Shown here: piece after piece, positions 1-64,000 of the stretch
Position numbering within the stretch: position 1 is the first letter of the stretch
How the letters are laid out: the number at the start of each line of letters is the position of its first letter
Assembly (NCBI GenBank): GCA_004335635.1
Contig: QAXH01006488.1
Coordinates: 1 to 64,000 of the forward strand
Direction of reading: 5' to 3'
DNA: 64,000 bases
Source: Chloromonas sp. AAM2
Lineage: Eukaryota > Chlorophyta > Chlorophyceae > Chlamydomonadales > Chlamydomonadaceae
Program-made: the position numbers and the translations under genes
Notes under the pieces: model-generated
What the model was told of the DNA's origin: nothing
Seen by the model: only the letters and a program-made list of their open reading frames with translations
The model's database searches: none

Positions 1-361
1 ACCAGCTTCACCACAGCTTGCTGATGGCAATGGTGATGGTCTGGTCACACACCCCGACCCATCACAACAACAGCCCGGTGTGTTTGACACTGAGGCCATG
101 ATGGTTCTACCCCCCATAACCCCGCCTGTGGGCAATGCAGCGGGTGGCCATGGCCAGGCAATTGGGCTCAAGATGGATCTTGGGGGGCCACGTGCTGGCT
201 CTCCAGCTGTTCCATTACTAGCAACACATGGGTCACATGGGCTCAACTGGGGACTGCCTTTGCCTAGTAATGGGCTATCTGGTAGCACAGGGCCAGTTGA
301 GGATGAAGAAATCATGGAGGAGGATAATGGGGGCACAGATGTCATGGACTTCTTTGCATGA
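1..361 (+). CDS. C-terminal part of an unrecognised protein
   Basis: One open frame runs from base 2 to a TGA at 359-361 without an upstream stop, so this is the last coding part (about 119 residues) of a gene that starts before the window. The composition is Gly, Pro, Gln and Ser rich with an acidic patch near the end (VEDEEIMEEDNGG) and the terminus VMDFFA. I recognise no domain. The acidic-hydrophobic end could be a docking or activation tail, but that is only a guess. The stretch could instead be one terminal exon whose acceptor lies outside the window. The frame is favoured because it is the only long open one here and ends in a disordered, low-complexity tail, typical of this genome's proteins. 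Confidence 0.5.
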   Translation, partial: PASPQLADGNGDGLVTHPDPSQQQPGVFDTEAMMVLPPITPPVGNAAGGHGQAIGLKMDLGGPRAGSPAVPLLATHGSHGLNWGLPLPSNGLSGSTGPVEDEEIMEEDNGGTDVMDFFA

Positions 362-1460
362 GGCCCACGTGGCTGCTGCCATGCCAAAGCACCTGCATGT
401 GTTCAACGCTTGCATGGGCAGCAGATTGCCTACTCCTTCAGCCATGGAAGTCACTAGGCTAGCATGGACGTTTTGGACGCAGTACTTGTTGGCCACATGG
501 AGCATTGTATCGGGATGCTGCAGTGTCGGTTTGCTTTGCTTCTGATCTGCATCTGTTTTGTATTGGACTTGCATGCTGATCATCACTTGGCCGATGTCTG
601 TGGGAAATGATTAGGACCCGCGACTTGTCATGTCTGGATGTTTGGACATGATGATGGGATAAGTCTTTGAAGGTTGCAGCAGCTGGCAGAGGAATTTCGC
701 AACATGCAGTTGCTGTCTATGTGATAAGCATGACCATGCTGTGAACCAAGCTCAACTTACAAAGTCCAAGGCATCGACTTTTCAGCCAAAACAAAAGTTT
801 GCCTTAATGTCAATACTTTTTGTTCATCATATGCCTTTCTGCTGGACTTGCAAAGGAAGGAACTGGTTAAGGGTAGGCATGCTGACGTTTGCATGGTTTC
901 ACAGGCGTGCGTTTGCTGTACAAACTGTCTGTTGCATTTGGACACGACACATGCATAATCTGTGACCTGCCTTGCCAGAGGTGCTGAACGTTTCCATGGT
1001 GTTGCTTGCATGCACGAGTGTCAAGGCGGCAGCTTTGCATTGGTCCACTGCTTAGACTTGGCTGGGTGATGTTGTGAAGGTTGTGTTTATACCCTGACCC
1101 GAGTAGGCACCAACGCAGTGTCCCAAGGGCTTGATGATGATAGGTAAACCAAGACAATTGGTTACGCTGCAAAAGAAGGAAGTGCGCTTTGAGACTGTTG
1201 TGTGTGACGAGTTTTCTTAAACGATTTGGAATGTGCAGCAGTTCCTCCCGCGCCATCCCTTTGAATTGTGTAAGGGATGTGCATGCACATTGGTGCCGAC
1301 CACGTGCGATGACTGCGTGCTAGGGGTGCATAAGAAGAGTGAAATCTGCCTGTCGTCTGAGTGACCAATTCTTTTGAGGTGTTTCTTAGGCTTAATGTTG
1401 GCACCTTTTGATTTGACCCACTCTGCAAATATCTGGTCTGTGAATTGAGGGTTGGTCACC

Positions 1461-1566
1461 TGCCTCTTTGGGGAGGTAGCCAAGCCCTCCACCCCCCGAC
1501 TGAGACAGCCGCAGCGCTTCATTGGACACTACACACATGCCGCCTAATGTAGGTCACACTCGAGAA
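1461..1566 (+). repeat. Dispersed repeat, copy 1
   Basis: About 105 bp is nearly identical to 22113-22216, from the GCCTC(T/C)TTGGGGAGG start through CATGCCGCC to CGAGA. Only a handful of bases differ over the whole length. The second copy is joined directly to a piece of a UPL3 exon inside a target-site duplication, so this sequence is probably the body of a short retroposon. I find no clear target duplication around this copy. Confidence 0.75.
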
Positions 1567-2144
1567 CCCATCTCCGAGTTAACTGCTAGCAGAATTTGTT
1601 GCCAGCAGGTTTGGACGATGCCCTCCGTAATGTGCCGGCATGGTGTGGTGGTTGTACTGGTATGGCTCAGCTCAGCACGCGGTCCACTTCCTGCAACAGC
1701 CAAGAATAGGGTCAACACTGTAGGAGAGACCAGCATCTACCGGCACAGTGAGAGTTGATTGAAGGTTGGCTACCAAGACATGTGGCAAGGAGGAACCCTT
1801 TACATTTGCTAGCGACCCACAAAGGGGATTGGACACTCCTGTGTGTACCAACGAGTGCTGGCTGGGTAGGATCTGTTGTGCGTCTGGATTGCTTCTCATC
1901 AGCATGTCAAGGTGTTGAAGAGTCAGTGGGTCTGGCGTTGGTGAACAAAAGACTCTGCTTCCAACTACATTCTACGGCAGGCACACGAAATCACCCTCCA
2001 AGGATTAACAGCACTGTCCAAGAGGTTTGACAAGGCCTGGCAGGTGTGAGCACGAGGAGACAGCAATAAGCCCTGGCAATGGTTTGGCTGTTCCACGACA
2101 TTATCACTGGCCAACAGTAGAAGCTCTCGGTTGCGCAACGCGTT

Positions 2145-2200
2145 CATATGAAAAAAAAGATGTCTGCCAGTTCTGGGACAATTTGCGAATTCGAAAAGGT
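2145..2200 (+). repeat. A-rich dispersed repeat, copy 1
   Basis: Core A(n)GATGTCTGCCAG followed by TTCTGGGACAATTT. The same core occurs at about 2920-2980 (+), 35690-35750 (-) and 43235-43295 (-). All copies begin with a run of A (interrupted by one G in the second) and stay alike for 25-50 bases. This looks like one end of a mobile element family; which end is unknown. Confidence 0.55.
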
Positions 2201-2671
2201 CATGGGTTTGACGGCGCGAGTGTCGCACAAGCACTAAGCTGTGTCTAGAACTGGAAATTTGCGCACTGGAAGCACGCTCCTATCAGGGCCAAGTTGTACA
2301 AACTAGGGAGAAGGGAGATGGCGCCGCAGGGACCGCCTCAGGCGCCTCGCACAAGCAGCGAGTGGCCGTCCAGTGTGTGGCCGTGCACAGGTGTGGCCGT
2401 GTACGCCATCCAGTACGCGCAGCAAAGGCCGGACAGCTTGCGGCGAACAGAGCCACTCTACTTTTACTCTGAACACCAATGGTAGTGGCAAGCCAGCAGG
2501 GCAACCACGGAAGTACTGCTCCAAGTGCAAGCAGACGTTCTCCCTCAAGTACTTTACCACACCAGACGGCACATCTCTCTTGGAGTGGTGGGAATCCAAC
2601 CAGCTGTCACAGTAGCAACGCCACAGTGTGGGCCGTGCAACTGTCCCAGTACATGGCCTCGTCCTTCCTTG

Positions 2672-2722
2672 GCTTGACTTACTTGGATTAAGGTGTGCTT
2701 GACTTACTTGGATTAAGGTGTA
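2672..2722 (+). repeat. 25-bp tandem duplication
   Basis: The unit, with core GACTTACTTGGATTAAGG, is present twice in direct succession and nearly perfect. It is intergenic, with no function visible. Confidence 0.8.
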
Positions 2723-2919
2723 CCAACACTAGCATGGTCAGCCAGCCAGCCTAGCATGTTCATGTTCTTCCCTCCTTTCGCCTCAGACCACAGCAGCATA
2801 AGAGAGAAGTGTCATTTGACCTCAGGATGGTAATCAGACATGCATCCCTAGCTCCTTGATGTATCGACGGTCAGCTTGTGCGGCTGGGGCGGCTGGCTGT
2901 GCTCGCCTGGCTACGTGCC

Positions 2920-2980
2920 AAAGAAAAAGATGTTTGCCAATTCAGGGACAAGTTCTTGTGTCTTGCACTGAAACCTTCAA
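2920..2980 (+). repeat. A-rich dispersed repeat, copy 2
   Basis: Core AAAAAGATGTTTGCCA, then TTCAGGGACAAGTTC and TTGTGTCTTGCACTGA. The latter part matches the copy at 43235-43295 (-) beyond the common core, so these two copies are the longest of the family in this window. Confidence 0.55.
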
Positions 2981-4187
2981 CATACTGAGCTGCACACGCT
3001 CGCACACGCAGGCTTTAGACAGGTCCTGCACGCTGTACGGGTACTGATGTCACAGGTCCTAAGGCCAGGCCACACAGAGTATACCAACCAGGTGCCCGAA
3101 GATGACACCCAGAGGTCCACAAATCACGCGAACTCGCAGCTTCAGGACGGGACAAGACGAACAGAACAGTTCTGCGGCCTGAGCCATGTGCCTGACGTGC
3201 AAGCACATGGGAGGATCGGGGTGCCCTGAACGTCCACATGATCCCAGATTCATGCCATCACTCATGTCAAGGGCTGGGCATGGGCTTATGGTTAAGCGCT
3301 TCAGCGCTATGCTGGCCATGTGTGCATGGGGCGCCTCAGCGGGCTGCTCATCCGGCATGGGCTGGTCAAAGACCTCACCATGAATGCAATTTGAAATCTT
3401 TTGCTTGGTAGCTAGTGAAAAGACAGAGAGACAAATGGGCTCGCGAGAGAAAGTCACGACTTCGACATGGAAACGGACGAAATCCAGCACTTGAAATCCT
3501 TTACTGTCGTTAACATCGCTGGTGTTATGTTGGTTCCAAGTGCACTATCCGTGTATCGCCTACGCCATTCCGCAGCGAGCTTCGAAACTCGTTGTTGTGT
3601 TGTGACACCAGCTGCTAGGGCCGCACTATTCGTTCCAAGTAAAAACGCTGCATCAAGACCAGAGAAAGCTTTGCATCGCGGCCAGTCATCAGAAGCAGAA
3701 GCAGCGCTGGAGTAGCAGCTCCAAGGTGAGCTGGCATTCTTGACATGGGCGTTGGGGCCCAGACAGATGCAGCTCCGTGACTGGAACTCATCGCTTATAC
3801 AGTCAGGTATTCTGTCCTTGCAAGTGGAGCTCAGGCAAACTGTTTTGCGGCGGTGTCGGACCCCGCGTGCTTGCACGCCCTTTTGTTGCAAGCATGAAAA
3901 TTTGCAGCAAAGTAAGCATCGTGACCACCATTCTCGTTTCTGATGACGCACTTAACACCATGCAAACCATGCGCAACCGGCTCCATTGTGCTTTCAGGTG
4001 CCATCTTGAACCACGCTGACCTGTCACACCTGACAGCTGTGCCATACAGTCCAGTGGATGCTACCCATGCAGCATCAGTAGCCATCTTGCACCCTCAGCA
4101 GCTGGGTTACAGACCAGCCATCTTCGTGCATTAGGGGCTTCACTCCAGTCCACACCTGCCACCCCACACCTTCGTCCAACACCTTAC

Positions 4188-5285
4188 ATGGACGCCCTTG
4201 CCAAGGTTGGCGCCTTCTTCCCCTTCAAAACCATCACCGTCTTCTTCATCATGAGCAACGTGATCATTAACAACGTGGGAGACTGCGAGACCCAGCAACG
4301 CCAGCTGCTAATAGCCCTCCTTGTCATCTTCTGCATCCTCAACCTCTTATCATGTTTCACAGACACGTATTCTGCCAGCAACGGAGCCAAGTTCTGGGTC
4401 TTCATCATCCCCTTCTACGGGCCACTATGCTTCTCCTTACCTTCTGACTACGACAAAGACAGAGTCTATGAGTACTACTACTTGCGCTACAGAGACTACG
4501 TTCACGCGGTGATGTCTTTCCTGACCTTCCTTCTGATCATCATCTTCGCCAACCCCATCAGCATGTGCCTCTTCCCAAGTGGCAACAGCGATGGCACAGC
4601 ACGCTTCGACCCTGCTATCATCCGCACAGTGCCCATCCTGATAGCTGTCATTATGTCCATGCTCATGGTGTGCCTGGGACCTCCAAGGCAGATGCTGGGC
4701 ATCCAGAACGTGGGCGAGACCTGTCCTCCCTTGGACAAACAGATGGGTGACAACCCCATCTACAACAAGTACCCGCAACGTGAGTGACATGTCACGTTGA
4801 CATCTGACATGTGCAACGTGGGTGACATGGTGATGGCATCATGTATATGCTGTGAGGTTGAGGCTTGTGATAAGTAAGCACGATGGTATGAAACTGACAT
4901 GTGAGTATGCAACAAACGGGCTTGCATGCCAGGGTCGTGGCAGTCAATGCGCCGGCTGCCAAGTTCATGCATGGCACCCATCCTTAAACGGTCTGTGCAT
5001 CACAGCAGAGCCCTTCACCTGACGCCTGGTGTGTGGGGTGTGCTTCTGTGCCGCCGCCAACTTTGCACCCCTGCATGCTGGCTGCCCCATCGACCTGTCA
5101 TGCCATGCTGTGCCGCCGCAGCAGCCCATGAGCACTCAATTCCCGAGGGTGGCGAGGAGGGCGATGAGGAGGCACCGGTGGGCCACCCCCCGTCTAAGTA
5201 CGGCCTACGGAACGCCAGCCGGGACGGCAGCCGCACCCCGCCACAGGACCACGCATACAAGGCCAGGGGGCCGCTCGCCAGGTGA
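4188..5285 (+). CDS. DUF679 / DMP-family membrane protein
   Basis: Two exons, 4188-4779 and 5122-5285, join in frame (C|GTGAGT donor, GCCGCAG acceptor) to give 251 residues. Four hydrophobic segments lie at about 13-32, 36-60, 105-126 and 143-163. Family signatures seen are NVGDC before helix 2, SCFTDTYSASNG after it, RYRDYVHA leading into helix 3, and the CLFPSG loop. Plant DMPs are small four-helix membrane proteins; Arabidopsis DMP8/9 act in gamete fusion through HAP2/GCS1, while others are linked to ER and vacuole membrane remodelling. The role in an alga is not established. If the first exon is read through, a TGA at 4785-4787 would end the protein at 199 residues; splicing instead adds an acidic then basic tail (GGEEGDEEAPVG onward) of about 54 residues. 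I favour the spliced form because the phase fits exactly. Transit or signal peptide: none obvious. Confidence 0.85.
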
Positions 5286-7283
5286 GGCTCAGCAAGCGCA
5301 CGGGGTCAGGCAAACCTGGAGCGGTAGTACCTAAGGGGCCTTGTCAAAGCAGACCCACTTGGGCTCACTCGTGCATGCAATTCTGATGTGTCCATGCAAG
5401 TCCAGCAGATGGGACCGTCTCAGGCTTGCGAGCAGCAGCACAGAGCTCCAGTACGGCTGCTATTTCCTCCGCTGCAAACTCAGCTTGCATTTTGAATTGT
5501 CGCACAGTATCCAATCATTGGCCTAAAGAAGCCAATATCGATGCATGCCCTGATGCAGCATGTGAGGCACGGATTCACAAAGACGATCTACCAACTGTGC
5601 GTGTTGCTTGTGTGCACCCTGCCTGCAGCCCCCGGCAGTCATCCCGCATGGAGCCACCGCCATACGAGCCATAAGCTGCTGTGAGAGACGTCAGGCGGAG
5701 AGCGCTGGGCTGATGGAAAACAACGGTGGATACGACAATGCCAACTGATTGCCTGGCATGTCGAGCGGCCCACGAGACAAACTCGTGAACGTCTGGTGCT
5801 GGGCTGGCTGGGAACAGTGGCAGACCTACCCATGCCAACTGGTTGACTAACACACTGAGTGGCCAACGGACAGACCCAAAAGACTGTTTGGCGATGCGAT
5901 GCTGACGTGGGTGTGCCACTGAAGATGCACACACAGGCTGGGTACAAGATAAGAAAGAACCGCTGTCAAGAAATACAAAACATGAGGCGGTTGGTTCCCC
6001 GAGATTGTGCCATAGTTGTACGACAGCCAGGATACTTTGATGCTGACTACGGATCAACGAGCGTGGCTCGTGTGCTCTCGAGCAAACTGCATGTGCTCTC
6101 GAGCAAACTGCTGCCTGGCAGTGCCTTGTTTGCATGCATTGTGCAAACCAGCTGACTTGAGATGCTGGGCCGACGCTGGCCAATGCCTGGTTTGCCTGGT
6201 TCGCTGACCTTAACCACTGGCATGCGGCTGCCGAATGGGAAATGCTGATGATGCGTCTTGTTGGTACAAGCCTGAGAGTGCCGCCTGTTGGTTAAAGCAA
6301 AAAGAAGTCGAGACTTGCTGATGGCAGGCGCATCTGATATGATACATATACATATGACCCGAATCTGCAGGCGCACTTGTCCTGCTTAGAAACGCCCAAG
6401 GCTGTCTGCATGGGATTCCAAGGAGCAGCGCCAGACACATGCCATGAGGCATGCAACTTGAAGCCATAGCGGCCATTTGGGGAATCCTGCTACTGAACAT
6501 TGTTTTTGCTGATACAAGTTTTTGAATGATGTGTAACAAATGTGACCGCCGTTACCTGCCCCAGATTTCCAGTTTGACCACAAAATGTGGGTGACTAGCT
6601 CAAAGGTCCAAACAGGGTGCAGGTATGCATCTGCCAGACCAGTGCGGGTCTCACACAGCTCTAGCCAGTCTCGAGTACGCTGGGCCAGCCTTACTGTTGC
6701 TTCATTCTGGAATGACGTAGCAAGCTGTTCCTGTACACCCACAGAGTTCAGAAACCCACAATCGCACACGCCGAAGCCGAATTTTTGACAGAGTGTGGTT
6801 CATGTCTCGTATGACATGTGCTGAGGCTGCTTGCACACTTCAAAAATCTGTCAGCTCGTGCTCTAAGCGCAGTGTTGTATGCTCTGTGTCTTGCAACTTC
6901 CTTTTCCACGCTTTCATGTTGGTTGTATGTCCTCCATACACATACAACGATGCTTGCCTGGAAGCTCTGACTTGAGCGCCCATGATCCGTATTATACCAT
7001 CCCGTGCTGCTGCTGAGGATAAGCTGGGTTAAAGTGCATCCATCTGATGTCTCGCTTATCTTCTCAAGCAGACCATGTGTGTGTCATCATGACAGGCCAT
7101 GTGCATGGAAAAGTGCCTGGGGCGGGTTCTGTAACGGAGATAAACCCTGCATCCAGGTAATATCAGCCTGCAGCCTGCTGAGAACGGCATCCTGCGAGGG
7201 TCCGTCTTATCTTCTCACTCTGGCAGCCCCTCGTCGTTAACTAATGATTCTCGCCTGTACCCGAGGCCCCATAGTGCTAGGAG
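5286..7283. other. Intergenic region before the HECT ligase
   Basis: Two kb with no supported exon. It must contain the DMP 3' UTR and the promoter and 5' UTR of the UPL3-like gene. A 20-bp unit (core GTGCTCTCGAGCAAACTG) occurs twice at 6071-6111. No TATA box or clear TGTAA signal stands out. Confidence 0.5.
6071..6111 (+). repeat. 20-bp duplication
   Basis: Two perfect copies of a unit containing CTCTCGAGCAAACTGC, one base apart. Each has a CTCGAG palindrome. It is intergenic, between DMP and UPL3. Confidence 0.8.
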
Positions 7284-10200
7284 ATGCCGGAGACTCGAAG
7301 TAAGAAAAGGCAATTAGATCCTCCACCGCCACCGCCTGCGCCTGCAAAGCGTGCCACCCGGCGGACGAGCAAACAGTCGGCCAGCAACCCTAAGGAGGAG
7401 CCGCATCAAGCAGCGGGCCCAAGCCAGCCAGCCCCAGCACCACCAAAGCGGGCAAGAAGGTCTACTCGTTCAGCGGCAGCACGCGGATCTCCCGTGCAGG
7501 CTAGCCCGAAGCGGGACGAGGACCCAGGACTGGTAGCTGCTCCTGCCCAAGAGGAACAAGCACTACCTAAGCAGGAAGAAGCCCAGCCAGCAGGCTTGCC
7601 ACTTAGACCATCTGCACAGAACAAAAGCTTAGAAGCGGAAGAGGAGCCTGACATGGCAGGCAGGCAGCCTGGGAGAGGAGAGGATGGCGAGGTGGGTGCA
7701 TGGGTATGGGTGTCGTTTGATCAAATCGGGCCAGGCCTTGTCCTGACAATTGTTCCTGCTCACGTTCCCGCAGGACGACATGGCGCGCCATCTAACATCG
7801 GCTAACACGTAAGCTGGAAGCCCAATTTGTAAGCCTGCGCGCTGAGTTTGCGCGAGTTAGGTCATCAACCTCGGTTGCTCCACTCCTGCAGGGCTCTTCA
7901 AGGCCTCCTGCGCAAATTAGGAGCCGGATTTGATGAGGCTTTTCTGTCATCAATGGGCGGAATGTCGGGTGGCAGGTTCAAGGTGCGTCGTGCTGTGCTG
8001 TGCTCTGTCCTGCCACACCGCACGCCCCATGCAGCCAGCAGCACAGTTCACCAATCTTCCTTGGCTTGCTCGTGTGCACTTCAGAACATCATCTCAGACC
8101 TACGTCAGGCGGAGGATGAAGGCACTCAGCTCAATGCTCTTACCGAGCTGTGTGAGCTGCTGGCCATTTCATCCGAGGACAATCTGACTACTTTTCCTGT
8201 TGAGACAGCCGTTCCGTTGCTGGTGAGACGTGCGCGCATGCAGCATGCCATCACTATAGCTCATGGTAACCCATGACAACCTGTGCATGCGTGGGCATGC
8301 AATGTGCAAGGCACAGCCCAGTCAGTTAATCTACGTGGCGCACAGCGCGCAGGTTGTAGCAGTTAGCCCATGGTTTCATTGCATAGTCCACAATTGGCGC
8401 CCCGGTTTGCATGGTCTGATACATTCAACCGATCATGATTTTCGGTTGGCTTGCATGCGCCATGTCATGTGCAGGTCCAGAGTCTGAATGCTGAGCACAA
8501 CCCAGACATTATGCTATTGGCAGCCCGTGCCCTGACCTTCCTGGCTGACATGATGCCTCAGTCATGCAACAGCATTGTGCGCCATGGGGCAGTGGCGTCC
8601 TTTTGCCAGAGGCTGCTCACTATTGAGTACATCGACCTGGCCGAACAGTCCCTACTGGTGAGCTTGGGTACCTGGTGGCCATCTGCCTGCTTGGATGCCT
8701 GGTGGCAGCTGTCGCAGCAGGAGCAGGGTCAAATCAAGAGGGGTATCATCAAACGGATTGGATGACACAGTTCAGGTCTCAGGGTGGCAACATCTTGTCT
8801 GTAGAACATGTTTGCTGAGCACTTGGTGTTCATGCATGCGCAGGCACTGGAGAAGCTCTCACACGAGCATGCGTATGCGCTGCTGCAAAATGGCGGATTG
8901 TTAGCGGTGAGCGCAGGCTTTGAATTGGGTTGGGTCAGAAGAGCACAGCCCCATTAGCAGCTGAGCTGGTGAGATTTGTACGCCTGGAAGGGCCTTGTGC
9001 CAAAGGAGCAATGCAGCCGTCAGTACCGCCGTACCAACGGGCATGTAGGACAGCCGTTGAAATGGAATAGCATCCTGGCACCGCAACCAGCATTCATTTG
9101 TGCAGTTGTGTGTATGAGGATTGTTTGTTGTTCTGCCACACTCACAGGTGCTGTCCTACCTCGATTTCTTCCCCACCGGGGTTCAGCGTGTCGCTGTGGG
9201 CACGGCAGCCAACATGTGCCGCGGCCTCACCAGCGAAAATGCAGGCGCAGTGCAGGAAGCAGTGCCCATACTGACGAATCTGCTGCAGTACCCGGTAGGT
9301 CACCGCACAGGGTGGCCAAGTCAGCACAGGGGCAGGTGGCTCAAGCTTCAGCCCATGTCACTTCTCAGCCCACCAATATTGTCAACGTAGAAGCAGCGTC
9401 TGGACACACCCGACCCTGCAGTTGAGCCACCATTGTTTGACAACACAGGGTGGTAAAGGCAGCAAATGATGGACATGGCCGCCCAGCCTCAGCATTTCAG
9501 CACACCAAACTGCGTCAATCCAAATCAAAGCAGGGCCACATCAAACCAATCCCTACAGATCAGGTCAAGTCAGCGCCGTTAAGGTATTTTCCCCTCTGTC
9601 CGGCCGAATGGCGATCAGTCGCATGAATGTGACACGGCAGCCCAGGCCTTGAACATGATGAGTACTGGATTCGGACAAGTGTGGAGACACCAGCCTCACC
9701 AGGGCATTCATGCGGCACAGCGAACTATGTGGGCAGTCATGGTGCCTCTGCTCAGCATATCTTGTCCTTGCCCTTGGTCCTGCGCTGCTGCAGGACGCCA
9801 AGGTTGTTGACAACGCCTGCCTGGCGCTGTCCCACATAGCCGAGTCCTACTGCACCAAGCCCCACCTGCTGGGCATGCTCAGCAGCGGCGGGCTCATTGA
9901 GCAGGCACTGCAGCTGGTGAGTGGCGCTCGGCAGGGGGTCGAGGGCTGAGGGCTAGGTGGATTCAGGTGGGGCAGTCGTGTTTGGTGGCTACCAGGGTTG
10001 GTGACTTGTAGCACCAGGGTATTTGTGTTCAAGGGTGTGGCTGTTATGGCTGAGCGCTGGGATTGGTGACGGGATTGGCCATTCCCATCATGACATGGCA
10101 TCCGCAGGTCTTCCCAAACCATGCACTATAGCAGGTGGAGGCAAGAGGCACTGTCTAGTCAGCAGGCCTTTGTGCAGCTGCTCAGCGGATCATGTTGGTG

Positions 10201-13200
10201 TTGAGCTGAATGCTGTCTCAGAAGGCCTGTTGGCGTGCGCAATGCATGCGATGTGGGGCTACTTGACCAGGTGCACTGTGACACATGATGTTGACTATGA
10301 CATGTCATGCTCGCCTGATGTGGCAGCGTTTGAACATCACGGTGTGTGGCAAGGGCTCTCATCGTCGCTGGCATCTTGTTCCCACATGTGCCTGCCTAGC
10401 TTTTATCATGACTGAACGTGTGCGTCGTGTGCTTGCCAGGTGGCGCTGACTGAGAATGGCACCTGTACCTCACAGCTCTCCCTGGGCACCTACTACAGCC
10501 TGGTCAAGCTGCTATGCACGTGCTCGTCCAAGGCGCCGGCAGTTGCCGAGCAGCTGCTTAGGGGGCAGCTCATGGGCGTGTTGCACACGCTCATCGCCAC
10601 CTCCTCGCTCCTGCCCTCCGCTAGCCCAGGCGACACAACAGCAGTGCTGCGCTCGCCCGACCAATTGCATGAGGTCAGTACCGCTGATGTGAACACGCCA
10701 GTGTCCAGCCTTGTATTGACTGTGTTTTTATGGAATTAACTGAAGCGCGAGTCTTTGGTTATGTTACATTACTACCTTTGTTCTGACCTACATTGCATCA
10801 TTCAAATCAATGTCCGACTCATTGTACATTGTGTCAACGTACATTGTGCGTCAGAGTTTGACGTAACAGGGCAACCCAGCATCATCTGACTAGGGATACG
10901 TCAGGTCACGTTTATGCTCACCTAATCTGCTTGAGATTGATATTGCTACCGTACAGCATGTCGCACTTGCCATTGAGGTGAGGCTGGAGAGTGTGTTGTG
11001 GCATTCATGCAGCCTGTCGTCTTGACTGTAATACGTGCACGGCTTGCTAGCGCTGGCGCTCAACACCTGCAATCCAACTTTGCTTGCACCTGCAGGTGTT
11101 GTCGCTACTGTGTGAGCTGCTGCCACCCGTGCCCAGCCCCTCTACCATGGTCCTGGAAGAGCAACCGCTGGACAATCTGTTGGGTGGTGCAGCGTCCAGC
11201 AAAGACGCGCGCAGCCAGTACTTCCAGGCCAACCCGCAGGCGGCTCAGGAGGCAGTGGCTCAGATGGTGCCCGTCATGCTACAGCTGCACTCAGCAACGG
11301 TCATGCCGCATGTGAGTGGCGCTGGTTAGAGCACAATAACCAGGCGACAGACTGGCTTTGGGCCCGTTTTGCAGGGTCGATAAAGGGTGGTTGAATACGT
11401 TGGTTGCTGGTAAAGCAACGGTGTGAGACGAGGCAGTTGCAGAGTCCTGTAGTCAGGCTGCCATGCAGTGCTGCCACACATCTCATGATTTCTCATTCTC
11501 TGTCCCTGGTATGTCCGTAGGTGCGTCAGCAATGCCTGAACGTACTGCTGCGCCTGTTGGCCATGTCCAGCTCAGCGCAGCTCTCCGAGGCCCTGCGAAA
11601 CGTGAGCATTTCTAGTTTCGTAGCCAGCCTCCTCTCAGCCCGCGATTCAGCCACACAGGCCGCAGCGCTGTTAATGGCAGAGACGCTCATGGCCAAGCTG
11701 CCCAACATCTTCAGGGCGCAGTTCCTGAAGGAAGGAGTGCTGCAGGCGCTGCGGCTGTTGGTGGAACGGGGGCAAGCGTCCGCGCGGCCGTCCCCGGCGC
11801 CCTCGCCAGTCGGTGTGGTCGCGCCTGTGGCTGCAGCGGACCAAGGGGAGGGGGAGGCACCAGTTGCTGAAACATCGTCTTCTAGGAGAGGTGTGTGCTG
11901 CTCATGCAAGTCGAAGCACCACTTGTGGAAGCATGCTTTCACGTATGTAGAGTCCATTTGACTTGAACGCCGATCGTTGAGCCTCACAATCCCCTTTCAG
12001 CTGTTGTGCAGCTGTTCGCTTCGCTTGCATTTGGCATGCTACTTGACCTCTAATGATGTGCCATCGTGATGTGCATGCATGTCGTTTGGACTCATCAGTG
12101 CGCCTGCTTGCTGTCCTGCAGTGACTAGATCCAACACCAGGCAGCGCGATTCCCAGTCAGGCAACGGCATGCCCGCCCCCTCCTCTGCACGCGGTGCCTC
12201 GCCATCCGCCCGCAAGCAGGGCACCGCAGGAGCAGCAGCGTCTCAGGCAGCTCGCAACCCATTCGGAGTGTCCCCCCTTGCCTCTGGTGAGGGGGGCAGC
12301 AATCGTGGCATACAGGGCATGGCAAGTGCATCCGCAGCAGCAGCAGCGGCAGCTGGTGCGTCCCTTACAGCAGCCGCAGCAGGCACTGGCAGTTCAGGCC
12401 AGATGGGCGGCAAGCTGTCAGCGCGGGCATCAGCCTTTTGCCAGCAGCACTTTGGCGGCCAAGGCACGGCGCTGGAAACAGCGGGCATCAAAAAGCTGCG
12501 TGATGCTTGTGCAGCGCTCTGTCAGCGTCCAGAGGCAGTCCAAGAGGTGAGACACGCACTGGCTGGCATCGGGGTGCACCGGCTGGCAGCGGCTCTTTCG
12601 GGTTGCACTGGCTGGCAGCGGCTTTTTCGGTTTTCTTGAATGTCGGCCGGGCAGGAAGGCCGCGGTCACCTCGCTATTCTCATCTGCGCGGCAATGGTAG
12701 CATGCTGAAAATTGCCTACCAGTGTCAAGGCTACCACTGTTGGGTCCTTTGGGCCTTGTGTGGTGGCATGCCTGGGAAAGGATGCAGTGCGTCTGTAGGT
12801 CTACATTTGGATTGCTTAATTTCCATGAAGACAAACAACCATTAGTACGAATGGAGTAGCCATCAGAGTAAATGAGCAAGCCCGAAAAATTGATGTGATT
12901 GCTGTGCTGCAGTTGCTCCAGCTGCTGTCCGAGTCTGCACCAACAGACGGTGGTGACGTGTCCGTTGTGATGGCCGGTGACGGGACAGAGGACGACGGTG
13001 GCATCTCGGTGTTTGAGCTGGTCAACAGCGGAGTGGTCAAGGCGCTCATTGACTTTCTGAAGGGAGCAGACCTACCAACAGGTGTGCTCTCGTTTTTCGG
13101 GAGGCGGGGGAGGGGGCGCAACACCACGGGTTCAGTGCAGCAGCGGCAAGAGAGTGAAGGCAGGGCAAGCTAGATGGGATGGTGGCAGGCAGGGTTTGAC

Positions 13201-16200
13201 AATCCGATCAGATTTAATTAAGCCGAAAATCCACAATTTTGTTTTGCATGGATTTTGGGAGTCCCGGTTTTTTTACAGTATTTTTCGGATGCCATCAATC
13301 TTGATTAGTTCTGGATAATAATTTGAAAACCCCTGGTAAGTAGCAAGAGCTGTGCTTGAGGATCCCAGGCGCAACCAGAATGCTGCTGTGAGGCAAACTT
13401 TGGAAAAACAGAGATAGCTGAAAATTCAAGCTGGCAGGGCGGGCAAGAGTGCAGTGCAAGTGTCGATTGGGGCGTGACTGTTGCCATGTGCTACGCGTTT
13501 CTGCTGTAACAAGAAGTCAAAAAGCCCCATTGTTTTCCAGCTGTTGCAGTGCTGATGAAGCTGACGAGCTGACTTGAGCAGCTCCCAGCCATAGGCTTGT
13601 CTGCAGTGCTATGGAATCATCTGCGAATACAAGGTTGTGCTGATGACACTGATACTGATGCTGTGTTTGCTTGTCTGTACAGGCTCGGCCCATAAGACAG
13701 CACTGCTGGCACGCCTGCGCAGCTTTGTCCGCACTGCCCTGGCAGCTGACTCAGGCACCCACCCACCCCTAGCGGCAGTGCTGCGCAAGCTGCAAGCTGC
13801 ACTTGCATGCGCGGAGAGCTTCCCTGTTCTTCTCTCCCGCGTAGCCCCGCCTCCGTCCAGCGGCCGTTTAGGCTCTTCCGCCTCCGTCTCCGCACCCTCC
13901 GCAGCCGCCAACGGCCTAGGCAGCTACCGCAGCGGCCTAGCCGCACTGGCTCGCCCCTTCAAGCTGCGCTTGTGCCGGCACTCTGGGGAGAAAACCCTCA
14001 AGGACTACGGCAGCAACGTCGTGTTAATCGAGCCGCTCGCGTCAATGTCAACAATCGAAGATTTCTTGTACCCGAGGGTAGCAGGTGGTGCTAGTATGTC
14101 GCCGATAGCGATTGCGGCGGAGGCTGCGGAGATGGCGAGGGCTGCAGCAGCGAGAGGCGAGGCTGCTGGCAGCAAAGACGCGGCAGGGAGCAGAGAGCGG
14201 TCAAAGTCGTTAGAACCGGGCGCAGCCGCGCTGGCGGGAAGTAGTGGCGGAGCCGCAGGGCGGACCGCGTCCGTACCTGCACCGATAGCAGCCAGCAAGG
14301 CGCAGCCCATACCCGAAGATAAGGGCAACCGGCGAATGACCCGTGCTGCAGCCCGCGCGGCTGCGGGCAATTTGGAAGAGCCCGCTGTAGGGAATGACGA
14401 GGATGAGGATGGGGACGCGCACATGGCACATGCGGACGAGGATCGGCCACTAGAGGAGGGTGGGTGCACTGTCAAGTCAGGACCACTTTCCCTGTGTTCG
14501 TTGTTGCCCTACAACACACATCCAATCGCATATGAACAGATCCTGCTATGAACAGATCCGGTCGTCCATCCATCTCTCGATGATGACGATTACACAAGGT
14601 TGACGTAGGCTATGTTTAGTTAGGAGTCACTGCTTGATGGTGATGATGCTGACTGCTTGTATGCAGGTGAGATGCCCGGTGCCGAGGGCTTGTTTGAGGA
14701 GGAAGACGATGAAGAAGACTACGATGAGGAGTTAGATGGAGACGACGACCCGGATCATGACATGGACATCGGGCCCATGCAGGTGCATGACTTGCATGTA
14801 GACGATGTCATGGCAGCAGCGCACGGGACCTCTGCGGCTGCAGCAGCAGCCATGCGACAGGCATCCGCACCGCCTGGTTCCGTGGCTGCTGCCGCAGCCT
14901 CTCCAGCTACACGCTTATCCAGTGCTAGTGGTGCTTCAGCTGGTGCAGCAGCAGCCAGCACAGCAGCCGCAGCGGCGGCAGCAGCCGCAGCGGCTCGGGC
15001 GCCGTCTGCGTGGGGCACTGGCCGGGGTGGGGCTGGTGCTAGCTCATCCGCTGCGGAAGTTCCCGCTGCAGTCCGCGCGGAGCAGCCCCGGTTAGTATTC
15101 TTCAGCGGTGCGCACAAGCTAGTCTCTGCCACAACCGTTTTCCAAGCCATCCAGCAGCAATCGCTGTCTCGCGCGTCCAACTCCGATGCTGCTGAGGGAG
15201 CAGAGGAAGGCACACGGGACCGGCAGATGTGGGACGGGGTGCACACGCTGCATTACCGCACGGCAACGGCCGCAGACGCCACACCGCCCCCCGGTGCAGG
15301 CAGCGCCTCCGCAAGCCCTGCACCGGAAGCACCAGCAAGCACCACTGCTACAGCTGCTGCGGCTGGCTTGAAGCTACCGTCGAGTGAGACAGATCTCCCG
15401 CTTGGTGCCGCCATGCCGGTTCAACAGGTGCAAGCAGTGAGCTTACCAGGCGACCTCACAGCAGAGCCTGCCTGTAGGGATCTAATGGAACTCATCAAGC
15501 TGCTAGAGGTGCTAAATAGGCTCGGTCCAAGGTTGTGCACAGCTGTGGAAGACGAGGAAGAGGCGACGGCAACCTCCCAGCAACCGTTGGTTTCGCAACG
15601 AGGGCGAGCAGGGGCGGTGGTGGTGGGCGCAGCATGCTCCACCGGGATTGTCGCAGCTGCTGAAGACAGGCCTGCTTACGGACGTGTTCCACGTGGCGAG
15701 TTTGTGTGCAGCAAGCTGGCATCCAAGCTCAGCCAACAGCTCAAGGATGTGCTGTCGATCTGTGGCGGTGGCTTGCCAGCATGGTGCCGACAGCTCGCAT
15801 TCAACTGCAAGCACCTTGTTCCATTTGAGGTGAGCTCCCTGCACGCAAAACATGTGCCCATGTTGCCGCGTCATTGCCCCAGATGCAGATCAGAGGCTTC
15901 AAAGATTTTGTAATTGTCTGGCGTGTGCCACAATGAGGGCCCTCCTGCTGAATACTTTACAGTTGTAAGCCCCGTACTATATCCTGATGCACAACACTGA
16001 CAACACACGTCTTGCCAGAAGGAGTCACTCTCAAGCATGGAACGACAATCATTTTCCAGTAACTGCCCTTTCCCTTACCATCCTTACCATCCTAAAAAGA
16101 CTCCTTTCCTTTTCCAATACCTGCCCTCTCCTTCGTCCCTGCAGGTGCGTCGGCGGCACTTCTACTGCACAGCCCTGGGCCTGGGCCGCGCTCTGCAACA

Positions 16201-19200
16201 CATGCAAGCGCTGCACTCGGCGGAGGCGGGCGGGGCGCCGGTGCAGTCTGGCAGCACGTCCGAGCGGGAGATGCGGGTTGGTCGCCTGCAGCGACAGAAG
16301 GTCCGCGTGTCCCGCAAACGCATCCTGGAGTCAGCCATCAAGGTAAATGGTTGCGCCAGCGTAGGGGTGCGTCAGGAGGTTGAGTCAGTGATTGAATGGT
16401 CTGTTGATCATTTGGGAGTTGAATGGTTTGCTTTCGGCATTATCTGGCTGTGTGTCCTGCCATTGATCAAGCCCTTGCAAGGCTCTAAAAGTTCGTTCTG
16501 CTGATGCGTCTTTGTCAAGATAAGATCATGAGCAGGTCTATTTGCTTGTGTCCAAGTGATCAGATGATGCAGATGGGCTACAGAGCTGTTATGCTTGCAC
16601 GAAATCCCGTTGTAGGAGCAAGCAGAGGGAGGCTCAACGTTAACAGTGTTGATGATAATGACTCCTCACAAAGACGATCATCATAATGCTGATGCATTGC
16701 GGATATGTCTTATGCCCAGGTGATGGAGTTGTATGCCTCACAGCGCGCCGTCCTGGAGCTGGAATACTTTGGGGAGGTGGGCACCGGCCTCGGCCCCACG
16801 CTGGAGTTCTACACGCTGCTGTCCCACGACCTGCAGCGGCGCAACCTCAGGCTGTGGAGGCACGAGGACGCGGCGCAGCTGGCGGGATCGGAGGACAGGG
16901 CAGCCAGCATCGTGCTGGATGGGTCATGGCGCGTACATCACCTGTGAGAGAACACATTGATAGCATTCACATGACCTGTGATAGGCACGTGTCATCACAC
17001 ACATAACCTGTGATAGGCACGTGTCATCACACACATAACCTGTGATAGGCACGTGTCATCACACATGACCTGTGATAGGCACGTGTCATCACACACAACC
17101 TGTGATAGGCACGTGACATCACACACATAACCTGTGAGAGACTCGTGACATCACACATGATTGAGCAGGCCACTGTAGGACTCTTGTCAGCACAACACAA
17201 GGTGAACCGGCAGGTTGGCGTAGGGTTTTGGGTCTTGCGTTGCATCAACAGGAGCATTTACAGTGGAGCATCTTGTGCAGCCACATCTGCATCCGAGGGA
17301 TTGCATGCAAGCAGCTACCAAACTGTTTTCTGGGCACACGTTTTGTCCACTAGCCAACCAACCACCTGTCTGCCTATTGAATGTCTTGCTTGCCATGATG
17401 CTACTGATGGTGGCCGGCACCTGTGACCCTCGAGTCTTAGAGTGATTGCCTGTTGATGACTGACCAGGTTTGCTCTGCCCAATAGACGTGCGCGTCACTG
17501 TGGACTTTCAGGCCTTGCTGTACACAGTATCCACCTGTGCATCTGTGACTCTGAAGGTATTGTCTGCCACTGTCTGCCCATGTGCTCAGACGTCTTGCTT
17601 GCCATGGATGGTGAGGTGCATCTGTGGCCCTGAAATGCTGAAGGTTGTTTGTCGTTGTTCGTTCTGTGCACAGGGAAGCCCCAGCACCTGCCGAGCCCCT
17701 GCTAGGCCCCATAGCCGCCGCTGCTGGCGGGGTGCGGTCCCTGGCCAACGGCCAGCCCTCAGTGGCCATGCAGTCCCATGTGGAACCGTGGCATGACGAC
17801 ACACAGTACGTCAACGCGCCCTTTGGACTGTTCCCCGCACCGCTGGCGGGCTCTGGGGCCAAGAGCGCCAAGGTGAGCACGATCATAGCTTGACAGTTTT
17901 GAGGAGTTGAGTTTTCCAGCTGGGCTTCTAAGGCCGTTATCATCACCTACCAGGAGCTTGCTTAGGTAACATCATCACGATTTACACTTGATTTGGGTTG
18001 TGTGTTACTACCAGTGGTTGCTGGCCTCCTGTTCTTCCTCACACAGGCTGTTGTTGCTACGTTTATCTTGCACTTCAGTGTGGCCTACTGCTTCAGGGAT
18101 TCAGCCTTGACAGCTCCGATTCAGCGGCAGACATGAAGGGTTCTTGGCAGTTTTTCTAGCAATTTTTGCGTTACGAATCAGCATGTTTTACCGTGTGTCC
18201 CGTGCGGCAGGTGCTCGACATGTTCAAGCTGTTGGGCCGCGCCATGGCCAAGGCCCTGCAGGACAACAGGCTCATGGACCTGCCACTCAACTACGCATTC
18301 TACAGGTAGGTTTGGGGGTGCTGGAGCACAAGGTGTGGTGAAATTGAGGCACAGTTGGGGGGTGCTGGAGCACAAGGGGTGGTGAAATCGAGGTACAGTT
18401 GGGGGACACACGCACAGAGCTGCAGCACTTGCGCCAGCAGCATGTCTGACTTTCATGATGTTCGCAAATGTGCTTGTCGCGATGCAAACCACACTCGCCT
18501 CGACCAGGGATGCTGTGAGAGCTCCATGCGACCATGGACATGATACTGTGCCTGCGTTGGCACACTGGTACACAAAACCGAATAGTAAACGATGATGAAC
18601 AAAACCGCTGCAATGTGTTGGTGTGTGCTCAGGGCTGTGCTGGGCGTGCCCTTGGACATGTACGACATAGCCAGCTTCGACCCAGGGCTGGGGCATCAGC
18701 TGCAGAAGATGTGGAACGCCCTGGTGGCAGCACGGGCCAATGCAGGGGCGCCAGCACCAGTCAAGGAAGCACCTCCTGTGGCTGTGGCTGCGAAAGCATC
18801 CGCTGCCAGCCGCAAGCGCAGCAGTAGCTCCGGCAAGGCTGCCCCAGCACCGGCGGCTCCAGCGCCAGTCACGCCGGCGGCAGCTGTGATGGTGGATGGT
18901 GTGGCGATTGAGGACCTGTGTCTCACCTTCACATTGCCAGGTGGGCGTCGAAGTGCTGATCTCTTGTCTCGTTAAACGCGCCTTGTGGAACATGTCTTGT
19001 TGGCTTTGTGCTGCCTCCTAATCCTGTGTTGCAGCCCACACACCAGCCCACACGTTTGTGAGTATGATTTGAATTCACGTCTTCTGTTTGTGTATGCTGC
19101 AAGTGCACCTTCTGTGCATTAGAGATTGTCCCCGTTTGCTAGGAGGATGTTGCTACCAGTACTTGCTGATTGTTTCCACCCCGGCCCACCCCCCTTCCAC

Positions 19201-21071
19201 TTCCTGTGCCCTCAGGCTACCCAGAGTACGAGCTGAAGCCTGGCGGTGCCGATCTGATGGTGGACAGCTCCAACCTGGGCGCGTGGATCCAGGCCGTGGT
19301 GGACGCCACACTGGGCACAGGCATAGCACAGCAGCTGGAGGCGTTCACTGCTGGATTCAACGAGGTAAGCCATTGATACATGTTATGAGGCACGATGCAA
19401 TTTTGATCTGACTTGAGACGACTGGTTTTAAAGGCAGCACCAACCACACTGGGGTATGCCATCAAAGAGGTGAGCCATTAAAACATCATGCAAAGCAGGA
19501 CGCGCTTTACGTATGACTGTGATTTCTCAGATCACCTGGCGCGGGAGTTCAAGGTGACAAGGTGTGGTTGTGAATCTCTCATTGTACTACAAACTGCTTT
19601 TGGACGCACGGTTGTTGAGATGGCCCAGCCTGTTATCAAAGCAACCCTGACACAGGCGGTCGCCATGCCCTCGCGTGCCATCACCAACTTAGCCTGCCTG
19701 GCGCTCGATCATCATCATCATCATCATCATCAACAACGTCAACAACGTCAACAACAACATCATCGCACAGCTGCACAATGCCCGCAATTTTTCGTCTCCA
19801 GGTGTTCCCTCTGTCGCACTTGGAAGCATTCTACGAGGACGAGGTGGAGGCCCTGCTCTGCGGCGCTGGCGAGGCCTGGACCGTCACGGGCTTGGCCAAG
19901 GCCATCAAGTTCGACCACGGCTACTCGCCCGCATCCCCCGTGGTGCTGGCCCTGCTGGAGGTGCTGAGCGAGCTGGATGCAACGGACCAGAAACGGTTCC
20001 TGCGGTTTGTGACCGGTGAGTGAACGGTCAGCCAGGGTGGATGCAGGCAAGGCTGTATTGGTTCTGAGCATCAGCACCAACCAAACCGAGGGACTGATTG
20101 AGATGGAGCCAGCGGAGTTTGATGTGAAGGCAAGGCTGCTTTCGTTTGAGCGCCAACACCCAGCATGCCTAAGCTGGCGAGCACTCTGCGGCTTGGTTGT
20201 TTACCTGCGGCTTGGTTGTTTGCTCAGAGCCCGAACTTATTTCCCACAAGTCAGCTGTGTTTGCAAACGGTACCTGTTGCTTGACCGAGCATCCTTGTAA
20301 GTATCCAAATCCAATGTTCCTTCGAATCTTGTTCGTCTGCACGCATGTAGGCTGCCCCCGCCTGCCACCCGGCGGTCTGGCCGCGCTGCAGCCGCGTTTG
20401 ACTGTCGTGCGCAAGCACCCCTCGGGCGAGAAGAGCGGGGCAGGGCCCACACCCGTGGGATCACTTAGGGTGAGTGATGGAAGCTTTGCAATGTATTCAA
20501 ACATAGCGTGAAAATAGCAGCACTTGCAATCCAGCATGGTGAAGTAGTAGCACTTGCAATCTTGGGATGGTATTCAAGGTTTTCAAGCCAAGTCCGTAGA
20601 TTCGTTACTCTCTTTGTGCAGAATCCACGGTCGACCAGGTACAGATTTCCCCACACATCAGGCCACGTGTACCTCATTATGCCCTGGCTGGCTTTTTTGT
20701 GAGCATGCACTCTTGTATTGTGTCTGGACAAGGGTGTCCAAGCGCAAAAACTGTAGCACATTGCTCTACGATGCCAGAGCACACTGCAGGTCGGTGCACA
20801 TCATGCCATGCGTTCCGTGTGTTTGCAGGACGCTTGATCTTTGTATTGTGAGTAGTGATGTGTATTGTGAGTAGTGATGTGTATGTATTCTCCCTTGTGA
20901 TCTCAGGACGCTCCGGCCGGGAGCGGCACCCCCCTGGCTGACGGGGACCTGCCCAGCGTGATGACCTGTGCCAACTACATCAAGCTGCCGCCGTACAGCT
21001 GCAAGCAAGTGCTCAAGGAAAGGCTGCTCTTCGCTGTCAGGGAGGGACAAGGCTCATTCGACTTGTCCTAA
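7284..21071 (+). CDS. UPL3: UPL3-type HECT E3 ubiquitin ligase
   Basis: Transfers ubiquitin from an E2 through its own cysteine to protein targets. I derive 24 exons: 7284-7691, 7774-7808, 7892-7982, 8085-8222, 8475-8657, 8844-8906, 9148-9294, 9794-9916, 10440-10673, 11096-11311, 11521-11890, 12122-12546, 12913-13081, 13683-14459, 14667-15829, 16145-16342, 16720-16943, 17674-17872, 18211-18305, 18633-18940, 19216-19364, 19802-20015, 20351-20469, 20907-21071. They join in frame to 2070 residues (Arabidopsis UPL3 is near 1890). The N-terminus is basic and disordered (PETRSKKRQ). Armadillo-type repeats of the UPL3/4 and TRIP12 group fill exons 3-11 ([20 protein letters not shown]). Ala-rich and acidic linkers lie in exons 11-15. 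HECT follows: [30 protein letters not shown], and catalytic Cys 2037 in [17 protein letters not shown]. The tail GSFDLS puts Phe at position -4, as HECT activity requires. UPL3 versus UPL4 cannot be decided. Confidence 0.95.
12547..12635 (+). repeat. Donor-proximal tandem repeat in UPL3 intron 12
   Basis: Immediately after the GTGAGA donor, a unit with core GCACTGGCTGGCA is repeated three times with variation (around 12556, 12577 and 12606), the last two also sharing GCGGCT and TTTCGG. It is intronic. Confidence 0.65.
16940..17160 (+). repeat. Minisatellite at the 5' end of UPL3 intron 17
   Basis: Six copies of a 30-34 bp unit (core CCTGTGATAGGCACGTG, then TCATCACAC) start about 30 bp past the splice donor. 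The donor itself reads CACCT|GTGAGAGA and the units carry ACCTGTGA(T/G)AG, so each unit looks like a copy of the exon-intron junction. Units contain CACGTG E/G-box cores. Confidence 0.85.
18306..18409 (+). repeat. Donor-proximal duplication in UPL3 intron 19
   Basis: A unit of about 48 bp (core GGTGCTGGAGCACAAGG, then GGTGAAAT and ACAGTTGGGG) occurs twice, directly after the GTAGGT donor. The unit boundary TACAG/TTGGGG resembles the exon end TACAG|GTAGG. Confidence 0.75.
19707..19765 (+). repeat. ATC / CAACGT microsatellite
   Basis: A run of about eight ATC triplets is followed by CAACAACGT repeats, all in UPL3 intron 21 just before the acceptor at 19801. Confidence 0.85.
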
Positions 21072-21083
21072 GCGCAGGGTCGA

Positions 21084-21104
21084 GGATCCTTCGATCTGTC
21101 CTAA
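21084..21104 (+). other. Second in-frame copy of the HECT tail after the stop codon
   Basis: The last seven codons of UPL3 (21051-21071; Gly-Ser-Phe-Asp-Leu-Ser-stop) recur exactly 33 nt downstream, in the same frame, including a TAA. The copies differ at four of 21 bases, and all four differences are silent (GGC/GGA, TCA/TCC, GAC/GAT, TTG/CTG). Read-through of the first TAA would add 11 residues and recreate the same C-terminus with Phe at -4. Confidence 0.8.
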
Positions 21105-21236
21105 GAAGCACAGGCCAGGTGACAACGCTGCATGGACATGTACATGGGCACGAGACGAGGTTTGCACAGCTGACAGCAGAGTGTTGTTCTTTAATACGAC
21201 GTTCCAAACGAGTGTGGGAAATCGAAGCACATGACT

Positions 21237-21241
21237 TGTAA
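21237..21241 (+). terminator. Probable poly(A) signal of UPL3
   Basis: TGTAA, the usual green-algal polyadenylation motif, occurs 166 bp after the UPL3 stop. The motif is short, so chance occurrence is possible. Confidence 0.45.
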
Positions 21242-22093
21242 GAGTGGTGGTGTTCAAGGCGGTTTGTGGGCAGGTTGTGCAGGTTGCCGGCTGGGCACGT
21301 ACTATATTCACGCTTTAGCTATGCTATGTACAACTTCGGGTTATGTGTTGTGTGACAGTGTGGGAATGACGGTGCATAACACTGAGATCTTCTTGCTGAC
21401 TAGAGTTGCATGGAAACGAGTGGTTGCAGGGGTTTACACAATGCAGTAGCAGGAAGGCAAATGAAAGTTTGTGGGAGACATGTTTGTTCTAGCGAGGTAT
21501 TTCATGTTCGCAGGAATTTCAGTCCGTTGATATGATGTACACTTACTATGCAAGTACGCTTGTTGAGCGCTAGAAGAGCGCAGTCAGTCGCATAATGCAG
21601 AATGACACGTCTAAAGGCGTCCAAACGTTGTATTCAGGTAAACAAACTGGTGGCCATCTGGACGAACGTTTACACGCAGTTTGACTCTCTCACCTTTGCA
21701 TGCTGGATGAATTGCTTAGTCTGTCTCTGCTGTTGCACGCAGCAAACTGTTTTTTTGTAGTACGCTCTTCTGAGGACTGGTGTGTTAAATCGTGAGGCGC
21801 TGTTGTGCTGTACTACGTTGCTGTGAGGTGCTGCTGCTGACTGAGGCTCCCGACTGCATGCACCGTGTAACCAATGGCGGACCAAGTACGATTCCAGATC
21901 GGTCATGTATGGATTGCAGGCTTCTTGAAGGGTAGAAAATGGCTACAATTTTACCAGTGACCGGCTCTAGTTCTGAACGGGCCTAGTGACCTTAGCTGTA
22001 AGGGGGATCGCACCCCATGGTGGGTCTGTTAACCACCAAGAAGCACGAGCTGCGCAGGTTGCAAGGATGTTTTTGACCTAAGAAGCGTACACT
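21242..22093. other. Convergent intergenic region, left part
   Basis: Lies between the 3' end of UPL3 and the retro-insertion. I see no exon, repeat array or RNA gene in it. Confidence 0.5.
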
Positions 22094-22112
22094 TGTACTT
22101 CAACATGGCCAC

Positions 22113-22216
22113 CGCCTCCTTGGGGAGGTAGCCAAGCCCTCCACCCCCCGACTGAGACAGCCGCAGCGCTTCATTGGGCACTAGACGCATGCCGCCTAAT
22201 GTAGGTCACACCCGAG
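22113..22216 (+). repeat. Dispersed repeat, copy 2
   Basis: Nearly identical to 1461-1566. It forms the 5' part of the chimeric insertion. Confidence 0.75.
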
Positions 22217-22218
22217 AG

Positions 22219-22368
22219 CTGCAATGTGTTACTGTGTGCTCAGGGCTGTGCTGGGCGTGCCCTTGGACATGTACGACATAGCCAGGGCTGGGGCATCAGC
22301 TGCAGAAGATGTGGAACGCCCTGGTGGCAGCACGGGCCAATGCAGGGGCGCCAGCACCAGTCAAGGAA
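22219..22368 (+). pseudogene. Partial copy of UPL3 exon 20
   Basis: Matches 18608-18769 almost base for base (two changes in the intron part), starting in intron 19, crossing the CTCAG acceptor and covering about half of exon 20. Eleven bases (CTTCGACCCAG or equivalent) are deleted between CCAG microhomologies, which shifts the frame, and the copy ends inside the exon. It is therefore non-coding and recent. Because it keeps intron sequence, its source was unspliced RNA or DNA. Confidence 0.9.
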
Positions 22369-22384
22369 TGTATTTCAACATGGC

Positions 22385-23372
22385 AAGCAGTATTTTACCA
22401 ATTTACACTGTCAGCTGGTGAGGATCAGACTTAACACGCGGACTCTGTCTCTTGCATGGCTTGCTTGCGTTCGCGCTCGCCTCCGTGATGAAATCAGAAC
22501 AATTACTGTTTGTTGCCAGCTTGCTACTGATCAAATAATGAGAGAGCTAGACCACTGGCTCGTGAATTCGTCCACGCAATTGATCGATTTGTTACAATAA
22601 GGACAACGACACAGAATGTGTACCGCCCTGACCTACCCAGTGTGTACGCAATCTGATGGGGAATCCCACCCTACCCGATCCTCATCGCAATGGCACAGAT
22701 GGGAGGGCTAGACCACTGGCCAGACCACCTGTAAGTTCGTCACACTGCGAAGGGCTGCGGTTCTTGTGTTGCGTCCTCCTGGTGAGGCTTCATGTGTGAG
22801 GATCATCAGGTGCGTGGTTACCCCACTTACAAACAATGCCAAACAGAGCTCACAGTTTCTCGAGTAAGTCGCAAAGTCATTTAGAAATCCTCGAGCTCAA
22901 CTTCCAACGCATTCTGGTCACGTTCGAGACAGGAATGTAAGCGAGAAGGCAGCCAGCGTTGTTGTTGGTTGCAGGAAAAGAGGAAAAGGATCCCAGACAT
23001 GTAGATGACGATCACAGACTTCCTGCTCAGTGCAGTGAAGGTCATGATAGTCTGGCAGGGCGAAGGGTGAGCGCTAGAGGTGGGACAATGACCGAGCAGG
23101 TGAAACTCACTTGTGTATGGACAGTCACAAAGCTGGCTGGCGACTAGCAGCCATACCAACCCAGCCAAAGTGTGTTCATGTACAGAATAGTGAACAACAA
23201 GGAAGGCTGCAGCCCGCCAGGACTACACTTTGTTCACCTCCGTTCGGTGGACAACACTGCAACAGGGCTGTACAGACGAGGGGCACACGCTTGTGTTCAG
23301 CGTGTGCATATCCCAATTGTCGCTCTCTCAAAACCGTCGTGAAGCACGTGTTCAACATTCCGTAAAGGCCCG
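22385..23372. other. Convergent intergenic region, right part
   Basis: Presumed 3' flank of the p25-alpha gene on the minus strand. No exon is supported. TTACA (TGTAA on the minus strand) occurs near 22827 and 22593, rather far from the stop at 23373. Confidence 0.45.
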
Positions 23373-26300
23373 TTATGTCAACTCTGCTGTTAAGCCACCT
23401 GCGAGAGCAGGGTTGTTGGCTCCCGCTTGCGCAAGCAGTATAGAAAGTGGGTCCTGTCCCGCAGACTCGGGGCGGCCCGCGGGAATCAAACCGACGCTGG
23501 GCATGGGCGGCGGTGGGCCGCCTCCGCCCTTGATAATCTTGATCTGGGATGTGCCGCTGTCTGGTGGCGGCGCAGTGCGCATTTCTGTCTGCAACACGTC
23601 CACTTGACGGGCCATCTGCGAGCAGACAGAGTAGCAGGGAGATGCTTGACATGCAAATCGCGACTGCCCGCACTGCACCCTGCCAACTACCATTCCTAGT
23701 AAACCTTCCAGCGCAACATACGCTATGCAAACATCTGCTGCCCAACGCTCTTACCGCACAACCTGACCCTCGCACAATCATGCTCGCGTGATTGCTGGCA
23801 GAGCACAGTTTGTGCTGCGTGTGCCCGACTTGTTCGAGTAAGGTGCAGTGCGCATCACCATAGCTGGACTCACTCTGAGCATGACCTGTGTGCTGATCTC
23901 CAGCTTCTCGTGCAGCTGCCTGTCCACCTCCTTGACCGCCTTGAGGATCACCTCGTCATTCGCACGTGCCTTGTCGCTGGCAGCGCGCAAGCTATCGCTG
24001 GTCACAAACCTACCACAAACAAAGCAAAAGCGCATCGTCAAACGACAAGCAGGCAAAGGATGGACTTGCACACCAGCAATCCTGACAGGTTCAAACAGTC
24101 AGGTTGAACTGCAGCTCAACAGTTAGGTTGCACAGAGCCCGGCAGTCACTAGACTGAAGGTTGCGCCCTTGAAACTAATGACAACGAGTACAACGACTGA
24201 AATCGCAAGGCCTGAACATACCAACTAGCTACCATCTTGCTGTGCGTGAACTGAACGACATTTCGCACCTGATTTCCCACTCTCTCAGCGCCTCAGTGGT
24301 AATGTACTGCGTTGCCAGCATTGCCAGCCTGGCTTCCACACGCTGCTCGAGGAGCTGCAGTGACTCCGCGCCCAGACCACCCCGAACACCAGCGTTGGCG
24401 TTGGCGTTGGCTACTCGCGCCTGTGAAATGAGGAAGGAAAACACAATCGCAAGATCAGCATGCTATGGGCCGTCGCTTCTCTGCATTGCACGCAAGGGTT
24501 TTGCAAACTTCCTCACCTGTTCACTGTTGTTGTAATTGTTCGCCACACGTTCGACGTCCGACACGAGCTGGTTGATCGCGCGCTGCATCTTGTCACAGGT
24601 TTCGCCTTGCAGGCGCACTCGGTCCATGAAGTGATTCTCCATCTCTCGCAGCTCCGTCATTTTCGCGTAGGTGGAGATGCGTGAGTCACCGCTGCTGCCG
24701 CCATCCATGCCGTTGATGCGAGCGTGCAGCTGTTCGAACGTAGACTGCAAACACAAGGAGCAAACAATGAACAGTCAGTAAGCCAGTCTCAACACAAATC
24801 TGAACTCTGCAGTAGCATGAATTGTACCATACTCAAGTCAAGTAAGCAGGGCTGTCAGTGTTGATAGTACGGTACTTGTAAGCCGGCGTGGATACAATCT
24901 TGAACCAGTATCTGATACAATCATCAACCAGTATTTTTCAATCGCGATCCCGGCCCCTTTAATCCCTTACGGACAACTTGTAAGTAAGCACGGCTATCAG
25001 TGCTTGTTTTCCCAGTAATGTACCAACCTGAACCAGGTCCAGGTTTGTGTCATACTTGGCCTTCGCCGCATCCAACTCAGCGATTTGGTTGTTGATGGCG
25101 TCGTTGAGCTTCGCAATCTTGCTCTGCAGTCTCTCCTCTGCAAACTCAAGCAAAAACAGGGAAACGGTCATGCCCCATCGCAAGCATCAGTCAAACACGA
25201 AAACCACTCAAAGATGATGTGTAGTCAGCGAAGTGCTGGCTGTATTTCAGCTCACCGGTTGCCATGACCAGTTGGAGGTTAGCCGAGTCCACACCACCGC
25301 CGCCGCCGCCCCCAGTTGCCTGCCCACGCAGCTGGGCCGACATGGCGGCATTGGCTGCCATGCCCTCCTGCTCCACCTGGACTGCCTTGATCAGGTCGGA
25401 AAGCTCCTGAGCAGCGAAGGGGAACAGTGCCAGTACCGTCAAGTTACGGTACAAATCCTAACTAGTTTGTGTACTGACAAATCTCTCGCAAACTAGGTAG
25501 GCTCGCACCACCAAGTCAGTGTGCTCAATGCAACACACTTGGCACGTGTACAGCGGCACGCGACTGCCATGGACCATGTCAGCCTGCGGCATGCTGCCAG
25601 CTCTCATGCTGTCTTGGCATCAGCATAAAGCTGCTCAGGGGCACTCGTGCGGTGCTGTTTTGTGTTGTGATGTTGAATGAACAGGAACCGTCTTGTGTGG
25701 CACTCATGCGACCCTTGCACGGCCTCCAGCAGCAGGAGAGTCTTGCACACACCCAAACCGGGATCCCTGCATCAGCACACCCTCTCACCCTGCTCATGCG
25801 GTCTGCGTTGGTCGCCTTGCGCTCGAGCTCTGTTACCCGGGTCTCGGCAACCTTGAGGGCCGTGTCCAGCTCGGGCAGTTTGGTGCGCACTGTGCTCATG
25901 AAACTGTCAATGTCGCCCATCTGCACATCACATGCAACAGCATAAGTGAGATTCCACGTATAAGACCATGTGATATGCAAGAACACATATGACAGGTCAC
26001 ATGCGAAGTTCCATGCAAAGTCGCATGCAAGGCTCAGGTGTCAGAATTGACCAAAAGGTCACCGCATGTGTGTAATCCTTATCAGGGCAGCTTTGGAACT
26101 TCGAACTTCATTCTCTGTTGAAGTTTGCATCAGGCCAGCAAAAACTTCAGTATCCAGCGTCGGGCGCTCAATCGACACCATTTGATTTTGACGAGTGTCA
26201 TGACAACAATGAGACCATCAGCGCCACTCTCACCCTGCCAGCCAGTGACTTGTGGTTCAGATCCTGTTGCCTGATCTGGTTCTCCAGATTAGGCAGCTTC

Positions 26301-29300
26301 TGGTTGATAGCCGCCTCCAGGGCAGGCACTGCAGCCGAGGCGGACATGGCCGCGGAGGCAGCCGCCGATGCCTCCTTCTGGCGCGACTCAACGGCGGACA
26401 TCCTGCGGACACAAGCATAGCGCTGTGACTAGGATCTCTATTCATCGAGTTGGATTTGGACGCAGCGACCACCAATCACCACCTGAAACATGCAAACCTT
26501 TCCGTGGTACCATCAATTGAACAGCTGCTGGAACAAATATCGTTCCCCCAAAATCCCCTTCTCTACATTTGCTTACAAGCAGCGTGGAACAGCTTGTGAT
26601 TTAGAGCACATGGAGAGCGTGTTCTTTGGAACAGTGAGCGGCATTCTTTACGTCGTAGCATCTCCAGACTGGGCAGCTCACGCTGTGATTGAATCGCACA
26701 ACACAACCCGTTGCACCCTCCGGCCCCAGCTGCACCTGACTGCCAGATCTGCCACCATCTCGTCCTCCGCCCGCTTCTCCTTCCTGGCCGCTGCGGCAGC
26801 TGAGCTGGCAGCGCTGGCCGCATTCATGGCTGCCAGGCCCGCCGCGGGGCCGCTGAGCATGGCCTCGGCCTTCTTCAGCAGCACTGTGGCCTCCTGCTGA
26901 CGACCCTCAACACTCTGCAGGGCGAAGCAAGCAACCGTCAGGCATCAGGGTGACTTGTGCAGCCCTTGTTTTACAGCTACCACTACACAACAAGGTGTGC
27001 TTGGGCTGCGTTGTTGTCGCGTTGTGTTTTGGGAATGCATCGTCGGACGCCGGGCATTGAAGCTGGCAGGCAGCACTTGTAGAAACCAAATTACTCAAGC
27101 GCGAAGCAAAACGAAATCAAGCAAGTGCATGCCTTCTCTATACCTGCATGCGCGTGGCTAGCTCGCTGAGAGCGGCCTCTTGTGCGGCCCTGCGCGTGGC
27201 CGCTGTGGCCGCGGCGCCGTCCTTTGCCGCCTCCTGGGCAGTGAACCCCACGGCCGTCAGGGCAGTCATCAGCCCGGACTGAGTCTCCTTGAGGGCGCCC
27301 TGGAGCCCTTGAACCCTGAGGGGAGAAAGAGCAACAAATGCATCAAGGGTCACGATACGGCACTCTGGGCATCAAGGAGGGCATAAAACCCTAAGCACTC
27401 TGGGGAAGTTCCGGACACTCTGAGGCAGGCAGAAGTGATGAGGAGGGCACGAGAATTGCGAAGTCTCCTTGTTGTCAGCTGCACTCTCGAATCGCTCTGT
27501 GGCGGCCACTCTACACATGGGCTCCGTTTACCCACATTCCGTTGAGCTCGGCCATCTGGATCATATCCGACGCGCCCGGTCCGCCCCGCCTCATGCTGCC
27601 GTCCGGTGCCGCGCTGCGGCTCAAGCTCTCGCTGCGCAGCCCGCCGTGCTCCCCGCCCTCGCCCGCCCCGCCCTTCTTCAGTTTTTCCACCTCAGATTCA
27701 AGGGTCGAGTTCTTGGCGTTGAGCTCCTTGACCTGAACGCATAACACACAACCACAAAATCAGCGGTCCCCCGACCTGAACCCTAGATGAAGACACTTGC
27801 CGATTTGCCTGTATTTTGGCACGATCCTTGTTAGGTCGTGCACTCTCCTGTTTGTGCTGGCCGCGTTGAATGTTGGCCAAGGCGCTGCGCAGTTTGCTCA
27901 TTTCGCAACCCATGCGCTACTCAATTACTCAATCACGAGGTGTTTCGCGCACCTGTGTCTGCAGCTCCCTGACGGCTGCCTCCAGGCTGCTGGACAGACG
28001 GGACCAGTCAGCGCCACTGGCCTCCAGGGATGCCAGCTTGGGGGCAGAAGCCACCTGACGCGACATACTGCGGGATAACAGGACGGAAAAACACAAACTT
28101 ATGCATCGGCCTACTTAAGTACAGCCTGCTCGACTTGCCCGTGCTCCACACTTGGCGCTACGTTGTTTGTGAGATACCACCGACCCTCGCGCAAGGCAAT
28201 CCTATTCGTCACACATTGCCACTCAAAGCCCTCCAACTCTCTCACAAAGCCCGACTTCTTCCTTTACCCACAGCGCCCCTGGGCCCCCCCGAAAACCCTC
28301 CAAACTACTGCCAAGCTACCCGTCCCACTCACCTCCCTTGCACCACCAACCCTCCTCCAGTTACGAGGCCCCCATGAAAACCCACTAAACCTGACACAAC
28401 AGCACCACCCAACCGGGCCTCCTGTCAACTCACCCCTCCTGTGCCAGTGCCAGCGCCTGTTCCACCTTTGCTGCCTGCTCTGCCAGCACGCTCTCCATGG
28501 CCCCAACTTTGGCATTGTTGGTGTTGTTGTGCGCCTCCAGACCCTGCAAGAGAGATGATGGAAAACGGTTGGGGTTTGTTGAGAACGGGAATCCGATGCA
28601 CTTGGAATTTAGAACTCAAGAGAAAACGCAAAGCTTCGTGATCAATAAGGTGCCTTCCACTCGTGGTGGTCCATCCTGTGCCAGTGGCTTGCCGTCCGCT
28701 GATGATCACTCAGCTGCTGACAAACGAGGCAGCGTTAGCCACATTCAACATGACACCACAAAGCCTCACCGGACCTTTCAACAGTACAAACACTCACCAC
28801 TATCCTGTCGACCATTTCCCCGGCCGCCGTCTCCACGTTGGCCGCCACCACCTTGCTCAGGTCGCCCCCGGGCGCCAGCAGACGGGTCATCTCCACGCCC
28901 ATGTTCTTGCCCATCTCGCTGTTAATGGCACGAGTAACCTACGCAGCAGACGCGGACAGATGGTTGCACATTACCTTACAAATTAAAGCTGATTGAAGTG
29001 AGTGTAATCTGAGTGATGCCATCGACCAAACAGATAATCACGTCGATGCATGCGTCACCCCAGATCAAGATACACTAAAGCAGGTCAACTGCACGCCATT
29101 GGATGCACATCCTAGTTTGTTTTTAAAGGTCTGGAAATGCGCCGATGAGCGACACCGACCATGTGTCGCTCTTATCCTACGCACCTCGCCCTGCAGTCCG
29201 TCCTCCAGCGACTTGACCCTTCCATCCAGCGCCGCGATCTTAGCTGCCTGTGTGGCGCAGCCCCGCTCCATTTCTTCCTCCTTCGACTCGCACGCCGCCA

Positions 29301-32300
29301 CGCGCTGCTCGAGGTTGGGCAGGCCCTTGGTGGCGGCGGCTGCTGCCGCCTTTGCCAGCTTCTTCATGTCGTCCTTCAGGTCAGCCTTGAGCTTTTCACC
29401 GTCACGAACCTGATTGAGAAACCACAGGACGCCACATGTAATCAAAGTCGTCACAGTTTTCATGCATCGCCATGCAGAGCACCAAGCTGCATCAAAAGTC
29501 AAAGCCGAGCGCCGAGCTTTTGCAGCTGCAGGCGCGAGCAGCGCCGATCAGTTCGGTGTTTGTCAGCCTACTGATCTTAGAAGGCGCCGGAACTCATCAG
29601 GTTTCCTGCCTGCCTAAGTGGCCCCTGCCAAGCCTTCCTACACACCAGCTCTTTCCTCACCTCCTCCATTGATTGCTCCAGTGTTTCCACTCTCTTGCCT
29701 AGCGCATCAAACTCATCGTCCTCCTCCTCCTCGCCCTCTGCACCATCACGGTCCACGCCCTTGATGCCGCGGCGACCCTGAACATGCGCACAATACGTTA
29801 AGGACATGCTCAACGAACTTGCGCAATCTGCTGTTGGCTTGACACTCCTGCTGTACACAACACAGCAGACGGCCATGCAGTAATTATTAACACGTGCAAC
29901 AGAGTAAGGGAATGTTGGCGACTGACACCCGCAAACCAACCAGGCAAAAACTCGCACACAAGCGCATTCCTCCTCTCACCCCTGCTCCTCCTTCCATGGC
30001 CTTGAGTCGCTTGTCCACATCAATGAGTAAGTTTGCCATGTCCGCACCGCTGACCCCTGCCTGCTGGGCCGCGGCTAAAGCACTGGCAGGGTCGATACCT
30101 GCAGCCTCTGGAAGGAAGACAAGGGAAGGCAAACGACAGACAGTGGGAAGGGCCCAAGTGCAGGCCCATTGAATTCTCAGATTTGCCTCAGAGATCTGAA
30201 GAGAGAGGTCTGAATGGTGGGGAAGGAGTTCAATAGTGGGCACTGCTTCCAGCCCTGATCAGTTCAATAATAGTGGGCAGTGCTGGCCACCTGGCCTGCA
30301 AACCCTTTTGTCAGCGCACCCTTGAAACCAGCTACGTGCAAACCACACGTGTTTGCTTACTGCCTACTCATTTCTGTACCAATCACCAAGTCTGTACCAA
30401 GCATCATTTCTGTATCAAGCACCATTTCTGCACCAAGCAGGCAGCCAGTCCTCTCAGACAAGTCGTAACAGTAAGGAGCCAAGTGCCTTCAGTCAGCCCT
30501 GCATCAGTCGTCTGTCACACTTCTAATACTCCTTTATCACAATCATGTGTCACTGATGAGTGACTTACTTGCTATCTCTTCGAACTGTGCATAGTCCACG
30601 CCCGATCCATTGGCCAGCCGACTCTTGTTCAGCGTGTGTTTTACCTGCGCAGCCACAGCCACACACCCCAGCAACCATCACATCACTTTGCAAGCGGTTA
30701 CACAGACAGGCACACACGCCATCACCACATGTCATTGTGAGTGATTGCACACACGACTTTTGCAACATTGCATCATCCAATCGCATGCTACGCCAGAGAT
30801 GGCAAACATATTCCCGTCTGTTGCTTGGCTGGCCAGGCTGTGCCTTGAGCAGCAGAGATAAAATGTCTGTGTGACAGGGAGGAAGACTTGCACAGCGACG
30901 TTCGCCAGGAGGAGCACCGGCGCACAAGCAGCAGCTGCAGCAGTAGGAGCCCTTCACGTTCCTTGATGCCTACCTCCTCTATTAATCACTGTCTGTTTGG
31001 CCAACAGATCACACAAACTCGGGTTGGTCTTCCTAATCCTGAGTTCTCAGTTGTGCCATCGCCTCAATATGTAACATCTGTTGTTAGGCGTCGTGACCCC
31101 CTCCTAGCTAACCCTAGCCTGACTCCAATCCTCACCTGCTGCCTCAGTTCGTAGTTTTCCTTCTTAGTGGTCGTGACCTGCTCCTCCAGCTCTCCCATCT
31201 TGGAGGCCATGTCGTGCACCCATGCAGGCGCGTCCTCAGGGAGAGAGGCCTGCAGGCATTGCATGTTATAAAAAGAGGTCTAGGTAAGAGTTTTTGGTGA
31301 GAGTGTGAGACTTGCAATAGAACCTTGCGGTCAATCTCTCTGCGGTTGATTTCTTTTAGTTGCAGAACCACAAACTCTCCAAATCTGCAGCACCAAGCAA
31401 TCACGTGACAACCAACTTATCCCACCAACCAACCAACCAGCGAACTAGAAACCGCCTTACCAGCCAATTCTTCCCCCCAATGCCCATGCTGTAGAGGGAC
31501 GGGGCTGGCTCGTTGTTGAACGGCACCTCTTCAAATGCGGGCTTGGTGGGAGAGGGGGGCTCCTGTTTGGGCGCCTCGGGGGCGGGCTTGGGGGTCTTCT
31601 CCTTGGGAGCCTTCTTGGGCTGCATGGGAGCAACAGTGACATGCAGGACAGAGTTACAGCTAGGGTGAAGCTGGGGCAGGTTTAGGGTTGAGCTCGCGTG
31701 AAATTCAAGGGAGAGAAGACAGAGAAAGCGTAGGGACAGTCATGATTGATACTAGTCGAACCTCTGGAAGTCTTACGCCGACCTTCCGCCGAAGATGTTT
31801 AGGAACGCCAAACCCAAACCCAAGACAAGGGGCAGCGTGCAGAACAATAGAGCGAAAGCGATGGTTCAAACCCCCGCGTACCTTGGGCGCTGGCTCTTCA
31901 TCGTCCGATAGCTCGAGTACCTTCTCGCGCGGCGTGCGCGGCTTGCGGATGACCGCGGGAAGCTCCTCGTCGTCGCTCGGCTCCTCGGCCACCACCGCCT
32001 CCTCTTGCGCCACCTTGTACTTGGACTGCTCCATACTGCGCGTCTCCTGACGATAAACAACCGGCTGCAGACAGGAGAAAAACATGGTGCAAATTGATCA
32101 TTGGAAGATATGACACAAGACTCCAAAGACAAGAGTACGTGTGGAGTAGAATTCCGAGCACAGGAATGTGCCGTACACTGGCGGTGGGGCTCGGCACTCA
32201 TCCAGCACGAAATCATTGCAACAAACTACCCACGGCACTCGCGTGGTACCCACGGCACATCGGACCAGGTAGTGCAGCGAGAGGTGCAGGTGTCCTTTCA

Positions 32301-34373
32301 ACGATCAAGAGATTTCCGCATGAAACTAATACGTTGTTTGAAAGCAGCTGTTCTGCACCTATTTCACGCACCTGTGGTGCCACGAAGGCCTTGGAATCAT
32401 TGATCTGCACCGCGAGCAGCCCGATGAGCTCGAACACGTTCATGTTCGACTCCTCAGCCGCGGCCCCAACGGCCTTCAGGTACTGTTCGTACATCAGGCG
32501 ACGACCGCCCTGAGGCTTCACCTTGTGGAAGATGACGTCGACCGTGACAACGTTCAAGGGACCTGGAAGAAACGGACAGGAGGAGAAGGCTTAGGAGATG
32601 AAAGGATTGCCAGAAGCGGTAATGGCAGGAGGCAGTACGTCATGTAACGTTTCAGGGGACCAGTTCAACGATGATGCCAAATAACGAGGACCTTAGATGG
32701 ACTTGTGTGATTCACTGTCCCTTAAAACCGTATGAGTTATCAAAGGGCCTGCACATGTGACATGCCTGTGATGCTTGCATACGGCAGTGCCCTTCCAACC
32801 TCCCCTCCATTGCCCACCCCCAAAAGCAATTATCCCAAACTCCCTCTCATTGCTGCCCTCTCTCCCTCTCCCTGCTTCTCTTCAATTCATTGCTGCTTCA
32901 CATCTCTTCAGTTTGCCGATGTACATTCCAAGGGAGTCTGCCTCACCGTTGGGCTGCACCAGCCCCAGGTCCTGGCACAGTTTGACATACTGCGTGGAGC
33001 TCATCTCCGGCTTCTGCTCGTCGAAGCCCGATCTGCCCTGGCCCACCGAGTACTTGCAGTAGTTCAGGAACACACGCTTCAGCTCCTCGCTGTCTCCAGC
33101 GCCTGAAGAAACAAGGGGTGAGGATTCAGGGTTAGGGTTTGGTAAGGTCAGGATTGTGAAACTACTCGACTACTCAAAAAGGTCTGGCACTGCAAGTGAC
33201 CAACTTTGAGTTTTGAGAAGCACACCCAATCCTGATGTCATGATGGTTTAATGAGGTTGAAGGGAACAGCGTGGATACCTTGCAGTGCATGACAGTGGAT
33301 ATTGGACATAAAATGACATAAAAATGGAAATAGGTATGCTAGGGCTAGGGTTGCTAATCAATATGCGCTCACGAAAGCTTGGCAATGCGGCTCTGAACAC
33401 AACACATCCAATCCTGGTGTCATATAGTTGTCATAAGGTTGAAGGGAGCAGGGTAGATGAAAAGTAGGCATGGAATGCAGAGACAACAACAGCAAGCCTG
33501 ATGTATTCCAATGAGCATCGCACAAACTACACCCCCGCGAAATTACAGAACCCGCATGACATGGCCTACCATCCCGCATGCACAAACGGCACGCCACAGG
33601 CCCATGCATGGCTCTCCCGCTCACTCATGACGCAAAGTACATAACACGGCTCAAGGCATGCATGCACACGCACCATCTGGTATGCCGGGCATCTTGCTGA
33701 GCGCCTTGATCCTCTCCTGCCTGGCCGCCTTGGCCTGGTAGTGAGCCAGGCGTTCGTAGAAGGACACGAACTCCTGCAGGCTGTAGGACCGGCCCTTGCC
33801 CACGCTGCCCTCATTGCCAATGGAAAGGATCTCAGCTGCAATGCACAAAAACGAAGCAAGATGCAAGCATGTGACCAAAACTGTGCGTACAATGCAAAAA
33901 GTGGGTGGTGGGTTCAATTCTGAATAGCTAGCATCGTGTGAAAATCGAGAGTGAGGACAGTTGAGCACGCACAGCTCCAACACAGCTGCAAAACTATGAT
34001 GACCCAGTAGCCAGTCACACCACAGGCGATTCTGGCAGCAGCTTGCATATACATTACAGGCTGTCAGCTAAGGAGGCACTCACATGACAGTGTTGCTAGA
34101 AAAACTGAAGCACTGGCTGATATTTCCCACTGCTGTCGTTTAGTGGTACTCGCAACAGCATCCATGGCATTGTCTACAGTGATGGCTTCACCGACCAGAC
34201 TTGTTCTGGCATGCACTGACGACTGGCCTTGCACAACAATAAGATATGAGCCAAACCACCAACAGAACCCGGGGGATTGTTTTCCAGCCTGACATGCAAT
34301 GGCGCATTGACTGCTGCTGAGCACTTAGCTGGTTGGTCCTGCGCTACCGTGGGTTGAACCATGATAAGCCATG

Positions 34374-34405
<32 letters not shown>

Positions 34406-35068
34406 GGCATCCACAAAATGCAGGATACATCAATCACAACGGCGGCCCCTGCCAATGCCTGGCACTGGAACATGCGGCAGAACATACAATTGACCATGAA
34501 TACCAATGTGCCATTGGCTACCACTCACTGAGCTTCTTGGACGTTAAGCCGTTGATAACACCCAGCTCGGCCAAGGCTTGCATCATGCTGTCATGGTCCA
34601 GACTGTTCTTGTTGTCTGCATCATATACTCTGAAGATTGCTGCAGCCTTCTCTGCAATGCCTCCAGAAGCCAGGCTACTAGGGTTGATGTAGACAACCTG
34701 AAAGCAATGCAGTGCAGTGCAGTGCATGCATGCATGCATTTCTTCGATCGGGCCGGATGGGTGCAGTGCATGGACATGCAGCAGACGCTGCCATGAGTGA
34801 ATGGCAAGCTAGCGAACGAGCATGGGCAGGCTGCATGCAAGCCTCGTTATGTATGCTCCTGTGTGGCTGTGGGTAGGCTCAGCTGTCATGAAGGAACCTT
34901 GTGCGATGCAGGCAAGGCAAGGAGGCCGGTTGTGCTACTGCCGTGTGAGTCCGGTGGATACCGCACCTTCTCTTCGCCCTCCTGGCCTGGAACTTCGCCT
35001 GTCACTGACATTCGTCCCGGTCGCTGGCCTTTGACGCTAGTTTGCACCTTCAAGGTGGGGGTGGTCAT
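23373..35068 (-). CDS. TPPP/p25-alpha domain protein with long coiled coil
   Basis: 27 exons read down the minus strand from ATG 35068: ends at 34967, 34529, 33674, 32947, 32372, 31882, about 31457, 31324, 31136, 30569, 29980, 29661, 29185, 28798, 28434, 27953, 27536, 27144, 26736, 26234, 25789, 25256, 25028, 24517, 24269, 23874, 23373 (TAA). Starts are 34697, 33835, 33102, 32562, 32064, 31619, 31384, 31249, 30644, 30107, 29777, 29409, 28938, 28543, 28067, 27732, 27315, 26914, 26402, 25920, 25406, 25137, 24744, 24420, 24009, 23615. About 1360 residues. A degenerate EF-hand-like segment (VYDADNKNSLDHDS) precedes a p25-alpha core at about 150-235 (EELKRVFLNYCKYS, YVKLCQDLGLV, VTVDVIFHKVKPQGGRRL). 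The rest is acidic/Lys-Pro linkers, then Ala/Glu-rich coiled coils. p25-alpha proteins bind tubulin and are tied to cilia, so an axonemal or cytoskeletal role is likely (inference). Exon 7 to 8 may use a GC donor. Confidence 0.85.
33215..33460 (-). repeat. Imperfect direct duplication in a p25-gene intron
   Basis: Around 33228-33280 and 33408-33460 the same segment occurs twice (CCAATCCTG, TGTCAT, GGTTGAAGGGA), roughly 75 % alike by eye. It lies within intron 3 of the p25-alpha gene. Confidence 0.55.
34374..34404 (+). repeat. (GAT)n microsatellite
   Basis: About ten uninterrupted GAT triplets in intron 2 of the p25-alpha gene. Confidence 0.95.
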
Positions 35069-35689
35069 GTTACGCCCGGGGGTCAAGTGCGTGCGTCTGC
35101 CCTCATGTCACCTGCGCAAGTCATGCTTGTAATTTCGATTAACAAGAGCCGGATGCGCTTCACCGGCTACGAAGCGCAGCCAGCTGGAAACAGCTTCTTT
35201 TTGTACGGTGAGCCATCAGCATCGCCTCAGTTGCAACGGATGGTAAGAAACTTCAACGCATCGCGATAGTTTCCCACCCACTTCTGCTTTGCTTGTCAAT
35301 GGAGGTGGAAGGCCAAGCGAAGTTTAGCGCTTTTGCGGCTTCTCTCGAATATTAGACGCCTTATGTATATCAAATTAGATCACCTTGCGCATGCCCACTG
35401 CTCTGACTGATCGCACCGACTTTCAGCAATGGCCGTACAAGATGGCCGTTTTCAGACGTACGTCCTTTTCCTGCTTGCGCGCTTCCAGTTGAGTATCAGT
35501 ATCTGGCGCATCTGATGCACCTTGCACGAAAGCTTTGCTGTTTTTACAGGCTTTCAACTGAGTACGTTGCGTCAACAAGTGGCCCAAGGTTTAAAAGCAG
35601 AGCAGATGCCTGACAGCCTCGAGGCGCTGCACGCTGGGTGATGAGCAAAAAGAAGTTTGCGAGGCCTTCGTGTGCGAGCTTGGCCAGCT

Positions 35690-35750
35690 CCACACACACT
35701 ACCACTGGTTCCAATAAATTGTCCCCGAACTGACAAACATCTTTTTTTGT
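35690..35750 (-). repeat. A-rich dispersed repeat, copy 3
   Basis: On the minus strand it reads AAAAAAAGATGTTTGTCAG, then TTCGGGGACAATTTA, matching copies at 2145, 2920 and 43295. Confidence 0.55.
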
Positions 35751-36689
35751 GCGAGCAGTCGGGGTACCACTGCACCTGAGCCTTCTGCCAGCATTGCACA
35801 TGTCAACATACCCTCTGATCCGGTAGAAGGGTGTGGCAGCATCAGGAGAAGCTCTGACTGTTACGTCTGTGAACGTTGCAGTTGGTGCCTTTCCCTGAAG
35901 CGGTGCAGCGTGTCTAGCGCCATGTGACTTGTCATCAGAAACCATACACATACATGCAAGTCTGTGCCATTAGAACGCAGCGCGATGGTCCCAAAACAGC
36001 CTTACAAGCTCTTGAAGTACAAAAGTAAAACACACTCTTGTGCCACGCCCGCCACCAACAGCGGATTGCAGTGGCATGGCATCAGTCAACCAGAAACAGC
36101 CCATGAACCTGATACTTTCCCTCGCAGTTACCACCTGAGCGTCCATTGAGGTCAGGTCAAAGGTGCATCACTGATCCACAAAATATACAGGGCAGGTAAT
36201 GTGGCGGCACCAGTGAGTGGTGCGCAAAACGGCAAAAGGCGCCACTGGTGCGGCCAACCATTAAAAATATACAAAACATGCAAATGGCGATGAAACACGC
36301 CCACACGAACATGCTCATCCATTGAAGCAAACACAAGACTATTAACATGCTCACGTGGCAGGTGTAAATGTAACACAGGGGCACGAGATGTAAATGTAAC
36401 ACAGGGGAGAAGAAAACAGGCGCAAAACTATACACACACAGCCCACACCAGCTGTCCCTTACTCATATGTCATTAGTTACAGCTCCCTGCCGAGCAGGCC
36501 ATGTGCGCACGTGCATCCCATGTGCTGACAAGGCCAAAGAAACGCCATCGCCATCTCCTGGCTTCCAAATAAAGGATCAGCGGCTGAACCAAAGCGACAC
36601 CAGACATCACCATTGCGTTGCGTTGCAGCTTGTAATACAAAACAGTAAATGTAATTGACATGATTTGCGAGAAACCAACACAAAAAACA

Positions 36690-36752
36690 GCTGGCGCATA
36701 ACAGCCTTGTTGACACCCGAGCCACCGCCTGGCATCACTGCACGTGTGCATT
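36690..36752 (-). pseudogene. Degenerate extra copy of exonuclease exon 7
   Basis: On the minus strand it reads MPGGGSGVNKAVMRQLF, against MPSDGSRVNKAVMRQLF in the real exon at 38482-38417, and it keeps a CAG acceptor-like sequence just upstream. After MRQLF the sequence diverges and soon stops. It lies 470 bp beyond the gene's stop codon, so it is either a relic of a 3' tandem duplication or an alternative last exon. Confidence 0.7.
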
Positions 36753-37221
36753 GCTGCTTACTTACTGCTCGTGGTCATTGTGACAGCATGGTCTGGCATG
36801 CAATGGCACCAGTACTGGGGGCGAACTGGGCACGAGCAAAACGAGGCGCAACGAACTTAGCACAGTCTGCCACACACCACACTTTTGGCAGTCTCACAAA
36901 GTTGATCACTACACCATGCAACCAGCACTTGGATCTGTTGTGTGCCTGCCGCTGTGAAACCATGTGCTCATACAATGCACAGGGCATGCCAAGCCGCAGC
37001 TTTGAGCGCGGGTTTCTGCATGTGGCTTGTACACACGTCTTGTCGCCGTCACTGTCCTCTTGAACACCGCAACTTTTGCCGACCAGCAGGCCCTTGCAGC
37101 TAATGCACGTGACAAGCAGCCTGTACCATGTGAGAGGCGATCTGCATCACGTGATAGGCATTCTGCATCACGTGCGTGCGTACACAGTCACGTGACAGGC
37201 TGCCCATATCACGTGGCAGGT

Positions 37222-40200
37222 TCACAGCTTGGGTGCCCTGGCCCTTGCCATGTTGTCATTGGCCTCCTCTTCCTCCTTGAAGCAAGTGTTCACACGCACA
37301 AGGCTGTGGGCATGCACCTGCCAGGGCAACAAACAACAAGAGAGCTTCACATCATACTCAGCAGGCCGTTCCTGTAAACACTATGATACCATCCTGGTAA
37401 GGCCTTACAAAGACCCTGCTATCAACACGCCTGATGACCGAGCAAGAACAGCACAGCTCTGTCACGATCCGTCCAAGGAAGTCAATGAGGCCCCTCCCCA
37501 GCCAGCACAGCACAGCGTCTACGTTTGGGTTGCAATGGTGATCAAGCCAGGCGGTGAGGGGCCGGGCACACACACGTCGCTCTCTAAAGTCGCTCACAAA
37601 GACCACTGCGACCGCTCATACTACGTGTTCCAGTGTACAGATTTCACGGGTTCGGGGGCGAGAGCATCCAAAAGTGTCCGGCCTCAAACCACTGACCGTT
37701 GACTCGGAAGGCACCACTAAGCGACGTAAGCTAAGCTAAAAAGCCCGTAACAAAGCTTAATCATGGTGCCAAGCTCCAGGTTTGAGGAAAGAGTTCGGTG
37801 AGCGACGTACGGGGTGAGCGACGTGTGTGACCTGCCTCCTGCAACCAGTCCCTATGACCCCAGAGCCTTCCCAGGTGCCTTTTCCAGTGTCTCTTCCCAG
37901 CTCGCGAGGTCACACCTTTTCCATGACGGTAGCATCCAGACCAGCAGTGAGCAGCGAGCGCAAGAGAAACAGATGAGAAACGTCTTGTGAGCAGTACCGC
38001 ACCAGCAGGTCACTGATAGGCCTCCTGGTCCACAACTGCGACAATCAAGGCATGCACAACCCTTGCTACTGAGCAGAAGCATCTACTGATGTTGAGTGGT
38101 GGCAATGAAACTTAACACCGCAAAGACTTGTATCTGATGCATGCAGAGAGACCAAGACCACAGTCGAACAGTGCTAGCATCAAGCGGAGATTCAACGCAG
38201 CTGTGGTGGAGTCTGGTGGGTGCAACCAAACCCATGCAACTGCATACAATGTTGACAGTGCAACCTAACACGGTATACCCACAGTGTACCGCGTGCGAAG
38301 CTGTATTGGGTCTAATAAGCCAGAAGCCTTGAACGGGATGATGATTGTGAAGTGCAAGCCTGTACTGGCAATCGCACAAGCTGTCTCGACATGCAGACGC
38401 TAAAGAATGTGCCCACCTGGGCGTCTGTGTTGAACAGTTGGCGCATCACAGCCTTGTTGACTCGTGAGCCGTCGCTCGGCATCTGCACACACAAACAAGG
38501 TGAGTTAAGGTCAAGACATGCATAACGTCATGGGCTGCCATGCTATCTCGTCGGCTGAAGTCAAGGATTTGAAATGTGCTCCCTCCTTTTTGTTTCATGG
38601 CTTCTCAACTGCAGCCTTCAACCCTAAGCTGCCCAATGCCGTCACTCAAGCCCTTTAGCCCTTCATAGCCCTGTCACTGGTCTTGAACGTTTGCCACCTG
38701 GCTGCAGTGCACGATGCCTGGTCCAGTACTGCATCCACCTGTTGATCTTCCTAGCGAGGATTTGAGCAATCTTAAAACAATCTTAAGAGCGATACAAGGT
38801 ACGTCTACCAGGTGAAATTTCAATAAATGGCATTTTATTGGTCAGTTGACCGTCTGCCAAGCACCCACCCTGCGGGGCAGGTAGACCTCGAAGCACTTGC
38901 CCAGGCCCCACACGTGCGTCACTTCGGGGTGCCGCTTGACGTACTGCCTGTGGGCCACCTGCGGGGCGACGAGGTAGGCACAAGGGGGTTGCATGCCGGG
39001 GGGAATCTAAACACTCTTTTCCTGGAGTGCTTGCTGTCCCACTCAGCTCACCCTCTAACGCCACACCTTGGCGTGGGCATGCAGCAGTGTTTCAGAATTC
39101 ATTTTGGCAAAGTCCATTTTGAGATCTCAAACTTGAAAAAGACCGTCCTGGACCTCAGGTTTGGAATCGCACATTACAAAAAGCGGAGCCCCCGGACCCT
39201 CGTGGTCGTGTTTCATGCTTGGCGTGGGTATGCAGGCAAGCAGGGGCCTGTGGACTGTGCCCGCAAGGAGGGCTGTTGTGCTCCTTTCGTTTCCCATTCC
39301 ATCCTCACACAGTATAAGAAAGTACCAACAAACAAATGATAGTATATAATACATTTTCAGCACTCTGTGCCGCCCCGCCCGCCCCTCACCTCTGCCACTT
39401 GTAGGCACAGCACGTTCTTCAGGTGCACTCTGTACTGGTGCCACAGCGCGTTAGAGTCCTGTCGCGGGTCCCACATCAGCTTGCGCACCGCAGGCGACTC
39501 CAGCAGCTGCTTGAGCGTCATGTCGCCCTGCTTGGTAACCAAAGGCGTGCTGAAGGCGGCAGCGCCCAGGGCGCAGATGTCAACGAGCCACACCAGGGTC
39601 TGGGCGGAGGCGGACTGGGCGGCGATGATCAGCACGCACAGCTTGCCAGCCCTGTGATGGAAACGGACAGAAACGATCGAGTTTGAGCGTTGGATGTCAG
39701 TTTCCAAAGCTGCAGGTGTGTCGATTGCCAGCGTGCCAACCACGGCACCATGCCTGCCAGCCTGTGTATGCGTGTGCTGTGGCCAGGTGATTGCTTCCGA
39801 CGCACAGCTGTCTACAAACGACCAAACGACTGAGTTTGTATTGCTCAGCTCCTACTGACGTAAAGCCAAGTGATCCAAGGAGGGCGTGCTCAGGGGCTGT
39901 TTGCCTACTGCACCGTTGCATCTGGCTGATAGAGTTGCACGCCGTGTCTGTTGCGGCATTGCAATTAGTACCCCAGAAATGTCGCACCTCGACAGGTCCA
40001 CGCCTTCGCAATCCACAGCCAACTGCTGCACGCCACACAGCACCTGTGGCATCATGCATCGGTGAGAGTAGAGTTGTGTGATGGGAGATAATGGTCAGCG
40101 ATGCACGCAGCAACATGCATGTGACTTCTGGGTCCATCCAAGGCCAAGCACATGCACAACTTGAGTAGCAACACAAGGTGTACAAGGACCTAATGTGCAT

Positions 40201-42064
40201 AAATCCACGAGTATGAGGAGTATATACAGGTGTTTAGTAGATACATGCAGGCATTTAAATACAGCATGTGCTAGTGCAAGCAATACACATGGGATCAGTG
40301 GGTCCATCCAAGGTAGGTGATTCAACCAAGAACACGCAAAGGCCAGAGGACTGCCATTCTGGCTGCTCACGTGCATCATGTCGTGGAGTGCTGGCAGCGT
40401 GTCCACTGTCACCGTGTTCTTGGGGGTGGGCGAACAGGGCGTGGTGGGCCTGGTTTGCTTGGTGGGCAGCGGCGAGCCTGTGCACAGTCGAGCCAGAAAG
40501 ACGGGCGATGGGTATGTGCAATCAAGTGACAGAGAGTAGTGACGGAATAGTGAGAGTTCCAAACTTCATCCCCAGTACCAGGTTACGATTAGGTCATGCC
40601 TGCGTGCTGCAATGAGCGTCATGATACGCTCATGCACCTTTCGAGCTAAAGGAGGAAAAGTGTTGCGTAGCGACATGACCAAGTCTGAACAAAAGGCTAC
40701 TGAAGGGGCCACTGCAGAGTGCTCAAGGTGGGAGCCTGTCCAAGGTTCAGACCATCCGAAATGCGTGATCCCTCGCATGACCAGCTGACCAGTCCTTCCC
40801 AGTTGCTGGAGGCAACAACAAATCCAAAGTAACCGCAAGAAACGGTACCTGTCCAAGGCATGGCTGCTGGGGACAAGGCTGAGGGCTGCTTGGTGGGCGT
40901 CCACTCCGCAGCTGAGGCGTTGAGAGCCATCTTAGAGGGGGTCAACAGGCCGTGGAAGGGCGGGGCCGGGCTGCCAACAGAGGCCTCGGAGAGATGCACC
41001 TGCGTCAACGGCCACGCAAGAGACCACCTTCGCAAACACTCATTGCATTCGTGTATCTGAGTAACTGCCCATAGCCATCCACATCGCTGCCATGGCATGT
41101 ATGCTGAGACCACCAAACTTGCTCAGACCACCATCTGGTCGCCATGCCCATTATCAATCAGCAAGCCTGCTCCGAGCAACCAGTGTAGGAGGCGGGTGGC
41201 CATGGCATGTATGCATCCGCCCATGCCACTGTACAGTTGGTAGACAGGTGCTTCCCATGCGAGTATCATTTTCTGGCGTTCGCTCATCCATGACTGGTCT
41301 TAAATCGAAAGAAGCACCTGACACTTGTTGGCTGTTGGTTGGTTGTAGCCTTGCTGGTGTGGGTGGCGGCCCCTGCTGGTGAGTGATGGTGGACCAAGGT
41401 CGGCACACATGCTGAAAGGATTAGCCAGTCATCAAAACACACTGTTCTTGTCCTTCCTGGCCTTTTTTTGAGTTTGCTGACTTGCATAACCCAAACCTGT
41501 ACTGTTGCTGCTTGATATCTGACAGAAAGGCTGCTGTCGGTGCTGCATCAGTTCCTTTGATGTTTGGCTGGTCTGCAAGGCCATGGCGCTGCTGCTGATC
41601 AAAAGAAGCCATCTGTTCAGTGACTGCGCGTGCAACAGCTTGACAACAACAGTTGGACGCAGATGGTGTTGAATGCCCACTGCTGTTCAGAAGGCATGTA
41701 TCACTCTGCCCCGTGCAGTGCTGCCTGCCGGGGTAAGATGCCAACCAGATTGCCAGCCGTGTAGGACTCTGATAGCTAGTGCATCCTCATGTCACGCCAT
41801 TCGACACCACTGCAGAAGTGCATGCCATGCCCATGCTTCCTGCCATGGTCCACGGCGGCCGCATTGGGCCCTTGAAATGCATTTGACCTGTAATTAACCG
41901 TATAGGCTCATGCACGGCAGCTGCAACAAGGAAACCCTCACCTTGTCCGCCACGGGCGACGTGCCGGAAAGGACGCAGACCGGTGACTGCTGGCCACCAC
42001 CCCCCGGCGCAGGTGCCGTGAAGGTGCACACCACGCCCAGAGCCTGCGGCGAGATGGCGGGCAT
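37222..42064 (-). CDS. EXD1-like 3'-5' exonuclease domain protein
   Basis: Eight minus-strand exons, 42064-41942, 40999-40849, 40477-40371, 40043-39988, 39651-39390, 38958-38869, 38482-38417, 37317-37222, join in frame to 316 residues ending in TGA. The fold is the RNase D/EXD1 branch of DEDD exonucleases: motif I AVDCEGVDLSR (Asp138, Glu140), then the beta strand KLCVLIIAAQ, motif II MWDPRQDSNAL (Asp211) and HVWGLGKCFEVYL. In motif III the Asp is present (LFNTDAQ, Asp283), but the usual Tyr four residues before is Leu279, so activity may be weak, or the protein may be a binding factor like animal EXD1. The N-terminal 125 residues are Pro/Ser rich and disordered. The start ATG is the first in frame; an upstream exon is possible. 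It is divergent with the YacP-like gene. Confidence 0.8.
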
Positions 42065-42301
42065 GCCATGATCGTGTGATCGGGCATGCTGTTCAGGGCG
42101 GGAACGAAAACTGACCTTCTGACTTGTTCGCCTCATTGGGGGCGCCTCATTTCGTTACGGGCGAAACCCTGTCAGCAACTCGCCGGTCGCAACGGTGACA
42201 AAACCCTCGTTTTGCGAGACACGTGCTCCACGTGCTCCGATGCTCGATGCTCGTTTACTCGTTGTGTGGTTGAACTTACTACGTACCTGCCTTGCAACGC
42301 C
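42065..42301. promoter_or_regulatory. Shared divergent promoter region
   Basis: 237 bp separate the start codons of the exonuclease (-) and the YacP-like gene (+). It contains two overlapping CACGTG(C) elements near 42220-42236 and a GGGCGAAA box near 42161 that looks like an E2F site. No TATA box. Its use as a bidirectional promoter is inferred from position only. Confidence 0.45.
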
Positions 42302-45300
42302 ATGTCCATCCCGAGGCTGGAGCATCAACGAGCGCAAGGACTGTTACAATCTGATCGGAATCTCTTGTGCAGGCCATGCAATGCTTCCAAAGGCAGGCAG
42401 AAAGGAGGGGTAAGCGACGCCAGCAGTCCCGCATGAGTCCACGTGTACCATGCACCATGCTCCAAACATGCTGTGGTGCACCATGCATGGATGTTGTCAG
42501 GGCTTTTTGATCGTCATGCGAAGATCTGCACCACGAACAGCCGACCACTCCTTGTGCACCATGTTGTGGCACTTGGGACGAATTTTTATGTCAACAACAT
42601 GAGATCCTCACCACCACACAGCAACCTGTGCATCAGTATGTCACTTCATAGTAACTGTCATCATCAGCGTGTGAGGATCTTCATAGCCATCACCTGCGCA
42701 GGAAGGGGATCGCAGAGCAGGTGACAAGGCAGGCGAACGCTCGCCTAGCCCCTTGCCCAGCAGTCAGCCCATTCTTGAGATACCCAGCAGTTCCAAGGTG
42801 AGCGGCTCCAGCTCACCTAAACTCAACATTGAGATGCAGACGCTCACTCTGTCAGAGCCAACAGGCGATAGTTTGCCTAATCATGCATTGGCAAGTCGAT
42901 GGACACAAACATATGTAATGTATTGCAAAGTCTGGGCCATGCCATGAGCGTCAGAGCAGCGTCATCGAATTCACAGAGGTCCAAAGCAGCATGCTCTGCA
43001 GATGCGCGGACCAGAGGGGGACACAGGCATACGGCTGAGAAATCCGCAGCCACAAGCCAAAGCTATCAATGACCGTGCAGCATGCACTCCAGACCTGTCC
43101 ACTCACTCCTTCCGCCAATGTACATTTGCTTACTGCATGTTCTTTGGAACACATTCAACTGCGACAAGGACCTGTGACAATCGCACACACCATGAACCAA
43201 ATCATTCAGGACAGGTGGCGTCACATAACCACTGGTGTCAGTACCAGACACAAGAATTGCCCCAGAACTGGCAAACATTTTTTTGTTCTCTCTGCACCCT
43301 TTATATAGCCTTGCACTATTTATAGCCTTGCACTCCTTCCCTAACATCCATATTCGTGCTCTTGTCCGCAGCCGTCCCGTCCGTTTGAGCGTTCGGCATA
43401 CCGTCGGCGCACTCCCGACTGGGAGGCGGTCAAGCAGCACAAGGCAGACGCACGCAAGGAGAGGGAGGCCAGGGTGAGCAGGGGTGCGTTGGTGCCATCC
43501 TTTGGTGTTGTAGGGTGAGCAGGGGTGCGTTGGTGCCATCCTTTGGTGTTGTAGGGTGAGCAGGGGTGCGTTGGTGCCATCCTTTGGTGTTGTAGGGTGA
43601 GCAGGGGTGCGTTGGTGCCGTCCTTTGGTATTGTAGGGTGAGCAGGGGTGCGTTGGTGCCATCCTTTGGTGTTGTAGGGTGAGGAGGCCATCCCTTGGTG
43701 TTATTGTGGTGCTAGCTTTGCATTGCCAGTGGAGTTGTGGTGCTAATCTGGCATGGTCTGTCCACTCATGTGCAACTGCACATTCAAACGACATGAACCG
43801 CGAGCGTGTCAATTCTTGCAAGCAAAGGAAGCGTGGGGGTTACCTTGACATTGCCATGCATGATAATACCAGCATTGAGCTCAGTGTTCAGTGCCATTTC
43901 CGAATTGAGTATTGACATTTTCCCCCACCCTCACACGCAGGCTGCTAAGGTGGCCAAGTTTTCCCAGTCCATCCGCACAGACACCACAGCCCACTCATTC
44001 CTACCGTCCCTTCTGTTTGTGGACGGTTACAACGTACTGTTTCGTGATGCACAGCTGACAAAAGTGTTCCAGTTCAATCCGATACTGGGCCGAGCAGAAC
44101 TGGAAAAATGGTACGTCAAGCGCAAAGGCAAGGTGCTGACGCACGATGCTGTTCTATTCGTTGAGACCAATAGGCCGTACGCAAACAACACAAACAGGGA
44201 AAAATGTCGACAGACGCATTAAAAGCGATGCAAAACAGCACGAAGAACAGCATTGCGGTGGATATCAGTAGGTCACGCACTTGCGCTGAGCATGCATGGG
44301 AGCGAAAGTGCGCTGATTGCATGAGGTTGTTGTTGTTTCCAGAGGAGCGCAGTGGTCAGTAGGTTACCACCAGTTGGCCAGTTGGTCACTCACAGGTAAG
44401 GAAGCAACGATGTGCGGCCGTGCTAGCAAGTGTTACGAGGCAGTGTTGTTGTAGTTGTTGTTTACATGGCCTTCAGGTAGCGAGGACTGCTCAGCAGGGG
44501 CAAAGGGGGAAACAAAATTAGGCAACCTGACTGCACCCTCAGTAACAACAGCAAAAACAGCATGAGGCAGTGTGCCACATGCCATAGCACGTGACGTTTA
44601 CACAACTACCCATGTGACAGCAGTTGCCGCTGCACTGCGGTCTCTACAACTTGATCCATGGCCAATGCTGAGAAGAGGTCTTGTCCGTTGAAGTCGTGAT
44701 ACACACACTGGTTTATTTATCATTGGAAAAGACACTGCTCTTCAAAAGCAAGCACGAGCAACAAGTTCTGGCGAACACTTTCGCTTCACTTCGTTGCAAT
44801 TGGTGTATGTGAATGCGTTTTGTTGCGCACAGGGTGGAGGCGTACGCCCGTGTTGCGAGAATCCGCTGCATGATGGTGTGGGACGCCATGCAAGGGCACT
44901 CGCAAAGAGTGAGCAGGGGCCAGGTTGTGCGCGGCCAGGGCTGGGCTCGTTTTGGGTTCACAGCTTTCGTTTTACTTTCTTGCTCAGGGAGGGCCAGGGC
45001 GGTGCCCATCCCGTTCCGTGTCCTCTGACGGCTTTCCTGGTGTAAATACATGGCATTCTGCCTTGGAGTTTGGCATGACCACGGTTCCCATCTGTAGCTT
45101 TGCTTGTAGTCCTCTTTGGACTGAAGGCCAGCTGGTGTGTGCCATTTGACTACATTTCACTACACTTGCACCTTGACTGAGTGCGTTTTGGAGTTTGGTA
45201 CAGCCACCGTTCACGGTCAGTTACTTGATTGCGTCATGCCTTTGAGGCTTTGCACGACCGCAGCTACACGCCGTATGGAAGCTGGGTTAGTTGCCTGCCT

Positions 45301-48300
45301 TGTGCACGGTCACCATGCCTCGAGTGTTGAAGTAGTGTCAGGTTAAGTCTTCTTGCTTCAAGCTTTATCATCTTGTTTAGGCATTCCTATTAGTTTATTT
45401 AGGGCAAGCATGGCCAGTGTACGCAATCACACAGTTTCACACTTGTACCGGTTACTCACCCAATAAAGGCTTTGACCCGCGCTGCCCCCACAGACCACGC
45501 ACACGACAGCACCTGACAGTTGGGTGACGTGTGTGTACTCCGGGGCATGCGAGGCCGACACCTTGATCGTGGCCAAGGCGCAGCAGGCGCTCAGGAAGGG
45601 GGTCTACAAGGTGGTGGTGGTGTCGGCCGACAGGCGCATTCAAATGGAGGTGGGGGCTGACAGGCACTGGCGGGCAAACATGTCAAGAAGGAAGTGAAGT
45701 GAACCAGGTCTTCAGTCTATATTCTCATAGCAAGGTGTACGTAAAGGCCTTGCCAGACTATCCTGTGGCAGTCCTGCATGTATCGTGGTGTCATCACCAG
45801 TGCATGGCTCTTGGCATACCGCATCAACTGGCACTTGTCTGGTGTTTGGGCAGAGTATCGCTCGTTCGTTGTGGCTTGTGTTCAGGCAATGCACACCACG
45901 CAACTGCTGCACCCAAGGTAGCAATGCCACGTAACCTTTGTTGTTGGTGTGCTTTGCGGTCGCGCTGTCACCGGAGCCCACACTATCGTGGTGTTTGATG
46001 GCAGTGCGCTTTGCGATCGCGCCCACCCTGCCGTCTCATGTGCTGTGTTGTGTTGTGATGTGCAGCTCACTGATGAAGACAGCATCATGCTCGACACGGA
46101 CCAGTGAGTGGCGGTCCGGGGGGTGAAACTGCTCTACTGTCCTAGCAGCTTGTTGGGTCGCAAGACACACGAATTTCTTACACGCATGACCTCCACACCC
46201 CCCATGCGGTCATGTGTTCAAGTCCTTTGGCTGCGCGATGTTAGAAAATGGTCTGTTTCAAGATCGTTCGGGATGAAATCTTGATTTCCGGAAGCGCCTT
46301 GAATCGCCCTTTTCAACGCACCTTTCAAAGGGTTGGAGATCGAGGCCGGTGACTTGCCACGCCGGTTTTGGTGAAGGTGGTCAAAACCGTAAAAAAACAC
46401 GTTGTCTTGCTCGTTTGGTGGCCAAATGCGCTCCTTCAAGTTGCTGTAGCATGTTGGGCAGTAGCTGTCTGGAACCTTCCGCAGTGGAAACCTCTGGAGA
46501 CAGTCAGTAATCTTACAGTGGGCTCTCGGTATAACTTGACGTAAACAGCACAGGAGAGAGAAAAGTCCAGGCTATTTATAGCCCATACAACAGTAACATC
46601 ACATGACAGTAACGTCCTTCTAGAGTGTTCTGACCGAACCTTCTGGAACAGTCTCTAGAACCTTCAACACTCCTACGCGGGCAGAACACTCATCATTCAA
46701 CGAATGTTCAGCAAATCTCTGCACTTCATCAATTTGCCAGGTGGCAATGCCTTGGTCAGCATGTCCGCCGCCATCAAGCTTGTGTCAACGTACTCAAACT
46801 CCACTTCTCCTCTTGCCACCTTTCCCTGGCAAAATGGTGCATCAGGATACTGAAGGATGCAATCGCTTCGGTACGGTCAAAGCATATTGATGTGATGCAC
46901 CATTTTGCCAGGAAAAGGGTGGCAAGAGGAGAAGTGGAGTTTGAGTACGTTGACACAAGCTTGATGGCGGCGGACATGCTGACCAAGGCATTGCCACCTG
47001 GCAAATTGATGAAGTGCAGAGATTTGCTGAACATTCGTTGAATGATGAGTGTTCTGCCCGCGTAGGAGTGTTGAAGGTTCTAGAGACTGTTCCAGAAGGT
47101 TCGGTCAGAACACTCTAGAAGGACGTTACTGTCATGTGATGTTACTGTTGTATGGGCTATAAATAGCCTGGACTTTTCTCTCTCTCTGTGCTGTTTACGT
47201 CAAGTTATACCGAGAGCCCACTGTAAGATTACTGACTGTCTCCAGAGGTTTCCACTGCGGAAGGTTCCAGACAGCTACTGCCCAACATAGCATGCTGTCA
47301 TGTGCGCGGAGGCAGTAGAGAAAGACCCTGCTCATCGTGTCTCTTTGGACATGGCTTACAGTCGATAACGGCCGTTTCACGTGACGGCAATTATCTCCTC
47401 GTGTTTCAAACCAAATATGGAATTTAAAAGGTCAGGCAGCATCTTCTCGGCGAGACACGTGCGAATATGCAAAAACATTTCTGGAGATCGACGTCGATGA
47501 GCAGCAAAAACCGAAAAGCGCTTCTAGGCATGTGGATGATGGGCATCTTGCAAATGCATTATGGGCAGTCATGGTCGTGCGCAGTGTCATGAATACAAAT
47601 TTGATGCACAGTGGCTGCCCTGCTCGCCTGGTGGGCTACTCAGTCTTGAAGCTGGTGCGTGTGTCCCCTTGTACGCGTGTGTGTGTGGCGCCTTGTCCAT
47701 GGTGGCTCGGAAGTGAGTCTGCAGCTGTGTCAGCGGACTGTCCGCCAGTCTGCTGGAGAAGGGGACCATGAGATTGGGGCTGTAGTGGCGCCACCTGGCT
47801 GCGGCTGGCTGTGGCTGGCGGCCACCACAGCCAAGTAGCGCAGCACTGCACTGGCAAAGGATTTGTAGTGCAGGTGTTGGGTAATGGTTCGGAAGAGCGT
47901 CTCCAGCAGGTTTGTGCTGGTGCTGCGTGGGTGAGCTGGGTCAGGGTTGAGTGGCGAACGTGCCGTGAATTGCTGTTGACTGCATGAGTCGTGGCTGAGC
48001 ATCGCATGGAGGAGCAGCAGCGGGTTGTGGTGCTTTTGGTTGTAGCTTGCAGACCATTGTGTGACAGAAGCGGAACAGCATGGTGGCTGAGGCTGCTCGA
48101 ACGAGCCCGTGCAGCTCCACATGTCAGGCCACATGGGCGACCCAAAGCAAGTCGCTTACTTTGCGACAAAGCAAGCCGATACTGTGACACAACCCTAGTC
48201 TTTTAGACCTAGCGGCTCACCGGCGCAACCATTCTCGGCGATTGCAAGATCTTCGTGTAGCCATTGATCTTGGCTACAATATTGCTTGAAGCTGTGCTGT

Positions 48301-49099
48301 GTGCGAGAAATTCTAACATCGCGAGTGTGATCGCCAAGGTCACACAGGCAAAAGAGACCGCATGGGGGTGTGCATGGTCTCTTCAGCTTCCAATCCCATG
48401 TTTTCAATATTGCTAGCAGGCCACAGTGAACGCCATCCTTGTGATATTTCCCAGATCAGCTTCATACGTGGGATCGCTTGCGCTGCTCCGAATTGTTATG
48501 GCAAAGTTGTTATTCACGTTTTGCTGGCTTGTGGCAGAACTATGGTTTACCGCCAACCGACGCATTGACGCTTTTGCTACCAACACTTTCCAGTGTGTTG
48601 TCTCAGTTTACACCTCAACCGAAGCATTTGATTTTATTCCTGTTTCACCCTAACCTCCAGGTTCATGCAGCATTTGCGGGAGGTCCAAGCCGGCAACACC
48701 TCAGGCCCCGAGTCCTGGCGCTCGTTGTGGCGTCGGCCCCGACTCACACCCTACAACCCCCAGCAACAAGAGGCTAACAGAGCAACGCAGCTTCTGGCCT
48801 CAGGTGCACATGGGCAAAGTGACGGTAGCGATTCCGAGGATGTATCAGAAGGCCAGGCAACAATGCAGGAGTTGGTAGGCTCCCATGAATTGGTTTCTGC
48901 TCTAGAGTTGATAGTGCAGAAGGAACAGAGGCGGCAGCAGGGTGAGGGGCTGTACTCAGGCAGGGGGGCGGCGTACATGCAAGCGCTGTTATCATCGACC
49001 AATGCAACCCCATCGGAAGGCGAAAACGAGCCATTGACGCCAAGCGATGACGACGAGGATGATGACGATTTGGATGCGTTGCTGAGAAGGAAATTCTGA
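42302..49099 (+). CDS. YacP-like NYN-domain ribonuclease
   Basis: Eight exons: 42302-42409, 42702-42797, 43372-43473, 43941-44110, 44833-44908, 45494-45649, 46066-46103, 48661-49099. All phases agree and give 394 residues. The NYN (PIN-like) domain shows its acidic positions: LLFVDGYNVLF (Asp near 130), CMMVWDAM, VYSGACEADTLI and VVVVSADRRI. Bacterial YacP/Rae1 is an endoribonuclease acting on mRNA at the ribosome; plant homologues are predicted organellar. The C-terminus has a basic Arg/Pro segment and a Glu/Asp-rich end (DDDEDDDDLDALLRRKF). The same frame stays open back to an ATG at 42086 (466 residues), but that start would be only 21 bp from the divergent gene's ATG and adds Cys-rich sequence, so I prefer 42302. 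Introns 3 and 7 carry a minisatellite and a copia palindrome. Confidence 0.85.
43235..43295 (-). repeat. A-rich dispersed repeat, copy 4
   Basis: On the minus strand it reads AAAAAAATGTTTGCCAG, then TTCTGGGGCAATTC and TTGTGTCTGGTACTGA. Beyond the core it agrees with the copy at 2920-2980. It lies in intron 2 of the YacP-like gene. Confidence 0.55.
43474..43700 (+). repeat. 41-bp minisatellite starting at a splice donor
   Basis: GTGAGCAGGGGTGCGTTGG begins at 43474, exactly at the intron 3 donor, and recurs at 43515, 43556, 43597 and 43638 with a degraded sixth unit at 43679. Period is 41 bp and copies are nearly identical. Every unit contains TTGTAGG|GTGAGC, that is both an AG and a donor-like GTGAGC. 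Confidence 0.95.
44968..45051 (-). repeat. 84-bp repeat, inverted partner of 50734-50817
   Basis: Read on the minus strand this segment matches 50734-50817 from ATGTATT(T/C)ACACC through GGGATGGGCACCGCCC to AAAACG, with about eight differences in 84 bases. It sits in YacP-like intron 5. The other copy lies downstream of the Fanzor remnant. Confidence 0.85.
46218..46439 (-). other. Low-GC open frame next to the palindrome
   Basis: A minus-strand frame of about 73 residues (IWPPNEQDNVFFYGFDHL and onward). If the palindrome and one target copy are removed, the frame continues upstream to an ATG beyond 47292. Farther along, about 47380-47530 on the minus strand, another coding-like stretch occurs (EKMLPDLLNSIFGLKHEE). 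I do not recognise either. They may be relics of an older element that the copia palindrome entered. Confidence 0.3.
46452..46669 (-). repeat. Copia LTR, inverted left copy
   Basis: Reverse complement of the LTR at 47069-47287, 218 bp, TG...CA ended. It differs by a 1-2 base change in a CT run. TATTTATA at 46573-46580 is the inverted TATA box. Confidence 0.92.
46847..47041 (+). pseudogene. Copia pol fragment, C-terminal end of RNase H
   Basis: Open frame through the loop and right arm ending in TGA at 47039-47041. It has the classical copia end: SKHIDVMHHFARKRVARGEV, then FEYVDTSLMAADMLTKALP and CRDLL. This tail follows the RNase H core of Ty1/copia polyproteins. No other pol, gag or integrase sequence is present, so the element is non-autonomous. 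The left arm carries the inverted copy with a 1-bp gap that breaks its frame. Confidence 0.92.
47069..47287 (+). repeat. Copia LTR, right copy
   Basis: 219 bp from TGTTGAAGGTTC to CTGCCCAACA, starting 27 bp after the pol stop codon, as expected for a 3' LTR behind a polypurine tract (GTAGGAG). Confidence 0.92.
47157..47166 (+). promoter_or_regulatory. LTR TATA box
   Basis: CTATAAATAG within the LTR, about 88 bp from its start, a typical U3 core promoter. The mirrored LTR has the same box pointing the other way, so this element could fire transcription outward from both arms. Confidence 0.7.
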
Positions 49100-49212
49100 A
49101 GGTTCCAGAGACAGTTGTTTGCTCACGTGCCAGTTGCATAAACGTTTTTCCATCGAATAACAGAGTGCATTTGATATAACCTGACATCGTTGCCCTGGCC
49201 TTAACATCAGGC

Positions 49213-49217
49213 TGTAA
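49213..49217 (+). terminator. Probable poly(A) signal of the YacP-like gene
   Basis: TGTAA at the distance from the stop codon that is usual in green algae. Confidence 0.45.
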
Positions 49218-49387
49218 CTGTTTGACAGTACACAGGTTTCACTTATTGATGCAAGTGTATTCCTTGGGCATTGGCTTGTCGTATTCATCTGTTGACTTAA
49301 TTCATCTACTTATTCATGGTCTTCTGATCATCACAACCGGGCTCTTTGCCCGAGACCTGCATGTCATTATACTATACATATGTATGC

Positions 49388-49508
49388 TCAATCCTGGCGT
49401 GCGTCATTTGATTGCTCACACTTGCAATGCGAAAATGGTGTTTTTGCGGTATAAGATGGAGGCAGTTGTCTGGACGTGCTTCCTGGTGTTTACTCCCTCC
49501 TTGTAACG
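49388..49508 (+). repeat. Dispersed repeat shared with 58588-58972
   Basis: Two blocks, AATC(C/T)TGGCGTGCGTCATTT and TTGCGGTATAAGAT ... GGACGTGCT(T/C)CCTGG ... CTCCTTGTAAC, occur here 30 bp apart and at 58588-58972 about 300 bp apart. Confidence 0.65.
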
Positions 49509-49565
49509 TACGATTGTTACACGTTGATCACCTGGAAGTTGTATTGGATCGCAATAGTACAGTGA

Positions 49566-50509
49566 CTGTCCCTTTATCCGACCAAATTCCATTACGCTAT
49601 TCACACGTTGATTGGTGTTTGCGGCGCTTTGGCAAAACATGTGGTGCACGTCACAGAGAGGCTGCCAGAAGCCCTTGGCCACCATGGGACCCAGCAGCAG
49701 CGGCGGCTGCGCTGGAATTGCCACATCAAGAAGCAGCGTTACATGCACGTGATGGCCAAGCGACTAGTGGGCAGCAGCCCCAAGGAGGAGGTGATCATTG
49801 GCTGGGGGGCGGCGCCAGCACAGGGCACGGCAGCTGCATTTCTAGGAGGGGCACGGGCCCAACCAAGGAGCTGCTCCACCTTCTCAGGCGCCAATACGCG
49901 CGCGTCAAGATAATTGACGAATACAAGTTGAGTCAGGTGAGCAGGGTACTCCCAAGGGTTCTTTTACACGTGAAAGGAGTGGACAAGTAATCGTTTCGGA
50001 CAAGTTGCCACTGGTCTAGTAATAAAAAAAATCTAATAGAAAATAAGAGATAAAAGTGGAATGTTAGCCCACCACCACGTCCGGTATTGTCCAGCCAGGC
50101 ACCTTGGCTGAGCACGCCAGCAACTGTCAAGACAAAATCAACTCATGATGTTTCATATGCCAAGTACACAGATGCGCGTGTTATGATTTCTGCAGGTGTG
50201 CTCTGATTGCCAGAGACCAGCACCTCTGTTGCAGCCATTGCAGACAGCGAATGGCAAGCGACCACATGCGGTGAGAGTGTGCCACCACTGCCACACCGTG
50301 TGGAATTGCGACGTCAACGCTGCACGCAACATGAGATGCCTGCTGGTGTGTGAGGTGGCTGGCCAGCAACGTCCACCAGCGCTGCGCAGACCGCTGGCAC
50401 GGCGCAGCCGTGGCGCAGCCGTGGCGCAGCTGAGGAGCTAGAGGAGCTGGAGGCCATTGCCCAGGGTGCGGCAATGGACGCGGACAATGCTGGCGGTTAA
50501 GAGAGCCGT
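49566..50509 (+). pseudogene. Degraded Fanzor (eukaryotic TnpB-like) C-terminal half
   Basis: Fanzors are eukaryotic relatives of the transposon nuclease TnpB, RNA-guided in the cases studied. Seen here: LRWNCHIKKQRYMHVMAKRL and EVIIGWGAAPAQG in one frame (49566-49840), then in a +1 frame GTGPTKELLHLLRRQYARVK and IIDEYKLSQ (to 49936), a GTGAGC...TGCAG intron, then from 50196 a zinc ribbon (VCSDC ... VCHHC) and the RuvC-III motif WNCDVNAARNM with its Asp. This order (strand with WG, P-K-x-L helix, DEYxxS, two CxxC, WNxDVNAARN) is that of Fanzor/TnpB proteins. RuvC-I and the whole N-terminal half are absent. A frameshift near 49840-49850 and a second near 50400-50440 (after which AEELEELEAIAQG is open to TAA at 50507-50509) argue for a relic, unless they are sequence errors. 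Confidence 0.8.
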
Positions 50510-51512
50510 CATGGGGTGCGAGTCCCCTTACCAACGCAACCCTGAACACTGATCGGATCTTGGGCCGGTCGGAAATAGGGACTGTCACTGTATTATAGAT
50601 TCACCAAGATGATAGCACTCTCAGAGTCTGGTAACCACGCCACTTGGGGAGCACCTGGGGAGCGGAAGCACGGAAGCATCTGTTTCCGCGCGATCTTTGC
50701 GTCAGTGACGCGCGCAAACACTGCCCAGTATATATGTATTCACACCAGGGAAGCCGTCAGAGGACACGGGACGGGATGGGCACCGCCCTGGCCTACCCTG
50801 AGCAAGAAAGCAAAACGGACCAGTCGATGCGACCCAATGGCGAAGGACAATGACAAAGGGCAGTGAAAAAGTAGGCTGTTTTGCTACCGATGGAGATATT
50901 GTGGAGATACTGCTCCGCTTCTGTCACTGCAGTGCGCTTTATGCTGCAGCGTGTATCAATCACGCATTCTCAAACAAGCCCGAAGGTGGCAGGCTAGCAA
51001 GAAAAAATGTTCCTGTTGCTCAACTTGATTGCTCAGGCTATGAGTGTATCTATCCTTGTCTTAAGCATGGTTTGCTAGCATTTGTGACATACACAAACAG
51101 CGGCTCAGCACACTCGGCTATAATCTCTGCCTACCTGCTTTGCAAGCCTGTGTGTTAACACGGCTCTGGTGAAGGTAGGCCTAGCAGGACAGTTGTGAAC
51201 TGGTAAAGACAATCCAGAGTGCAAGCAGAGACACCATACACTGCGCTCGCGGCCGCAGCCAGGGCCAGGATCGAACTCCATCTGCTATGAAGAAGAACCA
51301 GAAAAGAACCAACAGGCTCCTCAGCCGTCCGCATTCTATCCATTGCATGGCGGCTTCTGCGATGACTCACGAGCAAAGAAAACGCTCGCGCGAAGCCCTT
51401 GTTGGCGTCATTTGCGTAGACGTCTTGACTTGTTTTGGCTGCAGACAGCTGCTGCCAGTAGTGGATTGATCAGATAAGCCCACCTGCTACGCTCCAAGTC
51501 CTCTGCGCCCGG
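50510..51512. other. Intergenic region after the Fanzor remnant
   Basis: Contains the 84-bp repeat at 50734-50817. A 102-codon frame at 50850-51158 (+) has no recognisable content and poor codon regularity. The promoter of the gene at 51513 should lie in the last few hundred bases; no TATA box seen. Confidence 0.45.
50734..50817 (+). repeat. 84-bp repeat downstream of the Fanzor remnant
   Basis: Partner of 44968-45051 (opposite strand), about 90 % alike by eye, sharing AGCCGTCAGAGGACACGG and GGGATGGGCACCGCCCTGG. It starts about 225 bp after the end of the Fanzor frame, where the guide-type (omega) RNA of such elements would be expected. Confidence 0.85.
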
Positions 51513-54500
51513 ATGAAACGATTCAGGCAGCGGCATGAGGGAGGCGCAAGCTGCAAGTACGCCTTTGACGTTTACATTAAACTTCTCACAGGTCAGCAGG
51601 GCAATCGGGGACCGGCAAGCTAGTTCTCTTTGGGCCACAGGTGCATGCGCATCGCACTGGGCGGAGCAAACATCTCAGCCAGGATCACGCTCCGTCAATA
51701 AATTATGCTGCATGGCTGGCTGCGTGTGCAGGCGTTGTGGCGGACTACATACGCGTGCGGATGATTCGGAATGGCAGAGTCCTTGGCGATGCAGCCATCT
51801 ACGATGACCGGCACGCACCACAACGGTGCATACGATTCAGAACAAACATGCACACGGCTGAGTGGGGCAGCTTTGTTATGCCCAAGGTAGGACAGCGCCA
51901 CGACCCGAGTGTGCGAAGTTGAACAGGATGAACGTCATACTTGCCGGTGAGCTCCGCCATTCCAGTGCCACATTGTGTCCTGGAGAACAAGGCTTGTTGC
52001 GGAACCTTGTTTCGCCATTTAGTATGGCGACCTGTGTCGATCGTTAGAGCTCCTGAACTCATGTGAGCCTACACTTCTTGCGCATCTGTGGCGCCATGCA
52101 TCACCTTAACTGTCCACGGCTATATCTTGGTAACATGCAGCAAGCACAACTGATCGTTCAAGGAAAGTCTTCCACCTCCATGCTCTCCTTTCTGGATCCG
52201 TGGGAGGACTACGCCACCTTTGATCTGGATTTGTCACTGCTGACTCGAGCCACGGGGGAGTTTGTCACAGAGATCCCACTCAAGTCTCGCCACATATCCG
52301 TCCTGGTGCGTCTCATGGGTGCATGGTCTGCCCGTCATCTGCACTGCATGTGGTGCCCCTCAGCCATGCAACACATGGGACAAGACGAACAGGCAACACA
52401 TCGGTTCATGCGCATCTGCTCATAAAAGAACCAAAGGTACAGGCTGGGTGTATAGGTTTGGATTTGCTCATCTGACCTTTGTTGACCACGCCCACTTATT
52501 TGCAACAAACTATGGCAGTGACATGAGAACGCCTGCTTGTTTTCGGATGCTCTATTATGTATGCCTGTTGACCGTTCCAGGAGCTCGCCTGGCTCCGTGT
52601 TCTCATCATGTCAGACACTCTGACCTGCCGAGCAATGTTTACAATTCTCAGACAAGACGAGCCATTCTCGTTCCACGCAAGGCTGCTTGAGAGGCTGTTG
52701 CACTTCTGCTCGCTAGAACTGTTTGAAACTTGGTATGGCTCGATCGTTGGCATCTCTTCCTTTCTAGCTCCTGTATCCTCGGCCAAGTGTCCCATGCGTA
52801 GCCCATTCACGACTACAGCTTGTGAGACTGGGCTGATTGCCTCGCAGCTTGAGGTTAGGTCTCGGCCCCTCGAGCCCTTGGTGGGCGTCCGTCACATGGC
52901 GGTCAGGCGATCCTTCTCGGCCATGCCCGCACTGCAGGGCGCGCAACACTCCCAGCCTACTCAGGTGTGCGCACGTGCATGCATGATTCTACTTGTGGGT
53001 GTGTGTCATCAATACGAGTTGGAATTTGGAAAGTCAGCATCTTATAACGGGGTGAAGTAAACTTGCATATGCATCTGTTGATAACATGACCTCCTTTGCA
53101 CAGCATTGCAAAATGCTTCGGCAAGTGTAGTGCCTTGGAACCAGAATTGACAGAGTGCGTAACTGCTGATGCAAGCGTTCAACGGGCACGCTTCGTCTGC
53201 GGTCATGTAGGCAAGCAGTTTAAGATCCAATCCCTTGCTGCTCTTGAACCTACTGCGGAAGCTCACCATCAAACCTCTGGCCGAGTTCCTTCAATTGGCC
53301 TCCCTTGCGCAGGGGGAGTCGAACAACGTCTCACGTGACACGAGCAAGCATGCACGTGAGATGCTGTCGTCGACGAGCCCTAGGAACCTGGCGACCAGCA
53401 GCACGGAAATGATGCGCCGCCCATCACCACTCATTGCATTCCTTTCTCACAAGGACGGCGGGCTTCCTGGGTTGACCACGGATGCGGTTCTGGTGCGGTC
53501 CGATGACGACCAGTCATCTGGGGTGTTGGCGGCTGTAGGCACTTCTGCTGGAAAAGTTGAAACGGGTAAGCGCAAGTGTTGACGTTTGTAGCAGCGATTT
53601 CATGAGATGACGTTGTAGAGTTTTACGGTTTTGGGAGATTTTGGAGACAGCCATTGTGCGGACGCCCTTGGCTTGTAACGTCGTTTGGCAAGCAGTGTCT
53701 ACTAAGGACTGGTTACAGCGTAGAACAAAAGCTGATCGGCTCATCATTAGTTTCGGTGTTGTACGTTCGTGCAGTGGCGCGCACGCCGTCGCCTCCTGTG
53801 CATGGACGTTTCTTCCGGCCTGTGGGCTCCATTCTGGCGCCAGACGAGCCTCCCATGGCGCAAGTGGCCGAAGTCGCTACGTTTGCCGCCACCGCCAGCG
53901 CACCGACTGCAGCATCGAGCGCTGCCACTGCAGCTGCCACGGCACTTGGTTCTGGTGCCACGTCGCCGCGCAACATTTCTCCATCTGCATCCGCGACGAA
54001 CCTGATCCGGGAGCTGGTGAGGAATTTAGGAGCATTTGCTTTGGTCTGCTGGCCAAGGAAAGCAGATAATGTGGTGTGGGCGACTCTCTTGTTATTCATT
54101 GTGATAGGAGGGTGATTGATCATCTGTCCCAAGATGGGTCGAACTACACAGGGTGTAGTAACTCAACTGTGCTGCGACTTTGTAACTCAACTTTGTCGCG
54201 ACCTTGAGGAGTGCATCAGCCGCTTAACTTAGACGCTATTCCGTATCGAACCTGCGCATTTTTTCTCCGGCAGAAGCTTAGGAGTTCACTGTGCGAGGTT
54301 GAGATCAGGCTGTGAATGCTACGCTTTGTGACAACGGCTAGTATGCTTGTCCCTCTGCATGCTTGACAGGCTGCCCCAAGGGGAGAGGTCCAGACCAAGG
54401 TCTTTCTGCCACAGCCACCAGCCACAACCCATTCTCAGCCACCAATGCCTCAACAGGTGACCATTACCGCCAAGGATGTCACACCACCAGGCTCTGCAGG

Positions 54501-56465
54501 CGTCCATCGCCAAATTGACGTTGACATCCCATTGCCTACCCCCATCCTACAGCCTGGCAGCAGCGCGATTACTGAGAAGCCAGATATGAATGTCCAGGTG
54601 CTGAAGACGCTCAGCCCTCCAGACCTGCCGTGGCTTCTTCCTGTCCCTGAGCTGCCAGAGCCGCAGTTGCCCTTGACTGCAACGCCGTCGCCCCAGCCCC
54701 AGCAACCCCAACCGCAGTTATCCGCTCCCAACCTTGGGGCCCCATTGCTGTCTTCACCAGACGATACGCCGAGCAAGGCGCTGTCGCTGTCAGCACCGCC
54801 CTCGGAAGGGTCGCTCGCAGCGCACACCACTAACTCTGAAGTGCTGGCCTTCTCACCACTTGCATTCCAGCGAGTGGAACCGTTCACATTGGCCGGCCGC
54901 GACCAGCTGCTGGTAACAGAACCGATTTCTGATCCGGATTTGTCCTGTGTGCCCATCCCAGAGCAGGCACAAGCCTCCTCTTCCCGTCGCATCAAACCTT
55001 CAGCAGGCACGGGTTTTGTTGGCAGTGAGATTGAGCCTATGATGGCAGACAGGTCCCCTGCAGGGCCTGCGTCTAGCCCTGGCCGAGACATCAGCTTCGA
55101 TCGCAGCAGCCAGGCCGTACCCACCCTGCCTGCCCGAAATGGCAGCTCCGCTCGACACAGTGGCGAACTGGATAACAGCCAGCCGTTGCCACCCACGCCC
55201 TTTCCCTCGTTGGATGAAAGCACTTTTTGGAGCGGTTATGCGCCCGTTTTCAGCGCCCTTCCCGTCATGTTTGCTACGGCTTGGGCGTCGAGGCAGGTTG
55301 GAGGCACGTCAGCGGTCGGCGATTACGGCAGGCTAAGTGGACGGCTGTCAGGCGAGAGTCCCTCATCATCTGTCGCAACATTCAGTCGTACTACTGACAG
55401 CTCCAACGCGCCGATTGGGCGCACAAGCGGACAGGATTCGGTGGCTTCAGGTAATGGTGTCTTGTTGAGTGCATGCGATGTTCAGGCGAGTGATTAGAAC
55501 AGCTCGCTAGCTTTCTATTGCGTCGCTGACTGCGCTGGTTTGGGTGGACTGTGGTTCCGTGTTCCAAGGGTTCGGCAGGGGCTACGGAGTTAGAGAACCG
55601 ACAGTAACAACTCTGACTCATGCGTAATGATCGCCGTGTCAGGGACCATGGGACTAGCTCAACTGCTGTTCACCTAGATTTTTCAAAGACTCCGGCTTAT
55701 CGCTGGTGCCACATGACGTAATGATGGATGCGTTGTGACGTCATACTGGTCATACTGAGCGCATGAGTCACAAAGACTTCAGAAAATGCAGGAGCTAGGG
55801 CTCACATTGACAGAGATATCGAACTGTTGTCAACACGCGCATTTTTGCACAGGTGCGAGCGTCTTCAGCGCTCCGGCACGCTTTCGTCAGGACTCAGGTG
55901 GCAGGAGAATGCTGCCTCGCAGCACGCAGATGGCAGGAGATCATCATTACGCGACATCAGAGCAGCAGCAACCGCAGCAACAACCACGTAAAGGAGGATT
56001 GGTCTCGTGGCTTTTCGCGCCCTTCAGGGTTGTGGCATTTCTGACCCGGGCATGGTTTGCCATGCTGTACAACGCAGCGCGCTTTGGTCTGGGTAAGTGC
56101 AGGAACGCGGGTACAGCAAAACGCCGGCGCAGGCGTTAACGGCGGATGAGTAAGCACGGTGCGTCGACCCGTCCAAGCAACGGGTGTCGTTGGGTGTCGT
56201 TGCCCGTGTATAAATAGATGGCATGAGATATGGCAGCTGTTGCTGCTGTGCTGACGATTTCCACATGTACACTTGACCTGCAGGCTTGTTCTTCACCGTG
56301 CTTAGTCTGCCCTTCACCATCGTTCTTGGGCTTGTGTCCGGAGTTTGGTCTTTGGTTGTGGGGCTCCTGTCCGCCTGGTGGCGTGTGGGTGCCGTGGCTT
56401 GGCAGGGCCTGGCTAAGGGCTCATGGGCGGCCAAAGCTGGTGAGAGACTGGACAGCGTGTGCTAA
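51513..56465 (+). CDS. Unrecognised protein with hydrophobic C-terminus
   Basis: Nine exons, 51513-51591, 51732-51886, 52141-52305, 52581-52964, 53211-53565, 53775-54016, 54370-55450, 55853-56092, 56284-56465, join in frame from ATG to TAA as 960 residues. The N-terminal 150 residues alternate strand-like segments (YAFDVYIKLLTGVVADYIRV, CIRFRTNMHTAEWGSF, YATFDLDLSLL) and could be a C2-like beta sandwich of the NT-C2 kind, which I cannot confirm. The middle is long, Ser/Pro/Ala rich and probably disordered. The last 90 residues are basic then strongly hydrophobic (LVSWLFAPFRVVAFLTRAWF; FFTVLSLPFTIVLGLVSGVW; LVVGLLSAWWRVGAVAW), fitting two or three membrane hairpins near the C-terminus. A peripheral or tail-anchored membrane protein is my inference. 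A donor-like GTGAGA at 56439 leaves open a longer alternative end. Confidence 0.65.
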
Positions 56466-56840
56466 GCAAATGACTGCGGTAATCGGTACGCGAGCACTCC
56501 ATTATCAACTGCACATCACGCATGATGATTCCCATACGATGGCCAGCAAATGACATGCAAGATGTACATAATGCACATGGGTAGGGTTGTGCCATGCGGT
56601 ACGTAGCGGATATGTATCAGAGGGTCTTTTGATACGCTTTGGCGCAACCCTACTGACATACTGACACGGGCGTGCCGTGTCTGATCACGGCAGCAATTGC
56701 TGGCACTCCGTAACCATCTACACCTTGCATGGGTGCACCACATGCATTCAGATTGTTGTCGTTCAGATCGTGTGCTTACATGACATGCATGTGGCAGGAC
56801 TTGGTCAGGCCAGAGGAGTTGGCTCATTGCTGCGATGCGC

Positions 56841-56908
56841 TGTTGTGCACGTTAGCGTTTGTTAGGGTAGCTGGTGTTGTGCACGTTAGCGTTTGTTAGG
56901 GTAGCTGG
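56841..56908 (+). repeat. 34-bp tandem duplication
   Basis: Two identical units containing TGCACGTTAGCGTTTGTTAG follow each other directly. Intergenic. Confidence 0.9.
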
Positions 56909-57391
56909 TGTCCGGAGCGATGGCTCAGGAGAATGCCAGAGGCTGTTGAGTAGCATTCTCACACCAGCAAAGGAGCTCGTGGTGTTGGAGCACACTGATG
57001 ACGGATGCAGTAGTGCTGACTCTTTCCTGTCAGTCATCAAACAGCCCTCAATATTTCAGTATTCTTCTGAAGTAAACAACCACGTGCTTGCCACATGCAG
57101 CCCCGACCGAGATGCTTGCACCCGTTTGCACAGCTGTTTCAAGGCTGGAGCCCAGCGCCCCACCTTCGCATGATGCACAGAGGTGAGGAACCTCATGCAC
57201 ATGCGCTTGTTGCTGGCGCTGGAATGAATTGCATGCTTCACATGCACTTGCAACCGTAGACTTGCACGTGGCGGGCATGGACCGGCTGCAGACAGCAGAT
57301 TGCATGCTGCAATTGCAATTGTAGCTGTCCGGGCCATCGGTTCGATCACAGTGCTCTGCTCTGCTTTGTGCGATCACAGTGCGAAGCACAG

Positions 57392-57483
57392 CCCTGATCA
57401 CTCCGCTACTGCTGCCCTGATCACTCCGCTGCTGCTGCCCTGATCACTCCGCTGCTGCTGCCCTGATCACTCCGCTACTGCTG
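57392..57483 (+). repeat. 23-bp tandem repeat, four copies
   Basis: Unit CCCTGATCACTCCGCT(A/G)CTG plus CTG, four copies with alternating A or G at one position; each contains TGATCA. Confidence 0.9.
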
Positions 57484-58587
57484 CACTGTACCTCTGCCAT
57501 TGCTGCCCAGTTTACTGTTCCAGCTTGCTCGATCAGCCATTTATTTCTGGTGGTGTCTTATGCAGGCCTGAGGAGGCGGGCAATGGTGAGACTGAGCGAC
57601 AGCTGGCCCAGAAGCATGCAGTAGCGCAGGCATGTAAGTATAGTGAACACTGTTGTGTGGGGTATGCTGACAGAAACGAAGCCATCCCAGGATGTGGGAC
57701 GAGATTAGAGCTGGCGTTGCCCTTACCCACTCCAAGCAAATGGTGTAAGCCTGTTGCTTGAATGCTCTGTGATCGTTCTCTGTAACCCTATACACCCTCT
57801 AAGCAACACTTCGCTATCTCAGTGTCAAATCTCCTGCTTCTACACAGCAGTTAAACATATGCATCCAACACCCTTCTGTGACTTGTAACCAGTTACATGA
57901 TGACCCTGTGCAGGCCGGCACACATGAGGGTGACATGCATGGTGTCCAATCAACTGGGCAGACAAGGCATCAGTGACGCATGAGGTCGCGGTGCCCCTCC
58001 CTTGCCTGACGTGCTACAACTCATCCGAGTCAAGTTGGTCTGCCATACATGCCTGCAGCACGGCAATAAGAATCGTCACAACTGGCATACGAGCAGGTCC
58101 CATACGGTCTCATGTGCCAGCCCCGGCACTTTGGGCTGCACTTCGAGGTTGGTAGGTGGAGCTTTGGGGCAGCATGCGGCGTCGGCGCCCGTCAGCGATC
58201 TCCCACCTTTTCACGGACACTTGGGCCACCTGCATCCTCCACCGCGCCCCGTCTTCCACTGTGCCCCCCTTGTGCTGTGCCACGCCCAGCGATGGGAATC
58301 TGGCTGGCAAAGAATGCAAATGATGCGATCGGTTTTGGTGCATGGAGAGCTGGCATGTGCCACGGCTGGAGGCTGATGAACGTAACGGAGTGCCGGCTGC
58401 TCTCCAAGCAGCAAGCGTGCCGTGTTGAGCTATTGATGCGTGAGTTGCCCTGGGCGCCAGGTGTACATGTGAAGTGTTATTGTGACAGAAATTAGTAATG
58501 CATCTTGCAGCAGGCTTTGTCAGCAAATTAAGATGAGGCGCGGCTTCAGGGCCACACTGTTGCATTTTCATTTGCATTGACCTTTGC

Positions 58588-58972
58588 TCAATCTTGGCGT
58601 GCGTCATTTCATCGCAGTTCATTGCATAGGTACTTGTATTGGTGCGTGCATCACTGATACTCAACTTGTACAGCAAACACTTTGTGCTGCAACTCTCGCA
58701 TTGGCGTGAAAACTACAAAGCTTTGGCTTTGTCGTTGCTCTCATCGTTGCACAAGTAACCGACTCAATTGTTTTACTAGCTAACGGGGCGACTAGGAAGG
58801 CGGCCCGTGGAGCGATGGCAACAAGGAATTTACCAGACCTTTCTGACGCGGCTGACTCCCCCTTACAATGCTATAGCAATGCATTTGATGTCTGCAGCAG
58901 CTGTTTTTTGCGGTATAAGATCAAGTCATTTGCGTGGACGTGCTCCCTGGTATGCACCCCCTCCTTGTAACT
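58588..58972 (+). repeat. Dispersed repeat shared with 49388-49508
   Basis: Shares CAATCTTGGCGTGCGTCATT near 58590 and TTTTGCGGTATAAGATCAAG to CCTCCTTGTAACT (58905-58972) with the copy at 49388. The roughly 300 bp between the blocks is extra here. Confidence 0.65.
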
Positions 58973-59606
58973 GATTCCCAGTTGAAAACGTCAGCTCTCT
59001 GGGAAGGGGAGTTGACACAGCATGGTTTCAAACAAGTTTGGAACAGTTGTGGATACTGTACTGCACATAAGTAGTGCGTGGTGGGTTTGCGCAAACGCAA
59101 ACTAGTCACGCGCCGAAAAGAGCCGAAACCGTCACTCAAAAACGTTATGCGTTTGCGCCTCCTTTTAGTTATGGAATTAACATTTATGTTTGCCACTTTT
59201 GCAACAGAAAAATTTTCGTTGGCAACGGGGTCACTGGGGTTGCTGCAACAATCACAACTACCACAACGAAAACCCAACGAAAACTAAGCAGCTGGACGGA
59301 CATTTAGCCTTGAACGTGTCGGGCGCTTGATACTCTTGCAGACGTGGCCGTAAGGCTGGGATTTAGTTCAAAAGCCTAGTCCCTTGGGTACTTGGTTCGC
59401 CCATGCAAGGCACCTCGAGACGCGAAAACCACTCACAACGCACTACGGTTCATGCTCAACCAGCCACAAAAGACGGCATTGGCAGAGCTGCAGCCGTTCG
59501 CGAGTTCGTCCAAATCCATCGGAACATTGCATGCATGGTTTGAGCTGAACAGGACCCTGTAGCTGCCGCAGCCATGCACTGCACTACTATACGCTCAGTT
59601 GTACCA

Positions 59607-59711
59607 TGGCGCTGGCTCCCGCGAAAGTGCAGGCTGTAGGAAAACTGCTGTTTGCCAAGGATGGGCACTTCCATGTGAAAACAGTTGTCGAGAATGGCAG
59701 AGAATGAACAC
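59607..59711 (+). CDS. Small ORF in a strong start context
   Basis: ACCATGGCG opens a frame of about 34 codons (MALAPAKVQAVGKLLFAKDG, then HFHVKTVVENGRE) ended by TGA. It reads like the start of a real protein and has a near-ideal algal start context, but no second exon could be joined. It could be a first exon of an unseen gene, a micro-ORF, or a transposon relic. Confidence 0.3.
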
Positions 59712-60999
59712 AAGCGCGTGCGGCTCTCGTTATATTTCGTAGAGTTGCAGCACTACGCCGAGCCGCGTGAGCTGAGAGTGCCCCACCCACCCACAAGGAC
59801 CTGACCACTTTTGGTCAAAATTTCAAACTGAAAACGACATGTGGCAAACATAATTGTTAACCGCTATAGGCGCGCAAACATGAATGTTCTTCAGGCACCA
59901 AGGGCCACTGCTCCTAAGGGGCAGAGCCAATTGAGCGACACAATCAGACTTCTTTGGAAAGGCCGACGATGCGATCCATATTTTCCAGCCCAGATTCTAA
60001 GCCTCGACCACCTGGCCGCAGACGTCTGGCTTGCACCAGTCTGGCTGCTGGCTTCGTTGCACGCTGCACGTAGCACTGCTCTAGTGGTTATCACCTGTAC
60101 TGTAAAGTCGTCAGCACTCGTACACCGGGCTTCTCACAGCCGAGCCTCCGGCAGCCTCAGTTGCCAGCCCTCGGTCTGTCCAAGACCTCGGTTCTGCCGA
60201 CACCAGCAAGCCGACTCCCGCTTAGCCTTGAGCCAGGTGTATATAGATTTAGTCGATACCTTCTGCTTTCCTGCTCCTAGTCACTCGATGTATGTCCAGC
60301 AACCAAACCGTCACGCTCGCTAATGTAGGCGATTGTGCCTGTGTTATCATTACAAAGGCTAGACAAGCAGCATTAAGTCACGACAAACCGCCACAAATCA
60401 ATTCTTCCTTGCAAGCCTCACAATCAACGTACTGTGTATTTCAGGTAGCTTGGCAGAGAGCGCATTTCACATCAGAACGATCTTGTAGTTCAACTCTGAA
60501 TCCAGTGATGAGCCCAACAACTGCCCTTGCACCTGATTTCACGTACTATCGGCCTTCTGTCTAAATGGCTGCATCCTCTGTGCTGCGCTCCGCTCCATTC
60601 CATTCCCAGGATGCATAATTTTCACTGATTTGCACGTGTTTTACGTTCTGCTTTATGCAAAGAACTCAAAGATGCTCTCCTCTGCTTCGGGAAAAGATGG
60701 TCAAAAGCTCTTCTCCAAAAGAAGGCCACAAAGAGGCAATTGCAGAACCTGCCCAACGCTTGCAAACCCTTCTTTGCTGCTTCTCAATAGCCTATTCTTT
60801 GCCTGACTATCTCCAGGTCTGATCCTCTCACTTCGACTACCCGGCCTGCCACGCAGTGTCTGCGCATGAGGCTATCACCAGTTTCCAAATCCCATTTGCA
60901 CACCCGGCACGAGACCAGAGGCTTCTGGCGCCCCTGAAGCTGTGGTCTCTTCTGCTGCCACCGCTGTTGCTGCTGGTGCAACTGCTGCTCCTGCTCCTG

Positions 61000-63817
61000 C
61001 TACTGCTGCTGGGCTCGTGCTGCTGCTGCTGGTGCTGCTGCCGCAGCTGGCACCTCCGGCCTAAACTCGCCCCTTTCCCCCAGAGCCTCACACAAGCACT
61101 GCAAGCTTGGAGGCATATCCAGCTCCATATCTCTAACCACCTCCACCAAAGTACGCACATCCCTACCCTTCAAATGCGCTGAAGACGCAAGCCCCCTTGG
61201 ACTGCCTCCACCACCACCATCATCGCCGTCTGCCGCACGTGCAGTAGCTGCCAATCGCTGCTGAGTGCGAAGCAACCGCCGTCTCTGGCTGCCTGCTAGT
61301 CCTGGCCTGGCTTGCAAGCTGTCCTCGCCTGACACGCCACTCGCCTGATTCCCGCCACTCCACTTTCCATCACTGACGCCGTGACGTGTCCTGCTCACAC
61401 CAGCTAATCCCCCATCCGGCTGCTGGGTTCCTCGAGATCGCTGCTGAGGTGTTAGCAGTGCAGCTGCAGTGCCCAGTGTGCGTTGTCTGGCGGGAGAGTT
61501 GGGGCCACTACTAGATTCATCCTGCTGACCGCTGGATGGTGGGGTGGTTTCAAACGTTTCAAGCGGCAGTGATGCTGTGCCACGTGTGTTGTGTTTGCCG
61601 GCGTGTCGAGCCAGGGTAGCGGCAGCCGCGCGCTCAATGCATTGCAACAGGGCTGCGGTCCAGAGGGGCGGAGGGTGGCAGTCTAGCTCCCTCAAGGCAC
61701 GTGCTGTGTTTGCTAGTTCCTGCGTCAGGTGGAACGCAGATATCCTGTTGGACAAAAGTGTAATGGCTGCAATTCATGCTGCCTTTCATGCTGCAGTTCA
61801 TGGTGCAGTTCAAGCTGCGCTGTGATTAGCATGGGCTCATATGGCCTCCTTGGGGCCGGAGTGCCTGGTGATGTTGTCTGTCACGAATGCATGTCCACGC
61901 ACGAAGATGCGAGACACTACCAGCACGCTCTCTCTCGTACACCTTCCAAAAGTTACAAACACACGCACACATATAGCAGCAGGCTGAGTAACGCAGAGTC
62001 AATGCATGCATGCATGCATGCACAAACGCACCTGTCCCGTCATGGCATGCAGTCTAGGTTGTGCCGCGGCCAGCCACTGGTTCACCCACTGCTGGGGCGG
62101 CTGCGCCTCGCCTACGCTTAACCCATGCAGCAGGCCGCACAGCTCATCAGTGCTGAAGCCAGGCAGATGGTGCAGCGTCTCAAGAAAGAAACGGTCCATC
62201 CACACCTGTGAGCACGTGATAGACAGCGTGTTGATAGGGTCTAGTATACGCAACTACGATCATATAGCAGCTGTTGGTGTTTTCGTAACTAGAGCGGCAG
62301 AACAGAGCCTTAGCTTGGCCGTTTTCACTTAAAATGCTACGGCATAGCACAACCTTAAGCATGTGCCCGAAAGTGTGTGGGTAGGCATGGAAGGCTTGCT
62401 GCTTACTGACGTCCAACCTACTGCATCCGGTGATGGTCGCCTGCGTCTTTGACGCCAGGCATGCTCTTGTTCAGGCAAAACGATGGCATGAGACCTCCCG
62501 TGCATGGAAGCACTCGTAAGGCTCACACACTCAGTGCAATACACAGCCACAGTCCTGCCCTGCCCTTCTTTGCCCCTTTTTTGTACCTTTCTGCCCTGCT
62601 TCGCCCCTGTTGCCTATGTTGATAATACCAGACTGAACCAGAACTCTCCCCATGCACTCCATGCACCAAGTGCAAGACACCTATGACAGACAGGAACTGG
62701 CAGACTGTGACAAAAGGTTGCGAGAGGCCAACACAAAACAGATGATCAAGCCGTGCTAGAAATGAACAATGCAGTGGTTCACACTGCGCCTTCCCTCTCC
62801 TCCCCCAACACCCCACCGCACTTGCCTGATGATTCAGCGTTTGCAAGGAAACCCCCTTCTTCGATACACCCATACATCGGCCAGATGAAACCAGCCCATG
62901 ACTGACCTGTGGCGGCCACGCGTCCAGCCTGCCCCAGCCCCTGATGAGCGTCGCTGCCTCAGTCCCGCTGAAGTAGGGCATGCGCTGGAACGACGCCTCA
63001 TGCATGGCGCTGAGCCACTGGGGGCTGGGCCGCCAGCCCAGGCTGCCCAGGGCCAACACAGTCTGGGCACAGTCCTGCGGAGTGGACAACAACAACACCA
63101 CAGCTGCTCAGTCGTCAACCTGGGGCGTTCCCTGGAAATTGAAGCCACCCTCCCCAGCCTGTTCCCCCCTCCTGCCCACCGCCTCCCTTGCCTCCTCTCC
63201 TTGCCCCTTCTTTCACCCCTCCCTCCTTCAGTGAAACACACAAGTGCTCCGTGCCTAAAGCGGTTAAAGTGTGCCGATGCGATGAAATAGCCAAACAGAG
63301 CAGCTTGTCGAAAAGTAAAAAAAGAATCAGGGACGTCAGATGGTACGTTCACTGAAGCATGCATGTGGCCGGCGCCAAACACCGAGTGTTACAATACAAC
63401 GAAACAGCCAAGCGTAATTTGTTAGATATCACCCTCACTACTTAAGAAATGTATGGTGCGGCCGAGGATTGTTTGCCTCTGAACAACGCATTTGTTTGTC
63501 GAGAAGCGACAAACGGATCAAGGCGGATCTGGACAGACGGATCAAGGCAGATCTGGACAAACGGATCAAGGCAGATCTGGACAGACGGATCAAGGCAGAT
63601 CTGGACAAACGGATCAAGGCAGATCGGAACAACAAGTCGGTCCGGCAATTAAGTACGACACGGCAGGTTGAGGCATGGAGCCACTCACCCTCGCGTTGAA
63701 GTACGGCACACAGGCCAGGGACATCTGAAACCAGTTGCTGACGAAGGCTGGGTGTGGCTGGACCGGCTGAACCCCTTGCGCATGCTTAGCCAGGGTGTAA
63801 ACAAGGTTGCTCGCTTC
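61000..63817 (-). CDS. OPR-like repeat protein, 3' part (gene runs off the window)
   Basis: Four minus-strand exons, 63817-63689, 63074-62907, 62205-62032, 61719-61000, all phase 0; the 5' part lies beyond the right edge. They encode ARM-like helical repeats with the Leu/Ala-rich helix followed by PPxxW: LVYTLAKHAQGVQPVQPHP, DCAQTVLALGSLGWRPSPQW, DELCGLLHGLSVGEAQPPQQ with W next, and ELANTARALRELDCHPPPLW. This is the pattern of octotricopeptide/FASTK-like repeats, an RNA-binding family greatly expanded in green algae that controls chloroplast and mitochondrial transcripts. A Ser/Gln/Gly-rich tail of 200 residues follows, then a last conserved-looking helix (DVRTLVEVVRDMELDMPPSL) and an Ala/Gln end at an in-frame TAG (61000-61002). 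Beyond it the same frame stays open to TGA at 60784. No RAP domain is seen. Confidence 0.75.
63511..63628 (+). repeat. 24-bp tandem repeat, five copies
   Basis: Unit ACGGATCAAGGCAGATCTGG plus ACA(G/A), five near-perfect copies with the last base alternating G and A, so the real period may be 48 bp. It lies in an intron of the OPR-like gene. The unit is a multiple of three and open in several frames (RIKADLD(R/K) on the plus strand). Confidence 0.95.
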
Positions 63818-63999
63818 CTGAAGATGGCATCACGTGACACGTGACACGTGGTTAGCACATGCAGAAACGTACTTCAAAACGCTCCTACGCAGAAACCCTA
63901 CCACAGACGTAACCGTTTCTGGTGATCAAGTTTCACACATTAGACATCTTAGGCATCACCCTGTGAATGCCCTGTACTTCCCTTATGCCTCCCGTGTGC
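63818..63999 (-). other. Intron at the right edge
   Basis: Upstream of the CTTCAG acceptor at 63818 the minus strand shows no continuation of the OPR-like frame, so this is taken as intron sequence. A triple GTGACACGTG-type motif occurs at 63834-63850. Confidence 0.5.
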
Positions 64000-64000
64000 T

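Follow-up and report, generated by a model that had tools for sequence, protein, structure and literature searches.

An almost perfect palindrome of a copia-like element, inserted with a clean five-base footprint in the genome of Chloromonas sp. AAM2

Introduction

Ty1/copia elements are the nearest described relatives of the locus presented here, and share with it TGTTG...CAACA LTRs, a 5-bp target duplication and a pol that ends in an RSKHIDV...ADxLTKAL block. In an LTR element the minus strand is primed by a tRNA at the primer-binding site; synthesis covers U5 and R, is transferred to the 3' end and proceeds through U3 into pol, so that the 5' end of this strand is a U5 end. Two RNA copies are packaged by copia. 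Snap-back priming is a test-tube property of reverse transcriptases, and older retrovirus work from the 1980s on defective or aberrant DNA forms likely exists. The 5' inversions of LINE-1 arise by twin priming, with a flanking duplication, in an element that is target-primed and without LTRs, and only the 5' part is inverted. DIRS-type elements have a tyrosine recombinase gene and no target-site duplication.

Inverted segments occur in retrotransposed LINE-1 copies (PMC2912911, in its available part) and in integrated HIV-1 proviruses, with inversions (n = 1, 1.3%) and inversion plus deletion (n = 1, 1.3%); the accessible portion of the latter report describes neither a palindrome with two outward U5 ends nor an origin of the inversions (PMC9278108). 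In self-primed LTR elements of the Tf1 type the primer is the element's own nucleic acid and not a tRNA, according to the accessible text of PMC5445492, and this is normal initiation on RNA, whereas the fold proposed below would come late, in nascent cDNA. PMC3185662 does not mention self-priming. Host fold-back duplications are among the nearest literature (PMC7467729, as far as its available text goes). The inverted duplications formed at breaks in yeast have a 10 bp imperfect inverted repeat with a 41-nt spacer in the part of PMC11724301 that is accessible, and the likeness to our locus, as interpreted below, lies in inverted copying that is primed by a short stretch of inverted microhomology enclosing a loop of about 40-50 nt. 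The yeast events depend on host polymerase and end joining at a chromosome break, whereas our locus has LTR ends and an integrase-type duplication. Among the open-access papers listed in our searches, no title or abstract opening reports an LTR insertion of palindromic form in which both U5 ends face outward.

Here we analyse such a locus in a window of 64,000 nucleotides, the whole stretch of DNA under study.

Results

The locus is a copia-like remnant of 836 bases (46452-47287) that is almost a perfect mirror image of itself and has a clean five-base insertion footprint. Its two LTRs face outward and enclose inverted copia-like pol 3' ends, and the arms of 393 bases (46452-46844) and 395 bases (46893-47287) are separated by a 48-bp loop (Table 1). 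Self-alignment confirmed what a sequence-only reading had described, namely the outward LTRs, the inverted pol 3' end, the loop, the TG...CA ends and a TAGCA on both sides. The inverted-repeat search paired 46451-46553 with 47186-47288 and 46554-46823 with 46915-47184, both at 100%, and 46819-46844 with 46893-46918 at 96%. When the element was aligned to its own reverse complement the arms differed at three places: there is a 1-nt indel in the GA run of the left LTR (after 46553) and another near 46818/46819, and base 46824 is substituted. This sole substitution stands beside the second indel in one short run. The palindrome is thus near-perfect, and the word "perfect" that was used for it earlier does not hold strictly. 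It was also called young; the arms are nearly identical, as that claim had it, and since gene conversion can keep close palindrome arms alike, their likeness does not prove youth.

Beyond the LTR there are 175 nt of pol in one arm and 224 nt in the other, an offset of 49 nt. The insert consists of LTR and pol-end sequence only, without gag, protease, integrase, reverse transcriptase or a primer-binding site. The purine-rich stretch GCGTAGGAG before the right LTR is weak as a purine tract.

Table 1. Parts of the palindromic insert and its target duplication, with positions in the window
Feature	Position	Strand	Basis or remark
Left target-site duplication TAGCA	46447..46451	.	Single copy at empty paralogous sites L035 and L039
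Left LTR, 218 bp, U5 end outward, 1-nt indel after 46553	46452..46669	-	Boundaries match the solo LTR at C194
Left inner arm, inverted pol 3' end, 175 nt, two of the three arm differences (near 46818/46819; 46824)	46670..46844	-	91% over residues 20-64 of P0001
Left half of fold-point inverted repeat, GGTGCATCA	46836..46844	+	Probably at least partly parental, upstream of the loop (codons TGC ATC A..)
Unique 48-bp loop, ILKDAIASVRSKHID, in frame with right arm	46845..46892	+	27-base core single-copy in the assembly at up to 3 mismatches
Right half of fold-point inverted repeat, TGATGCACC	46893..46901	+	Sequence letters
Right inner arm, copia-like pol 3' end (RNase H end)	46893..47068	+	Stop codon 47039-47041, then short purine-rich GCGTAGGAG, then LTR
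Right LTR, 219 bp, U5 end outward	47069..47287	+	Self-alignment and solo-LTR comparison
Right target-site duplication TAGCA	47288..47292	.	Sequence and empty paralogues

The sequences that flank the palindrome are part of an interspersed repeat. The left flank gave 19 matches and the right flank 22, each count including itself, on 25 other contigs together. Paralogous loci were fetched from nine of these 25 contigs, mostly picked for matches that reach the junction, and were compared by blastn with both flanks joined around one TAGCA. In all nine a single blastn piece spans the junction, which is crossed by at least 40 bp in seven of them and by just 10-12 bp in L041 and L042. Exactly one TAGCA is present in two of the nine (L035 and L039), the remaining loci being more diverged there, and on C570 (L035) the matches of the left and right flanks overlap by exactly 5 bases, 1274-1278. 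As both flanks match one continuous paralogue, the target was continuous and the insert added itself and five bases. This indicates a clean integrase-type insertion at TAGCA, and such continuity argues strongly against a chimeric assembly and against a later inversion or a recombination between two elements, after which the two flanks would no longer match. The earlier proposal of an integration through two U5 ends with one target duplication is thereby supported by the empty paralogues.

The multicopy repeat that the palindrome entered has imperfect 24-bp inverted repeats at its ends (46188-46211 and 48356-48379) and resembles a TIR DNA transposon of about 1.35 kb minus the insert. Its left end is overlapped by a frame-shifted stretch at 46130-46300, which we take to resemble vaguely a copia integrase end; Pfam was empty for this stretch in one frame. 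An inverted pair of 84 bp (93%), at 44968-45051 and 50734-50817 and 5.7 kb apart, flanks the locus.

Read from 46847, the loop and the right arm give ILKDAIASVRSKHIDVMHHFARKRVARGEVEFEYVDTSLMAADMLTKALPPGKLMKCRDLLNIR and then a stop. The right arm is in frame and similar to its relatives, and the left arm is shifted. The protein search gave 25 matches at E<=1e-3, the best being P0002 at 81%; relatives were restricted to 0.55-1.75 times the query length and are hence short pieces. Within this genome the query also matches two copia-like loci at 44%, and one of these, on C1918, lies directly downstream of an RVT_2 match on the same strand. The assignment of the pol fragment to the RNase H end of a copia pol rests on this neighbour and on the motif RSKHIDV...ADxLTKAL, a block that we take to be of Ty1/copia type. 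Pfam gave nothing for seven of eight proteins, P0001 and two copia relatives included, and two sub-threshold matches only for the eighth, from a neighbouring frame; a PDB search with P0001 gave no match.

Copia elements appear to be very rare in this genome, with one RVT_2 match in the 74-Mb assembly. RNase H queries found C1917, C1918, C860 and the palindrome locus, with weak fragments on C2094, C1236 and C583, and among these matches the palindrome locus is the only inverted pair. Within the 9.5 kb around the copia end on C1917 there are three tandem copies with a 90-bp period (L016:1976-2270). The parent element, which had been suggested as a search target, was not found in the assembly by DNA, pattern or protein search, and the 71 pattern matches in viral contigs that were obtained when it was sought via P0002 included none that could be confirmed.

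The ends of the LTR are set independently by three solo LTRs elsewhere in the genome, each with its own 5-bp duplication: GCCCT at C194, CAGTC at C981 and GGACT at C2216, where the first LTR base is changed. The right LTR differs from the C194 solo LTR by two substitutions and two indels (13 and 6 nt); the CT run of the latter is shorter and uninterrupted, and that of the right LTR is likewise uninterrupted. These three were the only LTR relatives found in the 74-Mb assembly, in which our counts are lower bounds and which may be incomplete. With a 14-base seed, the 9.5-kb stretches around the solo LTRs held no second LTR and no pairing repeat of at least 50 nt, and no inverted pair of that length was found in any of the six fetched 9.5-kb loci, three around solo LTRs and three around copia matches. 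With a shorter seed, the locus around the C981 solo LTR (L003) showed unrelated inverted pairs, 59, 42 and 34 nt long at 80-83%, that lie beyond the LTR itself; right next to this solo LTR, at L003:1906-2108, there are inverted and direct repeats that overlap one another and have lengths of 31-59 nt and a likeness of 68-84%.

The fold point can be read in some detail. Loop and right arm share one reading frame, and for this reason we take them to represent the original cDNA, with the left arm as its inverted copy. Leftward of the loop this frame can be followed into the end of the left arm, where it reads TGC ATC AGG, i.e. C-I-R, so that the residues from left arm into loop are C-I-R-I-L-K-D. 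The same order is found in P0002, where C-I-R precedes ILKDAIASVR, and CIRILKDAIASVR aligns identically to P0002 across the fold boundary. One residue further out the match stops, with W here and G in P0002, as is expected where copied sequence begins. Cysteine stands at its column in one of 24 aligned rows and arginine in one of 25, P0002 both times, and the next relative compared, P0016, matches from I onward. By construction these bases of the left arm complement TGATGCA of the right arm, and they also look like upstream codons of the parent.

The parent thus likely carried an inverted repeat of 7-9 nt (GGTGCATCA/TGATGCACC) around the loop, with TGCATCA upstream and TGATGCA downstream, as judged through one protein relative, P0002, and not from DNA. 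The simplest reading would be a repeat of 7 nt, which a G as the last base of the glycine codon would lengthen to as many as 9 nt, and the parental bases just upstream of GGATACTGAAGG are predicted to be (GG)TGCATCA. Of the 219 minus-strand 7-mers of the pol region only two could fit these residues by chance, one of them being the observed 7-mer. Among 20,000 base shuffles, 88 gave a terminal inverted match of 7 nt within 20-120 nt, and 9 gave one of 9 nt. The 66-nt minus-strand segment with a 9-bp stem folds at -10.0 kcal/mol, a value that includes the stem by construction and serves as illustration only. RNA of the loop and pol gave a folding z of -2.60 and the DNA minus strand of the whole pol region a z of -0.92, which is not unusual, and despite the former value we do not claim a special stall structure. 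Priming from a small hairpin inside the loop was dropped, as the junction letters do not continue in the way that it requires.

All three arm differences appear derived in the left arm, the expected second copy. This polarity is based on the frame of the right arm against the shifted left one, and on the uninterrupted run of the C194 solo LTR. A copied arm should carry the new errors, so the direction is the one predicted, and the polarity weakly favours the left arm as the putative copy. Three differences would all point one way by chance in 1 case of 8 (1 in 4 if either arm is counted), and the two in pol are about 6 bases apart and may be one event, while the one in the LTR is polarised by a single solo LTR.

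Discussion

The palindrome is a derivative of a Ty1/copia element and not a standard member. It has the TG...CA LTR ends and the 5-bp duplication with an intact empty site that are expected of copia, and it departs from copia in having inverted LTRs with pol inward of each; direct LTRs and a primer-binding site after the 5' LTR are absent. The TAGCA duplication and the empty sites also set it apart from DIRS-type elements. A fold-back DNA transposon or MITE was rejected, as the loop and inner part were found only here in the assembly and the arms contain an LTR that is known also as solo LTRs, and so was a TRIM or other non-autonomous LTR family, as one copy was found and its LTRs are inverted and not direct.

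We think it probable, though with reservations, that a minus-strand cDNA of a copia-like element folded back, copied itself and was integrated as a palindrome via two U5 ends. The cDNA is likely to have stopped in the RNase H end of pol. If the parent had GG(N)TGCATCA upstream of the loop, the 3' end of the cDNA, TGATGCA, could pair with its own TGCATCA, made about 50 nt earlier, and the strand would likely fold back at this putative 7-9-nt inverted repeat around the 48-nt loop. Reverse transcriptase would then extend the folded primer through the PPT, U3, R and U5 to its own U5 end. Conversion of the hairpin to a linear duplex would have to follow, for example if a new tRNA primed on the copied primer-binding site and strand displacement proceeded around the loop, and this is the least certain step; finally, integrase would join both U5 ends, which are identical, to the target at a 5-bp stagger. 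Both the fold-point inverted repeat and the polarity of the arm differences favour such priming within what would be one minus-strand cDNA, and a local fold directly explains the near-equal arms with their offset of 49 nt, which two independent cDNA ends do not. The sequence-only reading had proposed self-priming, and its fold-back in the RNase H end agrees with the fold-point repeat and the polarity. Its simple hairpin is not sufficient by itself, since it has one open end and one 3'-OH, and a 5-bp duplication needs two, so that an extra copying step or a second cDNA is called for. Had a single hairpin been joined by half-site integration, the 5-bp duplication would be missing, and this route was therefore rejected.

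A second cDNA is the core of the alternative that survives best. Two truncated minus-strand cDNAs from one particle could be joined tail to tail, either with the 3' end of one priming on the other, or with integrase inserting both U5 ends together and the host closing the gap by microhomology end joining at TGATGCA/TGCATCA. This would supply the two U5 3'-OH ends that the 5-bp duplication requires without any opening of a hairpin, the same microhomology would serve, and HIV-1 is stated to package two RNA copies in the accessible text of PMC9278108. The two independent ends must however fall within 49 nt of each other, a chance of about 2-3% if they are spread over an internal region of roughly 4 kb, and all three arm differences look derived in one arm; we regard the joining of two cDNAs as possible but doubtful.

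A later rearrangement of an ordinary insertion, whether through inversion or through break repair by fold-back, is very unlikely. Such repair is known from yeast, according to the available part of PMC11724301, so the geometry of the fold does not in itself single out reverse transcriptase. The rearrangement would however need endpoints that coincide precisely with the LTR terminus and with the last base of the first TAGCA, and would have to delete the whole 5' part of the element without a scar, and both flanks match one continuous paralogue. That an inversion after insertion could not place a single duplication around both U5 ends had been argued from the start, and the continuity of the flanks and the exact ends nearly refute it.

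The sequence-only reading had also raised a distinct non-autonomous class, here taken as a mobile palindromic family that replicates as such, and had proposed a genome search for copies with the same loop. The insert has an identical U5 end on either side, and integrase could in principle use the two again. The 27-base core of the loop nevertheless occurs once in the 74-Mb assembly at up to 3 mismatches, the inner sequence has no second copy there (these counts too are lower bounds), and the LTR promoters, judged by their orientation, would point outward, so that no element-length internal transcript is expected. A mobile family is highly improbable, and on present evidence the palindrome is an accident and not a mobile class. 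That the locus is an artefact of assembly or library, made from a chimeric inverted read, is scarcely credible: palindromes are common library artefacts, but here the mirror symmetry stops precisely where the two LTRs end, the flanks are unlike each other, have a matching duplication and are contiguous minus the insert in paralogues, and the arms differ at three places.

If snap-back priming is the right explanation, then the locus would be a rare fossil of it, one in which the two arms and their fold point can be read together with the probable microhomology for priming, the duplicated target and the empty paralogues. It would imply that copia integrase can work with a pair of identical U5 ends, and that completion of a palindromic cDNA to a linear duplex is possible. 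A wider claim, which we put forward as speculation and consider unlikely, is that copia reverse transcription genuinely yields, as an alternative product, palindromic cDNA with a U5 end on either side, and that integrase can make full use of it. Were it true, the inserted palindrome would outlive its own family because inverted LTRs cannot recombine to a solo LTR. If transcribed through from a neighbour, it would produce hairpin RNA, almost 400 bp long and directed against LTR and pol, and so be a natural locus for the silencing of its own family. The palindrome holds the only inner sequence of the family that was found, the other three LTR loci being solo LTRs, and judging from these three it may have survived since its inverted LTRs cannot collapse in this way. 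This suggests what may survive when a family decays.

Elsewhere in the window there are exon-like open frames at 13637-15913. The second of them, a HECT-like frame at 14657-15913, matches five proteins, and four of these, at 34-37% identity, are named TRIP12-type E3 ubiquitin ligase by JGI.
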